The translations under genes were made by a program, and so were the position numbers. A stretch of DNA of 50,335 nucleotides, from contig JAFXOX010000045.1 of the NCBI GenBank assembly GCA_017528345.1, positions 1 to 50,335 of the forward strand, in the 5' to 3' direction. Shown here piece after piece: positions 1-50,335 of the stretch (positions within the stretch are counted from its first letter, which is position 1; each line of letters opens with the position of its first letter). Below the pieces are notes generated by a model, which saw only the letters and a program-made list of their open reading frames with translations, was not told the origin of the DNA and made no database searches. This DNA is from Desulfovibrio sp. (GTDB lineage Bacteria > Desulfobacterota > Desulfovibrionia > Desulfovibrionales > Desulfovibrionaceae).

Positions 1-30
1 ATAGTAGAAAAATTTCTCAAAAAAAATATT

Positions 31-225
31 TTATAGGAGAAGTGTGTCCAAAATTTGAAAAATACGTGGCCGAGATGGATAATTTTCGTCAATGATCTCT
101 TTCATCCCGTAAATCAAACGGGAGACGCTATGTAAAGTTAAAAAAACACCCTGTCCATCAGAAAAATTTTCAAAAAAATTCCTTAAAGGTGGAAATCTGA
201 CGTTTTCGGATACTAGCTCACGGAA
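31..225 (-). pseudogene. C-terminal remnant of an unrecognised protein
   Basis: An open frame of about 65 codons without a start codon runs on the minus strand to a TAA at 31-33. It reads like real protein, including the stretches LVSENVRFPPLRNFFENF and LTLHSVSRLIYGMKEII. An in-frame TGA at 226-228 cuts it off upstream. The part at 172-216 resembles, on the same strand and in the same frame, the block at 24236-24280 (34 of 45 bases identical, no gaps), so this seems to be a decayed copy of a repeated element or gene family. I do not recognise the family. Confidence 0.35.
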
Positions 226-389
226 TCAGGGTATATTTAGACGTAAAAAAATTTTTCAGCGGCAAAACCCATATAGATCACGAGCTCGCTGACGCTTACG
301 CGCAACACCTACTCGCAATAGCTATTGACAATGGAGAATTTCGTATGCGACATAGCGCAAGTTGGGATTTTATGCGTGAAGCCATATAG
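201..389 (+). pseudogene. Possible C-terminal gene fragment
   Basis: A plus-strand open frame follows a TGA at 198-200 and ends at TAG 387-389. It has no usable start at its 5' end. The last 40 or so codons look protein-like (HIDHELADAYAQHLLAIAI then DNGEFRMRHSASWDFMREAI). It overlaps the minus-strand remnant at 31-225, so at most one of the two frames is genuine over the shared part. No function can be assigned. The rest of 390-602 is AT-rich with no recognisable gene and probably holds the promoter of the next gene. Confidence 0.25.
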
Positions 390-602
390 AAGATTCAAAA
401 ACACAACAACAACGAGCCTACTGGTTTTTATGCAAAAAAGAAAAAATGCAAAATTGCAGTAATTTGTCAGTAAAAACAGTTTCCATATATATTTTATATT
501 CGTTGTATTTCTATATTATTTACGAGTCATTATCTATTACTGCACTGAAAGTATTTATCACAATTATTTGCCGCTCACAAAATAGTCATCAGGAACAACA
601 AA

Positions 603-2861
603 ATGCAAAATTTCTTTAAAAAAGCCTTTTTTTGGCAAAAAATATACTTATGCATAATATTTGCATGCATAGTTGTAATTTTTGCATTTTGTATTAATTA
701 CATTAGTAATTCAGTAGTTTCAAGAGGTGTTAATGAGATTGAACTCAAAGATGCTGAAAATGACTTAATAGTACTACATAGTATCTTCAATGAAGCTATG
801 ATTAGTTCACGACGCCATACATTTGATTGGGCCGTATTTGATGATACCTATAATTTTATTAAATATAAATATAATAGGTTAATTTCAAGAGGTCTTAATC
901 GGATGAAAATGGATAAAATGAATTTCATTGCTGCTGCTATATATGATAATGAAGGAAAACGACTTGCTTTTATAGATGGTTCAATGCTTATATATGGTGA
1001 AGAATGGGTTGATAATGAAATACAAGTCTTTGATCGCATTATAGATATTGCAGTTCTAAATGATATTGAAAGCATAGAAAATTTTATATATGTGAAAGAC
1101 GTTGCTCAAATATTTTCTATTCATAAAGTATATAATTCTTGCAAAGAAGGACCATCAAATGGCTATATTATTATGAGTATACCCATTGATAAAAAATTTA
1201 GAGAGCAAGTCTACAGGACATCTGGATTAGAGTTTTCTATTTTATCATTTGATGTCTATAATAAAATTAATAATATAGATACAAAAAATAATATTGAATT
1301 TGTAGAATTTAATGATGAATTACATATTTATTCTGTTTTTGAAGATTTTTTCAACAATCCATCATTTTGTCTTAAAATACAAAAACAACGAAATATTGCA
1401 GCATTTGGGAGAGAAATTTCACATAAAAACTTTTTACTTATGCTTTTTCTGTGTATATCCCTTTTTTGTACAGGATTTATTTTACTCTATTTAGCTCAAC
1501 GACGCTTTTTCCAATATGAGATTGATTATCAAAATAAACATGATAATTTAACTAAATTGCCAAATGACTTATTTTTTAGAGAAAAAGTTTCTAAATGCAT
1601 TAAATTTATTGAGCGGTGGAAGACTAAACTAGGTGTTGCTTTTATAAATGTTGATAATTTTAGAAGCATTAATAACTGTTATGGGTACAGCTATGGTGAC
1701 ATTGTTTTGCGTGAAATTGCTAACCGTTTAACTCAGTTAGCAGGCAAAGAATATATAGCTCGTGCGAGTTCTGATAATTTTTTAGTTCTTATTATAGCCA
1801 ATAGTAACAAAATTATTTACAAAAAAACCCAAAGAATACTAAGTTTATTAAACAAGCCTTTTATTATCAATAGTGATAGTATACCCGTTAGAGTGAGTAT
1901 CGGCATCGATTTTTTCAAACATCCGTGTGACAGTATGTCTATTATTCACAATGCAGAATTAGCAAAATTTAATGCTAAAAAGCGTGGTGGCAATACCATT
2001 TCTGTATTTAACAAAAAAATGAAAACAGCAGCTTTCGATAAAAAAATGTTGGAAGTTGCCTTACATGAAGCTGTTGAAAAAAATTTTTTCACAATACACT
2101 ATCAGCCTAAGGTCGACATAACCAAACAAGAAGTTGTTGGCTGTGAAGCACTGGTGCGCTGGCAAAACAGTGACGGCACATTGCTCCCACCGACACTCTT
2201 CATCCCCATTGCTGAGAAATGCGGTCTCATTACAGATATAGATATGTTTGTTCTGCGTTGTGCCTGCCGACAGGTCGTCCAATGGAGCCATGACGGTACG
2301 GGAGACGTGCCTGTAGCTGTTAATATGTCTGTACACAGTATCTTATCTGCAGATTTTGCAGAGCGGGTTATTCGCGTGCTTGAGGAAGAGAAGACGCCTC
2401 CTTCTCTTATTGATATTGAAATTACCGAGTCAAGCTTCATGTCTAATATGGATAAAGCCCTTGCCGCCATTTCCAAGCTACACGATGCTGGTATTCATAT
2501 TGCCCTGGATGATTTCGGCACAGGCTATTCTTCCTTACAATATTTGAGTGCTATGCCGATTTCTTTCTTAAAAATTGATAAAAAATTTATTGATGATATT
2601 TTCTCCGACAAGGCAACAGCGCAACCTCTGGTCAAAAGTATTATTTCTCTTGCCACCAGCTTGCACATGCATACCATATCCGAAGGCGTGGAGAACATAA
2701 ATCAGTTGAAGTTTCTGGCAGCCAACGGCGCGCATATCATCCAGGGCTACCTGTTCTCAAAACCGCTCAATGCCATAGATTGTGCCCATTTTTTGCGTCA
2801 CAGCAAGGAGCACATTCAGACGATTATGCACCAAGCAGGAATTCCTGAACGTCTTGCCTGA
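603..2861 (+). CDS. Membrane-bound CHASE4-GGDEF(degenerate)-EAL cyclic-di-GMP phosphodiesterase
   Basis: Predicted inner-membrane enzyme that hydrolyses cyclic-di-GMP. Residues about 12-34 and 276-303 are membrane segments bracketing a periplasmic sensor region with the CHASE4-like motif FDWAVFDDTYNF (74-85). A GGDEF domain (about 313-470) has lost its active site: RASSDNF stands where RxGGDEF is expected (about 387). The EAL domain keeps its key motifs: EALVRW (about 514), VNMS, EITES, DDFGTGYSS (about 636), KIDKKF and EGVEN (about 694), so phosphodiesterase activity is likely. The DNA up to about 2090 is strongly AT-rich, while the EAL part has the moderate GC of the surrounding genes, which suggests a mosaic origin. 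The 3' end overlaps the convergent gene by 38 bases. The ribosome site upstream is weak (AGGA). Confidence 0.9.
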   Translation: MQNFFKKAFFWQKIYLCIIFACIVVIFAFCINYISNSVVSRGVNEIELKDAENDLIVLHSIFNEAMISSRRHTFDWAVFDDTYNFIKYKYNRLISRGLNRMKMDKMNFIAAAIYDNEGKRLAFIDGSMLIYGEEWVDNEIQVFDRIIDIAVLNDIESIENFIYVKDVAQIFSIHKVYNSCKEGPSNGYIIMSIPIDKKFREQVYRTSGLEFSILSFDVYNKINNIDTKNNIEFVEFNDELHIYSVFEDFFNNPSFCLKIQKQRNIAAFGREISHKNFLLMLFLCISLFCTGFILLYLAQRRFFQYEIDYQNKHDNLTKLPNDLFFREKVSKCIKFIERWKTKLGVAFINVDNFRSINNCYGYSYGDIVLREIANRLTQLAGKEYIARASSDNFLVLIIANSNKIIYKKTQRILSLLNKPFIINSDSIPVRVSIGIDFFKHPCDSMSIIHNAELAKFNAKKRGGNTISVFNKKMKTAAFDKKMLEVALHEAVEKNFFTIHYQPKVDITKQEVVGCEALVRWQNSDGTLLPPTLFIPIAEKCGLITDIDMFVLRCACRQVVQWSHDGTGDVPVAVNMSVHSILSADFAERVIRVLEEEKTPPSLIDIEITESSFMSNMDKALAAISKLHDAGIHIALDDFGTGYSSLQYLSAMPISFLKIDKKFIDDIFSDKATAQPLVKSIISLATSLHMHTISEGVENINQLKFLAANGAHIIQGYLFSKPLNAIDCAHFLRHSKEHIQTIMHQAGIPERLA

Positions 2862-5025
2862 CACGTTCTCTGACATCTTCACGGATATCTTTTAGGTAGG
2901 AATGCAGCAGCCTCTTGGAGTGCCTGTCGAGGGTTTTTCCGTCATATTCCAGAATAAAAAGCATAACAAAACAACAAAGCTGTTCTTCAGAAAGCCCTGT
3001 GTCTCTTGCCATATCCTTCATTCTTTGAAAGATATCCTCGTATGCGCTGTTTGTGCTGAGCACCTCAAGACAGGCTTCAACCGACTGCATCTTGGCAAGA
3101 TTATCGTGCCAGATGCTTTGCAGCGCTGCAGCCAGGGTCTCGATACGGCTATCGTTTTCCGGAAGATCTGATAGCTCCATTGGCTCATCCATCACGCAGT
3201 GACATCCGTCTTCCCCAGGACCGACTGCCATGCCTGCGCTGTAATTTCCGAACATTGCTTTGATACCGCCAATGGCTGAATGGAGAAAGCTCCCATGCCC
3301 ATGGGCAAGCATTTGCGGAACCTGTTGGACTTGCGCCCGCTCGTGCACTTTTTCCGCTTCGTTGCGGTCAATGAGGAGAAAGAGTGAGGTTTGTTCGGAA
3401 AGGAGCTGCTGGGCAAGGGCAATGGATTTCTGTTCCTCCCTGGAGGATGCCTCCAGCATCTGCCGATATTTTCCAAGGCGAAAGAGATCTCCGCTTGCGA
3501 GCTCTTCCAGCTGATCTGCTGCTTCCGTGTGCGCGTTAGCCACTGTTTCCCAATGCAAAACAGGAACGGTCCTGGGATACGTTGTGCCCGTCACGGCAAA
3601 ACAATGGATCGTTTCCCCACCATAGAGAAATTTGGGCATTTTGGACTGCCAGCTGATCTCCTGAGGCCAGCTCACATGAATATTCTCTGCCCTTGCGCTG
3701 CGCATTTTCCCAAACATGCGCAGCACAGCCTCACCAATATCCTCATTTTCCGTCACAAACTCACAGGCGCCACCTGTCTGCTCAGCCATCTCGCGCAAAA
3801 GGCTTTCTGCCGGAGCATCCCCTACGCCAATGGCAAAAATGCGTTCTCCGGATTCCCTTGCGCTGGCAATGACGCCTTCGACATTCCAGATGTCGCCATC
3901 GGTGATGAGCAAAATTGCTGAGACAAATTCCTCAGACACAGGGATACTAAAGGTCTGCCGAAGCGCAGACTCCATCTCGGTTCCCCCAAGATCAGCGTGG
4001 GTCCTTTGGACAAGTTCTTTGAGATACGCGATCTTTTCTGGTGTACAGGGGATCACGCCATGCGTCTCACAAAGTGTACGAGACCCAAAACGGCTGAAAC
4101 TGACCCTGTCCGCTTCGGTAAGAGCATCGATTACCTGCTCAAGCCCTTTCTTCGCCAAATATATCCGTGTACCCTGCATAGAGCCTGAACAGTCCACGAG
4201 CATCTTCAGAACAATAGGCAGCTGATGCGCTGGCATTTCCGGCGCAAAGCTTGCCACAAGCATGGTCTCATCCCCGACAGTGCTTGCGCAGGCCAGGGAA
4301 TGACCTGGGATATCTTCAGCAAGCAGCACAAAATCGCGATCAAGAAAGGCGTTTCTTGAGAGAGAAAAGACCAGGCAATCGTCCTTGCGTTGCGCCTCAA
4401 TGTGATGGCTTGGGCAGGAGACTTTGGCCCGGGCAATCTCACCGAAAAGTTTGATCTCAAGGGTAAAGAGATAACGTGCCTGGTTGCTGACAGTCGCTGT
4501 TTCGTGGCTGGCCAATCCCCCTGAGATGTGCTCATCGCCGTAGCGCTCACTGATCACCGTTGGTATACACAGACGCACACGGTTTTCTTCAAAGCCAAGA
4601 AGTTTGGCGCAGCGGATTTCTATGGCAATACGCTCACCAGCTTTGATATTGCCGAGATTGAGCGTGCAAAGTCCTTTGGCTGACTTCTGCACAAGGATGG
4701 CACTGTTGCCCTCAGAAAGCGCCTTCTCATAGTTGTCTTCAGCCTGCTTCTTCTCAAGAACCTGCCCAGTCAAGCGCCTTTCACCGATTGTGGCGGCAAT
4801 GCCAAGCAAGGCGGTATTCCAGGCAACGGGGAAGGTATAGATGACCTCATGGGCCTCGCTATCCTCGTTGCTATAGGTCTGCGTAATGGTTGAGGAAAAA
4901 AGCAGCCCGTGCACCTCGCCACAGATATGCACTGACTTCAAAGGGATCTTAGAGACATCGCCCTCTGTGGATATGGAGCCAAAAGCCATAGTTTCACTGG
5001 CATGTAAAAGCATCTCTCCTGACAT
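2824..5025 (-). CDS. VIT domain / von Willebrand factor A domain protein
   Basis: A 733-residue protein with the architecture of inter-alpha-trypsin-inhibitor heavy-chain-like bacterial proteins: an N-terminal VIT domain (about 15-150, including EVIYTFPVAWNTAL and KAGERIAIEIRC), then a vWA domain beginning near residue 270. The MIDAS metal site is visible as DCSGSM (about 277) and a later LITDGD. A helical C-terminal region follows. No signal peptide is evident, so it is probably cytosolic. The start is supported by AAGGAG about 8 bases before the ATG. vWA domains with an intact MIDAS bind protein ligands through a divalent cation; the partner is unknown. It is transcribed divergently from the GTPase pair at 5412-7623, and a link between them is conjecture. 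Confidence 0.85.
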   Translation of the reverse strand: MSGEMLLHASETMAFGSISTEGDVSKIPLKSVHICGEVHGLLFSSTITQTYSNEDSEAHEVIYTFPVAWNTALLGIAATIGERRLTGQVLEKKQAEDNYEKALSEGNSAILVQKSAKGLCTLNLGNIKAGERIAIEIRCAKLLGFEENRVRLCIPTVISERYGDEHISGGLASHETATVSNQARYLFTLEIKLFGEIARAKVSCPSHHIEAQRKDDCLVFSLSRNAFLDRDFVLLAEDIPGHSLACASTVGDETMLVASFAPEMPAHQLPIVLKMLVDCSGSMQGTRIYLAKKGLEQVIDALTEADRVSFSRFGSRTLCETHGVIPCTPEKIAYLKELVQRTHADLGGTEMESALRQTFSIPVSEEFVSAILLITDGDIWNVEGVIASARESGERIFAIGVGDAPAESLLREMAEQTGGACEFVTENEDIGEAVLRMFGKMRSARAENIHVSWPQEISWQSKMPKFLYGGETIHCFAVTGTTYPRTVPVLHWETVANAHTEAADQLEELASGDLFRLGKYRQMLEASSREEQKSIALAQQLLSEQTSLFLLIDRNEAEKVHERAQVQQVPQMLAHGHGSFLHSAIGGIKAMFGNYSAGMAVGPGEDGCHCVMDEPMELSDLPENDSRIETLAAALQSIWHDNLAKMQSVEACLEVLSTNSAYEDIFQRMKDMARDTGLSEEQLCCFVMLFILEYDGKTLDRHSKRLLHSYLKDIREDVRERVRQDVQEFLLGA

Positions 5026-5411
5026 AACGGCTCTCCTTGATCTTGCTGAGAAGATACGCTCTCAGCATTTCCTGCTGGACCTCAACATCAGATATTTCCA
5101 AGTTTTCTGACAACGCAGCTAAAAACTGCCGTTTTCCGACCCAACGACTGTTGTGAGTTATGAGACCTGGCTCGCTCCGTTCATTGTTTGGCGAGCTTCC
5201 GACAAAAATGCTCGTGCGCGCTAAGCCTGCTTGCACTTTTATGAAGCCTATTGCAATGTAGCCCCAGACACGCGACTTTTCCAGTGAAAAAAACGCTTTC
5301 AGGCTCTTCGTTGACCAGCATCCGCCACCATATCTACCTCCTTCTCCAAGCCTTACACCTCTCCTGTGACAACCGCTTTGACGCCAAAAACGCTCAGGTA
5401 AGGAAACCAAT
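5026..5411. other. Intergenic region between divergent VIT-vWA and GTPase genes
   Basis: These 386 bases must hold the divergent promoters of the vWA gene (minus) and the GTPase pair (plus). A minus-strand open frame of about 138 codons crosses it and runs into the vWA start, but it has no family signature or convincing ribosome site, so I do not call it a gene. No clear -35/-10 pair or operator was identified. Confidence 0.5.
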
Positions 5412-6461
5412 ATGGCCCATAGTCAACACACTATTCCCACACTGACTGTCTGTGGCCAATGCGGCGCAGGCAAATCAAGCCTGATCAATGCGCTGGTACA
5501 CGCTGACGTGCAGGCTGTGGGAGTAACACCAACCACCCGGGCCCCCAAAGCCTACGGTGCGCGCACAGACTCAGGCATTCCCGTCCATCTTCTGGATACG
5601 CCGGGCATCGGTGAAAGTGGCCATGAGGAATATGCAACTAGCCTCTCTTCCCTTGTGCCTCACACCGATATGCTCATCTGGGTTGTGGGCTTTGACAACA
5701 GGGCTCTGGAGCAAGATGTGCAGCTTTTGCGGGAGATCAGGCATATCGCCTATGATAAGCCCCTGCTCATTCTGGGCAATGCGGTCGACCGTGTTTCGCG
5801 CCATTTCAATCCCGACGCTTTTGATGTGACTTGCGGCTCAAGCCCTGAAGAAGCCATTGTCCGCAACTGGCTTGCCTACCTTAACGCAACCTTTGCCTTT
5901 GCCGCTCCCTCTTCTGTGCTTGCCTGCGCAGCCGGCGAATGCTGCGACGATACCGCAAGACAGTACAATCTCAAGGCGGTTTCCCGCTGCATCGAAGAGA
6001 TGCTGCCTGAGGCCATGCGACTGCGCTGGCTGGAAGAAGAAAAAACAAACTCTGATCGCAAAGCCAAGGCTGAACGCATGATTCTCGCAGCCACGGCTAC
6101 TGCCGGAACCATTGGGCTTTTGCCGCTGCCTGTGGCTGATGTGCCCCTGATTATCACAACTCAGGTAACACTCATTCTCAGTCTCTGTTCGCTCTATGGC
6201 CGCACCTTTTCCGCAGATACCGCCCGTTCCCTGGCCCTGGCAGCCCTTTCGGCCATCGCTGGTCCCATGGTCTTCCATAGTCTGAGCAAATGCATCCCGG
6301 CCTTTGGGTCCGTTGTCGGAGCAAGTGTAGCGAGCGCCTGCACCTATGCTGTGGGCACCGTCACCCTGACCATGCTCAACCGTGATGAGGACTTTGATCT
6401 AAACACCTTCAAAAAGGCTGTACGCGATGTCTTTCATGACTATCGCCAAGGCCACAAGTGA
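5412..6461 (+). CDS. GTPase with C-terminal DUF697-like membrane domain (first of tandem pair)
   Basis: A P-loop GTPase of the Era/HSR1-related class. G1 is GQCGAGKSSL near residue 15, the switch region has TTRAP, G3 is DTPGIGE, and the G4 position reads LGNAVDR, a weakened NKxD in which N and D are kept. The C-terminal third (from about residue 218) is hydrophobic with the Pro-rich turn LLPLPVADVPLI typical of DUF697/YcjF-like domains, followed by a second hydrophobic stretch, so membrane association is likely. Its stop lies 7 bases before the preferred start of a related GTPase, so the two are probably translationally coupled. The cellular role of this family is not established. Confidence 0.85.
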   Translation: MAHSQHTIPTLTVCGQCGAGKSSLINALVHADVQAVGVTPTTRAPKAYGARTDSGIPVHLLDTPGIGESGHEEYATSLSSLVPHTDMLIWVVGFDNRALEQDVQLLREIRHIAYDKPLLILGNAVDRVSRHFNPDAFDVTCGSSPEEAIVRNWLAYLNATFAFAAPSSVLACAAGECCDDTARQYNLKAVSRCIEEMLPEAMRLRWLEEEKTNSDRKAKAERMILAATATAGTIGLLPLPVADVPLIITTQVTLILSLCSLYGRTFSADTARSLALAALSAIAGPMVFHSLSKCIPAFGSVVGASVASACTYAVGTVTLTMLNRDEDFDLNTFKKAVRDVFHDYRQGHK

Positions 6462-6468
6462 GAACGTG

Positions 6469-7623
6469 ATGTCTCAAGATACATGGGACGAAGCCTCCCG
6501 CATCATTGCCGAAGCCGAAACCTATCTCGGTGAAATGCCGCGCATCGTCGTCTGTGGCAAAACCGGCGCTGGCAAATCAAGCCTGATCAATGCCCTGCTT
6601 GATCGCGAGGTCAATCGCGTAGGCCACTCGGAACCAACGACCCAGGAAGAACAGGAAGAAGCCTGGACCCTCGGGGAAAAGAGCCTGCACATTCTCGATG
6701 TGCCGGGTTTCGGTGAGGCAGACAAGCATCAGGACCGGCTCGACTTTATCTTCAGGCAATTGTCCATATCCCATGTGGGTCTTCTCGTTGTCGGGGCGCC
6801 TGACCGTGCCTGGGAGTATGAGCGGCAATTTGCCCAGTCTGTGGCAGAGGTTGATGCAGACTTTCCGCTGCTTGTGGTGGGCAACCGCATCGATATGTTC
6901 AATCCTGTGCGGGAATGGCAGCCTCAAAGCCTCAATCTCACAGAGCCCTCCACGCAGAAGGAAAAAGCCATTGTGGAGTGGGGGCAGGCCCTGCGTGCTG
7001 CCTGTGGCGTTCAGGAAGACAGACTGCTTTTGACCTCAGCCGGAGAAAGTTTTCACGATAGCGAAGGGCGCTTTGGCCTTGAGGCTCTTGCCAGGGCCGT
7101 TGTGTTCACGCTTCCGGCTGCTGTGCAAAATGCGGCGGCCAGAGCTTTCAAGGTTGATGTGAGCAAAAAGGATATGGCTGAGAAATGTATCTGGGCTGCC
7201 TCTGTCACTGCGGCAACCATCGCCATGAGCCCCATTCCTTTGGCTGACTGCATTCCCCTGGCAGCCCTGCAGCTTGCCCTCATTGTGCACATTGCCGATA
7301 TTTACGGCAAAATCATGACCAAGCAGACAGCCTGGAATCTGCTCTCTCCTGTTGCTGCCTCCTTTGCTGGCCGTATGGCCCTTGCCAGTCTTCTCGATTT
7401 TTTCCCAGGCATCGGCACCATTGCCGGCGGTCTCATCGGCGCAGGTATAGCCGGCCCCATGACCTATGCCATCGGCAAAACGTACCTGACGTTTTTTGCC
7501 AGCAATAATTTTACGCCGAGCAGCGAGGAAGTGCGTGAACTGCTCAAGGCCAATTACAGGAAAGCTCGGGAAAAACGCCAGGAAATGGAAGATGAGGCAG
7601 CACAGCACGCCTCGACAATGTAG
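6469..7623 (+). CDS. GTPase with C-terminal DUF697-like membrane domain (second of tandem pair)
   Basis: Paralogue of the preceding gene. G1 is CGKTGAGKSSL, G3 DVPGFGE, G4 position GNRIDM. A hydrophobic DUF697-like region starts near AATIAMSPIPLADCIPLAALQ and is followed by a glycine-rich hydrophobic segment (PGIGTIAGGLIGAGIAGP). I prefer the ATG at 6469, just after the upstream stop at 6459-6461; in-frame ATGs at 6427 and 6436 would overlap the upstream gene. The C-terminus is charged (KAREKRQEMEDEA). Two different GTPases encoded side by side suggest a heteromeric or sequential membrane-associated pair, which is inference. Transcription probably ends at the hairpin at 7698-7734. Confidence 0.85.
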   Translation: MSQDTWDEASRIIAEAETYLGEMPRIVVCGKTGAGKSSLINALLDREVNRVGHSEPTTQEEQEEAWTLGEKSLHILDVPGFGEADKHQDRLDFIFRQLSISHVGLLVVGAPDRAWEYERQFAQSVAEVDADFPLLVVGNRIDMFNPVREWQPQSLNLTEPSTQKEKAIVEWGQALRAACGVQEDRLLLTSAGESFHDSEGRFGLEALARAVVFTLPAAVQNAAARAFKVDVSKKDMAEKCIWAASVTAATIAMSPIPLADCIPLAALQLALIVHIADIYGKIMTKQTAWNLLSPVAASFAGRMALASLLDFFPGIGTIAGGLIGAGIAGPMTYAIGKTYLTFFASNNFTPSSEEVRELLKANYRKAREKRQEMEDEAAQHASTM

Positions 7624-7697
7624 CGTGGAGCGACGATAGCGCTTGCAGGAGAAAACGTGGGTGGGATATTGTGTGGAGAACGGCCCCATTTTACGAG

Positions 7698-7734
7698 AAA
7701 ACCGGGCAGCACCTTCCGATGCCTGCCCGGTTTT
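7698..7734. terminator. Bidirectional rho-independent terminator
   Basis: The perfect inverted repeat AAAACCGGGCAG (7698-7709) / CTGCCCGGTTTT (7723-7734) has a 13-base loop and T-runs on both sides. It sits between the convergent GTPase operon and the diguanylate cyclase gene and can serve both. Confidence 0.85.
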
Positions 7735-7758
7735 CTTCTGGAAAACGCCCAAAAACGC

Positions 7759-9480
7759 TTAGCGCAAATTCTTAGCGCGTGCAGAAGTGGTTCCGCCTGG
7801 CCGCTCTTCCTGACCTTTTTCGTACCAGGTAAAGGGTGTCACCTTACTGCGGGCTTCTTCATAGGCACGCGTAAGCTCTGCCAGTTGTGCTTCAGAAGCC
7901 CCATCCTCTCTGGCCTGATCAAGTCGTATTTCAAGCTCTTCAACGTCGATACGCTGACGCTTATTGGCATACATGGCACTGTCAGCGCGCTGCACAAGTT
8001 CATCCATGCTTTCCTGGCCCTCACTGAGGGCCAGGCCAAAGCTTGCCGTCACGACACTGAGGTGGCCGGTCAAACGCGCTCTGACTTCCTTCTTGATACG
8101 CAGAGCTGTGGCTTCAAGATCAGCCTTATTGGTCTTTGGCAGGTAGAGGGCAAACTCATCTCCACCCATGCGCACGGCATTGGCACTGATGGAACGTAAC
8201 ACATTTCCCACAATCTGCAGACAGGCATCTCCGCTCTTATGCCCCCACTGATCATTCAAGAGTTTGAAATTGTTCAGATCCAGGAAAATAAGCCCGCCAT
8301 TACCATCTTCCTTCACGATCTTCTCATAGAAAAAACGACGGTTGAAGAGACCTGTTAAGGCATCCTCATAGACATGCTTTTCCAGAAGTATTTTTTTGTT
8401 GTGCTCGTCGGTGATGTCGCGGAAGATGACGATAGAGCCCACGCGGTTGTGCAGACGGTCTAAAATCTCCTTATGCTGGATATCCATGAAGAGCTTTTCC
8501 GAAGACCCCGCATCTTGCCCGTCCTTCTCAGGGAGCACAAGATCTCGCAGTTCAGTCTTCAGAATGGAGTGCAGATCTCCGCGCCGGTCCTTCGTAGGAT
8601 AATAGACGCTCTGCCCTGTGACAATTTTCTTGGCTTGGCTAAAGAGATCCCGGAAGCGGTCATTGACGTTGATGATACGGTCATTTTCATCCGTAATGAG
8701 CACCGCAAAGGGAAGATTGGTCAAGAGCAGTTCAAGTTCGGCGGACAATGTGTTCATATCTGTCACATCATGGGCAACACCGGCCGTCCCGATAATTTCC
8801 CCATCGTCGTCTTTCAGGGCACCCTTCCAGGTGGAAAAGGTCCGAATACCTCGCTGGCTCTGCACAAGCTCATCGGAGACATCGATTTTGCCTGAGTTGA
8901 GCACCCTGGCATCACTTTCTTTACAGGCCAGGGGACTGTTTTCGTATTCCTTTTCATCCATGCCCCAGATATAGGCGTGTCCCTTGCCTTCCACATCCTC
9001 ACGCGGTTTCTTCACCGTCCTCGAAAAGGTAGAGCTGACACTGAAATGCAGGCCATCGACATTCTTAAACCAGACCAGAGCCGGCGTGGTGTCGAGCATG
9101 GTCTCAAAATAGATTTCCTTGCGGTGCAAATCTCGATAGACGGCCAAACGATCAAGATAGCGGTTGACACAAAAGAGAAAAAGCTCTCTATCAGGACTGC
9201 ACCAGATATCGTCAAAATGTGAGAGTTGCTCAGCTGTGAGGGAAGAGGTCGTGTGTTTGACGAGCACAGATGCGCGTGGAATCGTATCCAGATGCGCAAG
9301 CGCTTTTTCTCCCACAAGCACAAGATCACGAGCTCGGAGGGTCTGCTGGGGCAAAGGACAAGGACAGCCCTCAGAGATCTCATGGACAAAGCCTTCCCGT
9401 GCTTTGAGCGTACGCAAGGCCTCCGAAAAGTCACAATCAAGGTCGAGGGTATGGATGCGCAGAACCGTGACAAGATGCAT
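7759..9480 (-). CDS. PAS-PAS-GGDEF diguanylate cyclase
   Basis: Predicted soluble diguanylate cyclase of 573 residues making cyclic-di-GMP from two GTP. The N-terminal 110 residues are of unknown type. Two PAS domains follow: one starting near TMLDTTPALVWFKNVDG and ending in GTAGVAHDVTD, another near LLTNLPFAVLITDENDRI. The GGDEF domain begins at YEDALTGLFNRRFF and has an intact MGGDEFALYLP site (about residue 438). The inhibitory I-site (RxxD five residues before GGDEF) is not intact: RSIS is found at that position, so product inhibition may be lost. A GAGAGG ribosome site lies 6 bases before the ATG. The PAS domains suggest sensing of redox, gas or a small ligand; the signal is not evident. 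Confidence 0.9.
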   Translation of the reverse strand: MHLVTVLRIHTLDLDCDFSEALRTLKAREGFVHEISEGCPCPLPQQTLRARDLVLVGEKALAHLDTIPRASVLVKHTTSSLTAEQLSHFDDIWCSPDRELFLFCVNRYLDRLAVYRDLHRKEIYFETMLDTTPALVWFKNVDGLHFSVSSTFSRTVKKPREDVEGKGHAYIWGMDEKEYENSPLACKESDARVLNSGKIDVSDELVQSQRGIRTFSTWKGALKDDDGEIIGTAGVAHDVTDMNTLSAELELLLTNLPFAVLITDENDRIINVNDRFRDLFSQAKKIVTGQSVYYPTKDRRGDLHSILKTELRDLVLPEKDGQDAGSSEKLFMDIQHKEILDRLHNRVGSIVIFRDITDEHNKKILLEKHVYEDALTGLFNRRFFYEKIVKEDGNGGLIFLDLNNFKLLNDQWGHKSGDACLQIVGNVLRSISANAVRMGGDEFALYLPKTNKADLEATALRIKKEVRARLTGHLSVVTASFGLALSEGQESMDELVQRADSAMYANKRQRIDVEELEIRLDQAREDGASEAQLAELTRAYEEARSKVTPFTWYEKGQEERPGGTTSARAKNLR

Positions 9481-9754
9481 GATGACCTCTCTTCACAAAA
9501 GCTGTGGTCAGACGGCTTATCAAAATACTCTTCTTAGAGCGTACAAAGCCAAGTATTACCCTTTTTTTTACGCTTTTCTTAGCATATTATCATATATTCT
9601 TCAACGCAGGCACAAAAAAAAGAGGTTGCTTGCCAATTTCTTGGGAATTTCTGCGCAACAAGCCACTTTACGGGAGATCCAGGCACGTACGTATTCAGTC
9701 TCTTTATCCCAAACTCCGTCCTGCCCTCAAACGACAATGCCCCATCTTTCCCCA

Positions 9755-10267
9755 CTATGGCTGAAAACGGCGGGCGCAGCTGAACATCGACTGCCAGTGC
9801 TCGGCATCGAGTCTGCACAGTTCAACGCGTCTTCCCCTGCCAGGCGCATGGACAAATTCTCCCTGCCCCACATAAATCCCCGTATGCTTGCTGAAAAAGC
9901 CAGGCGTAAAGACAAGAATATCACCTTCACGCAGGTCACCGTCACAGACCCTGCAGCCGTATTCCGCCTGATTGCTGGCACTTCTGGGGAGAGCGAGCCC
10001 ATGCTTGCCATAGCAGTAGAGCACAAGGCCTGAGCAGTCGAAGCCCTTTGGTGTGGTTCCACCTGGTCGATAGGGCACGCCAATCTGCTCTCGGGCCGTT
10101 TGGGCTATTTGTCGGGCACGCTCCGGGAGAGCTCCTGTATCAAGAACACACATTTCATCAGTCAGGCCGCAGCCTGTAAGACTACACAGAAGACACACGA
10201 GCAGAAACCCGACCAGGAATCTCACATGGGCAAACCCAAACGTTTGCCAGGATTGTACGAACGCCAT
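9755..10267 (-). CDS. NlpC/P60 family cell-wall hydrolase, lipoprotein
   Basis: Predicted outer-membrane or periplasmic lipoprotein peptidase cutting peptidoglycan stem peptides. The start at 10267 (MAFVQSWQTFGF) has a GAGGC ribosome site 5 bases upstream; longer versions to 10342 lack one. A hydrophobic signal ends in the lipobox LTGC. The NlpC/P60 core follows, with the catalytic Cys in FDCSGLV and the His region KHTGIYVGQGEFVHAP. At about 170 residues it is a minimal single-domain enzyme without SH3 or LysM targeting modules. It is monocistronic and divergent from the RdgC-like gene. Confidence 0.88.
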   Translation of the reverse strand: MAFVQSWQTFGFAHVRFLVGFLLVCLLCSLTGCGLTDEMCVLDTGALPERARQIAQTAREQIGVPYRPGGTTPKGFDCSGLVLYCYGKHGLALPRSASNQAEYGCRVCDGDLREGDILVFTPGFFSKHTGIYVGQGEFVHAPGRGRRVELCRLDAEHWQSMFSCARRFQP

Positions 10268-10383
10268 TTTTGCCTCATACTGATGCATGTTTTGACAATG
10301 TGCCCAATTGCCCATGCTCACGGTTGAAAACACAGAACGCACACGCTATAAAAAGCTCTGTAAGTATATATCAAGGAGTTGCT

Positions 10384-11346
10384 ATGCCCGGTATTTTCAG
10401 TTCCACCACAGCCTTGAGAATATTCCACGTTGCAGGAAGCCTCGGAGACTATGAGCAGGCTCTTGAGGATGCTGCCTTCACAGCCCAGCCCCAGGATCCT
10501 GGCCCCGATGAACGAATCATAGGTTTTGTCGGTCTTGGTAATGCGCTTGATACGGACTTTGCCTTTTCGCCATCCCAGGGTCAGTTCATTGCCCTTTCCC
10601 TGCGCGTCGACGAGCGCAAACCTTCGCAGGCAGCCATCAAAATGCGCCTGGCCCAGGCCATCAAACAGGAAGAAGAGGCCCATAACGGCAAGATCTCACG
10701 TCAGCGCAAAAAAGAACTCAAAGAAGAAATCTCAGCCCGTGTCAAGGCCCAGTCTGATCTGGTCCCAACGCTTCTTGATCTTATCTGGGATACAGAGCGC
10801 AGCCTGCTTTTCTGTACAAGCACCGTTGATAGTCTTGTGGAACTGGCATGTGAGCTTTTTGCCCGCGTCTTTCAGGTGGAAACCCATCCTCTGGCCGCTT
10901 GTGCGGATCTCGCAAAGCGCTTTGAAAGCATCTATGCCGGAGACAGGCCCATGCGTCTTCAGCTTTCTGATACCCAGCGCGCCCTGCTTGGAAGCTATGA
11001 CTATCGCGTCACCCTTTCAACACCGGAAAACGCTGAGGAAAAAGCAACGGTGAGCGCACGCGGCAGCCAGGAGCCTGGCCTCAAGGCTTTGGAAGAAGGC
11101 CTGCAGATCAAGCGCCTTGGCATTCTCGCCCAAATTTACGAAGCCAATACGCCCGATGACCAGGAACCCGACAGAGAATGCGTCTTTCTGCTTGACGATG
11201 AGCTCAACATCACGCAGCTGAAAATGCCAAAACTTGAAGATACGCGAGACCGTAGAGACCGCGAGGACCGCCTGTATCTCAATGCTGATCACGCCGTGAC
11301 TGTGGCTGAAATTGTCATGGCACTGTGTGCGACTGACGCACCCTAA
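10384..11346 (+). CDS. rdgC: RdgC-like recombination-associated protein
   Basis: A 320-residue protein starting at 10384 behind AAGGAG at 10373-10378. Upstream codons overlapping the divergent gene are not expected to be translated. The central region, where bulky/basic residues are followed by a charged helix (SRQRKKELKEEI) and then TERSLLFCTSTVDSLVELA, matches the pattern of RdgC proteins, which form ring-shaped dimers on DNA and modulate RecA. The first residues (FSSTTALRIFHVAG) also fit. Identification rests on pattern memory, not alignment. The (p)ppGpp-hydrolase-like gene follows after 31 bases with its own ribosome site, so the two are probably co-transcribed. Confidence 0.6.
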   Translation: MPGIFSSTTALRIFHVAGSLGDYEQALEDAAFTAQPQDPGPDERIIGFVGLGNALDTDFAFSPSQGQFIALSLRVDERKPSQAAIKMRLAQAIKQEEEAHNGKISRQRKKELKEEISARVKAQSDLVPTLLDLIWDTERSLLFCTSTVDSLVELACELFARVFQVETHPLAACADLAKRFESIYAGDRPMRLQLSDTQRALLGSYDYRVTLSTPENAEEKATVSARGSQEPGLKALEEGLQIKRLGILAQIYEANTPDDQEPDRECVFLLDDELNITQLKMPKLEDTRDRRDREDRLYLNADHAVTVAEIVMALCATDAP

Positions 11347-11377
11347 GACAACTGACAGCAAAAAAGGAGTATAGGCT

Positions 11378-11923
11378 GTGCGCGATATCTCCGAAAGCAT
11401 ACGGGAAGCCTGGCTTTTTGCCGGGCAAGCCCATCAATTGCAGCTCTACCATTCTGATCTGGGCAATATCTCCTATCTTGCCCATTTGGGGATTGTTGCC
11501 TCCCTTGCCCGGACAGCGGCAGCTACCGACAGGACAGGCGACCCTGAGCTTTCAGAAATCGTGGGTATTCTGCATGACTGTGTGGAGGACTGCAACATTG
11601 AGCTTGCGCAGATTGAGGAACGCTTTGGCGAACAGACAGCCTTGTGTGTAGGCGCGTTAAGTAAAAATCCTGCCCTGCGTGGACGCCAAGCCTCAGATGA
11701 GGCCGTCGCACGTATCGCCAAGGCGCCCCGAGAAGCTGCCATTGTCAAACTCGCCGACCGCATCTGCAATATCGGCGGCCGTCCCAATCCCAAGTGGACA
11801 GCCTGGAAAATTGCTGACTATACCGAAGAATCCCGCCACATTCTCCAGGTGCTGCATGCGGCTTCTCCCTCCCTATCCCGCAAACTTGAAGAACGCATCC
11901 ACGTCTGGGAAGGCTTTGCCTAA
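11378..11923 (+). CDS. Small HD-domain (p)ppGpp hydrolase-like protein (MESH1/SpoT-N type)
   Basis: A 181-residue stand-alone HD domain with the motif order of the SpoT/MESH1 hydrolase domain: a His in SYLAHLG, the HD pair with acidic neighbours GILHDCVED, the IEERFGEQTALCVGALSK stretch typical of this family, and VKLADRICNI. No synthetase, TGS or ACT domain is present. The family removes the 3'-pyrophosphate of (p)ppGpp using Mn2+; the substrate here is inferred. The start is GTG at 11378, 8 bases after AAGGAG. The neighbouring rdgC-like gene suggests a link between alarmone level and replication or recombination, which is speculative. Confidence 0.75.
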   Translation: MRDISESIREAWLFAGQAHQLQLYHSDLGNISYLAHLGIVASLARTAAATDRTGDPELSEIVGILHDCVEDCNIELAQIEERFGEQTALCVGALSKNPALRGRQASDEAVARIAKAPREAAIVKLADRICNIGGRPNPKWTAWKIADYTEESRHILQVLHAASPSLSRKLEERIHVWEGFA

Positions 11924-11949
11924 AAAACCTGGCATAGCTTCATCTTCTG

Positions 11950-11976
11950 GGCAAAGCCCCCAATGGGGGCTTTGCC
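11950..11976. terminator. Strong hairpin after the rdgC-HD unit
   Basis: GGCAAAGCCCCC (11950-11961) pairs perfectly with GGGGGCTTTGCC (11965-11976) around a 3-base loop. No T-run follows on either side, so it may be a transcript-stabilising hairpin or a weak terminator. Confidence 0.5.
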
Positions 11977-12098
11977 TCATGCGCCGCAAAACATTCTCGG
12001 TTCTCAAGACGCAAAATGATCTGCCAAACCAGGCTTAGGCAAAACGCGACTCCCTGAGAGTTGGCTCTCCATCTCAAAGGACGTGGCACATACAGACC

Positions 12099-13430
12099 AT
12101 GCCGATCCATCTTTCCGACCACTTTAGCTTCCGTCGACTTCTGGCCTTCACGTTTCCGTCCGTCGTCATGATGGTCTTCACCTCAATCTATTACGTGGTG
12201 GACGGCTATTTTGTGGCCAATTACGCAGGCAAGCACGCTTTTGCCGCGGTAACCCTCATTTTCCCGCTCTTTGGCGTCTTGGGTGCTGCCGGCTTTATGC
12301 TCGGAGCCGGAGGCGCTGCCATTGTGGGCAAGATGCTCGGCAGCAAAAAAGACAAAGAGGCACGGCGCACCTTTTCCTTCTTTGTCGCTGTGACCGCCCT
12401 TGCTGGTCTCATCCTCACCCTGCTTGGCCAGTATTTCCTTGAAGCTGTAGCCCTTTTTCTGGGAGCAGATGACGAGATGCTCGGCGCCTGTCTGCTCTAC
12501 GGTCGCATCTGTCTTGTCAGCCTTCCGGCCTTTATGCTGCAGTTTTTCTTTCAGCCATTCTTTGTCACGGCTGAGCGGCCCAAGCTTGGCCTTACCGTCA
12601 CAGTCATCGCCGGTGCCAGCAATATGCTCCTTGATGCCCTGTTTGTGGCTGTCCTGGGCCTTGGTTTATGTGGTGCGGCTCTGGCTACTGTCATCAGTGA
12701 GTGTCTGGGAGGTCTGCTGCCTCTCATCTATTTTGCCAGGCCCAATCACAGCCTGCTTGGCCTTTGCCGTTTTACGCCCTGCCTGCGCGCACTCCTTGCC
12801 GCCTGCGGAAACGGCATGTCGGAATTTCTCATCAATGTGAGCTATCCCCTGCTCACGGCTCTCTACAATTATCAGATTCTGCGCATCTCCAATCAGGACG
12901 GACTGGCAGCCTTCGGGATTCTGCTCTATGTATCCTTTGTGTTCACAGCGCTTTTTCTGGGCTATGCCCTGGGCAGTGCTCCCCTTGTCAGCTATCATCT
13001 GGGATCAAACAATAGCCAGGAGCTCAAAAACCTCTTTGACAAAAGCCTCTGGATCAATGCCATAACTGGCCTTGCCCTGACACTTCTGGCCTTCCTCGCC
13101 GCCCGCCCCATGGCGACCTTTTTTGCAGGCTTTGATGCCGAGCTCTGTGAGCTGACCCGCCACGCCCTCTCGCTCTATGCGCCAATCTTTCTCGTATCCT
13201 GGATCAATATTTACGGCTCATCCTTTTTCACTGCCCTCAATAACGGCCTGGCCTCAGCCCTGATCTCCACCCTGCGCACGCTGGTCTTTGGGGTGGCCGC
13301 AATCCTCATCCTCCCCACATTTCTTGGTCTTGACGGAGTCTGGCTTGCGGGGATTGCCGGCGAACTTGTCACAGTCCTTGTCACAGTCTGGCTCTTTGCC
13401 CGCATGCGCAGACAGGACAAAAAAGCGTAA
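12099..13430 (+). CDS. MATE family multidrug/cation antiporter
   Basis: A 443-residue integral inner-membrane protein with about twelve hydrophobic segments in two homologous halves. The N-terminal signature is FPSVVMMVFTSIYYVVDGYF, followed by AAGFMLGAGGAAIVGKMLG, as in MATE exporters of the DinF/MepA-like type. Such proteins expel organic cations, drugs or metabolites in exchange for H+ or Na+. The substrate cannot be read from sequence. The ribosome site is poor (GGA too far from the ATG). The gene stands alone and converges on the Rrf2 gene. Confidence 0.88.
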   Translation: MPIHLSDHFSFRRLLAFTFPSVVMMVFTSIYYVVDGYFVANYAGKHAFAAVTLIFPLFGVLGAAGFMLGAGGAAIVGKMLGSKKDKEARRTFSFFVAVTALAGLILTLLGQYFLEAVALFLGADDEMLGACLLYGRICLVSLPAFMLQFFFQPFFVTAERPKLGLTVTVIAGASNMLLDALFVAVLGLGLCGAALATVISECLGGLLPLIYFARPNHSLLGLCRFTPCLRALLAACGNGMSEFLINVSYPLLTALYNYQILRISNQDGLAAFGILLYVSFVFTALFLGYALGSAPLVSYHLGSNNSQELKNLFDKSLWINAITGLALTLLAFLAARPMATFFAGFDAELCELTRHALSLYAPIFLVSWINIYGSSFFTALNNGLASALISTLRTLVFGVAAILILPTFLGLDGVWLAGIAGELVTVLVTVWLFARMRRQDKKA

Positions 13431-13464
13431 AAAACACATAAAAACATGCCTGAGCCTGACAGCC

Positions 13465-13938
13465 TCAGAGGGGAAGTGTCATGTTGTTGCCGACCTTGGC
13501 GTAGAAACGCTCAATAATGTCAGCAAGGGAAATGTCGGCCATGCACGCTTCAGCCTTCCTTTGCACACACAGATAGGCCTCGCCCAGGGATTCCTGAATG
13601 CCCACACCCACATGGCAAAGTGGATTAATATGCGTATCAAGCACAAGCAGTGGACTCTCCCCCAGAACAGCCCTATAGATATCAAGCAGGGAAATGGCTG
13701 TGGCGCTTCTGGCAAGACTGGGCTTTGCCTGCCCCTGCATGGAATGCAAAAGTCCTGCCTTACGCATGCAGCTCATGAGCTGACGCACGTAGGTGGGATT
13801 GGTGTGAATACTCCTGGCTATGGCAGTACTTGAAAGCAGAGGCGCAGGATCTGCACCTTTCCTTGTATGAACATCTCGCACAATCTGCACAAAGGCCAAA
13901 AGATGCACAGCATCGCTTAGACGAGTTGACTTTCGCAT
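13465..13938 (-). CDS. Rrf2 family transcriptional regulator
   Basis: Winged-helix regulator of about 157 residues. The N-terminal LSDAVHLLAFV and the recognition region STAIARSIHTNPTYVRQLMSCMRKAGLL are characteristic of Rrf2 proteins. Three cysteines lie in the C-terminal half (HINPLCHVG, EAYLCVQ, EACMAD), but their spacing (16 and 7 residues between) is not the usual IscR/NsrR Fe-S pattern, so cluster binding is uncertain. I chose ATG 13938, with AGGGT just upstream, over a GTG at 13971. It is divergent from the HMA protein gene, which it may control. Confidence 0.85.
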   Translation of the reverse strand: MRKSTRLSDAVHLLAFVQIVRDVHTRKGADPAPLLSSTAIARSIHTNPTYVRQLMSCMRKAGLLHSMQGQAKPSLARSATAISLLDIYRAVLGESPLLVLDTHINPLCHVGVGIQESLGEAYLCVQRKAEACMADISLADIIERFYAKVGNNMTLPL

Positions 13939-14114
13939 AAAGACCCTGTTCTCCACTTGCACTTTTCGCACAATGCACTATAAGTTTCCCATGTTCAGGC
14001 TATTTTTGCCAGCTTACGGGCAAATTGCAAGCAGACACTTGTGATAAAAAAGAAAAGCAAGTTATTTTTCATTTTCATCGTAAACCTCAGTTTGCACTCT
14101 ACAAGGAGAAAACC

Positions 14115-14321
14115 ATGGAAAAAGTCCTCACCATTGAAGGGATGAAATGTAACCACTGTTCCGCAGCAGTCGAAAAAGCGCTTTCCGCCCTGGCGGGTGT
14201 GGAAAGCGTTCATGTTGACCTTGCAGCCAAACAGGCAACGGTTACCGGGGCAAGCCTTGACGCCAAGGCACTTTCAGATACCGTGACCAAGGCCGGTTAC
14301 ACTGTCGTTTCAGTGCAATAA
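14115..14321 (+). CDS. HMA-domain copper-chaperone-like protein (CopZ type)
   Basis: A 68-residue single heavy-metal-associated domain. The metal site is GMKCNHC (MxCxxC) near the N-terminus, and the fold ends in AGYTVVSV, as in CopZ and the N-terminal domains of copper ATPases. It binds Cu(I) and delivers it to partner proteins in the cytoplasm. AAGGAG lies at 14103-14108. No CopA ATPase gene is adjacent, so the chaperone is an orphan here. A strong terminator follows at once. The divergent Rrf2 gene is a candidate regulator. Confidence 0.9.
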   Translation: MEKVLTIEGMKCNHCSAAVEKALSALAGVESVHVDLAAKQATVTGASLDAKALSDTVTKAGYTVVSVQ

Positions 14322-14343
14322 GCGTAATTCTCGCCACGGCCAA

Positions 14344-14374
14344 AAAAATCCTCCGTCTACGGAGGATTTTTTTT
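14344..14374 (+). terminator. Rho-independent terminator after the HMA gene
   Basis: AAAAATCCTCCGT (14344-14356) pairs with ACGGAGGATTTTT (14359-14371) around a 2-base tip, and T residues continue to 14374. Confidence 0.9.
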
Positions 14375-14467
14375 GGGGTTTTCTGCGTTTTTGGAGAGAC
14401 CCGACTGCGCAAAACTGGCCCCCATATGATAAAAAGCGAGAGCGGATCCTTGTCAGGCGCCTTCAGC

Positions 14468-14496
14468 TTGAGAATTGCATCGGACTGAGCTATTCT
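14468..14496 (+). promoter_or_regulatory. Candidate sigma-70 promoter of metNIQ
   Basis: TTGAGA (14468-14473) and TATTCT (14491-14496) are separated by 17 bases, giving a leader of roughly 80 bases before the metN ATG at 14581. No S-box/SAM riboswitch could be recognised in the leader. Confidence 0.45.
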
Positions 14497-14580
14497 GCGC
14501 GTATTGTGTGCGCGATCTTCTCTTGCTTTTTTTTTTCACAAAAGCTTTGTCGCGCCCGTTTCCCTGCAAAGGATCTCTTG

Positions 14581-15564
14581 ATGATTCATGTTGAGCATCT
14601 CCATAAATGGTATGGCAACCGAGAAGTGTTGCACGATATCAATCTGCATGTCAGTGAAGGTGAAATTTTTGGTGTCGTGGGCCACTCCGGTGCCGGTAAA
14701 TCCACCCTGTTACGCTGCATGAACGGTCTGGAAAGCTATCAGCAGGGCAAGGTGACGGCCATGGGCGTGGATGTAGCCAGTCTCTCCGGCACCAGCCTGC
14801 GTAAACTCCAAAGCAGCATGGGAATGATCTTTCAAAATTTCAATCTCATGGCGCGCAAAAATGTCTTTGAAAATGTGGCGTTTCCCATGAGACTCTGGGG
14901 AGCCCCAAACATCAAGGAGCGAGTCAACGAGCTGCTGGAACTTGTTGGACTTGCCAAGCGCGCCATGCAGCGTGTGCAAAACCTCTCAGGCGGCCAGAAA
15001 CAGCGTGTCGGCATAGCCCGCGCTCTTGCCCTCAACCCCCGCGTTCTGCTCTGTGACGAGGCGACTTCGGCTCTGGACCCCAAGACCACCATGTCTATCC
15101 TTGATCTGCTCGATGACATCAACCGCAATCTCAAGCTGACCATTGTCATGGTCACCCATCAGATGGAGGTGGTTAAACGACTCTGCCACAGCCTTCTCAT
15201 GCTTGACCGCGGTAAAACCGTAGCCTCTGGCGTAACAGAGGAACTTTTTTTGTCGCCGACCAAGGAAATGAGCAAGATGGTCACCGATGAGTATACCTTG
15301 CTCAAGAGCGGCACCAATATCCGGCTGATGTTTCCACGCGACATTTCTCAGCAGAGCATTATTACCCACATGGCTCGCAGCCTGGATATCGACTTTTCCA
15401 TTGTGGGCGGCAAACTTGAGCGTTATCTTGACGATGTCTTTGGCTTTCTTATCATTAATGTTCCCGATGCCCACAAGGACGCCGTGCTCGGTTATCTTGA
15501 AAATCATCACCTCTACTGGCAGGTGCTGGACAACGAGGAAGCAGGCTCATGCATGAGACGATAA
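14581..15564 (+). CDS. metN: Methionine ABC importer ATP-binding protein MetN
   Basis: ATPase subunit of the MetNIQ methionine importer. Walker A is GHSGAGKST, the Q-loop is MIFQNFNLM, the ABC signature LSGGQKQRVGIARAL, and Walker B LLCDEATSALDP with the following switch His in VTHQMEV. The C-terminal 90 or so residues (from IRLMFPRDISQQS) form the NIL domain, which in this family binds methionine and inhibits transport. Start ATG 14581 (MIHVEHLHKWYG) follows AAAGGA; an upstream in-frame GTG at 14506 would add 25 atypical residues. The 3' end overlaps metI by 16 bases. Confidence 0.93.
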   Translation: MIHVEHLHKWYGNREVLHDINLHVSEGEIFGVVGHSGAGKSTLLRCMNGLESYQQGKVTAMGVDVASLSGTSLRKLQSSMGMIFQNFNLMARKNVFENVAFPMRLWGAPNIKERVNELLELVGLAKRAMQRVQNLSGGQKQRVGIARALALNPRVLLCDEATSALDPKTTMSILDLLDDINRNLKLTIVMVTHQMEVVKRLCHSLLMLDRGKTVASGVTEELFLSPTKEMSKMVTDEYTLLKSGTNIRLMFPRDISQQSIITHMARSLDIDFSIVGGKLERYLDDVFGFLIINVPDAHKDAVLGYLENHHLYWQVLDNEEAGSCMRR

Positions 15565-16247
15565 TCCATCTTGGGGCCTGGGCTGAACCGCTCTGGACCC
15601 GTTTCCTGGAAAAACTGCCGGAAATTCTCCAGGCCACCTGGGAAACCCTGGACATGGTCTTTCTCTCCACGGTCTTTTCCATGTTCTTTGGCTTTATCCT
15701 GGCAATCTGGATGATTGTCACCAATCCCCTTGGTCTGCGTCCCTGTCCGGCAGTCTACCGGGTTCTCGACTTTGTGGTTAATCTTTTACGCTCCTTTCCC
15801 TTTATTATTCTGCTCATTGCCATTATTCCCATCACCCGTTTCATTGTGGGGACATCCATTGGCAGTGCTGCCGCTATTGTTCCGCTCACTGTTGCCGCTG
15901 CCCCCTTTGTGGCCCGACTCATTGAGACCTGTTTTCTGGAAGTGGATCGGGGTGTGATTGAGGCCGCACGCTCATTTGGTGCCAGTAATACCCAGATCAT
16001 CTTCCGTGTTCTGATACCAGAAGCGCTCCCCTCCATTGTTCTCAATGTGGCTGTTGTGGCCATAACCCTGCTTGGCTATTCAGCCATGGCCGGCACCGTT
16101 GGCGGGGGCGGTCTGGGCGATCTCGCTGTCCGCTACGGGTATAATCGCTTTCAGGTTGATATCATGGTCTATGCCGTGATCATCCTCTGTATTCTGGTTT
16201 TGCTTATTCAAGGTGTTTGTAATCTGCTCTACAAGGTCCTGCGCTAA
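15549..16247 (+). CDS. metI: Methionine ABC importer permease MetI
   Basis: A 232-residue inner-membrane permease with about five hydrophobic segments. The cytoplasmic EAA-loop (VIEAARSFGASNTQIIFRVL) contacts MetN. The segments VVNLLRSFPFIILLIAIIP and AMAGTVGGGGLGDLAVRYGY are typical of MetI. It lies between metN, which it overlaps, and metQ, 29 bases downstream. Confidence 0.93.
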   Translation: MHETIIHLGAWAEPLWTRFLEKLPEILQATWETLDMVFLSTVFSMFFGFILAIWMIVTNPLGLRPCPAVYRVLDFVVNLLRSFPFIILLIAIIPITRFIVGTSIGSAAAIVPLTVAAAPFVARLIETCFLEVDRGVIEAARSFGASNTQIIFRVLIPEALPSIVLNVAVVAITLLGYSAMAGTVGGGGLGDLAVRYGYNRFQVDIMVYAVIILCILVLLIQGVCNLLYKVLR

Positions 16248-16276
16248 CGGGCCCCAACTTTTTTGTCGGAGGATGT

Positions 16277-17053
16277 ATGCGTCGTCTTTTTTTCACCCTG
16301 CTGCTGCTTCTGACCTATGTTCTTCCAGCTCAAGCTGCCGAAGAAATTATTGTGGGGGTCACACCCTTCCCGCATAAAGATATTCTGCTGCAGACCAAGG
16401 ACCTGCTTGCCAAGGATGGCTATACACTGGTGCTGAAAGAATTCACTGACTATGTGCAGCCCAATCTGGCTTTGGCCAGCAAGGTACTTTTTGCCAATTT
16501 CTTCCAGCACGAACCCTACCTGGAAAATATGAACAAGGAAAAAAACCTGAAGCTCGTCTCCATCGCCAAAGTGCACATTGAGCCACTTGGCGTCTATTCC
16601 AAAAAAATCCACAAACTCTCGGAGCTGAAAAAAGGGGACTCTATCTCTGTTCCCAATGATCCCACCAATGAAGCCCGTGCCCTGCGACTTTTGGAAGCTC
16701 ATGGCATTATCGGCATCAAACCAGGCCAGCTTGTGACCGTCGCAGACATTACCAAAAATCACTTGAATCTCAAATTTCATGAGCTTGAGGCTGCACAACT
16801 GCCCAGGGCTCTGGACGATGTCACCTGCGCTGTGATCAATACAAACTTTGCCAGGGAAGCCGGGCTCATCCCCACCCGTGACGCGCTGGTTATGGAAGGC
16901 AGTGATTCCCCCTATGCCAATGTCATTGTAGTGCGTGAAGAAGACGAGAACAGCCCCAAGGCCAAAGCTCTGCTTAAAGCCGTGCACTCCCTGAAAGTGC
17001 GCGCCTACATTGAAAAGGAACTGACAGCCAAAGGCATTGTGCCGGCCTTCTAA
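16277..17053 (+). CDS. metQ: Methionine-binding periplasmic protein MetQ (NlpA family)
   Basis: Substrate-binding protein of the importer, 258 residues. The signal sequence (MRRLFFTLLLLLTYVLPAQA) ends in AQA and has no lipobox Cys, so unlike Escherichia coli MetQ it is probably a soluble periplasmic protein cleaved by signal peptidase I. The NlpA-family core is clear: VGVTPFPHKDIL, the SVPNDPTNEARAL ligand loop, and VINTNFAREAGL. GGAGG lies 5 bases before the ATG. The substrate is presumably L- or D-methionine, from family knowledge. Confidence 0.92.
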   Translation: MRRLFFTLLLLLTYVLPAQAAEEIIVGVTPFPHKDILLQTKDLLAKDGYTLVLKEFTDYVQPNLALASKVLFANFFQHEPYLENMNKEKNLKLVSIAKVHIEPLGVYSKKIHKLSELKKGDSISVPNDPTNEARALRLLEAHGIIGIKPGQLVTVADITKNHLNLKFHELEAAQLPRALDDVTCAVINTNFAREAGLIPTRDALVMEGSDSPYANVIVVREEDENSPKAKALLKAVHSLKVRAYIEKELTAKGIVPAF

Positions 17054-17072
17054 GCATCTCCTCCAAAAAGTT

Positions 17073-17110
17073 AAGCCCGCCAAAGTCATGGCGGGCTTTT
17101 TTTTTTTTTT
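17073..17110 (+). terminator. Rho-independent terminator of metNIQ
   Basis: AAGCCCGCCA (17073-17082) pairs with TGGCGGGCTT (17089-17098) and is followed by an unbroken T-run to 17110. Confidence 0.95.
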
Positions 17111-17173
17111 GGCTCAAGAGAAAAAACAGCAAAAGCGGCAACAGGTTTCAACAGAAAAATGTTCCTAAAAGAG

Positions 17174-17958
17174 CTATGCCACAGGCTTTTTGACCACATA
17201 GAGCACAGAAGTCATGGGCAAGCCAAGAGCCTTCAACGTATCTTCACCAAAATAGTCCTTGCCCAGACTTTTTAAGAGAAAGCCTGCATCTTCAACCCTT
17301 TGCATAAAATCTTTTTTTGCATAAAGTCTGACATGGTCATCCTGACCAAATCTGCTCCAACGTTCCGTGATTGAAGTATCCTGGTCTTCATCCGTTGTGG
17401 GGAGTGTTAAGCTGATTGGGACCAGCAAAATTCCAAATCCACCAGGTTTTAAAATACGTAAAAGCTCTTGTAACGCTTTACGATCATTAGGAACATGTTC
17501 CAAAACATGCAAGCATATCCAGGCATCAAAAGATGCAGTACTGATTTCTGTCATACAAGAAAGATTGACTTTATATGTCACACCTTTCATGTACATATCA
17601 GCTGTTTCATGCTTGAGCACGAAGTTTTTCTTTAAAAATAAGCTATTGCAGGACGAGGTGCAAATTCAAGTAGACGAAAATTGGGATTACGATAAGCCAC
17701 TCCTAAATGGCGCAACAAAAACATTGCGACCAAACGCTCTCGATCCATACCGCCACAAAATGGGCAGGAAAAGGTTTGGGGAGCAAAAAGCTCCATAACA
17801 AAACGATTGACCGCTTTTTGGGTTCCGTTTTCCTGAACTGGTGCTGGTTTATGCTTTGCGTATTCTTTTGTTAATTCCCCTTGTAAGGGAATAAAATGCT
17901 CAACTTTATTCGAACATAATGGACAAAAATATTCACCAGAAGATATTTCAGAATTCAT
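17174..17958 (-). pseudogene. Frameshifted zinc-ribbon SAM-dependent methyltransferase
   Basis: The N-terminal frame (17958 down to about 17632) encodes a zinc ribbon (CPLCSNK ... CPFCGGMDRERL) and the start of a Rossmann methyltransferase (LLEFAPRPAIAYF), then hits a stop. The next frame continues without a gap in sense (LKKNFVLKHETADMYMKGV, then FDAWICLHVLEHVPNDRKAL and LKPGGFGILLVP) to 17174. The two join if one T is added to the T-run at about 17635-17639 (minus-strand TATTTTTAAAG). The methyltransferase core motifs are otherwise intact, so this is a recent frameshift, a slippage site or a read error. It is AT-rich and lies beside other broken genes. The methyl acceptor is unknown. Confidence 0.85.
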
Positions 17959-18298
17959 ACTACAACCATAATATTGTCAGTAAAGACAGCTAAAATGAAG
18001 TTTTAAAATTCCATGACTCTTTAAAAAAATGGAGTATTGACTGTAGCTACAGGTAAAACAACGCTATTCAGCCTCAGCTTCTTCATCTCAAGGAAAACAT
18101 GTTACACAAAAAAAAGAACATAAAGACAAAAATCAAGTGTAAGCGACAAAACAGTTTAGTGTGAAGAGACTGTCACTGCAAGTACTTCTTTGCCTTTACC
18201 ACGTCGACAAAAAGACACAGATATTCCGGAAATATCTTGAGAGATCCTGTGATTATGTCCACAATTCAAAGTGCACACGTTCCCACATGTAACCGCTC
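17959..18298. other. Intergenic region, no gene seen
   Basis: An AT-rich gap of 340 bases between the broken methyltransferase gene and umuD, both on the minus strand. This is where umuC would be expected downstream of umuD, but no UmuC-like coding sequence is visible. Confidence 0.6.
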
Positions 18299-18727
18299 CT
18301 AGAGTTTATGAATGACATAGGTCACAACCCCCCAGATATGAACATATTCATGCTCGGTAATGTCAATTTCCGGGTAGTTGGGGTTTTCCGGCACAAGCAA
18401 AACTCTCCCGTCGCGCCGAACAAGCCGCTTAACCGTCAACTCGCCATCTAGAGCAGCAATGACCACTTTGTTGTGAGAGGCAGGGATAATGCGGTCCACA
18501 ACAAGAAGATCTCCGTCAAAGATGCCGGCATTGACCATAGACTGCCCTCTTGCCCGCACAAAAAACGTCGCCGACCTATGCCGGACAAGATGCTCATGCA
18601 AATCAAGGGGTCGGTCTATGCAATCCTCTGCTGGTGAAGGGAAGCCCGCCTGCACAGGGCTCAGATACAGAGGATTGGTCAAAGACGCTCCTCGTGCGTT
18701 CGAGGCTTTAAGAATTTCAACTTTCAT
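18299..18727 (-). CDS. umuD: UmuD-like S24 self-cleaving protein
   Basis: A 142-residue LexA/UmuD-fold protease. The cleavage region reads QAGFPSPAED, very close to that of Escherichia coli UmuD but with a different residue at the scissile bond. The catalytic Ser is in RGQSMVNAGI and the general-base Lys in ELTVKRL. UmuD proteins cleave themselves with RecA filaments and then form the accessory subunit of DNA polymerase V with UmuC. No umuC follows: the next gene downstream is a broken methyltransferase. The gene is therefore an orphan that may serve a UmuC elsewhere or be a remnant. The ribosome site is weak. Confidence 0.88.
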   Translation of the reverse strand: MKVEILKASNARGASLTNPLYLSPVQAGFPSPAEDCIDRPLDLHEHLVRHRSATFFVRARGQSMVNAGIFDGDLLVVDRIIPASHNKVVIAALDGELTVKRLVRRDGRVLLVPENPNYPEIDITEHEYVHIWGVVTYVIHKL

Positions 18728-18765
18728 TTGCCTGAAAAAGAGGTTTTCTTTGGTATTGATATCAT

Positions 18766-20630
18766 TTAGGGCTGCTGTTTGGCCTTTGGTGCTCGATCTT
18801 TCAAATAATTTCTCAAATTTTCATCCCGACAATACACATAGCAGCCCTTTACTCCCCTGGACATCAGAACTTTATAAATTCTCTTTACATACATTGTTAA
18901 CGCATCAGGATTATTTTTAAGACCTTTCTTCCCTGTTTTGTCAAAATAGTCTTTTTCACTCGCATATATAGTATGGTTTTTAACATTAAATCTCAAATCA
19001 TTACCTATAATTACGCCAACATAATCAAATTCAAGTCCCTGTGAAGTATGAATACATCCTATTTGATCAATTTTTTGAGGATCAGTTGCCCATGTTTGCT
19101 GGTTTTTCCGACTGTTCCATGGCTTTTGAAATTTACACTCGGGTATGACGACATCATCAATTTGCGCATCATCATTACCATCTAAAGTCCATGGCCATGC
19201 AAAACCAGCTAATACTCTTGCGTTCATCCCATTTTCGTTAAGCTTATGGATTTTATTATAAAGCTCATGAGGATCATCAAAGAGAGCAAATTCAAAGTCA
19301 CCATCGTCCCAACCATCATAATTTGCGGTATCTTTAATTTGCAGAGTATGATCAAGCCAATTGATATAGCCATCCGCGCCCGAGCAGCGAAATTGAGCTA
19401 CCAACTGCACTTCATAAACAGAAACAGTATAATCAGAACATACTTTCTTTATTCTCTCTACGGATCCTTCATCATCAGGTCTGATCATTTGTTCATCATC
19501 AACAAAAAAGATACTAACTCGTGATGCATTTATAATATCTTCAACCTGACTGACGCCCTGATACATGTATGCACCTTTTTTCTTAAGTCGGTGTGCTTCA
19601 TCACATATAAGTACGTCATAATAATTTTTCTTTTCACCATAAAACTTTGATGACCCTAAAAATAAATTTTTAATTCTATTTTTGGCTGCAGTTTTCTTTT
19701 TGCCAAGCATATCTATTATACAATCACGAAAAGAGGATTTGGAGCAACGAACCTTACATTTAGTTCATGTTTCAGCAACGCTACAAAGGCATTAACGGCA
19801 ACAACAGATTTTCCAGTTCCTGGACCACCATTTATAATTATCGCAGTCTTTTCTTGACTATTTAAGGAAATATCGACAATTGAAGAATATGCCAGTTTTT
19901 GTTCGTCTAAAAGCGTAAAAACTTTATTTCCTTTAAAAATAGAGTCGATATAATTAATAAATTTTTTTGAAGGTATTAATTTACTATTCTCAACATTATC
20001 AAGTATAGTTAAACCATCTCCTCTACCAACATACTCATTAACATATTCTTCGAGAAATTCGACATCATAAGAGAAGAAAACTGGTGTGTCGGATACAATT
20101 TCTTTATATTGTTCCTGAAGCAAAGGTTCAGGATTTTTCTTTTTATAATTATGCAAGTATGCACATGATATTGCCTTAATTCTTCCTTCATAAACCTCCG
20201 CATTCATATCAGAAAGAAATTTTTTATATGAGTATGCCTGATATGCCGGATGGGTTGTTTCGACAATTGAGTTATTTAAAAATGTCTTAACAATAGCTTC
20301 TTTATTTGTAGCTTCAGCTGATTCCCACTGTTTTAATTCTATGATTAAAAAGTTTGAGTCATTATTTTCATTATGCCCTGTAATTACAAAATCAATCCTC
20401 TTGCTTGTAGATGGTATATTATACTCAATAAGTATCCCACAATCATTTGGTATCTGAGACTTTCTAACTACGGTCTCCATAAACCTCATTGAGTTGTTCC
20501 ACGATCTGCGTTCGCTAGGAGTCGATTTTCTACCAGTTCTTTGAGTATATGCTAAATCTATTTTATCAGCTATGACATTTCTATCAACATCATTGATAAA
20601 TTCTTTTGAATTATTTCTGTATAATATCAT
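18766..20630 (-). pseudogene. Frameshifted nuclease/helicase (DUF2075-type P-loop protein with PD-(D/E)XK-like N-terminus)
   Basis: Two abutting frames make one protein of about 620 residues. The 5' frame (20630-19716) has a nuclease-like motif (RIDFVITG ... FLIIELKQW) and Walker A GGPGTGKS, then runs to RFVAPN and stops. The 3' frame (to 18766) has Walker B-like VLICDEAHRL, FFVDDEQMI, LVAQFRCSG and the helicase motif CIHTSQGLEFDYVGVIIG. They join if one base is added near 19755 (minus-strand CCAAATCCTC), giving VAPN-SSFRDCII-DMLGKK. Such proteins occur in phage-defence and DNA-processing contexts; the role here is unproven. Strongly AT-rich, so probably acquired. It lies directly upstream of umuD. 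Confidence 0.85.
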
Positions 20631-20696
20631 TTTTTATCCTATATGATAAAACTTTTAGCTTTTTCTATCATTAGGAGAAAACATCAAAAAAAGTAT

Positions 20697-21119
20697 TTAT
20701 TGAGCTTGTAACCATCCCAAAAAGTCAAGGAGACCATCTATATTTTTGACAATCCCAAGGCAGCTTCCCTCAATCATCGCGTTGAGGAGACTATGCGCCG
20801 TATCCCCAGCGTTACGAAAGTCGGTTCTGATCCCAACAACGGGCCTTCCCTTGGCATAGCTATAGCCAACCAGGCTGTTCCTTCATCCCTGCGCCCCATC
20901 AAGAAGAGCCACTACGACGTCACAAGCGTCAATGGCGGCTCTGTCCCGATGCATAATCTGTTTGGGTGCATCCTCACCCCACGCGATGATCTCTTCTTTT
21001 GTCAAAAGATCTCCTGGCCAGCACACCTCATAGCCTGCAACCGTCAATTTCTTCGTCAAAGCTCGGTGCCAAAGGATCTCTGCTTCAGAGAAAAGTGGGC
21101 CAGCCTGATAGATTTTCAT
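20697..21119 (-). pseudogene. Nucleoside 2-deoxyribosyltransferase, multiply frameshifted
   Basis: The gene starts at ATG 21119 behind GGAGG (MKIYQAGPLFSEAE) and reads well through RDRAAIDACDVVVALLDGAQ, then stops at about 20883. Another frame continues with DEGTAW, and a third with YAKGRPVVGIRTDFRNAGD, AHSLLNAMIEG and KNIDGLLDFLGWLQAQ to a TAA at 20697-20699. At least two indels are needed, near 20880 and near 20855. The family swaps bases on 2'-deoxyribonucleosides; the N-terminal substrate loop and the DxxVALLDG core are recognisable. Two lesions in one gene make real decay more likely than a single read error. Confidence 0.85.
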
Positions 21120-21581
21120 GAATGCCTCCATTGGACACAATATAGGGTAGAGGTCCAACTCTTGGCAAGGCGCAGACACGTCTCAAACACGCGCTGCGTG
21201 AGATGATAAAGGGTTTCCCTCTAACCATTCCCCGTAAAAAGACTCAGCAACCGTGCGTTCTGCCTTTAACGAGCAAACAATATACTTTTGAAAAACAGCG
21301 TATAGTCGACATCTTACGCTCGCGCACCTCAAAAAATGGCTTTTTTGCCAATTTTTACTTGATCTCACATGCACTCTTCTGTATTGTTCTTTCACTTTTA
21401 TTCTTCCCCTAAATTCAGCACTCCCCCCCGTAAAAGAAATAGCCGTTTAATTTCTTTTTTTTAGTTTTGTTCTGACGCTGCTTACGCCACTTTCTTGCAA
21501 AACAACGCTCTTCTGTGTAGATAAACAGGGTATCGCAATGTCTGACAATCATCAGACTGTGTGAGGCAGGAGTGGGTGAGG
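21120..21581. other. Intergenic region before the EAL-PilZ operon
   Basis: About 460 bases without a convincing gene. It probably holds the promoter of the plus-strand EAL gene. No clear operator or repeat was identified. Confidence 0.5.
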
Positions 21582-23246
21582 ATGGGCGGTGAACACGCAT
21601 GGCAGAGTGAAAGCGGTTCAAAAACACTGGTTTTTGGATTCTACAACGAAGAGTTATACTTCTGCTCACAGGAGCTTTTGAATCTTTTTTGTCCCGTTGA
21701 GCTCGGCAATCCCCTGTGTACTTGGCAAAAAGCAGGGCTTGTCCATCCGCGTGATGCACAGCTTGTGACGGACTGTTTGCAGCTTCTTGACAAGAATACG
21801 AGCTATTGTGAGAGCCGTTTCAGGCTGAAAAGTACAGGTAATACCTACCTTTTCTGCCACTGTACATTTTCTCTTGTTTTGGAAAGTGGCCACCCACGCT
21901 ATATTGCAACACTCACAACCAAAGATACAACTGCACAGCAAAGACGCAGCCAGGGATTCTACCATGATCAGCTGACAGGAGCTCTGACGAGCCGCGGCTT
22001 TTTTGCCACAACAGATGCCCTTTTGGCTGCAGACCCCATGGCCCACTACTGTATCTTACGTTTTACCATTTTGGGTCTTCGACACACCAATCAGGCCCAC
22101 GGTTTTGCGGCCGGTGACCACCTGCTCAAAGTCGTCGCCCGCATGGTGCTCTCGCACCTGATCAGCGACAAAGAGGTCCTTGGGCGAGTGGATGGCGACG
22201 GTTTTGCCGTCTGTCTTCTGGGAGGTCCAAAGCGCGCCATTTCCTTTGCCCAAAAGTTCACCCGACTCTGCGACGACCCTGCCAAACATCGCAAATATGG
22301 GCTGTATTTCGGGATCTGCGTGGTGGATGGGTACGCCCCAGCCCATCAGCTCTATGACTGTGCTTGCCGTGCTTTAAAAACCGTCAAGGGCAGTGATGTG
22401 CGCAATGTGGCTTTCTATGATGAACCATTGCGCAAGCGCCACGACGATGAGCGCTACATCACCGAACAGATGGAAGAAGCTCTGCGCAAGGACCAGTTCA
22501 AACTTTTTCTGCAGCCCAAGGTGGAGATCTCCACAGGCCGTATCATCGGCGCAGAGGCTCTGGCACGCTGGTTGCACCCCAAAGATGGCATGATTATGCC
22601 GGACCGTTTTGTGCCGCTCTTTGAAACCAATGGTTTTGTGCTCAAACTCGATGCCTATATCTGGGAAAAGGCCTGCAAAATTCTCCGGCACTGGCTTGAT
22701 CAGGGCTATCTCGCCATTCCCATATCCGTTAATGTCTCACGACTGCATTTTAAGGATGAGGACTTGGTCAGCCACATGAGTAACCTTTTAGAGGCCCATG
22801 CACTGCCCAAGCATCTTCTTGAGCTCGAAATCACGGAAACCACCTTTATTCCCAAGGAGCAGGACCTGCAGAGTAAGATGCGGGCGCTGCGCAAAGCAGG
22901 TTTTGCCATTTGTATGGATGACTTCGGTATTGGCTATTCCTCGCTCAATTCTCTCCGAAAGCTGCCCTTTACGACGCTCAAAATTGACCGCATCTTTGTA
23001 CAGGACGTGGCAAGCTCAGCCAGCCGTGGCCGTATTGTTGCACGTAATACCATTGCACTGGCCAAAGAACTTGGCATGCGCATTGTCGCCGAAGGCGTAG
23101 AAACAGAAGATCAGGCCCGTTTTCTCTTGGACAATGGCTGTGACTGCGCCCAGGGATTTCACTACGCCCGTCCTCTTGAAGCTGGACTTTTTGAAACGCG
23201 CTATCTGCAAAAGGCTCATTCCACATTGCCCAATCAGACATGCTAA
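21582..23246 (+). CDS. PAS-GGDEF(degenerate)-EAL cyclic-di-GMP phosphodiesterase
   Basis: Predicted cytosolic phosphodiesterase of about 554 residues. The PAS-like N-terminus spans about 15-125. A GGDEF domain has GRVDGDGF in place of RxGGDEF (about residue 204), so it is not a cyclase. The EAL domain is intact: GAEALARWLHP (about 323), VNVSRLHF, EITETTF, DDFGIGYSSLNSL, KIDRIFV and EGVETEDQ. ATG 21582 has GGAG upstream at a suitable distance; a GTG at 21561 is the alternative. It overlaps a PilZ-domain gene by 7 bases. It is a close paralogue of the gene at 42502-44211, sharing the block MIMPDRFVPLFE-x-NGFVLKLDAYIWE. Confidence 0.9.
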   Translation: MGGEHAWQSESGSKTLVFGFYNEELYFCSQELLNLFCPVELGNPLCTWQKAGLVHPRDAQLVTDCLQLLDKNTSYCESRFRLKSTGNTYLFCHCTFSLVLESGHPRYIATLTTKDTTAQQRRSQGFYHDQLTGALTSRGFFATTDALLAADPMAHYCILRFTILGLRHTNQAHGFAAGDHLLKVVARMVLSHLISDKEVLGRVDGDGFAVCLLGGPKRAISFAQKFTRLCDDPAKHRKYGLYFGICVVDGYAPAHQLYDCACRALKTVKGSDVRNVAFYDEPLRKRHDDERYITEQMEEALRKDQFKLFLQPKVEISTGRIIGAEALARWLHPKDGMIMPDRFVPLFETNGFVLKLDAYIWEKACKILRHWLDQGYLAIPISVNVSRLHFKDEDLVSHMSNLLEAHALPKHLLELEITETTFIPKEQDLQSKMRALRKAGFAICMDDFGIGYSSLNSLRKLPFTTLKIDRIFVQDVASSASRGRIVARNTIALAKELGMRIVAEGVETEDQARFLLDNGCDCAQGFHYARPLEAGLFETRYLQKAHSTLPNQTC

Positions 23247-24133
23247 AAACCACCAACGCCCCTATGGAAGCACCCGTTAGCTGCCTCTGGAACGCCAACC
23301 AGAACAATGCTTTTCTTGATGCCTGCAAGCAAAAAGCCACCATTCATCTGCGTGGTTGTTTTCCGCATGAGGGTACAATCTGTGATATGCTCTACGCAGG
23401 ACGCATTGTCACTCAGGACGGACGCACAGGCATTTTCAAAATTCAAGAACAGGCAAAGATGCCAGGCAAAGCCTATCATCAGGATGACCAGTGTTCTTTC
23501 AACTTCAGCTTGACTGAAACCGATGCCCTGACCAATGCCAAACGCAGTTACGGCGTCAACGCCTCAGCACGCATTCTCTCCGTTGAGCAAGATGCCAACG
23601 GCAGCCTCAATGCCATCGTCCTGCGCTTCAATCGCAACTATACGACACGTCCGCTGCGCAAAAACAAACGCTATCGCTGGAGTGAAGAACTCACCAAGCT
23701 GCTGCGCATATCGCTGCCCATCAATATCCCCGAAACAAAAGAAGAGCTTGCAGCTCTTCTTCTCAGCGACTCCAAGCAGAACAAAAATCTGGCTCAGCCA
23801 TCGCTCGTTGACATTTCCGCAGGTGGCTGCTGCGCCTTTGTGTCACGAGAGCTCTCCCAGTCGACCTTTGCCACAGAAAAGCTCTACCTCTTTTTCTTCA
23901 TGACCATGCGCAGCGAAAAGAACGATCACCCCTATATTCTTTTGGCCAAGCGTCTCGGCTATGGTGATGTTGACTCCAAAAACAATACCATTGCCGTACG
24001 CATGCGTTTTCTGGCTGAGCTTGACTGGTCAAGCCATCAGAAAATTCAATGGTTTGATATCCGCGAAAACGGATCCCCACGTCTTGCCCAGCACCTGGCT
24101 CTCTTTGAAACCTTAACGCCAGGGCAAGGGTAA
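23240..24133 (+). CDS. PilZ-domain cyclic-di-GMP effector protein
   Basis: A 297-residue soluble protein. The C-terminal PilZ domain shows the two ligand-binding motifs: basic RPLRKNKRYR (about 145) and DISAGGC (about 195). The N-terminal half (LRGCFPHEGTICDMLYAGRI and onward) resembles the YcgR-like flagellar-brake fold only loosely. PilZ proteins change partner activity (motility, polysaccharide export) on binding cyclic-di-GMP. It overlaps the preceding phosphodiesterase gene (ATG inside the last codons), so enzyme and effector are made together. The target is not evident nearby. Confidence 0.8.
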   Translation: MLKTTNAPMEAPVSCLWNANQNNAFLDACKQKATIHLRGCFPHEGTICDMLYAGRIVTQDGRTGIFKIQEQAKMPGKAYHQDDQCSFNFSLTETDALTNAKRSYGVNASARILSVEQDANGSLNAIVLRFNRNYTTRPLRKNKRYRWSEELTKLLRISLPINIPETKEELAALLLSDSKQNKNLAQPSLVDISAGGCCAFVSRELSQSTFATEKLYLFFFMTMRSEKNDHPYILLAKRLGYGDVDSKNNTIAVRMRFLAELDWSSHQKIQWFDIRENGSPRLAQHLALFETLTPGQG

Positions 24134-24224
24134 CACCCCTTGCCAATGGGCAAGGAGCTCACCTCTCTCGTAGCCATGCATTCTCCCATCATGACAGTTC
24201 CCGTGTACGCAAAAGCTTTTTCCG

Positions 24225-24331
24225 TTAGCCAGTGTAAAAAAATTCCTTGAAGCTGAAAACCTGATGTTTTGGGCAGTCAGGTACGGCTCAAAGCGGTTTA
24301 TACAATTCCATCTGGATCGAGATAAACTTTA
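24225..24331 (-). pseudogene. Decayed fragment related to the remnant at 31-225
   Basis: On the minus strand a frame reads EPYLTAQNIRFSASRNFF followed by TLANGK. It matches LVSENVRFPPLRNFFENF of the remnant at the window start in N-(I/V)-R-F-x-x-x-R-N-F-F. At DNA level 24236-24280 and 172-216 share 34 of 45 bases. On the plus strand the same DNA could code a short broken peptide across an A7 run, but the minus-strand reading explains the similarity better. Probably two decayed members of one mobile or repeated family; identity unknown. Confidence 0.35.
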
Positions 24332-24346
24332 AGCATCGTCCATACG

Positions 24347-24400
24347 GTAGGCTCCTTTTGGTAACTTTGAGCGGTTCTCAAAACTGAGCCTACTTTTTTT
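24347..24400 (+). terminator. Compound two-stem terminator-like structure
   Basis: The outer stem GTAGGCTC (24347-24354) / GAGCCTAC (24386-24393) encloses an inner stem TTTGAG (24366-24371) / CTCAAA (24377-24382) with loop CGGTT, and is followed by seven T (24394-24400). It fits a terminator for the EAL-PilZ operon, although it lies more than 200 bases beyond the PilZ stop. The nested stem is unusual for a plain terminator and could be a processed small-RNA 3' end. The rest of 24134-24549 holds only the remnant described separately. Confidence 0.65.
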
Positions 24401-24549
24401 ACTTTTCGGATTCAAGATTTGAAACTCACCACCATTACCGCTACCCCAAAAAACCTACCGTAACTTTTCTGGCAAAGTCGAACTTAACCAGCTCACCCGC
24501 AAAGCCGGGAGGCTACCCGGATTAATTAGTTCATCAAGGAATCAGGTAT

Positions 24550-25554
24550 CTATGAACTTATAATATTTTCATAAGTGCATTCTTGTCCACATTCCTTCCA
24601 AATTTTTTTTAGCTTTTGTATAGCATAGTCTGGCATATAATATGATTTAAAATTTGATTTTTTATAATATGATTGCACTATTGTTTGACTTCTACATATA
24701 GCTTGTTTTATTTTTTGATATTCAGGTTTCTCTTTTGCTTCAACATGATATCTATCTTTTTTTGTGATTATATATCTATATGGAACTTTCCAACTCCGTA
24801 TACATAATTCATAAAGAAAGAGGTTCAAACGAAATAGACCAATTTTACCATCATCTGTCACAAATAATCTTTTATGCTCTTTAGCCTTATCTAGATTATA
24901 TCCATTATATTCAGAATTATCCCATTTGCCTTCATGTATAAAAAAATTTTCATATTCATAGTAGTATTGATTGAAACCAGCAGCCTTCATTCTTGCACCA
25001 TAATCACCGTCATCAGCTCCATATAATCCATATTCTTCATTAAAACCACCTAAAATATTATAAACAATACTTGGTATAAGAAGTGCTCCCCCTGGAACAT
25101 TAGACGTACATAAAGCAAGTTTTCCATAGCAGGTATCTATTATTTTACTACTTTCATAGATCATGCTTTTTAATAGTGCTGGGCCAAGAATTGAAAATTT
25201 TTCAACACAATCATATAATTTAAATAACTTTTCAAAAAAATTATGATCAATTATTGTTATATCATTATCTATTTTTAAAAAAAAATTAGAATCAACAGCT
25301 CTTAGGCCAATATTACAAGCACACGAAATCCCCATATTTTTATCTAACAAATAAAGATTATCTATAATACCATCATCAGCAAATTGAGTGAGTATATTTC
25401 TTAGTTTTTCGTTACTACCATTATCAACAACAGTAATAACAAAAGGAATTTTATTATTAAAATTTTTACATTTATATATATTCAATATTGTTTTTTGAGT
25501 CAATTCTGTCCTATTAAAAACTGGAATAACAATATTTAACATTATTTTATTCAT
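24550..25554 (-). CDS. Family 2 glycosyltransferase
   Basis: GT-A fold glycosyltransferase of about 334 residues. The N-terminal strand is LNIVIPVFNRTELTQKTI, the nucleotide-sugar motif is VVDNGS, and the DxD-like metal site is KIDNDI. The GGF-EEYGLYGADDGDYGARM region resembles acceptor-binding loops of enzymes adding sugars to surface polysaccharides or proteins. I chose ATG 25554, with AGGGA about 9 bases upstream, over TTG 25563. The gene is extremely AT-rich and stands alone between normal-GC genes, so horizontal origin is likely. The donor and acceptor are unknown. Confidence 0.88.
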   Translation of the reverse strand: MNKIMLNIVIPVFNRTELTQKTILNIYKCKNFNNKIPFVITVVDNGSNEKLRNILTQFADDGIIDNLYLLDKNMGISCACNIGLRAVDSNFFLKIDNDITIIDHNFFEKLFKLYDCVEKFSILGPALLKSMIYESSKIIDTCYGKLALCTSNVPGGALLIPSIVYNILGGFNEEYGLYGADDGDYGARMKAAGFNQYYYEYENFFIHEGKWDNSEYNGYNLDKAKEHKRLFVTDDGKIGLFRLNLFLYELCIRSWKVPYRYIITKKDRYHVEAKEKPEYQKIKQAICRSQTIVQSYYKKSNFKSYYMPDYAIQKLKKIWKECGQECTYENIISS

Positions 25555-25987
25555 AAAGCACAATCCCTATAATTATTTAAACTAAAATTGAACTTTTTAT
25601 TTTTTTTGCAATTAACAAAGCTAATGTGCTTTTGATTTGTAAATCTATCATTTATATTAGATAAAATAATGACTTGTGAGAGTATTTTTAAACATCATTA
25701 TTACACTTTCAAAAAAACTACTGATCAAGAAGTTTAGATAAGTAGTTCATAGAATTGTATTGTAGATAAAATTAAAGAATGCAACATTATTTATCGGCAA
25801 TATTAAGTATCGCCTAACATAAGCAATACGAAGATTTAATAAAATATACCTGATTTAATTTGTGGATAGATTCTAGACAAACTTATTTGAATTGGATATG
25901 GCAATATCCATAGGGTAACACCCAAAAACGTTCTGCTTTCGGGTGCGATACGCATCGCCTCAATTCTCTGACCTTGCCACAGCCAGC
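25555..25987. other. AT-rich intergenic region
   Basis: This contains the upstream region of the glycosyltransferase gene and the 3' side of the Zur-like gene. A loose repeat CACCC (25920-25924) / GGGTG (25940-25944) could form a weak hairpin downstream of the Zur-like gene, but it has a long loop and no good T-run. No gene was seen. Confidence 0.5.
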
Positions 25988-26452
25988 TCAGCCATTTTCC
26001 CTCGCACAGGCATGACAAATGCCCTGCATTTCAATGGAGCCTTTTTCCAGGTTCATGCCTAATTCTTGAAATCGCTTCTGCAAAGCCCCGTAAAGCTCAG
26101 GATCATCCATTTCCTGAGCTTTTTTGCAGCGGGAGCAGACAAAAAGCAGGAGGGAGTTATCGTGATGCTCGCAGGTGCAGGGAAGATAGCTATTGATGGA
26201 GGCGATCTTGTGCACAAGACCACATTCCACGAGGAAATCGAGGGTTCGATAGATGGTGGCCGGAGTCAGACGTTTTCGAGTATGACTCAGCTTTTCAATA
26301 AGGTCATAGGCCTTGACGGGTCCCTGCTCCTCAAGCAAGCAGGTGAGGACCTGTCGGCGTAACGGTGTCAGACGCATCTTGCGTTCAAGGCAAATACGCT
26401 CGGCAAGTTCGAGACCAGAACGGACACAGTCTTCACATACAGCCGGTGCCAT
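25988..26452 (-). CDS. zur: Fur-family regulator, probably the zinc regulator Zur
   Basis: A protein of about 154 residues with the Fur fold: winged helix RLTPLRRQVLTCLLEE ... TPATIYRTLDFLVECGLVHKI, then the dimerisation domain with CEHHDNSLLLFVCSRC and a C-terminal CHAC. The two CxxC pairs are the structural zinc site, and Cys and His residues in CTCEHHD fit a sensory site. It is the last gene of a zinc-uptake-type operon (36 bases after the DUF3299-ZIP gene), which supports Zur rather than Fur or PerR; this is inference from context. With zinc bound it should repress, and the 22-bp motif at 29695 and 32780 is the candidate operator. ATG 26452 is preferred (GGGAG upstream). Confidence 0.82.
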   Translation of the reverse strand: MAPAVCEDCVRSGLELAERICLERKMRLTPLRRQVLTCLLEEQGPVKAYDLIEKLSHTRKRLTPATIYRTLDFLVECGLVHKIASINSYLPCTCEHHDNSLLLFVCSRCKKAQEMDDPELYGALQKRFQELGMNLEKGSIEMQGICHACARENG

Positions 26453-26488
26453 GGCAAGCACTCCCACTGAAGGTTGGAAACGCTCTTC

Positions 26489-27640
26489 TTAGAAAAGACC
26501 AAGATAGAGGGCGTGCATAATCAAAAAAAGCACGAAAAGACCAAGAGCAAAGCCCATACCGACGCGTTTCACACTGCCAAGCTGCAGCGCATGCGGCAAA
26601 AGTTCGCGCAAGGCAAGGGCTGTGAGAACACCACCTGCTGCCGACATGAGCAGGCGCATGGACTCAGGCGTAATGATGGCACGCACAAAGGCATAGGTTG
26701 CCATGGCAAGCAGAGGCGGCAGCACGCCTGCCACAAACGCGCAAACTGTAGCTCGGGAACTTTGTGGCAAGCCAAGGGCCAGGGAGATACCCAGGGGCAC
26801 ATTGTGGGCAAGCATAGCAATGGCCAGAGCAAAGCCCATGGGGCCACTTGCCAGGGAGATTGTCAGCACAAGGAAACATTCAGGGTAATTGTGCAGACCA
26901 AGCCCTGCCGCCACCGCGAGATCACTGTGACCAGAATGGGCATGACCGTGCCCTCGCAAAAGCAGTGCAAGCAGGATAAAAGTAATGGCAAAGGCGCAGG
27001 CGGCCTTGAGCGAAGCATTGGCATAAAGCGCTGAGAGGCCAAGACCAAGAAGCATTCCGCTTGCGCAGCTCATCGCAAGACAGGTCAGCGCATCCGAAAT
27101 TTTGCGTCCGGCAAAGGGCCCGACCCAACCAAAACAGACAGAAAGTCCGCACAGAGCCGTAAGCAGCCAGGCAAGCCATGGTCTTTCACCCTTGGCTGAT
27201 TCCTGCTCAAGCCTTGCCTCTACAAGCTCATAACCTGCCTGCCCATCACCTTCATCGAGCATAAGGCGACCACACACAGTCACGCTATCCATGGTTTCTA
27301 CACCGTTCACGCCCTTGGGCAGACGCACATGCACGATCTGATTGACAGGTGGCGGCGGCACATGGATACAGGCGCCAAAATACGGCACAAGCAGAAATTC
27401 ACAGAGGTGATTATCCTGGTCGCGCTCAAGAGGCACCACAAAACCGGAGAGACGAATCTCCTGCCCGGAAAGGCTGACATTGAGTTGCCCCTGGGCAGCA
27501 AGGCTCGGATTTTCAGGCAAAAGGTCCTGCCAGAGGAGATTGCGTGGCGCAGCTGATACGGTCGCAGCCCCAAGCAGGAGAACAAGGCAGCCTGCCACAA
27601 GGGCAACGAGACACGATGAGAGAAAAGCTGTTCTGGTCAT
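26489..27640 (-). CDS. DUF3299-ZIP fusion: periplasmic metal domain fused to ZIP zinc permease
   Basis: A 383-residue fusion. After a signal peptide (residues 1-30), residues about 35-150 form a DUF3299 domain with its hallmark VPYFGACIHVPPPPVNQIV. Residues about 160-383 form a ZIP-type permease with about eight membrane segments, a His-rich cytoplasmic loop (RGHGHAHSGHSD) and the ZIP metal motifs GLGLHNYPECF and AIAMLAHNVPLGIS. ZIP proteins bring Zn2+ and related ions into the cytoplasm. In the Vibrio Zrg system the corresponding parts are, as I recall, separate proteins; here they are one chain. The start overlaps the permease stop (ATGA), showing tight coupling. Confidence 0.88.
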   Translation of the reverse strand: MTRTAFLSSCLVALVAGCLVLLLGAATVSAAPRNLLWQDLLPENPSLAAQGQLNVSLSGQEIRLSGFVVPLERDQDNHLCEFLLVPYFGACIHVPPPPVNQIVHVRLPKGVNGVETMDSVTVCGRLMLDEGDGQAGYELVEARLEQESAKGERPWLAWLLTALCGLSVCFGWVGPFAGRKISDALTCLAMSCASGMLLGLGLSALYANASLKAACAFAITFILLALLLRGHGHAHSGHSDLAVAAGLGLHNYPECFLVLTISLASGPMGFALAIAMLAHNVPLGISLALGLPQSSRATVCAFVAGVLPPLLAMATYAFVRAIITPESMRLLMSAAGGVLTALALRELLPHALQLGSVKRVGMGFALGLFVLFLIMHALYLGLF

Positions 27641-28899
27641 AGCGAAACCGTCAAACCATCCGAGAGACTCAGGCGATAGGCCTTATAGGCTGGCAGAAGA
27701 CTTGCCAAAAAGCCGGCAAGACAGATGCCCAGAAGGAGCAGCCATTCCCCACTGCCAGGAGCAGCAAGTGTCAGGTAGATGCCATAGTGTTCTGCAAGAA
27801 AAGGCGCACAGAGGGCAAGCAGGCCATAGAGCACAAGCAAACCACAGGCTGTACCCCCTACGACCAAAAGCAACCCTTCCATAGCCATAAGCCAGAGGAT
27901 ATCCCAGGGGCTTGCCCCTGCTGAGCGCAAGATAGCAAGTTCTCGCCTGCGTTCGCCAAGACCGGCCAAAATGGAGGCGACCAGCCCCACCAGCCCCACA
28001 ACCGTGACAAGGGCTGAGATGGCGAACAATGCCCGTTCCCCCACATTGACCATGTCCCAAATCTGGTTCATGGCAACTCCCGGCAAAACCGCCGTCAAAG
28101 GCTCTCCTTCCTGCTCATTGATCTCCCGCTGCAGGGCAAAAACCTGCGAGCGTTTCTTCAGCCCCACAAGCAAGGCCGTGATGGCACGCGGTTCAAGCTT
28201 TGCCATGGTTTCTGCATCCATCTCCACGTTCTGAGGGATGCCGTTTTGCCAGGAAAGATGAATAGCTTCCATGGCAGCGAGACTGATATAAAGCGAGCGG
28301 TCAACGGGAGTGCCCGTAGGGGCAAGGATGCCTGACACGGTAAACGGTGTCGCCTTGTGCTCAGACTGCGCATTGCCCCCCTGGCCGTGACTGAGAATGA
28401 TCTTTGTACCAAGGCTGTAGCCAAGGCTTTTGGCGACTTCTGCGCCCAAAACCACATCCAGCAGTTCCTTGTTTTTTTTCCCTGCGGCCATGCGCAGAGA
28501 CTTGCCCTGGCTGTAATGGTACCTGGTGTAAAACGTGTCATTTGTGGCCACCACGGGAAAATCTCTGTGGGTATCGCCCAGAGAGATGGGGATGGAAAAG
28601 GCAACCTGTGGCTTTTGGCTGATGGCCTGAGCCTGGTCATAGCCCATATTATTTGTTGCACTTCCCAGGTGAAAGACCGCATAGAGCACAAGCTGAAGGG
28701 TACTTCCCCGAGCTCCAACCACCAGATCAAGGCCGGAGACAGCCTGGACAAAATTCTCCCGCACCTGGCTTCGCAGCTTTTCAATACCCAAAAGCAGCGT
28801 TGTGGAAAGGGCTATGGAAAAGACAATGAGCAAAAGCGTACCCCGCCTGTTCCAGGCGCTTTTGCAGGCAAGCTGCCAGAGATAGCCGAAATGGCCCAT
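27637..28899 (-). CDS. FtsX/LolE-type ABC transporter permease
   Basis: A 420-residue permease of the MacB/LolCE class: one membrane segment near residues 17-37 (TLLLIVFSIALSTTLLLGI), a periplasmic domain of about 220 residues (MacB_PCD), then three membrane segments in an FtsX domain (about 275-415; GERRRELAILRSAGASPWDI is the coupling region). Such transporters usually do mechanical work on periplasmic partners rather than import. In the Zrg-type locus the role is metal-related but unclear. It overlaps its ATPase by one base (TGATG) with a strong GGGGGG-A ribosome site, and the ZIP fusion by four. Confidence 0.88.
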   Translation of the reverse strand: MGHFGYLWQLACKSAWNRRGTLLLIVFSIALSTTLLLGIEKLRSQVRENFVQAVSGLDLVVGARGSTLQLVLYAVFHLGSATNNMGYDQAQAISQKPQVAFSIPISLGDTHRDFPVVATNDTFYTRYHYSQGKSLRMAAGKKNKELLDVVLGAEVAKSLGYSLGTKIILSHGQGGNAQSEHKATPFTVSGILAPTGTPVDRSLYISLAAMEAIHLSWQNGIPQNVEMDAETMAKLEPRAITALLVGLKKRSQVFALQREINEQEGEPLTAVLPGVAMNQIWDMVNVGERALFAISALVTVVGLVGLVASILAGLGERRRELAILRSAGASPWDILWLMAMEGLLLVVGGTACGLLVLYGLLALCAPFLAEHYGIYLTLAAPGSGEWLLLLGICLAGFLASLLPAYKAYRLSLSDGLTVSL

Positions 28900-29627
28900 C
28901 AGCTTTCCCCCCTCTCGATCTTATTGATATCCTGCATACGTACAGTGCGGGGAAACGCCTCAGCAAGGACCTCGTCGTGGCTCACAAAAAGCAGCGCTGT
29001 GCCCTGACTGATACATTCCTCGAGCAAAAGATGTAGAAAGGCCACGCGCCTGTCGGAGTCCAGTGCAGAGGTGGGTTCATCGGCAATGATCAGCTCAGGC
29101 TGTCCGATGAGGGCTCTGGCACAGGCCACCCGCTGCTGCTGCCCGATAGACAAGGTGCGGACAGGCTTGCTCCAAAGCGTCTCTTCAAGATCCAGCCGCT
29201 GCAACAGCATTTTCACCACATCTTTCAAGTTTTTCCCCTGTTCCTTGGCCTGCTTCAACCTGCGCTGTGAAAAACGACAGGGTATGAGCACGTTTTCCAC
29301 GACCGAAAGATAGGGCACAAGATTGAACTGCTGAAAAATAAAGCCGATATGATCACCACGAAAACGGTCACGTCCGGCACTGCCAAGACTGTCAAGGGCA
29401 CAGCCCTGAACAAGGACATCGCCTTCCGTGGGAACAAGGATGCCCGCAATAAGTCCTAAAAGCGTACTTTTGCCACAGCCGCTGGGCCCTGAAATAAAGA
29501 CACGCTCGCCCTGACTCATGGAAAAATGCGGAATATGCAGCGTCTCACTTTCAGCACCTGGCCAGCGAAAGCGCACATTTTCTAGCCGTATTGCCAGCAT
29601 TTTATGCTTGTCTTGCGTTGTTTGCAT
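28899..29627 (-). CDS. LolD-type ABC transporter ATP-binding protein
   Basis: A 242-residue ATPase partner of the following FtsX-type permease. Walker A is GPSGCGKST, the Q-loop IGFIFQQFNLVPYLSV, the signature LSIGQQQRVACARAL (one residue off the usual LSGGQ), Walker B LIIADEPTSALD, and the switch His VSHDE. It is the first gene of the zinc operon; start ATG 29627 has GGAAG just upstream. The leader carries a candidate Zur operator at 29695-29716. Confidence 0.9.
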   Translation of the reverse strand: MQTTQDKHKMLAIRLENVRFRWPGAESETLHIPHFSMSQGERVFISGPSGCGKSTLLGLIAGILVPTEGDVLVQGCALDSLGSAGRDRFRGDHIGFIFQQFNLVPYLSVVENVLIPCRFSQRRLKQAKEQGKNLKDVVKMLLQRLDLEETLWSKPVRTLSIGQQQRVACARALIGQPELIIADEPTSALDSDRRVAFLHLLLEECISQGTALLFVSHDEVLAEAFPRTVRMQDINKIERGES

Positions 29628-29654
29628 GCTTCCATCCCATCTCTAAATGCGAAA

Positions 29655-29686
29655 AGCCCTGTTCCCGAAAGAGAGCATACAGGGCT
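29655..29686 (-). promoter_or_regulatory. Leader hairpin of the zinc operon
   Basis: The inverted repeat AGCCCTGT (29655-29662) / ACAGGGCT (29679-29686) lies between the candidate operator and the ATG of the first gene. Read on the minus strand it is followed by TTTT, so it could act as a weak attenuator or simply protect the transcript. Confidence 0.35.
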
Positions 29687-29694
29687 GTGCGGAA

Positions 29695-29716
29695 AATGAT
29701 ATATCGTTGCATCTTT
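29695..29716 (-). promoter_or_regulatory. Candidate Zur operator, zinc ABC-ZIP operon
   Basis: The 22-base motif AATGATATATCGTTGCATCTTT (given here as two parts: AATGATATATCG then TTGCATCTTT) differs in only three positions from 32780-32801, the site ahead of the DUF2796 gene. Its core AACGATATATCATT (minus strand) is an imperfect dyad, as expected for a Fur-superfamily site. It lies about 68 bases before the first gene of the operon that ends in the Zur-like gene. Confidence 0.65.
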
Positions 29717-30272
29717 GTCAATGCCTCACCCTTCCCATTCTCCCCAAAAACGCAGTAACGACGTTTTGTACAAGCAGATCCAGCAAATTTCACAAGACGA
29801 GGCGATTTGCTGCGACAGCCAGCGAGCCAAGTAAACGCGGCCTTTTCTTTGCTCGCCACAAGCTCTCTCATTGCTCAAGCGCCTTGCCAGGGTCACGATA
29901 AGTGCGTCTCCGTGGGATAAGCAGGCACTGAGCAATGCGACAATGCTGCCTGCAAAATAGCCACATACCATGCACGCGTAACCTTCGTAACAGGCCTACA
30001 ATGAAGCTTCTTCCGTTTTTCCTAGGTAATATATTATGGGCAAACAGATACTTGCCATGGACTTGCACTTAAGCATATACTTCAAGTAGCTTCAAACCTA
30101 TCATACTGGTGTTTCTCTTGACGCAACGTTCTTGCCAAGCCCCTTTCTGAAGCTTGAACCGCAAGATCTTTATAGTTGTGAGCAAGAGACAGCTGGTCAA
30201 TCTTTTTCTCTTTGCACCGATTGCCTGCGTTTTTCCCTACGCTACGGGCAAGCTGCGCTTAGGAGAACGACG
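29717..30272. other. Intergenic region between zinc operon and EAL gene
   Basis: About 550 bases between divergent genes. Several short minus-strand open frames are present (for example within 29726-29971 and 29868-30068), but none has a family signature or start signal. The stretch just before the EAL gene could encode 47 more codons from a TTG at 30132. No operator was recognised on the EAL side. Confidence 0.45.
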
Positions 30273-31865
30273 GTGAATGCGGCTGAAAATGCTATCTTGT
30301 CACTTCTTTTGCATGGCCAATACGCTGACGCACTGGCTGCCTTGGATGACGTCTCAAATCCGGCAACAGAAGAGCTTTTGCGGACGTTAGTGCTCGGCCT
30401 TTCTGAAGCCTCAGGTTATATTCAGACGCTCTGTGAAGGACGTCTGGCCATAGCCCCTCCCTGTCCCGATAACCCCTTCTGCAACAGTCTGAAACGCCTG
30501 CAGAACGTTATGGGACACAGGCAGCAGACAGAAATTGATGAGACTCTTGAGACCACACACGCCTTTAACAAGGATATTGAAACAGGGCTTTTAAGCCGCC
30601 GGTCCTTTCTCTGGGAGGTCCGTGACCTTCTGGAAAAACAGCCAAAGGCCACGGGTGTGCTCTTTGCCGTAGGGCTCGACAACCTGCGCTATGTCAATGA
30701 CAAGCATGGCTATGAAAGTGGCGACATCTACATTGCCAAGGTTGTGGAAATTCTCAGGATGTGTCAGGCGCCCAATGTGCGTCTTTCCAGGCCTGCCGGT
30801 GACGAATTTGCGGTCTATGCCCACGGTTTTGAGAGTGAAAATGAGGCTCTGGAGTTTGCGCAGCAGACACGCAAGCGTCTTCTGAATACCATTCTTGACC
30901 TTCCTGGCGAAACCATACGTCTCAGAACATCTCAGGGCGCAGCCCTTTACCCGAACGATGCGCTCTCCAGTGACGTGCTTCTGAACTATGCAACCCACGC
31001 TATGTTCAGTGTACAGAATTTCAATCGCGGCACGTTCATGCGCTTCAATCCAGAAATCTACCGTGCCAAGGCTGCCATGCTCAGTCGGCAGGAGCGCCTG
31101 GATGAGCTGATTGATGAACGCTGCATTCACTTTGCCTTTCAGCCTGTTGTCAATCTCCGGGATGCCTCAATCTACGGCTATGAGGCCCTGATGCGTTCCT
31201 TGCGCTCAGATTTCCCCTCACCCTTGGATATTCTGCAGCTCGCTGAAGTGCAGTACAAGCTCCCTCAGCTTGAATATGTGACCTTTCTCGTCATCTTTGA
31301 CTGGGTAGCAGAGCATCTCCAAAGGCTCGGCCCTCGAAAGATCTTCTTCAATATCATCTCAGCCAGATACCTGAATGAGGAGGAGCTCAAAAAGCTCCAT
31401 GCCAATTACAAAAATATTGTGCGCCATATGGTCATCGAAATCACAGAAACGTCCTCCATCGAAGGCGAGATGACCCGTCTCATCAATAAGTTCCGCAAGG
31501 ACTTCTCTACCCTCATCGCCATTGATGACTATGGCTGCGCCTATTCCAATATTTATCGACTGGTCAATCTGTCCCCTGAGATCGTCAAGCTCGACCGCTT
31601 TTTCATCAGCGAAATTCACAAGGCCTCGCCTGATCGTCAGAAACTCATCACCAATTTTCTCAGTTATTGCCATAGCAAGAATATCCTCACTGTGGCTGAA
31701 GGCGTGGAAACTGTTGAAGAGCTAGAATGTGTCGTCAAAATGGGATTTGACCTCTGCCAGGGCTATTATCTGGGGCGCCCAGAATTTGAGCTGCAGGAAG
31801 TGCCGACCAAACAGGCAGAGGAAATCCGTCGTTTTGCCGCCGAGGCAGCAGCGGCGAAAAAATAA
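30273..31865 (+). CDS. GGDEF(degenerate)-EAL cyclic-di-GMP signalling protein
   Basis: A soluble protein of about 530 residues. The start GTG 30273 is set by AGGAG at 30261-30265; the frame stays open upstream to a TTG at 30132 but with no ribosome site. The GGDEF domain has RPAGDEF (AGDEF, about residue 176), one residue off consensus, so cyclase activity is doubtful. The EAL domain has YEALMRS (about 303), EITETSS, IDDYGCAYSN in place of DDFGxGYSS, KLDRFFI and EGVET; most catalytic residues are kept, but the loop is changed. It lies alone, between the two zinc transcription units. A zinc link is suggested only by position. Confidence 0.85.
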   Translation: MNAAENAILSLLLHGQYADALAALDDVSNPATEELLRTLVLGLSEASGYIQTLCEGRLAIAPPCPDNPFCNSLKRLQNVMGHRQQTEIDETLETTHAFNKDIETGLLSRRSFLWEVRDLLEKQPKATGVLFAVGLDNLRYVNDKHGYESGDIYIAKVVEILRMCQAPNVRLSRPAGDEFAVYAHGFESENEALEFAQQTRKRLLNTILDLPGETIRLRTSQGAALYPNDALSSDVLLNYATHAMFSVQNFNRGTFMRFNPEIYRAKAAMLSRQERLDELIDERCIHFAFQPVVNLRDASIYGYEALMRSLRSDFPSPLDILQLAEVQYKLPQLEYVTFLVIFDWVAEHLQRLGPRKIFFNIISARYLNEEELKKLHANYKNIVRHMVIEITETSSIEGEMTRLINKFRKDFSTLIAIDDYGCAYSNIYRLVNLSPEIVKLDRFFISEIHKASPDRQKLITNFLSYCHSKNILTVAEGVETVEELECVVKMGFDLCQGYYLGRPEFELQEVPTKQAEEIRRFAAEAAAAKK

Positions 31866-31921
31866 TGCGAGACTGCGCCTGACCAGGCAAATGACTTTGC
31901 TGGAAAGAAAGCTCAAAACCC

Positions 31922-31961
31922 AAAAAGAGGGGGTACCTTGCTAGGTATCCCCTCTTTTTTT
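31922..31961. terminator. Bidirectional rho-independent terminator
   Basis: AAAAAGAGGGG-G-TACC (31922-31937) pairs with GGTA-T-CCCCTCTTTTT (31944-31959) with a single mismatch and a 6-base loop. T-runs on both strands serve the convergent EAL gene and the DUF2796 gene. Confidence 0.9.
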
Positions 31962-32040
31962 AGGCAGCGCTTTCCGGACAACGTCCTTGCTGATCTGCGG
32001 CAGGATGAGCCGCCATAAATGCGCTGCGCGTTTCGCCTGC

Positions 32041-32580
32041 TCACTGCCAAGTAACAGATGGATCCTTGGCCTCTAGCTTCGCCGCACGCTGCCCAAAAGG
32101 CCCGACTACTTCCAGGGCAATCTCTCTGATGGCAGGAAATGTCTCAAAAAGCGTCGTCCTCAGCCCACGGAGCTTTTCAGGCTTCTCGCAGCTTACGGCA
32201 ATTTCCATATGGATATTGGCATGTTCATGACCGTGACCATGTTCATGTCCATGCTCTTCATGGTGACCAGCCTGCTTTGTGAAAGCGGGTCCTTCCAGAT
32301 GCTTGACCTGCATGTTGCAGACAGCTTCTGGACTGAGGACAAAAAGTTCTTCGGGATGTGCCAATTTGTTTTGCAGGGCCAAAGCTTGCGTGATCTCTTC
32401 AGAAGTTTGCGGAACGTATTCAAAAGGTAAAAAATTGGCCTGAGCTGAAAAAAGGCTCATTTCACCGCTCTGCTCTTCAAGGGCCAGGGTCAGCTGCACA
32501 TGACCGTGTACATGTGCTTCATGGGCAAAACAAGGACGTACTAAAAGCGTAAGAAATAGCAGCAAAAAGCAACGAAGCAT
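32041..32580 (-). CDS. zrgA: DUF2796 (ZrgA-like) His-rich periplasmic zinc protein
   Basis: A 179-residue exported protein. The signal peptide MLRCFLLLFLTLLVRPCFA is followed by a metal-binding N-terminus HEAHVHGHVQLTLALEE, typical of DUF2796. A His/Glu-rich tract at about 110-128 (HHEEHGHEHGHGHEHAN) should bind zinc. GGAGG sits just before the ATG at 32580. In Vibrio, ZrgA belongs to a zinc-regulated uptake system with ABC and ZIP components; the same parts lie at 26.0-29.6 kb here but in a separate transcription unit. The shared 22-base motif upstream supports co-regulation. Confidence 0.85.
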   Translation of the reverse strand: MLRCFLLLFLTLLVRPCFAHEAHVHGHVQLTLALEEQSGEMSLFSAQANFLPFEYVPQTSEEITQALALQNKLAHPEELFVLSPEAVCNMQVKHLEGPAFTKQAGHHEEHGHEHGHGHEHANIHMEIAVSCEKPEKLRGLRTTLFETFPAIREIALEVVGPFGQRAAKLEAKDPSVTWQ

Positions 32581-32959
32581 GCATCCTCCACCGTTTTGTT
32601 CGTAGCCTGAGGCATCTGTGGGCAAGCGCGACGCTGCGTTGTGCTCCTTACCTGATCCCACACCAGAGCCGCCCAAAAATGCGGCACATCCACCTCAAGG
32701 GCTCCCTTGCCATACATTCCCAAAAAGAGCAGCTCAAGCTGCTCTCTGTTTAAGGCTAGCAAAGGCTTCCAAAAAATACAATGATATATTATTGCATTTT
32801 TTGCCAAGGATGCTCCCCGCTTTCCCCTTTGAAGCCTATCTGTGAATTCTCAACCTTAGGTTCGAGTCTTCTGACTCGTTACTGTGATGCACGCTTTTTT
32901 GGGGAACTGTGCCGAAGCGAGCTTTTTCCAGAGCTCCATCGTTCGCTCACGCGGCTATC
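32581..32959. other. Upstream region of the DUF2796 gene
   Basis: About 380 bases between two minus-strand genes. It contains the candidate Zur operator at 32780-32801 and presumably the zrgA promoter. No other gene or clear terminator for the histidine kinase operon was seen. Confidence 0.5.
32780..32801 (-). promoter_or_regulatory. Candidate Zur operator, DUF2796 gene
   Basis: The 22-base motif AATGATATATTA-TTGCATTTTT matches the motif at 29695-29716 in 19 of 22 positions. On the minus strand the surrounding 24 bases form an imperfect palindrome with half-sites AATGCAATAATA and AATACAATGATA (10 of 12 identical). It lies about 200 bases before the ATG, so a long leader or a more distal promoter is implied. 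Confidence 0.62.
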
Positions 32960-35581
32960 TTAGGCTGAAAACTGTTGCAAAACATAGGCCTTAGCCGTAT
33001 CAACCAGTGACTGCCCAAGCTTCAAGGCCTCGGCATGTCGTGTTTCCAGCAGAGCCAGCTGTACTTCCTTGTCCTGAGCCCCGTTAATCTGGGCCTTGGC
33101 GGCCATTTCTAGCATTTTGGCCAAGTCAGAAAGGCGCTCACCACCTATGGAGCGGGATGAAGATTTGAGGGCATGGATAAAGATGGCGTAGTTTGTCCAG
33201 TCCTTATTGGCAAAGCTTGTCTCCAGCTCTTCCTTCTTCTTGGGCCAAAGCTGACAGAACATACTCAGAAGATCATGGTAAAGACTATGGTCGCCGCCGC
33301 AGTAGCCGAGGCCAAGAGCGTCATTGAATTCTGAGGGCAAATCGTTTTCTGTGGTCTTTTTTTCCACATTCATGGTAGCCTCTTCTGTTTTGGTGGCTTC
33401 AGGCGCCTGCTCTGACAGATGTTCCTGCGCTGCCTCTTCCACAGGCTGAGAAATCGGGGATTCTTCGCTATCTTCCTCGCTAGTCAGAAAGACCTTATCC
33501 TTGGGCAGAAAACGCACCAGAATTTTTTCCAGTTGCTCACCCTGCACGGGTTTACTCAAATATTCCGCAAAACCTTCTGCCAAAAGCGCTTCTCGTGCTC
33601 CTGATGTGGCATTGGCCGTAAAGACAATGAAGGGCATGTCCGCACAAGCGACAATTTTTCTTGCCGCATGCATTGTCTGGACACCATCCATTTCAGGCAT
33701 CATCTGATCCAGTAAAACCAGATCATAGTAATTGTTGAGTAATCTGCTCAGGCATTCGCGGCCACTGCGGCAGGTATCGATGCTCATGCCCGTTTCCTTG
33801 AGAAGACTGACCACCACAAAGAGATTCATCTCGTTGTCGTCGACCACAAGAATGCGGGCTGTGGGAGCATGAAAGAAGGCGCGGTGAAGTTTTTTCTCCT
33901 GATGGAGAACCTTCATGGAAAAGCTGCCGATGGGCTTGGCATCGGAAATTTGTTGCGGCAAAAGCACCGTAAAGGTACTGCCAACCCCATACTCACTCTC
34001 AAAAGAAATGGTTCCGCCCATGCGCTTCACGAGGTCATTGGTAATGGCCAGGCCAAGACCCGTGCCTTCGATATTGCGGTTGTGCTCGGGATCAAAACGC
34101 TCAAATCCGTGAAAAAGTTTGGCTTTGTCAGCTTCCTGAATACCAATACCTGTGTCGGCAATGACAAGCCAAAGAACAAGCTGTTGCTCGCTCTGCTGCT
34201 CAAAGTTCACGCTGAGGCGTACAGAGCCCTCACGCGTGTATTTCACGGCATTGGTCAGGAGATTGATGATAATCTGCTGAATGCGCACCATATCACCGCA
34301 CAAGCCATCCGGCAAAAGCGGATCCACATGCACGCTAAAATACAGGTGCTTCTGCCGTGCCCGCGGGGCAATCATCATGGCCACATCACTGAGCAAGGTG
34401 CTGACTTTATACACCGTTGGCACAATTTCCAGCTTGCCGCTTTCGATACGTGAAAAGTCCAGGATATCATTAATGATAGCCAGGAGCGTCTCACTGGCCT
34501 GCTTAATATTGTGGGCATAATCATTGAGTCTTGGATTGTCTGACTCGCGCAGAATCATCTCATTCATGCCCATGATGGCATTGACAGGAGTACGGATTTC
34601 ATGGCTCATGCTGGCCAGAAAAGCACTCTTGGCCCGATTCGATTTATCAGCGAGCTCCTTTTCGCGACTTAAGATCTCGCTCTCTTCAGTCCTCGCCTGC
34701 AACACAAGAAAGGTGATGCAGATCAGGGCAAAAACCAGCAGAATAAGTACAAGAATCATGAGCATCTGATCGTGAACTCGGGCAATATTGCCGACAACGG
34801 TTGTCAACGGCACATAGCCGACTAACGAACAATTGGTACGGGGCAAATCTGCCCCAAAAAGGAAGAAGCGGCCCTGTTTGCTCTCCACATAGACCGAGGC
34901 AGAATGCTGTAAAAAGAGCATACGCCTGATCTCGGTAAAGCCTTCAACAACCTCGTGCGTGCGGAAAAATTCGCGATCCTGGTAGTTGAAATTCTTATAG
35001 GGCACAATGGTGAGACCGCTGCGCTCCTGGATGAGCACACGGATGTCCTTATTGTAGTCAGCAAGGCCAAAGAGATCCACAAGCAGGGAATTTTCGTAGA
35101 GACGGTAGATAAGGCATGTGACATTGCCCTGACGGAAGACCGGGACAATAAAGACAAGACCTAAGGAGGGATGATAGTCAATGACGTCTTTGCCACGCAT
35201 GGCAATGGTGAGCCTGGGGAAATCTGTCGCAGAAAGAGCCGGTCCAAAGAGAGGGGTTCCGTCAACTCGCATCAGGCCAATATGCGCGCCCTTGCGCAGG
35301 CTGCGGGCACGGATCTGAAAAAAGCGTGTACGCTGTTCAAGCTCGTAGGGTTCAATATACTCGGCAGCCAGACGCAGACTGACCAACTCACGTTCAAAGC
35401 GCTCTTCGGCCATAATGGAGAGATCGACTGTCTGACGGGCGACATTCTGCTCCAAACTGACAATCAAAAGCTTTCCCAGCTTGTACTGCAAAAGGACACC
35501 GACTGCGGCAAGACCAAGCACAAGAGCAATAACCAGGAAAATTCTTCTGACAAGACGCGTCGCACGCTGCGATCTATTCAA
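32960..35581 (-). CDS. Hybrid sensor histidine kinase (sensor-HisKA-HATPase-REC-Hpt)
   Basis: An 873-residue membrane kinase. Membrane segments at about 14-34 and 275-298 enclose a large periplasmic sensor. The HisKA site is SHEIRTP (His about 328), followed by an HATPase domain with GTGLGLAI, a receiver domain (LVVDDNEMN; phospho-Asp in LVLLDQMMPEMDG, about 622), an acidic linker and an Hpt domain with the phospho-His in FIHALKSSSRS (about 802). All four phosphorelay sites are intact. The start is TTG 35581 within the end of the BMP gene (8-base overlap), behind GGAG. The binding protein and the HD-GYP regulator in the same operon are the likely sensor partner and phosphate acceptor. Confidence 0.9.
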   Translation of the reverse strand: MNRSQRATRLVRRIFLVIALVLGLAAVGVLLQYKLGKLLIVSLEQNVARQTVDLSIMAEERFERELVSLRLAAEYIEPYELEQRTRFFQIRARSLRKGAHIGLMRVDGTPLFGPALSATDFPRLTIAMRGKDVIDYHPSLGLVFIVPVFRQGNVTCLIYRLYENSLLVDLFGLADYNKDIRVLIQERSGLTIVPYKNFNYQDREFFRTHEVVEGFTEIRRMLFLQHSASVYVESKQGRFFLFGADLPRTNCSLVGYVPLTTVVGNIARVHDQMLMILVLILLVFALICITFLVLQARTEESEILSREKELADKSNRAKSAFLASMSHEIRTPVNAIMGMNEMILRESDNPRLNDYAHNIKQASETLLAIINDILDFSRIESGKLEIVPTVYKVSTLLSDVAMMIAPRARQKHLYFSVHVDPLLPDGLCGDMVRIQQIIINLLTNAVKYTREGSVRLSVNFEQQSEQQLVLWLVIADTGIGIQEADKAKLFHGFERFDPEHNRNIEGTGLGLAITNDLVKRMGGTISFESEYGVGSTFTVLLPQQISDAKPIGSFSMKVLHQEKKLHRAFFHAPTARILVVDDNEMNLFVVVSLLKETGMSIDTCRSGRECLSRLLNNYYDLVLLDQMMPEMDGVQTMHAARKIVACADMPFIVFTANATSGAREALLAEGFAEYLSKPVQGEQLEKILVRFLPKDKVFLTSEEDSEESPISQPVEEAAQEHLSEQAPEATKTEEATMNVEKKTTENDLPSEFNDALGLGYCGGDHSLYHDLLSMFCQLWPKKKEELETSFANKDWTNYAIFIHALKSSSRSIGGERLSDLAKMLEMAAKAQINGAQDKEVQLALLETRHAEALKLGQSLVDTAKAYVLQQFSA

Positions 35582-36695
35582 AGATCTCCACTCCTTTTAC
35601 CTGCCAGTCAATACGTTCCAACAAGACATCGTCGCTAACGATTTCACCCTCCTCACAGCGCAGCTGCCCTTCACGGTCATAGATCGGTCCGCGAAAAATG
35701 ATACGTGTATTGTACTCAAGCTCGTTTTTAACCTGCTTCACGTGCTTGCGCATCTCAGGCGTCACACGTTTCGAAAAACCAGACAGTGTGACAGAGCCCT
35801 GATCCATACCGAGCCAGTTGTTTTTGAAGACTGTGAGTTCATTTTTCATGAAACGACGGATAATATTGTAATAAAACGTATGCCACTCACAGACGATGGT
35901 CGTCAACAGATGATCATTATTTTCGTCGAAGGAGGCATTAAAGCCAATGACATTCACCCCCTCAGAAAGCGCAGCCCGTGGGACAGCCTGATCGTCCTGT
36001 TGATAACCGAAGACATCACAGCCACGCTCAAGAATCAGTCTTCTCACGAGCGTTTCTTCCAGTTTGGGATTCTCCCAGGAACCGGTGAACGCGGCAAAAA
36101 CCCGAATATCAGGTTTAATGGACTGCGCGCCCAATACATAGGCATTGAGCCCCCGATTGACCTCGGCATTGGGCATGGCCGCAATATAGCCTAAGGCATT
36201 ACTTTTGCTGCTCATGGCAGCGAGCATGCCTTCGAGATATCTGGCCTGATAGATACGCACGAAATAGGAGGCCATATTGTGGGCATGGACCTCTGAGGAG
36301 TTGGTGACAAAGGCCACATGTGGATAGGCTTTCACGGTTTCAAGACATTCTGCAGCATAGCCATAGCTGCACAGAACAATCAAAGAGCAGCCTTGGTCAA
36401 CGAGCTCACGGATGCGATCAGGGCATTGGCCACTCCATTCGGGCACCTTATCACGCACCAGGAGCTCCAAATGAAGCGCATTGCAGGCTTCACGCAAGCC
36501 CTCATAGTGAGAGGCGTTCCAGCCGGGTTGCTCAATATCTCCAAGAATGATCATACCAATCTTGGGGCGCGTTTCCTCGGGGGCTGGCTTAAACATGAGA
36601 ATGGAGAGAATGATGACGATGAGCAGGATAGCCGTCAGCCCAAAAAGCACAGGCAACTGCCATCGTTTGAAATGCTTGGCAATGGGTGAACGCAA
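35574..36695 (-). CDS. Membrane-anchored BMP-family binding protein (PnrA/Med-like)
   Basis: A 373-residue protein with one N-terminal membrane anchor (LPVLFGLTAILLIVIILSILM) and a periplasmic BMP-type binding fold: IGMIILGDIEQPGWNASHYEGL, then LIVLCSYGYAAECLE, YQARYLEGMLAAMSS and DVFGYQQDDQAVP. BMP proteins normally bind nucleosides or similar ligands for ABC importers, but no ABC genes are nearby. Instead it lies between an HD-GYP regulator and a histidine kinase, so it probably works as a ligand receptor. It starts with TTG at 36695 after AGGAG, which overlaps the upstream stop. Ligand unknown. Confidence 0.85.
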   Translation of the reverse strand: MRSPIAKHFKRWQLPVLFGLTAILLIVIILSILMFKPAPEETRPKIGMIILGDIEQPGWNASHYEGLREACNALHLELLVRDKVPEWSGQCPDRIRELVDQGCSLIVLCSYGYAAECLETVKAYPHVAFVTNSSEVHAHNMASYFVRIYQARYLEGMLAAMSSKSNALGYIAAMPNAEVNRGLNAYVLGAQSIKPDIRVFAAFTGSWENPKLEETLVRRLILERGCDVFGYQQDDQAVPRAALSEGVNVIGFNASFDENNDHLLTTIVCEWHTFYYNIIRRFMKNELTVFKNNWLGMDQGSVTLSGFSKRVTPEMRKHVKQVKNELEYNTRIIFRGPIYDREGQLRCEEGEIVSDDVLLERIDWQVKGVEIFE

Positions 36696-36706
36696 GGCGC
36701 AATCTC

Positions 36707-37789
36707 CTAGTCAGGATCTAATTGCTGGGTAATTTCGCGCATCAGGTACGTCGCATCCTCGTCGATGAGTGTCAGCATGATATCGGCAAATTCCGGATCA
36801 AACTGGGTCCCGCGACCTAACACAATTTCCTGACGGACCTGTGCCTGGGGAAGCATACGACGATAACTGCGATTGCTGGTCATGGCGTCGTAGGAATCGG
36901 CCACAGCCAAAATGCGGGCAAAACGGGGAATATCCTGCCCCTTCAGACGATCAGGATAGCCTGTGCCGTCAAAACGCTCATGGTGGCAGCGTGCGGCTAT
37001 GGCGAGATCAGGAAAGACATCAATACTTTGCAGAATCTTAGCCCCGATAATGGTATGGGTTTGAATGCGCGCGTATTCCTCTTTGCTGAGAGCGTCCTCT
37101 TTATTGATGATAATCCCTGGCACGCCAATCTTACCAATATCGTGGAGCATACCCATATAGTAGATTTTTTCCTGATTTTCGACACTTTCCCCGGCACGCC
37201 GGGCGATACGGCAGGCGTAATTGGCCACACGCTCAGAATGGCCACTGGTATACTTGTCCTTGGCATCCACGGTTCTGGCCAGGGAAACCACCATTTCCCG
37301 AAACAGCAGACGGCTCTCTGATAGACGGCTTTCGGCAAGCAGGGTTTTGCGCCCCACTTCCTGTTCAAGATGTTTTTTGAGGTACTCATAGCGCACGAGT
37401 CTGCGGACTCTGTGGCGGACCACATCGGGCACAAACGGCTTACGGATGAAATCGGTGGCACCTAAAGCAAAGCCCTCGGTTTCAAGCCCGGTTTCCGTAT
37501 CACCAGTCAGCAGAATGACTGGCAGATCGTCATGTTGGGAGTGCTTACGCAGGTTGCGCAACACATCAAGACCATCCATATCGGGCATGCGGTAATCGAG
37601 CAAAACCAGATCACACGTATTTTCTTCAAGCCACTCCAAGGCCGAGCGCCCGGAATGTAGTCCAATGACGTCAGCTTCCTGCACAAAAATCCGCGACAGG
37701 AGCATACGCATCATGGCGTCATCGTCCACGACGAGCAGTCGCATCTTCTCTGTCCCTGATAAAAACGGATTATGCGTATCCTGACTCAT
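36707..37789 (-). CDS. Response regulator with HD-GYP phosphodiesterase output
   Basis: A 360-residue protein. The receiver domain (LLVVDDDAMMRMLL; phospho-Asp in LVLLDYRMPDMDG, about residue 64) is joined by a coiled linker to an HD-GYP domain with HSERVANYA, MLHDIGKIGVP (about 219), HTIIGAKIL, HHERFDGTGYP (about 276) and AVADSYDAMTSNR. All metal ligands expected in this family are present. HD-GYP proteins hydrolyse cyclic-di-GMP to pGpG or GMP. It is the first gene of the operon with the BMP protein and hybrid kinase, which presumably phosphorylates it. Confidence 0.92.
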   Translation of the reverse strand: MSQDTHNPFLSGTEKMRLLVVDDDAMMRMLLSRIFVQEADVIGLHSGRSALEWLEENTCDLVLLDYRMPDMDGLDVLRNLRKHSQHDDLPVILLTGDTETGLETEGFALGATDFIRKPFVPDVVRHRVRRLVRYEYLKKHLEQEVGRKTLLAESRLSESRLLFREMVVSLARTVDAKDKYTSGHSERVANYACRIARRAGESVENQEKIYYMGMLHDIGKIGVPGIIINKEDALSKEEYARIQTHTIIGAKILQSIDVFPDLAIAARCHHERFDGTGYPDRLKGQDIPRFARILAVADSYDAMTSNRSYRRMLPQAQVRQEIVLGRGTQFDPEFADIMLTLIDEDATYLMREITQQLDPD

Positions 37790-38382
37790 CAGATCTTCAG
37801 CGTTGAAACCCCATCATTGCAAATGGGGAGAAAACGCTGCCTCCTTGTTGTTTTTTGCTCATAAGCCATCTGAGCTTGGCACAAGATAGGACCAAGCGAC
37901 CTTAAAGGATTCCTTGAACAGTCTCGAGGAGTTTCTACGCAAAGGGCTTTACAGCCGTGTCCGCCTGTGGAGCAAGACCACTGGGGCGAGCAGGCTCCGC
38001 ATCAATTGCCTAGGCTTGCGCCCAAGAGGACAAGCTAGGAATTTCTCAGCATGAGACGGTGGGCAATGCCAATATAAGAAAAACATCTGGCCATTACGTG
38101 AACGTAGGCGAAAAAACACGCTACGTCAACGACATCCTGCGACTTTTCACGGAGAAGCTTTCATCGCCCAAAAAATCTTGCGTAATCACCTCAAAAAAAC
38201 CTCAGCCAATACTCCAAGTTTCGACGCTTGCCTATTCTCTCCTACCCTCCCAGGCACCAACGTTCCTTACGCCATGAAAACGTCTCTCCTGTAACCTCAC
38301 GAGCCTTTCTGCCGGATTTCCTAGAAAAAAGGCAATTTTGCCAGCAAGTTCCCCTGAAAGCCTTGAAAACTGTGGAAATTTC
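37790..38382. other. Intergenic region between signalling operon and feo operon
   Basis: About 590 bases between divergent operons. Short plus-strand open frames exist, but I see no family signature or ribosome site in them. The right-hand end merges into the feo promoter. Confidence 0.5.
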
Positions 38383-38409
38383 TTGACGAAAGGAAGATGA
38401 AAGTATATT
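38383..38409 (+). promoter_or_regulatory. Candidate promoter of feoAB
   Basis: TTGACG (38383-38388) and TATATT (38404-38409) are 15 bases apart, shorter than optimal but reasonable. A start near 38416 would place the Fur-like repeat at 38420-38436 across the beginning of the transcript. Confidence 0.4.
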
Positions 38410-38419
38410 GAAGTAAAAA

Positions 38420-38436
38420 TTGAATTTGGTTTTCAA
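38420..38436 (+). promoter_or_regulatory. Candidate Fur box of feoAB
   Basis: TTGAATTTGGTTTTCAA is an inverted repeat ending in TTGAA / TTCAA, like the TTGAAAAT-type half-sites reported for Fur in this group of bacteria (from memory). Its position just after the candidate -10 would allow iron-dependent repression. Confidence 0.45.
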
Positions 38437-38539
38437 AACTGGCTCTACAAGCCGATTTTCAAACTATTGCCTATTAAATGGGCACTTTTTCCCACTGAGC
38501 ATTCGGCAAAGTCGCATTGACGCACACTGGAGGTGCCGT

Positions 38540-38779
38540 ACGGACGTCTCACTGAATATTGACCTGACTTCACTCCAAAAGGGCGAAAAAGCGCAAATTC
38601 TGCAAATCAGCTCCAGAGGCGAGCTTGGTCGAAGAATTCGGGATATGGGGCTCATTCCCGGGGCTGCCATTACCCTCCTTGGGCGGGCTCCCATGGGCGA
38701 CCCGCTTGCCTTGCGTGTAGCCGACACAACTGTCGCCATCCGCAAGCGTGAAGCCAAATCCATCCTCATCAAACGCTAA
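38540..38779 (+). CDS. feoA: Ferrous iron transport protein FeoA, atypical start
   Basis: A small cytosolic SH3-like protein needed for FeoB function. The family features are LQKGEKAQILQIS, RGELGRRIRDMGLIPGA and a C-terminal VAIRKREAKSILIKR. No ATG, GTG or TTG exists in frame between the far upstream TTG at 38420 (inside the Fur-like box) and the domain. GGAGG at 38529-38533 is six bases before an in-frame ACG at 38540, one change away from ATG. I place the start there; a TTG start at 38420 would add 40 atypical residues. feoB follows after 18 bases. Confidence 0.8.
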   Translation, partial: TDVSLNIDLTSLQKGEKAQILQISSRGELGRRIRDMGLIPGAAITLLGRAPMGDPLALRVADTTVAIRKREAKSILIKR

Positions 38780-38797
38780 TCTCTCTTAGGAGCCTTT

Positions 38798-41095
38798 GTG
38801 ACTGACATTCCCATGGACCATCTGAACGAGATGGAAAAATTTCTGCCTGAAGACACGAAAAACGCGAACGGTCCTCTGCGCGCCAATATCGGTGGCCTTG
38901 CCTACTCTCTGCGCATTGCCGTTGCCGGCAATCCCAATAGCGGCAAGACCACGATCTTCAATATGCTCACCGGAGCCCATCAGCATGTGGGCAATTACAG
39001 TGGTGTAACGGTGGAAAAAAAGGAAGGCATCCTGCGCCATCAGGGACGGGAGATCATTTTCCTTGATCTGCCGGGCACCTACTCCCTTTCCGCCTACAGT
39101 CCTGAAGAACGCATTGCCAGTGAAACCCTTTTAGCCGGCACAGAACAGGCCGTGCTCTACGTGGCTGATGCCGGTCTTCTGGAGCGCAGCCTGCTGCTCT
39201 GTGTGCAGATCAGGGAAATGGGCCAGCCCATGGTACTTGCCTGCAACATGATGGATGAACTGCGCAAACAGGGCCACGATATTGATTTTGCCCAGCTTTC
39301 CGCCCTGCTTGGCGTGACGGCCTTACCCACAGTGGGTGTCAGATCTGAAGGCATCCACAATCTCTTCAAATCCGTCGAGCATGTGGCCACAAGTCCGGCT
39401 CCTCCACCTCTGCATGTGCCCTATGGGCCCTTGCTTGACCCCATTCTTGACAGACTCGCCAGGGTCGTCGAAAGCGACTACCCTGAGGCGCTCAAAAACT
39501 ACGGCGTCGCCCCGGCACGCTGGATGTCGCTGATGCTCCTCGAGGATAATCCCATTGCCTGGGACGCTGTACGCCTGGCTGGCCCCGAGGCAGAAGAAAG
39601 CGCCAGAATCATCTGCCAGGAAGCCCATCAAAACGCCGAGTCCCAGGACAGACGCATTGAGGACATTATCGCCGTCCAACGTTTCACATTCTGCCGCAAT
39701 GTCGTGCGCAACTGCCTGCACAGTGGTGAGACCAAAACAGCCCGCATGCAATTGTCAGACAAGCTTGACAGGGTTTTGGCCCACCATGTGGCAGGGGCCC
39801 TGATCATGGTTGCTGTGCTCTACGCCATGTTCAACCTGGTGATCTTTGTGGGGGCCTATCCGCAGGAGTGGCTTGAAGGTGCCTTCTCCTGGTTGAGCGG
39901 CTGGCTGCGCGAGACACTGCCAGATGGCTTTGTGACCAGTCTCCTCACTGACGGTATCATTGACGGCCTTGGTGGCGTGCTGAGTTTTGTGCCGCTCATC
40001 ATTATTCTCTTTCTGCTCATCGCCATTCTCGAAGACAGCGGCTATATGGCGCGCATGGCCTATATTGCCGACCGCCTCTTCCACCTCTTCGGCCTGCACG
40101 GCACCTCGGTCATGCCCTATATCATTGCCGGCGGCATAGCTGGCGGCTGCGCCATTCCTGGCGTCATGGCCACCCGCACCATGCCGAGCCCCATGGAAAA
40201 AATGGCCACCATGCTCACCCTGCCCTATATGACCTGCGGAGCCAAGCTGCCTGTGGTTCTGCTGCTGGCAGGCACGTTTTTCAAGGGCAATGAAGCCAAT
40301 GTCATCTTTTTTGTGGTCCTCGCCAGCTGGCTGATTGCCTTTGCCATGGCACTCCTTTTGCGGTTGACTGTGCTGCGCGGAGCCTCAACACCCCTGGTCA
40401 TGGAAATGCCGCCCTACCGCTGGCCTACCCTGCGATCTATCCTCATTCACGGCTGGGAGCGGACCTGGATGTACCTGCGCAAGGCAGTGGTTGTGCTTTT
40501 GCCGGTTTCCATTCTGCTCTGGGCTTCCATGACCTTTCCCTCTCTGCCCGCGGAAATGGCACTGGATTTTGAAAACCAGAAGGGCATGCTCAGCCAGAAG
40601 CTGGAAATCTCAGGTATTTCTCAGGATCAGCGGGATGAAGTGCAGGAAAAAATCGCTGCCATTGACAAGGCCCAGGAGGCGGCCTCCCTCAGGTACAGTC
40701 TCGCCGGTAGGCTTGGCGTCTGGATGGAACAGTTCACAGAACCTGTGGGCTTCAACTGGCGCACCGACGTAGCCCTGATCGGCGGCATCGCTGCCAAAGA
40801 GGCTATTGTCTCAACCCTTGGCACCGCCTATTCCCTGGGCAGTGATCTTGAAGAAGACGATGCGCCGCTCTCGCACCTGCTGGCCCTTGATCCCTCCTGG
40901 AATCCCGGCGTTGCCCTTTCCCTGCTCGTCTTTGTCCTGCTCTACTCTCCCTGCTTTGTGACCCTGGTCGTCATCCGCCAAGAATCGGGGAGCTGGAAAT
41001 GGGTGGCCTTCAGTATTCTTTTTAATACGGCGCTGGCCTATGGCGCTGCATTCATCGTCTATAAGACCTATTTCTGGTGGGGGAATTTTCTGTGA
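38798..41095 (+). CDS. feoB: Ferrous iron transporter FeoB
   Basis: A 765-residue inner-membrane Fe2+ importer. The N-terminal G domain has GNPNSGKTT (about residue 45), GNYSGVTVE, DLPGTYSL and NMMD; a helical GDI region follows, then the Gate-type membrane domain with motifs such as EDSGYMARMAYI, GGCAIPGVMATR and LPYMTCGAKLPV, and a second half containing GGIAAKEAIVSTLG. The length is normal for a single-chain FeoB without a FeoC extension. Start GTG 38798 is behind AGGAG. The stop overlaps the start of a diguanylate cyclase gene (GTGA). Confidence 0.96.
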   Translation: MTDIPMDHLNEMEKFLPEDTKNANGPLRANIGGLAYSLRIAVAGNPNSGKTTIFNMLTGAHQHVGNYSGVTVEKKEGILRHQGREIIFLDLPGTYSLSAYSPEERIASETLLAGTEQAVLYVADAGLLERSLLLCVQIREMGQPMVLACNMMDELRKQGHDIDFAQLSALLGVTALPTVGVRSEGIHNLFKSVEHVATSPAPPPLHVPYGPLLDPILDRLARVVESDYPEALKNYGVAPARWMSLMLLEDNPIAWDAVRLAGPEAEESARIICQEAHQNAESQDRRIEDIIAVQRFTFCRNVVRNCLHSGETKTARMQLSDKLDRVLAHHVAGALIMVAVLYAMFNLVIFVGAYPQEWLEGAFSWLSGWLRETLPDGFVTSLLTDGIIDGLGGVLSFVPLIIILFLLIAILEDSGYMARMAYIADRLFHLFGLHGTSVMPYIIAGGIAGGCAIPGVMATRTMPSPMEKMATMLTLPYMTCGAKLPVVLLLAGTFFKGNEANVIFFVVLASWLIAFAMALLLRLTVLRGASTPLVMEMPPYRWPTLRSILIHGWERTWMYLRKAVVVLLPVSILLWASMTFPSLPAEMALDFENQKGMLSQKLEISGISQDQRDEVQEKIAAIDKAQEAASLRYSLAGRLGVWMEQFTEPVGFNWRTDVALIGGIAAKEAIVSTLGTAYSLGSDLEEDDAPLSHLLALDPSWNPGVALSLLVFVLLYSPCFVTLVVIRQESGSWKWVAFSILFNTALAYGAAFIVYKTYFWWGNFL

Positions 41096-42465
41096 GTCCT
41101 CTGTCCCGCCCCAAACAAACTTGCCTGCCGCTGCGAGTCTTCTGTCTCCTTCTGCTCATTGTCCTGATCCTTCTCCTCCTCGCAAGCGGCGGGCTTATTA
41201 TCCATCAGGCTCGGCAGATTGTTGGCCAAGGTTCTCACAGTTACGGGCAGTACAAGGCAGAAGAGGTCTTTCTGGAGCGCAGCAAAAGGGCCCATGATCA
41301 AGTCTGGCAGCTCATCGCTTCGCGCAAAGCCCAAAGCGACCCTGAGGCCTGGGATAAAAGTATCAGGCAGCTCAAGAGTCTGGCCATGGAAAATCAGAAG
41401 CTAGCCCCCCACATTGAGCCACTTCTGGAAAGCCTCGCTGTCCTTAAGCCGATCCGCCTTACGCAGGCAGATCTCATCAAGAAGCTGTCCCAGGAAAATC
41501 CCCAAAATCGCGCAGCCCTCATCCAAAACTATGAAGAACTCGAACAGCAAGCTGAAGAACACCTCAAACCCTTGAGCCACCACACAGACGATCTTCTGTT
41601 TGGACCCGACGAGACCCATGAACTGAGCGAACAGATCAAGGCAAATGTCATCACAGCGCAATTTCTGGAAAATTGTGTACTCCTCTGCCTCTTTGGCACG
41701 CTCATCTACCTCGCCCTCTGCCTGGCCCTTGGCCTCAAGCATGTCATCCGTCCCCTTGAAGCCATCAGGCGCTATGTGGGACATCTTGGCACAGGCGTCC
41801 AGCTGCCGTCCATGCCACAAAGCCGTGTCAAGGTCATTGCCGAGATCTGTGAGACACTGGAAAACCTGGGTCTGTATCTGGGCCAGGCGACAGTTCGCAG
41901 TGAAAAGATTGCCTCCGAACGCAGCCAGTTCAAACGCATGTCCCTCTACGACGGCCTCACAGGTCTCTACAATCGCAGGGCCTTTGACGACATGCTGGAA
42001 AAACTCTGGCAGTCTTCAGGGCAACAGGCAACGCCTCTTGGCGTGATCATGATGGATGTGGACAAGTTCAAAGTCTATAATGATAGTCTCGGGCATCAGG
42101 CTGGCGATACCTGTCTGCGCGAGGTAGGCAAAGCCATTGCCAAGGCTGTGCGCGGCAATGACGTGGCAGCGCGCTATGGCGGTGAAGAATTTGTGGTGAT
42201 TCTGCCCAATACCGATTCCACCCAGGCCATGGCTGCCGCCGAGCGTATCAGACAGTCTGTGGAAAGCGTCAAACTTCCGCACCCAGGCTCCCCCACAGGT
42301 CCCTATGTGACCATCAGTCTCGGGGTCACTTCAGAAATGATCGAGGGATCTGGCAAAGCCTCTGATCTCGTGCAGCACGCCGACGATGCGCTCTATTTTT
42401 CCAAGGAAAACGGCCGTAACCGGGCAACGCTTTTTGATGGATCCCAGAAGTCCGAAGAACACTAA
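41092..42465 (+). CDS. Membrane-bound GGDEF diguanylate cyclase in the feo operon
   Basis: A 457-residue protein. A membrane segment at about 13-38 and another at about 185-210 enclose a helical periplasmic sensor; a HAMP-like linker (VIRPLEAIRRYV) leads to a GGDEF domain starting LYDGLTGLYNRRAFDD. The active site is intact (ARYGGEEFVVILPN, about residue 363), and the inhibitory I-site RGND lies at the right distance before it, so feedback inhibition by cyclic-di-GMP is expected. The GTG start at 41092 overlaps the feoB stop, so the cyclase is translated with the iron transporter. Its signal is unknown. Confidence 0.9.
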   Translation: MSPLSRPKQTCLPLRVFCLLLLIVLILLLLASGGLIIHQARQIVGQGSHSYGQYKAEEVFLERSKRAHDQVWQLIASRKAQSDPEAWDKSIRQLKSLAMENQKLAPHIEPLLESLAVLKPIRLTQADLIKKLSQENPQNRAALIQNYEELEQQAEEHLKPLSHHTDDLLFGPDETHELSEQIKANVITAQFLENCVLLCLFGTLIYLALCLALGLKHVIRPLEAIRRYVGHLGTGVQLPSMPQSRVKVIAEICETLENLGLYLGQATVRSEKIASERSQFKRMSLYDGLTGLYNRRAFDDMLEKLWQSSGQQATPLGVIMMDVDKFKVYNDSLGHQAGDTCLREVGKAIAKAVRGNDVAARYGGEEFVVILPNTDSTQAMAAAERIRQSVESVKLPHPGSPTGPYVTISLGVTSEMIEGSGKASDLVQHADDALYFSKENGRNRATLFDGSQKSEEH

Positions 42466-42501
42466 TTTTTGCCGCAGCTTGTTCTGCATTGCGAAGTTGT
42501 T

Positions 42502-44211
42502 ATGAATGGCCTTCCCACACCGTCGCGGTCCCTGAGCCACACAGCAGACGCCCAAGATCCCCAAACGCTTGTCTTTATCTGGAATAACGAGCGGACGGTC
42601 TTTCTTGCCCAGGACCTTGCCAGGCAGTTTGCCGGTCACTACGATCAGCGCCAGCCACTCCTTGTCTGGAGCGGCGATAATGTCGTGCATCCCGACGATA
42701 AAAGCTGTCTTGCACACTGTCTGCGCAGGCTCCAAAGTGGTATTCCCTACCTTGAGGCATCGTTCCGCCTCAGACGCCGCAGCGGAGGCTATGCGACCTG
42801 CGACTGCACCTTTACCCTGACGCAGGGCAAGACCGGGCAGCATATCGGGACCTTGCGCGTGCACAAAAGCCTCTCTGAGCATTGCGATCCTTTGACAGGC
42901 GTGCTCAGTGTCCGGGCGTTTTTCGCCGCAACAGACCGCCTTCTCCAGCACAGCGATCGCCAGTACTGCTTGCTGCGTTTCTCTGTGTGCGCCCTGAGAA
43001 ACATCAATCAAAGCCAGGGCTTTGCCGCAGGCGACCATCTTCTCAGGCTGATTGCCCGCCTTTTGCGCCGAAGCCTCTTTCACGACAGTGAGTGCCTTGG
43101 TCGCATGGACGGCGACGATTTTGCTGTCTGCCTGTTAGGTGAGCCCAAACGTGCCCTGCATTTTGCCCGGAAGCTTTCACAGCTTTTCGAGAACAAGGAC
43201 AAAAGGCGCCACGCAGACCTGTATTTTGGGATCTGTGCAGCCAAAGGCCACCAAACACCGGCCCATATTCTCTACGACAGGGCAAGTTCGGCCTTAAAAA
43301 GCGTCAAGGGCAGCGATGTGCGCAATGTGGCCTTCTACGATGAGCAGCTCAAACAAGTCGACAAGGATCGGGACTATATCACAAGTCACATGGCAGAGGC
43401 CTTAAAACAGGGAGAATTCAAGCTCTATCTCCAGCCCAAGGTGCATATGCCGACAGGTCGGGTTGTGGGTGCTGAAGCCCTCGCCCGCTGGTTGCACCCC
43501 GAAGACGGCATGATCATGCCCGACCGTTTTGTGCCGCTTTTTGAGAGTAACGGCTTTGTCCTCAAACTCGATGCCTATATCTGGGAAGAAACCGCAAAAA
43601 CACTGCGCCGCTGGATCGACAAGGGCTATAAGCCCATACCTGTTTCCGTCAACGTCAGCCGCCTGCACTTTGGCAATACCGACCTTGTACACACCTTCGT
43701 GGCTTTGACGGACAAATACCATCTGCCCAGGCATCTTTTGGAACTGGAAGTCACCGAAACGGCCTTTATCCCCGGTGAACACGATCTTCTGCACAAGATG
43801 CAGCGTTTACGTCAGGCAGGCTTTGCGCTTTCCATGGACGATTTTGGCATCGGCTATTCCTCCTTAAATTCCCTGCGCAATCTGCCCTTCACCGCCGTCA
43901 AGCTCGACCGCGTCTTTGTGCAGGGTGAAAGCGCGAGCAATCGAGGACGCATTGTCGCCAAAAGTACCATTGCTCTTGCCAGGGAACTTGGGCTCAATAT
44001 TGTGGCGGAAGGTGTGGAAAACGAGGAACAGGCCCAATTTCTGCTGGATAACGGCTGCCAGATAGCCCAGGGTTTTTATTACGCCCGACCCATGGACGCC
44101 ACGATCTTTGAGGAATGCACATTGTCTCCCCACAAACCCGATATGGATCGCTACAGCGCCCTGACAAGTCTTGGAGAAGTGCCCATGTTGCTGAAAACCT
44201 GCGAGGTCTAA
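42502..44211 (+). CDS. PAS-GGDEF(degenerate)-EAL cyclic-di-GMP phosphodiesterase
   Basis: A protein of about 569 residues, paralogue of the gene at 21582-23246 with the same domain spacing. A PAS-like N-terminus is followed by GRMDGDDF in place of RxGGDEF (about 203) and a complete EAL domain: GAEALARWLHP (about 323), VNVSRLHF, EVTETAF, DDFGIGYSSLNSL, KLDRVFV and EGVENEEQ. It lies 36 bases after the diguanylate cyclase gene, so the feo operon appears to encode both a cyclic-di-GMP synthase and a hydrolase. ATG 42502 is preferred although its ribosome site is weak. Confidence 0.9.
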   Translation: MNGLPTPSRSLSHTADAQDPQTLVFIWNNERTVFLAQDLARQFAGHYDQRQPLLVWSGDNVVHPDDKSCLAHCLRRLQSGIPYLEASFRLRRRSGGYATCDCTFTLTQGKTGQHIGTLRVHKSLSEHCDPLTGVLSVRAFFAATDRLLQHSDRQYCLLRFSVCALRNINQSQGFAAGDHLLRLIARLLRRSLFHDSECLGRMDGDDFAVCLLGEPKRALHFARKLSQLFENKDKRRHADLYFGICAAKGHQTPAHILYDRASSALKSVKGSDVRNVAFYDEQLKQVDKDRDYITSHMAEALKQGEFKLYLQPKVHMPTGRVVGAEALARWLHPEDGMIMPDRFVPLFESNGFVLKLDAYIWEETAKTLRRWIDKGYKPIPVSVNVSRLHFGNTDLVHTFVALTDKYHLPRHLLELEVTETAFIPGEHDLLHKMQRLRQAGFALSMDDFGIGYSSLNSLRNLPFTAVKLDRVFVQGESASNRGRIVAKSTIALARELGLNIVAEGVENEEQAQFLLDNGCQIAQGFYYARPMDATIFEECTLSPHKPDMDRYSALTSLGEVPMLLKTCEV

Positions 44212-44302
44212 GGAGCAATAGACAGCCCGTTGCAAGCTTTCTTTGACCAGTGAGCAGCTGCGCAAACACTGAAAAACACGCTCTCAAACATGTCGTTCCA
44301 AA

Positions 44303-44338
44303 CGAAGAACGCCCTCAAAAGCTTGGGGGCGTTCTTCG
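44303..44338. terminator. Hairpin between convergent feo operon and OB-fold gene
   Basis: CGAAGAACGCCC (44303-44314) pairs perfectly with GGGCGTTCTTCG (44327-44338) around a 12-base loop. No long T-run follows, but position and stability fit a shared terminator. Confidence 0.6.
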
Positions 44339-44360
44339 TACTTATCACGCTCGTTGTGCG

Positions 44361-44753
44361 CTACTGGATATCAAAACTCCTCACCTCAATCTTGGTGCGT
44401 TCCATAACTTCCTTGTCAACCTCGCCGTAAATGCGAATCGTGGTTTGGGGGGTAACGGTACGCCCCATAAAAAGCTTGTCGTCGATGTCTACAATGATTT
44501 CTCCTGTTGCGTCACGGAAGAGGTAATGTTCATGATCTCCACCTGTCCGGCTGACAATATGGCCAGTCAGGACAACAGGCGTCTCATCCCAAGCTGATTT
44601 GGCCTGTGCCACAGTCGTCACGCCACCTTGTCCGCCAGGTCCTTGAAAACCGCCAGCCCCACCACCAGAGCCTCCCCCCTGAAAACCGCCGGGAGCGGCC
44701 AAAACAGGAGAGGCCAACATCAGAGCCAAAAAGAATGCCAACACAATGCGCAT
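44361..44753 (-). CDS. YgiW/BOF-type periplasmic OB-fold protein
   Basis: A 130-residue exported protein. The signal peptide MRIVLAFFLALMLASPVLA leads into an unusual Gly/Gln-rich linker (about 20-44; GGFQGGG and GPGGQGG) and then an OB-fold with VVLTGHIVSR, YLFRDATGEIIVDIDDKLF and VTPQTTIRIYGEVDKE, the pattern of the bacterial OB-fold (BOF) family. YgiW-type members are linked to oxidative and metal stress tolerance, but the biochemical role is not settled. Start ATG 44753 is set by GGGAGG a few bases upstream. Confidence 0.88.
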   Translation of the reverse strand: MRIVLAFFLALMLASPVLAAPGGFQGGGSGGGAGGFQGPGGQGGVTTVAQAKSAWDETPVVLTGHIVSRTGGDHEHYLFRDATGEIIVDIDDKLFMGRTVTPQTTIRIYGEVDKEVMERTKIEVRSFDIQ

Positions 44754-45313
44754 GGGTTCCTCCCATAGTTGCATGTCAAAGACAGAAAGGCCAATGGTCA
44801 AAGGTCTGCACCAGAAAAAACAATCATGCTTTACCATGCCGCGATTTTCTGGTGCCAATTTGCCTGTCACTCTTGGCAGCAGAGGCACAATCAGGCTATA
44901 CAAAGGAATTTTCGTTGATTTTGTCCGTCTTGTCCAGACTGATTTCATAAGGCTCAATCTTATGTGTGTGCCCCTTCAAGGCAGCTCAACGACACCTGGG
45001 TCTTGTGCGGCAGAGGTGACTGTGAATGGAAACACGCTTCAGCCTGCGCATAGCGTTCTGAATCCAAGGAAGGGATGAAGCCAGTTCAGCACCTGGACAT
45101 AAGGAATTGACTAGAGCCCTACCGCTCATGGCCGTGCTCTTTGAACATATAAGTAGGCTTTCGGCTCTTGAAGGTGCCGTGCACTTCCTTTTTCTCGGTA
45201 CACACGTTTTTCTCTGCATTTTGCAGAATATTCCATGGTAAACGCTATTTGCGTAATTTTTTAACAAATACTCTCTTCCAAGGATAATGTACGATTACCG
45301 TGATGCTGCTAAG
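44754..45313. other. Intergenic region, no gene recognised
   Basis: About 560 bases. A minus-strand stretch near 45130-45210 reads HGTFKSRKPTYMFKEHGHER in one frame, which might be the relic of a small gene, but it has no clear start and I could not assign it. Becomes AT-rich towards 45.3 kb. Confidence 0.4.
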
Positions 45314-46652
45314 CTACAACAACCCGGCCATATATAATGGAAGATATACAATACCATCCCTTACCATTATGTCTTTAGTATATAATACAAACTTATCACC
45401 AAGCTTATTACTAAACTTTTTATTAAACCTGTCAAAAGATGTATGATTTTTATAATCTGAAGATTTCACTTCAATAGGAGATATTTTTCTACCTTGACGT
45501 ATCAAAAAATCAATTTCAATATTTTCATGATATTCTTGACTAGATCTTATCGAATAAAAAAACAATCTATGCCCATGAGTTCGCAACATTTGTGCGACAA
45601 CATTTTTCATCAACATGCCTTCATTAATACCAATTTTATTTAGTAATATATCTCTATACAACGTATTATTCAAAAAGTCATCATCTTGAAACGTTAAAGT
45701 AACGAGAAGCCCTGTATCAAAAAAATAAATTTTTTGTGTTGAAAAATATTCACTTAACTTTAAACCGACGTTTTGGTCAGTTGTATTTAAACAAATATTT
45801 ACAAGCATAGCTTCAGATAGCCAAGTAAACGCATCATTATACATTAATTTATCATCATTATTTGTAAATGAAGAAATTATATACTTTTTTTTGAGATAAT
45901 TGACCAGGTATTCTATCAAATAGTGAAAAAACCTGACTTTCGTATCCTTGTGCGAACTTTACGACATCATCATGATAAAGCTGGAGAATACGACGTTTAA
46001 GAGCGTCTGCTGATTCAAAGTTATAATTTTCAGAAAAATCATTAACTACTTGAGGCATACCACCAATAAGCAAATATTTTCTAAATGACTTCATAATTGT
46101 TTGGTACAGAACTTCACCCAATGGTTTTTTCTTGGTATAAAACTCTTGTAATATTGGGTATGTCTCACAATCACCAAATGCTTGTAAAAATTCTTCAAAG
46201 TCAAGAGGATATAATTTTAAACGTTCTTCTTCAGAAGGTATTAAAATATTTTCAACATTTTTTCTTAACGTTATTAATGATCCAGTTTCTAAATAATCAT
46301 AACGACCATCAGCGACTAAATATTTAATAAGCTGTCTTGCTTTTGGACAAAGCTGCACTTCATCAAACACAATACACGATTCTCTGGGATAAAGCCGGAC
46401 TTTATAAAAAAGCGAAAGGGCTTGAAAAAGGGTATCAAAATCATCACTTTCCGACGCAAAAAGGTCATGAATCTCTTGAGGAGCCTTGGCAAAGTCGATA
46501 ATCAAGGCTGATTTATATTCGGTTTTGGCAAACTTTTCCGCAAGATAGGTCTTTCCCACGCGCCGTGCGCCTTCTATAAGCAACGCGCTTTTGCCAAGCT
46601 CCTTGCGTTTCCACGCGAGGAGCTTGTGATAGGCTTTGCGAGCTATATCCAT
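45314..46652 (-). pseudogene. Frameshifted DUF4143-type AAA ATPase
   Basis: The 5' frame (46652-45858) is the AAA_14 ATPase part: Walker A EGARRVGKT, Walker B CIVFDEVQLCP, LIKYLVADGRYDYLETGS and LYPLDFEEFL. It breaks after IPGQLSQKK. The 3' frame (45919-45314) is the DUF4143 domain: YIISSFTNND, IYFFDTGLL, EGMLMKNVVAQML and EIDFLIRQ-KISPIEVKSS, which is nuclease-like. Removing one A from the A8 run on the minus strand (about 45889-45896) joins them. Such ATPases are widespread, often multicopy and of unknown function. A single slip at a homopolymer could be reversible. AT-rich and probably acquired. Confidence 0.88.
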
Positions 46653-46955
46653 TCTCTATGCCTCACGAGCTTAGTATTCCTCAAATGCCAAGCGACTCAA
46701 AAGCTGGCTTTTCCCTTGGAAAGGCACGCTTTCTTCTGGATTTCCATGGCTTTCACGCATTTTCTCAGACCTGTGCAGGGACTTTCACAGGCACCAATCC
46801 CCATCACAAACGCGCCTGCGATCTTCTGACAAACAGCATTGACATATTGAAAGCAGCGATCAGGGAAGCATTGCGCAGGCTTCTGTCAAACGTAGTCCAA
46901 ATGATGGTATCTGCAGGCTCGGCATTTGCCACGCTTCTCAGCAAAGGCGAGTGTG
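46653..46955. other. Intergenic region, nothing recognised
   Basis: Some 300 bases of normal GC between two minus-strand genes. No conserved reading frame, hairpin with T-run or operator was seen. Confidence 0.4.
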
Positions 46956-48647
46956 TCACTCAAGAGCAGAACATATGGTGTTCTTGTCTTGGCCAGCATT
47001 GTCAATGGGGCTGACTATTGCGTTGGAAGCGTTGCGCGCTTGCAAAAGCTGGGCATAGCCAATAAAGGCCGACACAAAATGCTGCACATCGTCGATGCGC
47101 ACGCGAAAGGCGTGATGTCGGATGAAAAAGCTGTCCACGATACGCGCAGGCTTTTGAAAGAACATGGCAAGTTCTGGCCAGAAATGAGCATTGAGCAGAA
47201 GTTCTGCACGGCTATGCATTGCCTCATCAAAAGCTGTGCGGTCAAGAGATGCCAAGAGCCTGGGACCAAAAGAGAGACGCTCAAGACGACTGAGCATGGC
47301 CTGCGCAGCCAGCATAAGTTCAAGAAGCGTGGGATAGGCCGTCTCCCGTTTTTTGACAAAATCGAGATAGCCCTGAATATTGCCAATGCCAAAGAGGAAG
47401 TACTGTTCTTCTGGCACAACACGCGTGATCTCGTTGACCGCATACGAGAGCCAGTGGTCGTGATGCCGCCAGTGTTCACTGGCAATAAAATGTGCAAAGG
47501 CTTTTTTAGCGGCTGTCAGGAGCCATTCTTCCTGTGTCAGACGATAGAGCTTGAGTAAACCGAAAACCGCTTCGCCGTCGTAGTAGACAATGCGCATGCG
47601 CTCCTTGAGGGAAAAATCACGGCTTGCGAGCACATGGACAAAACTGCCATCCTCTTCCTGCATGGAGACAATGCCGCGCGCAAGGCTACGCATCAGTGTC
47701 AGGTATTTCTTGTTGTGGATGAGCTCCGTATAGAGACTGAGCATGATCAACGCGCAGCCATTACTCCCAAGTTTGAGCTCACCGCTCTCCACGTCCTCAA
47801 AATAGCTGCAGTCTTTGTTTTGCCGCAAAAAATGCTGCACACAGTACTCTGTGGCGCGCACGATAGCCTGTCGTGTCTCATCCTCCCGAAAAGCCTGGTA
47901 GGCACAGAGCATGGACCAGATAGTACTGATATGGCGAAGCGTATTATAGGTGGGAATGGGTCTGTCAAAACAGGCAAAGCAGCCATAGTCAAAGCGGCCA
48001 TCTGCCTTGCACTGGCGGGAAAGGTAGCGTGAAGCTCTTTTTGCACAATCGAGAAAAAGTTCAGGACTGTGCTGCGCAAGATGCCTGCGCCCCTGGGCAA
48101 GCTTCTGTTCTGACAAAAGGTGCACGCTGCTTTCTGTCGCAAAAGCTCCGCCAAGGGTAAGCAGGGCAACAGGACTCTCCAATGCCAAATCCGGCCAGTT
48201 GCGCTGAAAATGTTTTTGCATGTAGCTGTCACAATGTTTGCGATTCAGGCAACCGCGGGGATTATCACCGGCCTTGTAAAGCAGGGCATTAGCATTGATT
48301 TCCATTTCACTCAGGGCAAGCGCTCCAAACTGATCAAGGATGAGACCAAAACGGAAATAATTGCGCCTTGTCTTCTCGACTTTTTGAAGAAATTCAGCGT
48401 AGGTCACTGTTTTTCGGCTCACTTCCCAATCAGCACGCAGAATAAGGGGCTTTTTGCCACACATACGCTCAGCGAGCGCTTCAAAGGCACAATTCCAGGC
48501 TGTTTCAGCCGGAAGATTGACAGCATGACAGGTCACGGCCCGCCGTGTGAAATCACTGGCCGATAGGAAGAGCGTACGTATGTGGGCCGGTGCCCGGCTG
48601 AGAAAAATCGGTTTCAGCGATGCCTCAAGCAATGACAGAATATTCAC
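46956..48647 (-). CDS. Hypothetical protein with helical toroid-like region
   Basis: A 563-residue protein I cannot assign to a named family. From about residue 200 it shows repeated helical-pair patterns with Gly-rich turns (KADGRFDYGCF, IPTYNTLRHISTIWSML, YFEDVESGELKLGSNGCALI, EEDGSFVHVL, YYDGEAVFGLLKLY, HDHWLSYAVNEI) as in alpha/alpha-toroid proteins such as six-hairpin glycosidases or terpene-cyclase-like folds. The N-terminal 200 residues are a separate region. No signal peptide is evident. The start is GTG 48647 behind AAGGA. Monocistronic. Possible roles in polysaccharide or cell-wall metabolism are only a guess from the fold pattern. Confidence 0.75.
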   Translation of the reverse strand: MNILSLLEASLKPIFLSRAPAHIRTLFLSASDFTRRAVTCHAVNLPAETAWNCAFEALAERMCGKKPLILRADWEVSRKTVTYAEFLQKVEKTRRNYFRFGLILDQFGALALSEMEINANALLYKAGDNPRGCLNRKHCDSYMQKHFQRNWPDLALESPVALLTLGGAFATESSVHLLSEQKLAQGRRHLAQHSPELFLDCAKRASRYLSRQCKADGRFDYGCFACFDRPIPTYNTLRHISTIWSMLCAYQAFREDETRQAIVRATEYCVQHFLRQNKDCSYFEDVESGELKLGSNGCALIMLSLYTELIHNKKYLTLMRSLARGIVSMQEEDGSFVHVLASRDFSLKERMRIVYYDGEAVFGLLKLYRLTQEEWLLTAAKKAFAHFIASEHWRHHDHWLSYAVNEITRVVPEEQYFLFGIGNIQGYLDFVKKRETAYPTLLELMLAAQAMLSRLERLSFGPRLLASLDRTAFDEAMHSRAELLLNAHFWPELAMFFQKPARIVDSFFIRHHAFRVRIDDVQHFVSAFIGYAQLLQARNASNAIVSPIDNAGQDKNTICSALE

Positions 48648-48930
48648 GCCAAATCCTTAGGGTACAGAGCTCATGGGAAAAGTGTGGCTTTTCATACGAC
48701 CTTGTATTGACAGAAAGCCATGAGGTATTATCATTAACTCCAACTCGTTTTCTGTTCACAAAACCGACTACAGATCGAGTTTTCCACGCAAATCAGACAC
48801 AAGAAGTCCTAAGTCGGAGCAATGCTTGTCTAAGCATTCATGATTCAATGAATATTATTTCCATGTTGTGATTTTGTGCCGAATGCGCAGATTTACACAT
48901 AGAGCTTGTGAACAAAACAAGGGGTATCTT
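48648..48930. other. Divergent promoter region
   Basis: A short gene-free stretch between the helical-toroid gene and the NifX-like gene. It must contain both promoters; none is obvious. Confidence 0.4.
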
Positions 48931-49308
48931 ATGGCAACAACAGTTCTTGCAATTCCCTCCAATCTCCCCGGCGGTCTTGATGCTGAAAGATCAGGCCATT
49001 TCGGGCATTGTGAAATCTACACCATCGTAAAACTCGAGGGCAAGGAAATCAAGGAAGTCACGACCCTTGAGCCCATGCCCCACACCGAAGGCGGCTGCTT
49101 GATGGCTGTCCAGCATCTGGCCACCCACGGGGTGACAGAACTTATTGCCGGCGGTATGGGCATGCGTCCGCTGATGGGGTTCAATGAGAGTGGCATCAAG
49201 GTGTTTTACTGCCCGGCCGACGGCCCTGTGCGTCACGCGGTGAGTGCCTATCTTGAAGATAAGCTTCCCGTTTTTTCGCCTGACAATACCTGCCAGCACC
49301 ACCATTAA
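48931..49308 (+). CDS. NifX/NifB-type dinitrogenase Fe-Mo cofactor family protein
   Basis: A 125-residue single-domain protein: LAIPSNLPGGLDAERSGHFG, then FTIV-like strands, HTEGGCLMAVQHLATHGVTE, LIAGGMGMRPLMGF and a Cys/His tail CQHHH. Stand-alone members of this family (MTH1175-like) are common in sulfate reducers and methanogens and bind iron or mixed-metal clusters; a nitrogenase role is not implied because no nif genes are present. AAGGGG lies before the ATG at 48931; an upstream in-frame ATG at 48868 lacks a ribosome site. Ends at a good terminator. Confidence 0.9.
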   Translation: MATTVLAIPSNLPGGLDAERSGHFGHCEIYTIVKLEGKEIKEVTTLEPMPHTEGGCLMAVQHLATHGVTELIAGGMGMRPLMGFNESGIKVFYCPADGPVRHAVSAYLEDKLPVFSPDNTCQHHH

Positions 49309-49398
49309 CAAAGCAGCTGAGGCACAAAACAGCCTCAAAGCTTCTCTTTGTACTGCTTACGAGGACGACATAACCTGCGTCCACGGACAGTCATTCTC

Positions 49399-49424
49399 GC
49401 TCCCAAGAAATTGGGAGCTTTTTT
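49399..49424 (+). terminator. Rho-independent terminator of the NifX-like gene
   Basis: GCTCCCAA (49399-49406) pairs with TTGGGAGC (49411-49418) around GAAA, followed by six T. Confidence 0.92.
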
Positions 49425-49556
49425 ATTTCTATATTATTTATATTTGAACTAGAAGCTATACATCAAAATATTACCTATTTTTGCTAGCTATTTTCCGATA
49501 TCTATAAAGGCGTATGTACGTAAAAGCTGATCTAAAAAGCTCTTTCTTACATAACA

Positions 49557-49578
49557 AAAGGCCTCATACGAGGCCTTT
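49557..49578 (-). terminator. Rho-independent terminator of the small hypothetical gene
   Basis: AAAGGCCTC (49557-49565) and GAGGCCTTT (49570-49578) form a perfect 9-bp stem with a 4-base loop. On the minus strand a short T-run follows, placing it about 40 bases after the stop of the gene at 49617. Confidence 0.85.
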
Positions 49579-49616
49579 AGGCGTGCTGCAACTGGCAGAG
49601 CATAGACAATATTTTC

Positions 49617-50069
49617 TTAGCGCAAGCCCAGATTATCCCAGAACATGGAACAATCAAAGCTTGAACTGAGATCAATCATCTTCTGCTCATCGACTTCTAT
49701 TCTTTTTACGAGGTCAATAACTCGCTGGCGATAGGTTTTTAACGTGGCGGCATGGCGTGGCGTTTTGCCGTCAAGAGCAGCTAAGGGGTGATCTAACATT
49801 GAGGTATAGACGCTTCTTCTAGCGTTCAGAAGCTCGCTAAGGAGATCTTCTGTGCCTGTTTTTTTCGCAGTTGAAGAAATGTGCGACTTTACGAGAGCTG
49901 GATTCTGGAAACCCATTTCTGTTGAGCGCGTGCGAAATGTAAGGAGATCTGTTGGAATATCTTTGACCTGGATCCGTGAGCTAATAATCAACGAAAGTAT
50001 AAACGAAGTCTCGTAAATATTATTAATCATTGACTTTTTTCGCCGGGTCCTTCCGACCGTTTTTTTCAC
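49617..50069 (-). CDS. Small hypothetical protein with a P-x-A-L-D-G-K-T-P motif
   Basis: About 150 residues from GTG 50069 (GGAAG just upstream) or 137 from ATG 50030. The C-terminal part holds LDHPLAALDGKTPRHAATLK followed by a helix, a motif found in the C-terminal domains of MbcA/ParS-like and SEC-C-associated proteins. No DNA-binding helix-turn-helix is clear in the N-terminus. It might be the end of a once longer gene. AT-rich surroundings up to the window end (50070-50335) contain no recognisable gene. Function unknown. Confidence 0.55.
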   Translation of the reverse strand: MKKTVGRTRRKKSMINNIYETSFILSLIISSRIQVKDIPTDLLTFRTRSTEMGFQNPALVKSHISSTAKKTGTEDLLSELLNARRSVYTSMLDHPLAALDGKTPRHAATLKTYRQRVIDLVKRIEVDEQKMIDLSSSFDCSMFWDNLGLR

Positions 50070-50335
50070 CCGACTTCCAGCTTTTTCGAAATCTTATAAT
50101 TTTGGCTATTACGACTATACTCATGCTTAATTTTTTCCTCGAACATCCGTATAACTTTCGATATTTTGAAAAACATTTTTTGACACATACGATGCTGATA
50201 CTTCTTTTTCTTTATAAATTCTGATCCTAATTATTTTTCTATAGCTAAATTAAATTTTTTCATCAATCCAATCTCCTGCATCAGTCAAAAAATTGAATCG
50301 ATATAGATCAAAAAATTCATTTTCTTGTAAAAAAG

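What the first reader, a model, noticed from the sequence alone, without database searches (positions are those of the whole stretch)
29695..32801. Same 22-bp motif before both zinc transcription units
29695-29716 and 32780-32801 match in 19 of 22 bases, are partly palindromic, and lie upstream of the ABC-DUF3299/ZIP-Zur operon and the DUF2796 (ZrgA-like) gene respectively. Because a Fur-family regulator is the last gene of one of these units, this is a strong candidate operator for an autoregulated Zur circuit. The site predicts a regulon that can be searched genome-wide.
Basis: partly seen in the sequence, partly recalled or inferred. Interest (0 to 1): 0.75.

Follow-up and report, generated by a model that had tools for sequence, protein, structure and literature searches.

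The report
Split zinc operon with twin operators
Two near-identical DNA sites stand before the two halves of a zinc-related gene set that is one unbroken cluster in nearly all relatives examined; they are predicted to be switches at which a likely zinc sensor (Zur), encoded in one half, would turn both halves off when zinc is plentiful.

Summary
In detail: the two sites match in 19 of 22 bases. Such a match is not rare in 50 kb, but it is for these two intergenic regions (2 of 2000 shuffles). In relatives the motif stands before the same genes: a pattern made from it gives 19 hits in 17 of 199 family genomes, none for the reversed control, all at zinc or zur loci. It tracks a Zur-type regulator (15 of 17 motif genomes, 3 of 182 others), also without zrgA (G102). 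The operator is a 26-bp near-palindrome that fits the published E. coli Zur contact pattern and differs from the 17-bp Zur box predicted for Desulfovibrio in 2004. Here and in two sister genomes (L094, L241) a GGDEF-EAL gene splits it and each half has its own operator. In this genome only these two places match a 19-bp pattern with at most one mismatch. Zur binding and zinc response are untested.

The parts
29689..29714 (-). Operator 1 (26-bp near-palindrome AGATGCAACGATATATCATTTTCCGC read on the minus strand), before the ABC-FtsX-DUF3299/ZIP-zur half
   Evidence: orthologous sites in L094 at 7180 and L241 at 6968
29716..29721 (-). TTGACA (-35-like hexamer) abutting operator 1
   Evidence: direct reading; no standard -10 found at normal spacing
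32774..32799 (-). Operator 2 (26-bp near-palindrome AAATGCAATAATATATCATTGTATTT read on the minus strand), before zrgA; about 206 bp from its centre to the probable ATG
   Evidence: orthologous sites in L094 at 4422 and L241 at 4645
32802..32807 (-). TTGGCA, a degenerate -35-like hexamer beside operator 2
   Evidence: direct reading
25988..26467 (-). zur (Fur family, Zur-like), last gene of the ABC half
   Evidence: PF01475 53.6 bits; best solved-structure matches 7dh7 and E. coli Zur 4mtd; below the NCBIfam Zur cut-off
26489..27640 (-). DUF3299 domain fused to a ZIP (ZupT-like) membrane part
   Evidence: PF11736 112.4 bits; NF003243 ZupT at residues 241-373, 65.1 bits, below its cut-off
27637..28899 (-). 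FtsX/MacB-type permease (ZrgB-like)
   Evidence: PF02687 and PF12704
28899..29627 (-). ABC ATPase (ZrgC-like)
   Evidence: PF00005 110.2 bits
32041..32580 (-). zrgA, with the start placed at the ATG before the signal-peptide-like stretch
   Evidence: PF10986 136.8 bits (longer reading frame to 32676); NF047873 below its cut-off
30132..31865 (+). GGDEF-EAL gene that separates zrgA from the ABC half (convergent with zrgA, divergent from ABC)
   Evidence: PF00563 141.4 bits, PF00990 60.5 bits; same place in L094 and L241

Best explanation
The two sites are copies of one 26-bp near-palindromic operator, likely bound by zinc-loaded Zur (predicted product of 25988-26467), which would repress both halves of a zrg-type zinc cluster, zrgA alone and ABC-FtsX-DUF3299/ZIP-zur, when zinc is sufficient. 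Shown: both copies are in the sequence; the same element precedes the unsplit, zrgA-first cluster in relatives; it tracks this Zur clade; and in the window and two sister genomes a GGDEF-EAL gene splits the cluster and each half carries its own operator. Inferred: the operator overlaps the promoter (a TTGACA abuts most Desulfovibrio-type copies), so bound Zur would block RNA polymerase, and loss of zinc would free both promoters together. Because zur is the last gene of one half, the loop would be autoregulatory. The operator can be read as two overlapping 17-bp boxes with centres 5 bp apart, each with one strong ATGCAAY half-site, so two Zur dimers probably bind side by side as in E. coli. 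The second operator probably arose as a copy when the cluster was split, keeping the halves co-regulated; which copy is older is not resolved.
For: 19 pattern hits in 17 of 199 family genomes with 0 control hits, at zinc or zur loci. All 16 genomes with an over-cut-off zrgA have it. Zur-clade model at 165 bits or more in 15 of 17 motif genomes and 3 of 182 others (Fisher 8e-18). Motif before zur and an ABC ATPase gene where zrgA is absent: G102; G216 likewise has it before zur and an ABC gene, zrgA not searched there. Named loci: 19 of 23 with motif have zur in the locus, 5 of 57 without. Split order and both operators in L094 and L241, one clade with support 100/99. Operators are the islands of conservation between window and L094. 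Consensus fits the E. coli Zur contact pattern. Zur-like protein. In the five Campylobacterota loci with the motif it is turned round and has no TTGACA, so the body is not just a promoter.
Against: No binding or expression data. The Zur-clade model was built from 15 of the 18 genomes it finds, and genomes are related, so the association is overstated. G056 has motif and zrgA-ABC-FtsX but no such zur; G123, G194 and G141 have the zur without a motif hit (G123's contig begins inside the ABC gene; the other two not examined). No standard sigma-70 promoter at either site. The window Zur lacks the Arg52 of the E. coli dimer-dimer salt bridge (Ser61). L132, outside the split clade, has the operator directly before ABC and no zrgA match in its genome, so an operator before ABC need not come from the split.
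Confidence: 0.82

Rival explanations
1. The conserved block is a promoter (TTGACA and an AT-rich -10 region) kept for RNA polymerase, not an operator.
For: TTGACA at a fixed distance in most Desulfovibrio-type copies.
Against: The conserved body is a near-palindrome; in L118, L119, L121, L123 and L125 it is turned round relative to the genes and no TTGACA abuts it; the promoter scan finds no standard promoter there; a pattern without TTGACA still finds only zinc or zur loci in the family.
Confidence: 0.06
2. The operator is real but read by another Fur-family protein (Fur or PerR type), sensing iron or peroxide.
For: The genome has a second PF01475 protein with a much stronger Fur-family score, 118.2 bits against 53.8; the site is AT-rich and resembles Fur-type boxes.
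Against: The motif is limited to 17 of 199 genomes and follows the Zur clade, not the weaker Fur-family matches that the same model finds in many other genomes; all family hits are at zinc or zur loci; none of the sites examined precedes an iron gene that I recognised.
Confidence: 0.08
3. The similarity of the two sites is chance or a by-product of AT-richness.
For: 19/22 pairs occur several times in shuffled windows.
Against: 2 of 2000 shuffles for the two intergenic regions; both sites conserved in two sister genomes; 19 hits against 0 control hits in the family.
Confidence: 0.02
4. Both operators are functional, but the second one did not arise with the split: zrgA and the ABC half came together from two sources, each with its own operator.
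For: L132/G200 has the operator directly before ABC and no zrgA match; the zrgA-side copies of window and L094 have a degenerate -35.
Against: In trees the split clade is nested among clusters with zrgA next to ABC, L102 being nearest (98/93); L132 does not group with it in the FtsX tree (long branch). No zrgA tree was made.
Confidence: 0.25

Closest known systems
Zur-regulated zrgABCDE of Vibrio (PMC9817125 and PMC9820375, passages) and PA4063-PA4066 of Pseudomonas aeruginosa (PMC11481552, passages)
   Same: Same gene kinds: ZrgA (DUF2796), ABC ATPase, MacB-like permease, DUF3299; controlled by Zur there
   Different: Here zur is in the cluster, DUF3299 is fused to a ZIP part, the cluster is split by a GGDEF-EAL gene, and the operator sequence is another: a putative Vibrio site is TGAGTGTTATATTATAACACCCG
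Predicted Zur box of Desulfovibrio znuABC-zur, ATGCAACNNNGTTGCAT (Rodionov 2004, PMC545781, passages)
   Same: Same half-site ATGCAAY
   Different: There one 17-bp palindrome; here a 26-bp composite. No genome of 199 had both an exact 17-bp box and the composite
E. coli Zur and its operators (PMC4219657, passages)
   Same: Regulator similar over nearly its whole length; the consensus fits the 18-bp combined purine/pyrimidine pattern of two overlapping dimers at all eight positions; counterparts of Tyr45 and Arg65 present
   Different: Other bases between the contacts; Arg52 of the dimer-dimer salt bridge is Ser here
Autoregulated zur in operon with znuABC (review PMC6103462, passages)
   Same: zur inside the operon it is predicted to repress
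   Different: Other transporter type, and two promoters instead of one

Membership tests
Zur (zinc uptake regulator) proteins | Fur-family fold with closest relatives among Zur, not Fur or PerR | tested here: met
   PF01475 over cut-off; 7dh7 1e-26 and E. coli Zur 3e-25 against PerR 3e-06
Zur (zinc uptake regulator) proteins | NCBIfam equivalog cut-off for Zur | tested here: not met
   NF008646 is the best NCBIfam match, but 109.6 bits against a cut-off of 167
Zur (zinc uptake regulator) proteins | DNA-reading Tyr45 and Arg65 of E. coli Zur | tested here: met
   Y54 and R74 by the alignment; both invariant in 15 aligned relatives
Zur (zinc uptake regulator) proteins | Zinc-dependent repression | not testable with these tools
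   needs binding and expression experiments
Zur box of the E. coli type | Purine/pyrimidine pattern RxxxYRxxR*YxxYRxxxY at the dyad | tested here: met
   27 of 27 distinct sites, both window sites included (sites were chosen by similarity, so in effect one test)
Desulfovibrio Zur box of 2004 (ATGCAACNNNGTTGCAT) | 17-bp palindrome with N3 centre | tested here: not met
   no exact match anywhere in this genome
zrg (ZrgABCDE / PA4063-PA4066) system | ZrgA, ABC ATPase, MacB-like permease and DUF3299 genes present | tested here: met
   ZrgA is below the NCBIfam cut-off (88.9 against 185 bits) but over Pfam's
zrg (ZrgABCDE / PA4063-PA4066) system | Genes contiguous as one operon | tested here: not met
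   zrgA is separated from ABC by the GGDEF-EAL gene
zrg (ZrgABCDE / PA4063-PA4066) system | Role in zinc-limited growth | not testable with these tools

The most novel reading that the evidence does not exclude
A self-regulating zinc cassette (zrg genes with their own Zur and their own composite operator) has spread between phyla and, in one Desulfovibrio lineage, was split around a cyclic-di-GMP gene while both halves stayed under Zur by doubling of the operator; the enclosed GGDEF-EAL gene, which shares its upstream region with the ABC-side operator, has itself come under Zur, so that zinc starvation also changes c-di-GMP.
Probability: 0.15. Interest if true: 0.7.

Novelty: new variant of a known kind. 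Interest (0 to 1): 0.45.

Why it matters
It gives one group of Desulfovibrio-type bacteria a predicted Zur operator with a testable consensus that differs from the one predicted in 2004, names its likely regulator, and predicts a two-promoter regulon in a genome with no ZnuA match. The split genomes are a small natural experiment in how an operon can be broken without losing co-regulation: in all three both halves carry the operator. If this transporter is the organism's main answer to zinc starvation, the circuit also bears on an open question, whether zrg/PA4063-type MacB-like systems import zinc or export a metallophore complex, on which the papers whose passages I saw differ.

Tried and rejected
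Chance from the pair alone could not be rejected over the whole window, so I turned to relatives.

Regulon beyond the two sites: weak own-genome hits were looked at. Those in C29 (2 mismatches), C74, C70 and C11 (3 each) lie inside reading frames, C11 and C70 close to a start; C17 lies about 230 bp before an RND-type adaptor gene; C22 lies about 25 bp before the reading frame of a 492-aa protein without a Pfam match at E 0.01, which looks porin-like to me. I count these as unproven. Of the other 8, the flanks of seven were listed and I recognised no zinc gene; G230:C60 was not examined. In the loci, second hits with 2 mismatches (such as those in G200 and G201) were not followed up, and that scan had 3 reversed-pattern control hits.

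A standard sigma-70 promoter at the operators: not found; the one promoter-like match in 29500-33000 is fewer than in shuffles, mean 2.3. Terminator-like sites: at shuffle level. RNA families in 25900-33500: none. The search for related loci with the single fusion protein found nothing; the FtsX alignment gave 238 relatives, of which the best 80 were kept.

Literature: searches. I saw no paper on this operator or on the split cluster in those listings, but the listings are capped and RegPrecise itself could not be searched. The Vibrio report of a zinc-regulated c-di-GMP phosphodiesterase (PMC12607878) was seen as title and start of abstract only.
Full report
Observation. Over the whole 50-kb window such pairs are not rare by chance (3 shuffles: 3-6 direct, 6-7 inverted; observed 159 and 15, the window holding other repeats), but between the two intergenic regions only 2 of 2000 shuffle pairs reach 19/22. 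The pair alone is suggestive; relatives had to decide.

Genes. Behind site 1, on the minus strand: ABC ATPase, FtsX/MacB permease, a 383-aa protein with DUF3299 (residues 48-144) and a ZupT-like C-terminal part (residues 241-373), and a Fur-family gene. Behind site 2: zrgA (PF10986, 136.8 bits; below the NCBIfam ZrgA cut-off). Between them, on the plus strand, a GGDEF-EAL gene. The Fur-family protein matches 7dh7 (E 1e-26) and E. coli Zur 4mtd (3e-25) far better than PerR (3e-06) or Fur, though it stays below NCBIfam's Zur cut-off. Counterparts of the DNA-reading Tyr45 and Arg65 are present (Y54, R74). The genome has no ZnuA match and one other PF01475 protein.

Relatives. Of 199 genomes of the family, 16 have an over-cut-off zrgA. 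In 15 of these zrgA lies next to the ABC gene; the window is the exception. Before zrgA stands TTGACA-N2-AATGCAATAATATATCATT or a variant, the reverse complement of the window motif. The pattern AAATGCAAYNNTATATCATT with up to 1 mismatch gives 19 hits (18 places) in 17 genomes and no reversed-pattern hit. Sixteen of the 17 are the zrgA genomes; in G063 the site is on a contig that overlaps the start of the zrgA contig by 99 bases. The 17th, G102, has no zrgA match: its site precedes zur, followed by an ABC ATPase gene. G216 shows the same order. So the site follows zur rather than zrgA.

Association with Zur. A model of this Zur clade scores 165 bits or more in 18 of 199 genomes; the next score is 76.7. 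The model was built from 15 of those 18 genomes, so the count is not blind, but the gap is wide. Fifteen of 17 motif genomes and 3 of 182 others have it (Fisher 8e-18; the genomes are related, so this overstates the evidence). Exceptions: G056 has the motif and zrgA-ABC-FtsX without such a zur; the G119 contig ends soon after the DUF3299-ZIP gene; G123, G194 and G141 have the zur without a motif hit, G123's contig beginning inside the ABC gene. Among the 80 named loci kept of 238 relatives, 23 have the motif (16 or more of 19 bases, within 500 bp of zrgA or ABC) and 19 of them have zur in the locus; of the 57 without it 5 have zur. The 23 include Desulfovibrio MAGs, Wohlfahrtiimonas, Helicobacteraceae and Campylobacteraceae MAGs and MAGs deposited as Accumulibacter. 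The FtsX tree mixes these groups (a Desulfovibrio MAG and an Accumulibacter MAG pair with support 99), which suggests transfer of the cassette, with the caution that MAG names and bins can be wrong.

Form of the operator. The element is a 26-bp near-palindrome, consensus AAATGCAATAATATATCATTKCATTT. It can be read as two 17-bp boxes with centres 5 bp apart, each with one ATGCAAY half-site and one weak half. In E. coli two Zur dimers bind overlapping sites, and the published combined pattern is RxxxYRxxR*YxxYRxxxY (PMC4219657, passages). All 27 distinct sites (of 35 given) fit all eight positions at the dyad; of the 12 other registers tested, shifts of -5 (23 of 27), +5 (19) and -3 (5) also give full matches and the rest none. 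Since the sites were chosen by similarity, this amounts to one test of the consensus, not 27. The salt-bridge residue Arg52 of E. coli is Ser61 here, so side-by-side binding is less certain than single-dimer binding. The earlier predicted Desulfovibrio Zur box is ATGCAACNNNGTTGCAT before znuABC-zur (Rodionov 2004, PMC545781, passages). Exact copies occur in 43 of 199 genomes, none of which has the composite motif (Fisher 0.026). Of 20 such loci stored I scanned 8 neighbouring genes, chosen because they looked like ZnuA; all 8 are ZnuA.

Promoter or operator. A TTGACA abuts the element in most Desulfovibrio-type copies (not in operator 2 of the window, TTGGCA, nor in the zrgA copy of L094), but no standard -10 follows. 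In five Campylobacterota loci (L118, L119, L121, L123, L125) the element faces the other way and no TTGACA abuts it. I conclude that the palindromic body is the conserved regulatory part and that it overlaps the promoter; blocking of RNA polymerase is an inference.

The split. Of 67 named loci with zrgA, 66 have the ABC gene starting within 700 bp after it; the exception, L094 (Desulfovibrio sp. RUI329), has the window's order: kinase, zrgA, GGDEF-EAL on the other strand, ABC, FtsX, DUF3299-ZIP, zur. The G235 contig (L241) has the same order and both operators. The three form one clade in the FtsX tree (100/99); L102, with zrgA-ABC-FtsX together, comes next (98/93). In L102 the best site, 15 of 19, lies about 1 kb before zrgA. 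Between window and L094 the conserved island before ABC is the operator with its TTGACA (28 of 30 bases), and before zrgA the operator core (18 of 20), while neighbouring 10-base blocks match 1-6 of 10. The simplest history is one split, with the operator coming to stand before both halves. The source of the second copy is unresolved: L132, outside this clade, has the operator directly before ABC and no zrgA match in its genome.

Regulon. In the window's genome (2.9 Mb, 85 contigs) only the two sites match AATGCAAYNATATATCATT with at most 1 mismatch; three more places match with 3, with no control hit. With another form of the pattern one further place matches with 2 mismatches, inside a reading frame. 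None is a clear zinc gene. The predicted regulon is therefore these two transcription units.

What the genes do. ZrgA is needed for zinc-limited growth through zrgABCDE in V. cholerae (PMC9820375, passages), while PA4063-PA4066 of P. aeruginosa was proposed to export a pyochelin-cobalt complex (PMC11481552, passages). The regulatory claim does not depend on the direction of transport.

The enclosed GGDEF-EAL gene. It converges with zrgA and diverges from ABC, so the ABC-side operator lies in its upstream region: about 115 bp from its reading frame in L241, about 420 bp in the window. A Zur effect on it is possible but unproven; the one promoter-like match before it in the window lies well away from the operator (not above shuffles). 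A zinc-regulated c-di-GMP phosphodiesterase is reported in V. cholerae (PMC12607878, title and start of abstract only).

Noticed in passing
26489-27640, and 14 further fusion proteins in the named loci: DUF3299, a domain named as of unknown function, is fused to a ZIP-type membrane part. The second HNxPxG-like motif of the ZIP part reads P-L-G in 13 of 15 fusions (P-V-G in L094, none found in L122), where the usual motif as I recall it has Glu.
   Followed up: partly
L094 7435-8052: A MerR-HTH plus resolvase gene (IS607-like, the name recalled) lies between the operator and the ABC gene in the sister genome.
   Followed up: partly
L078 and L242: In two same-genus genomes the same operator precedes zur followed by an ABC ATPase gene, not the zrg cluster.
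   Followed up: partly
L130, L133, L134, L136, L138, L144, L160: Upstream regions of zrg clusters in Cupriavidus, Herbaspirillum and other betaproteobacteria hold ATGCAAC-N3-GTTGCAT-like palindromes, like the Desulfovibrio box of 2004.
   Followed up: no
31923-31962: By eye, a strong inverted repeat with A and T runs between the convergent GGDEF-EAL and zrgA genes looks like a two-way terminator; the terminator scan did not list it.
   Followed up: no
G000:C22 about 3125-3143 (L195): A 3-mismatch operator-like site lies about 25 bp before the reading frame of a porin-like 492-aa protein without a Pfam match.
   Followed up: partly
window, whole: The window has 159 direct 19/22 pairs against 3-6 in shuffles, so other repeated DNA lies elsewhere in it.
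   Followed up: no
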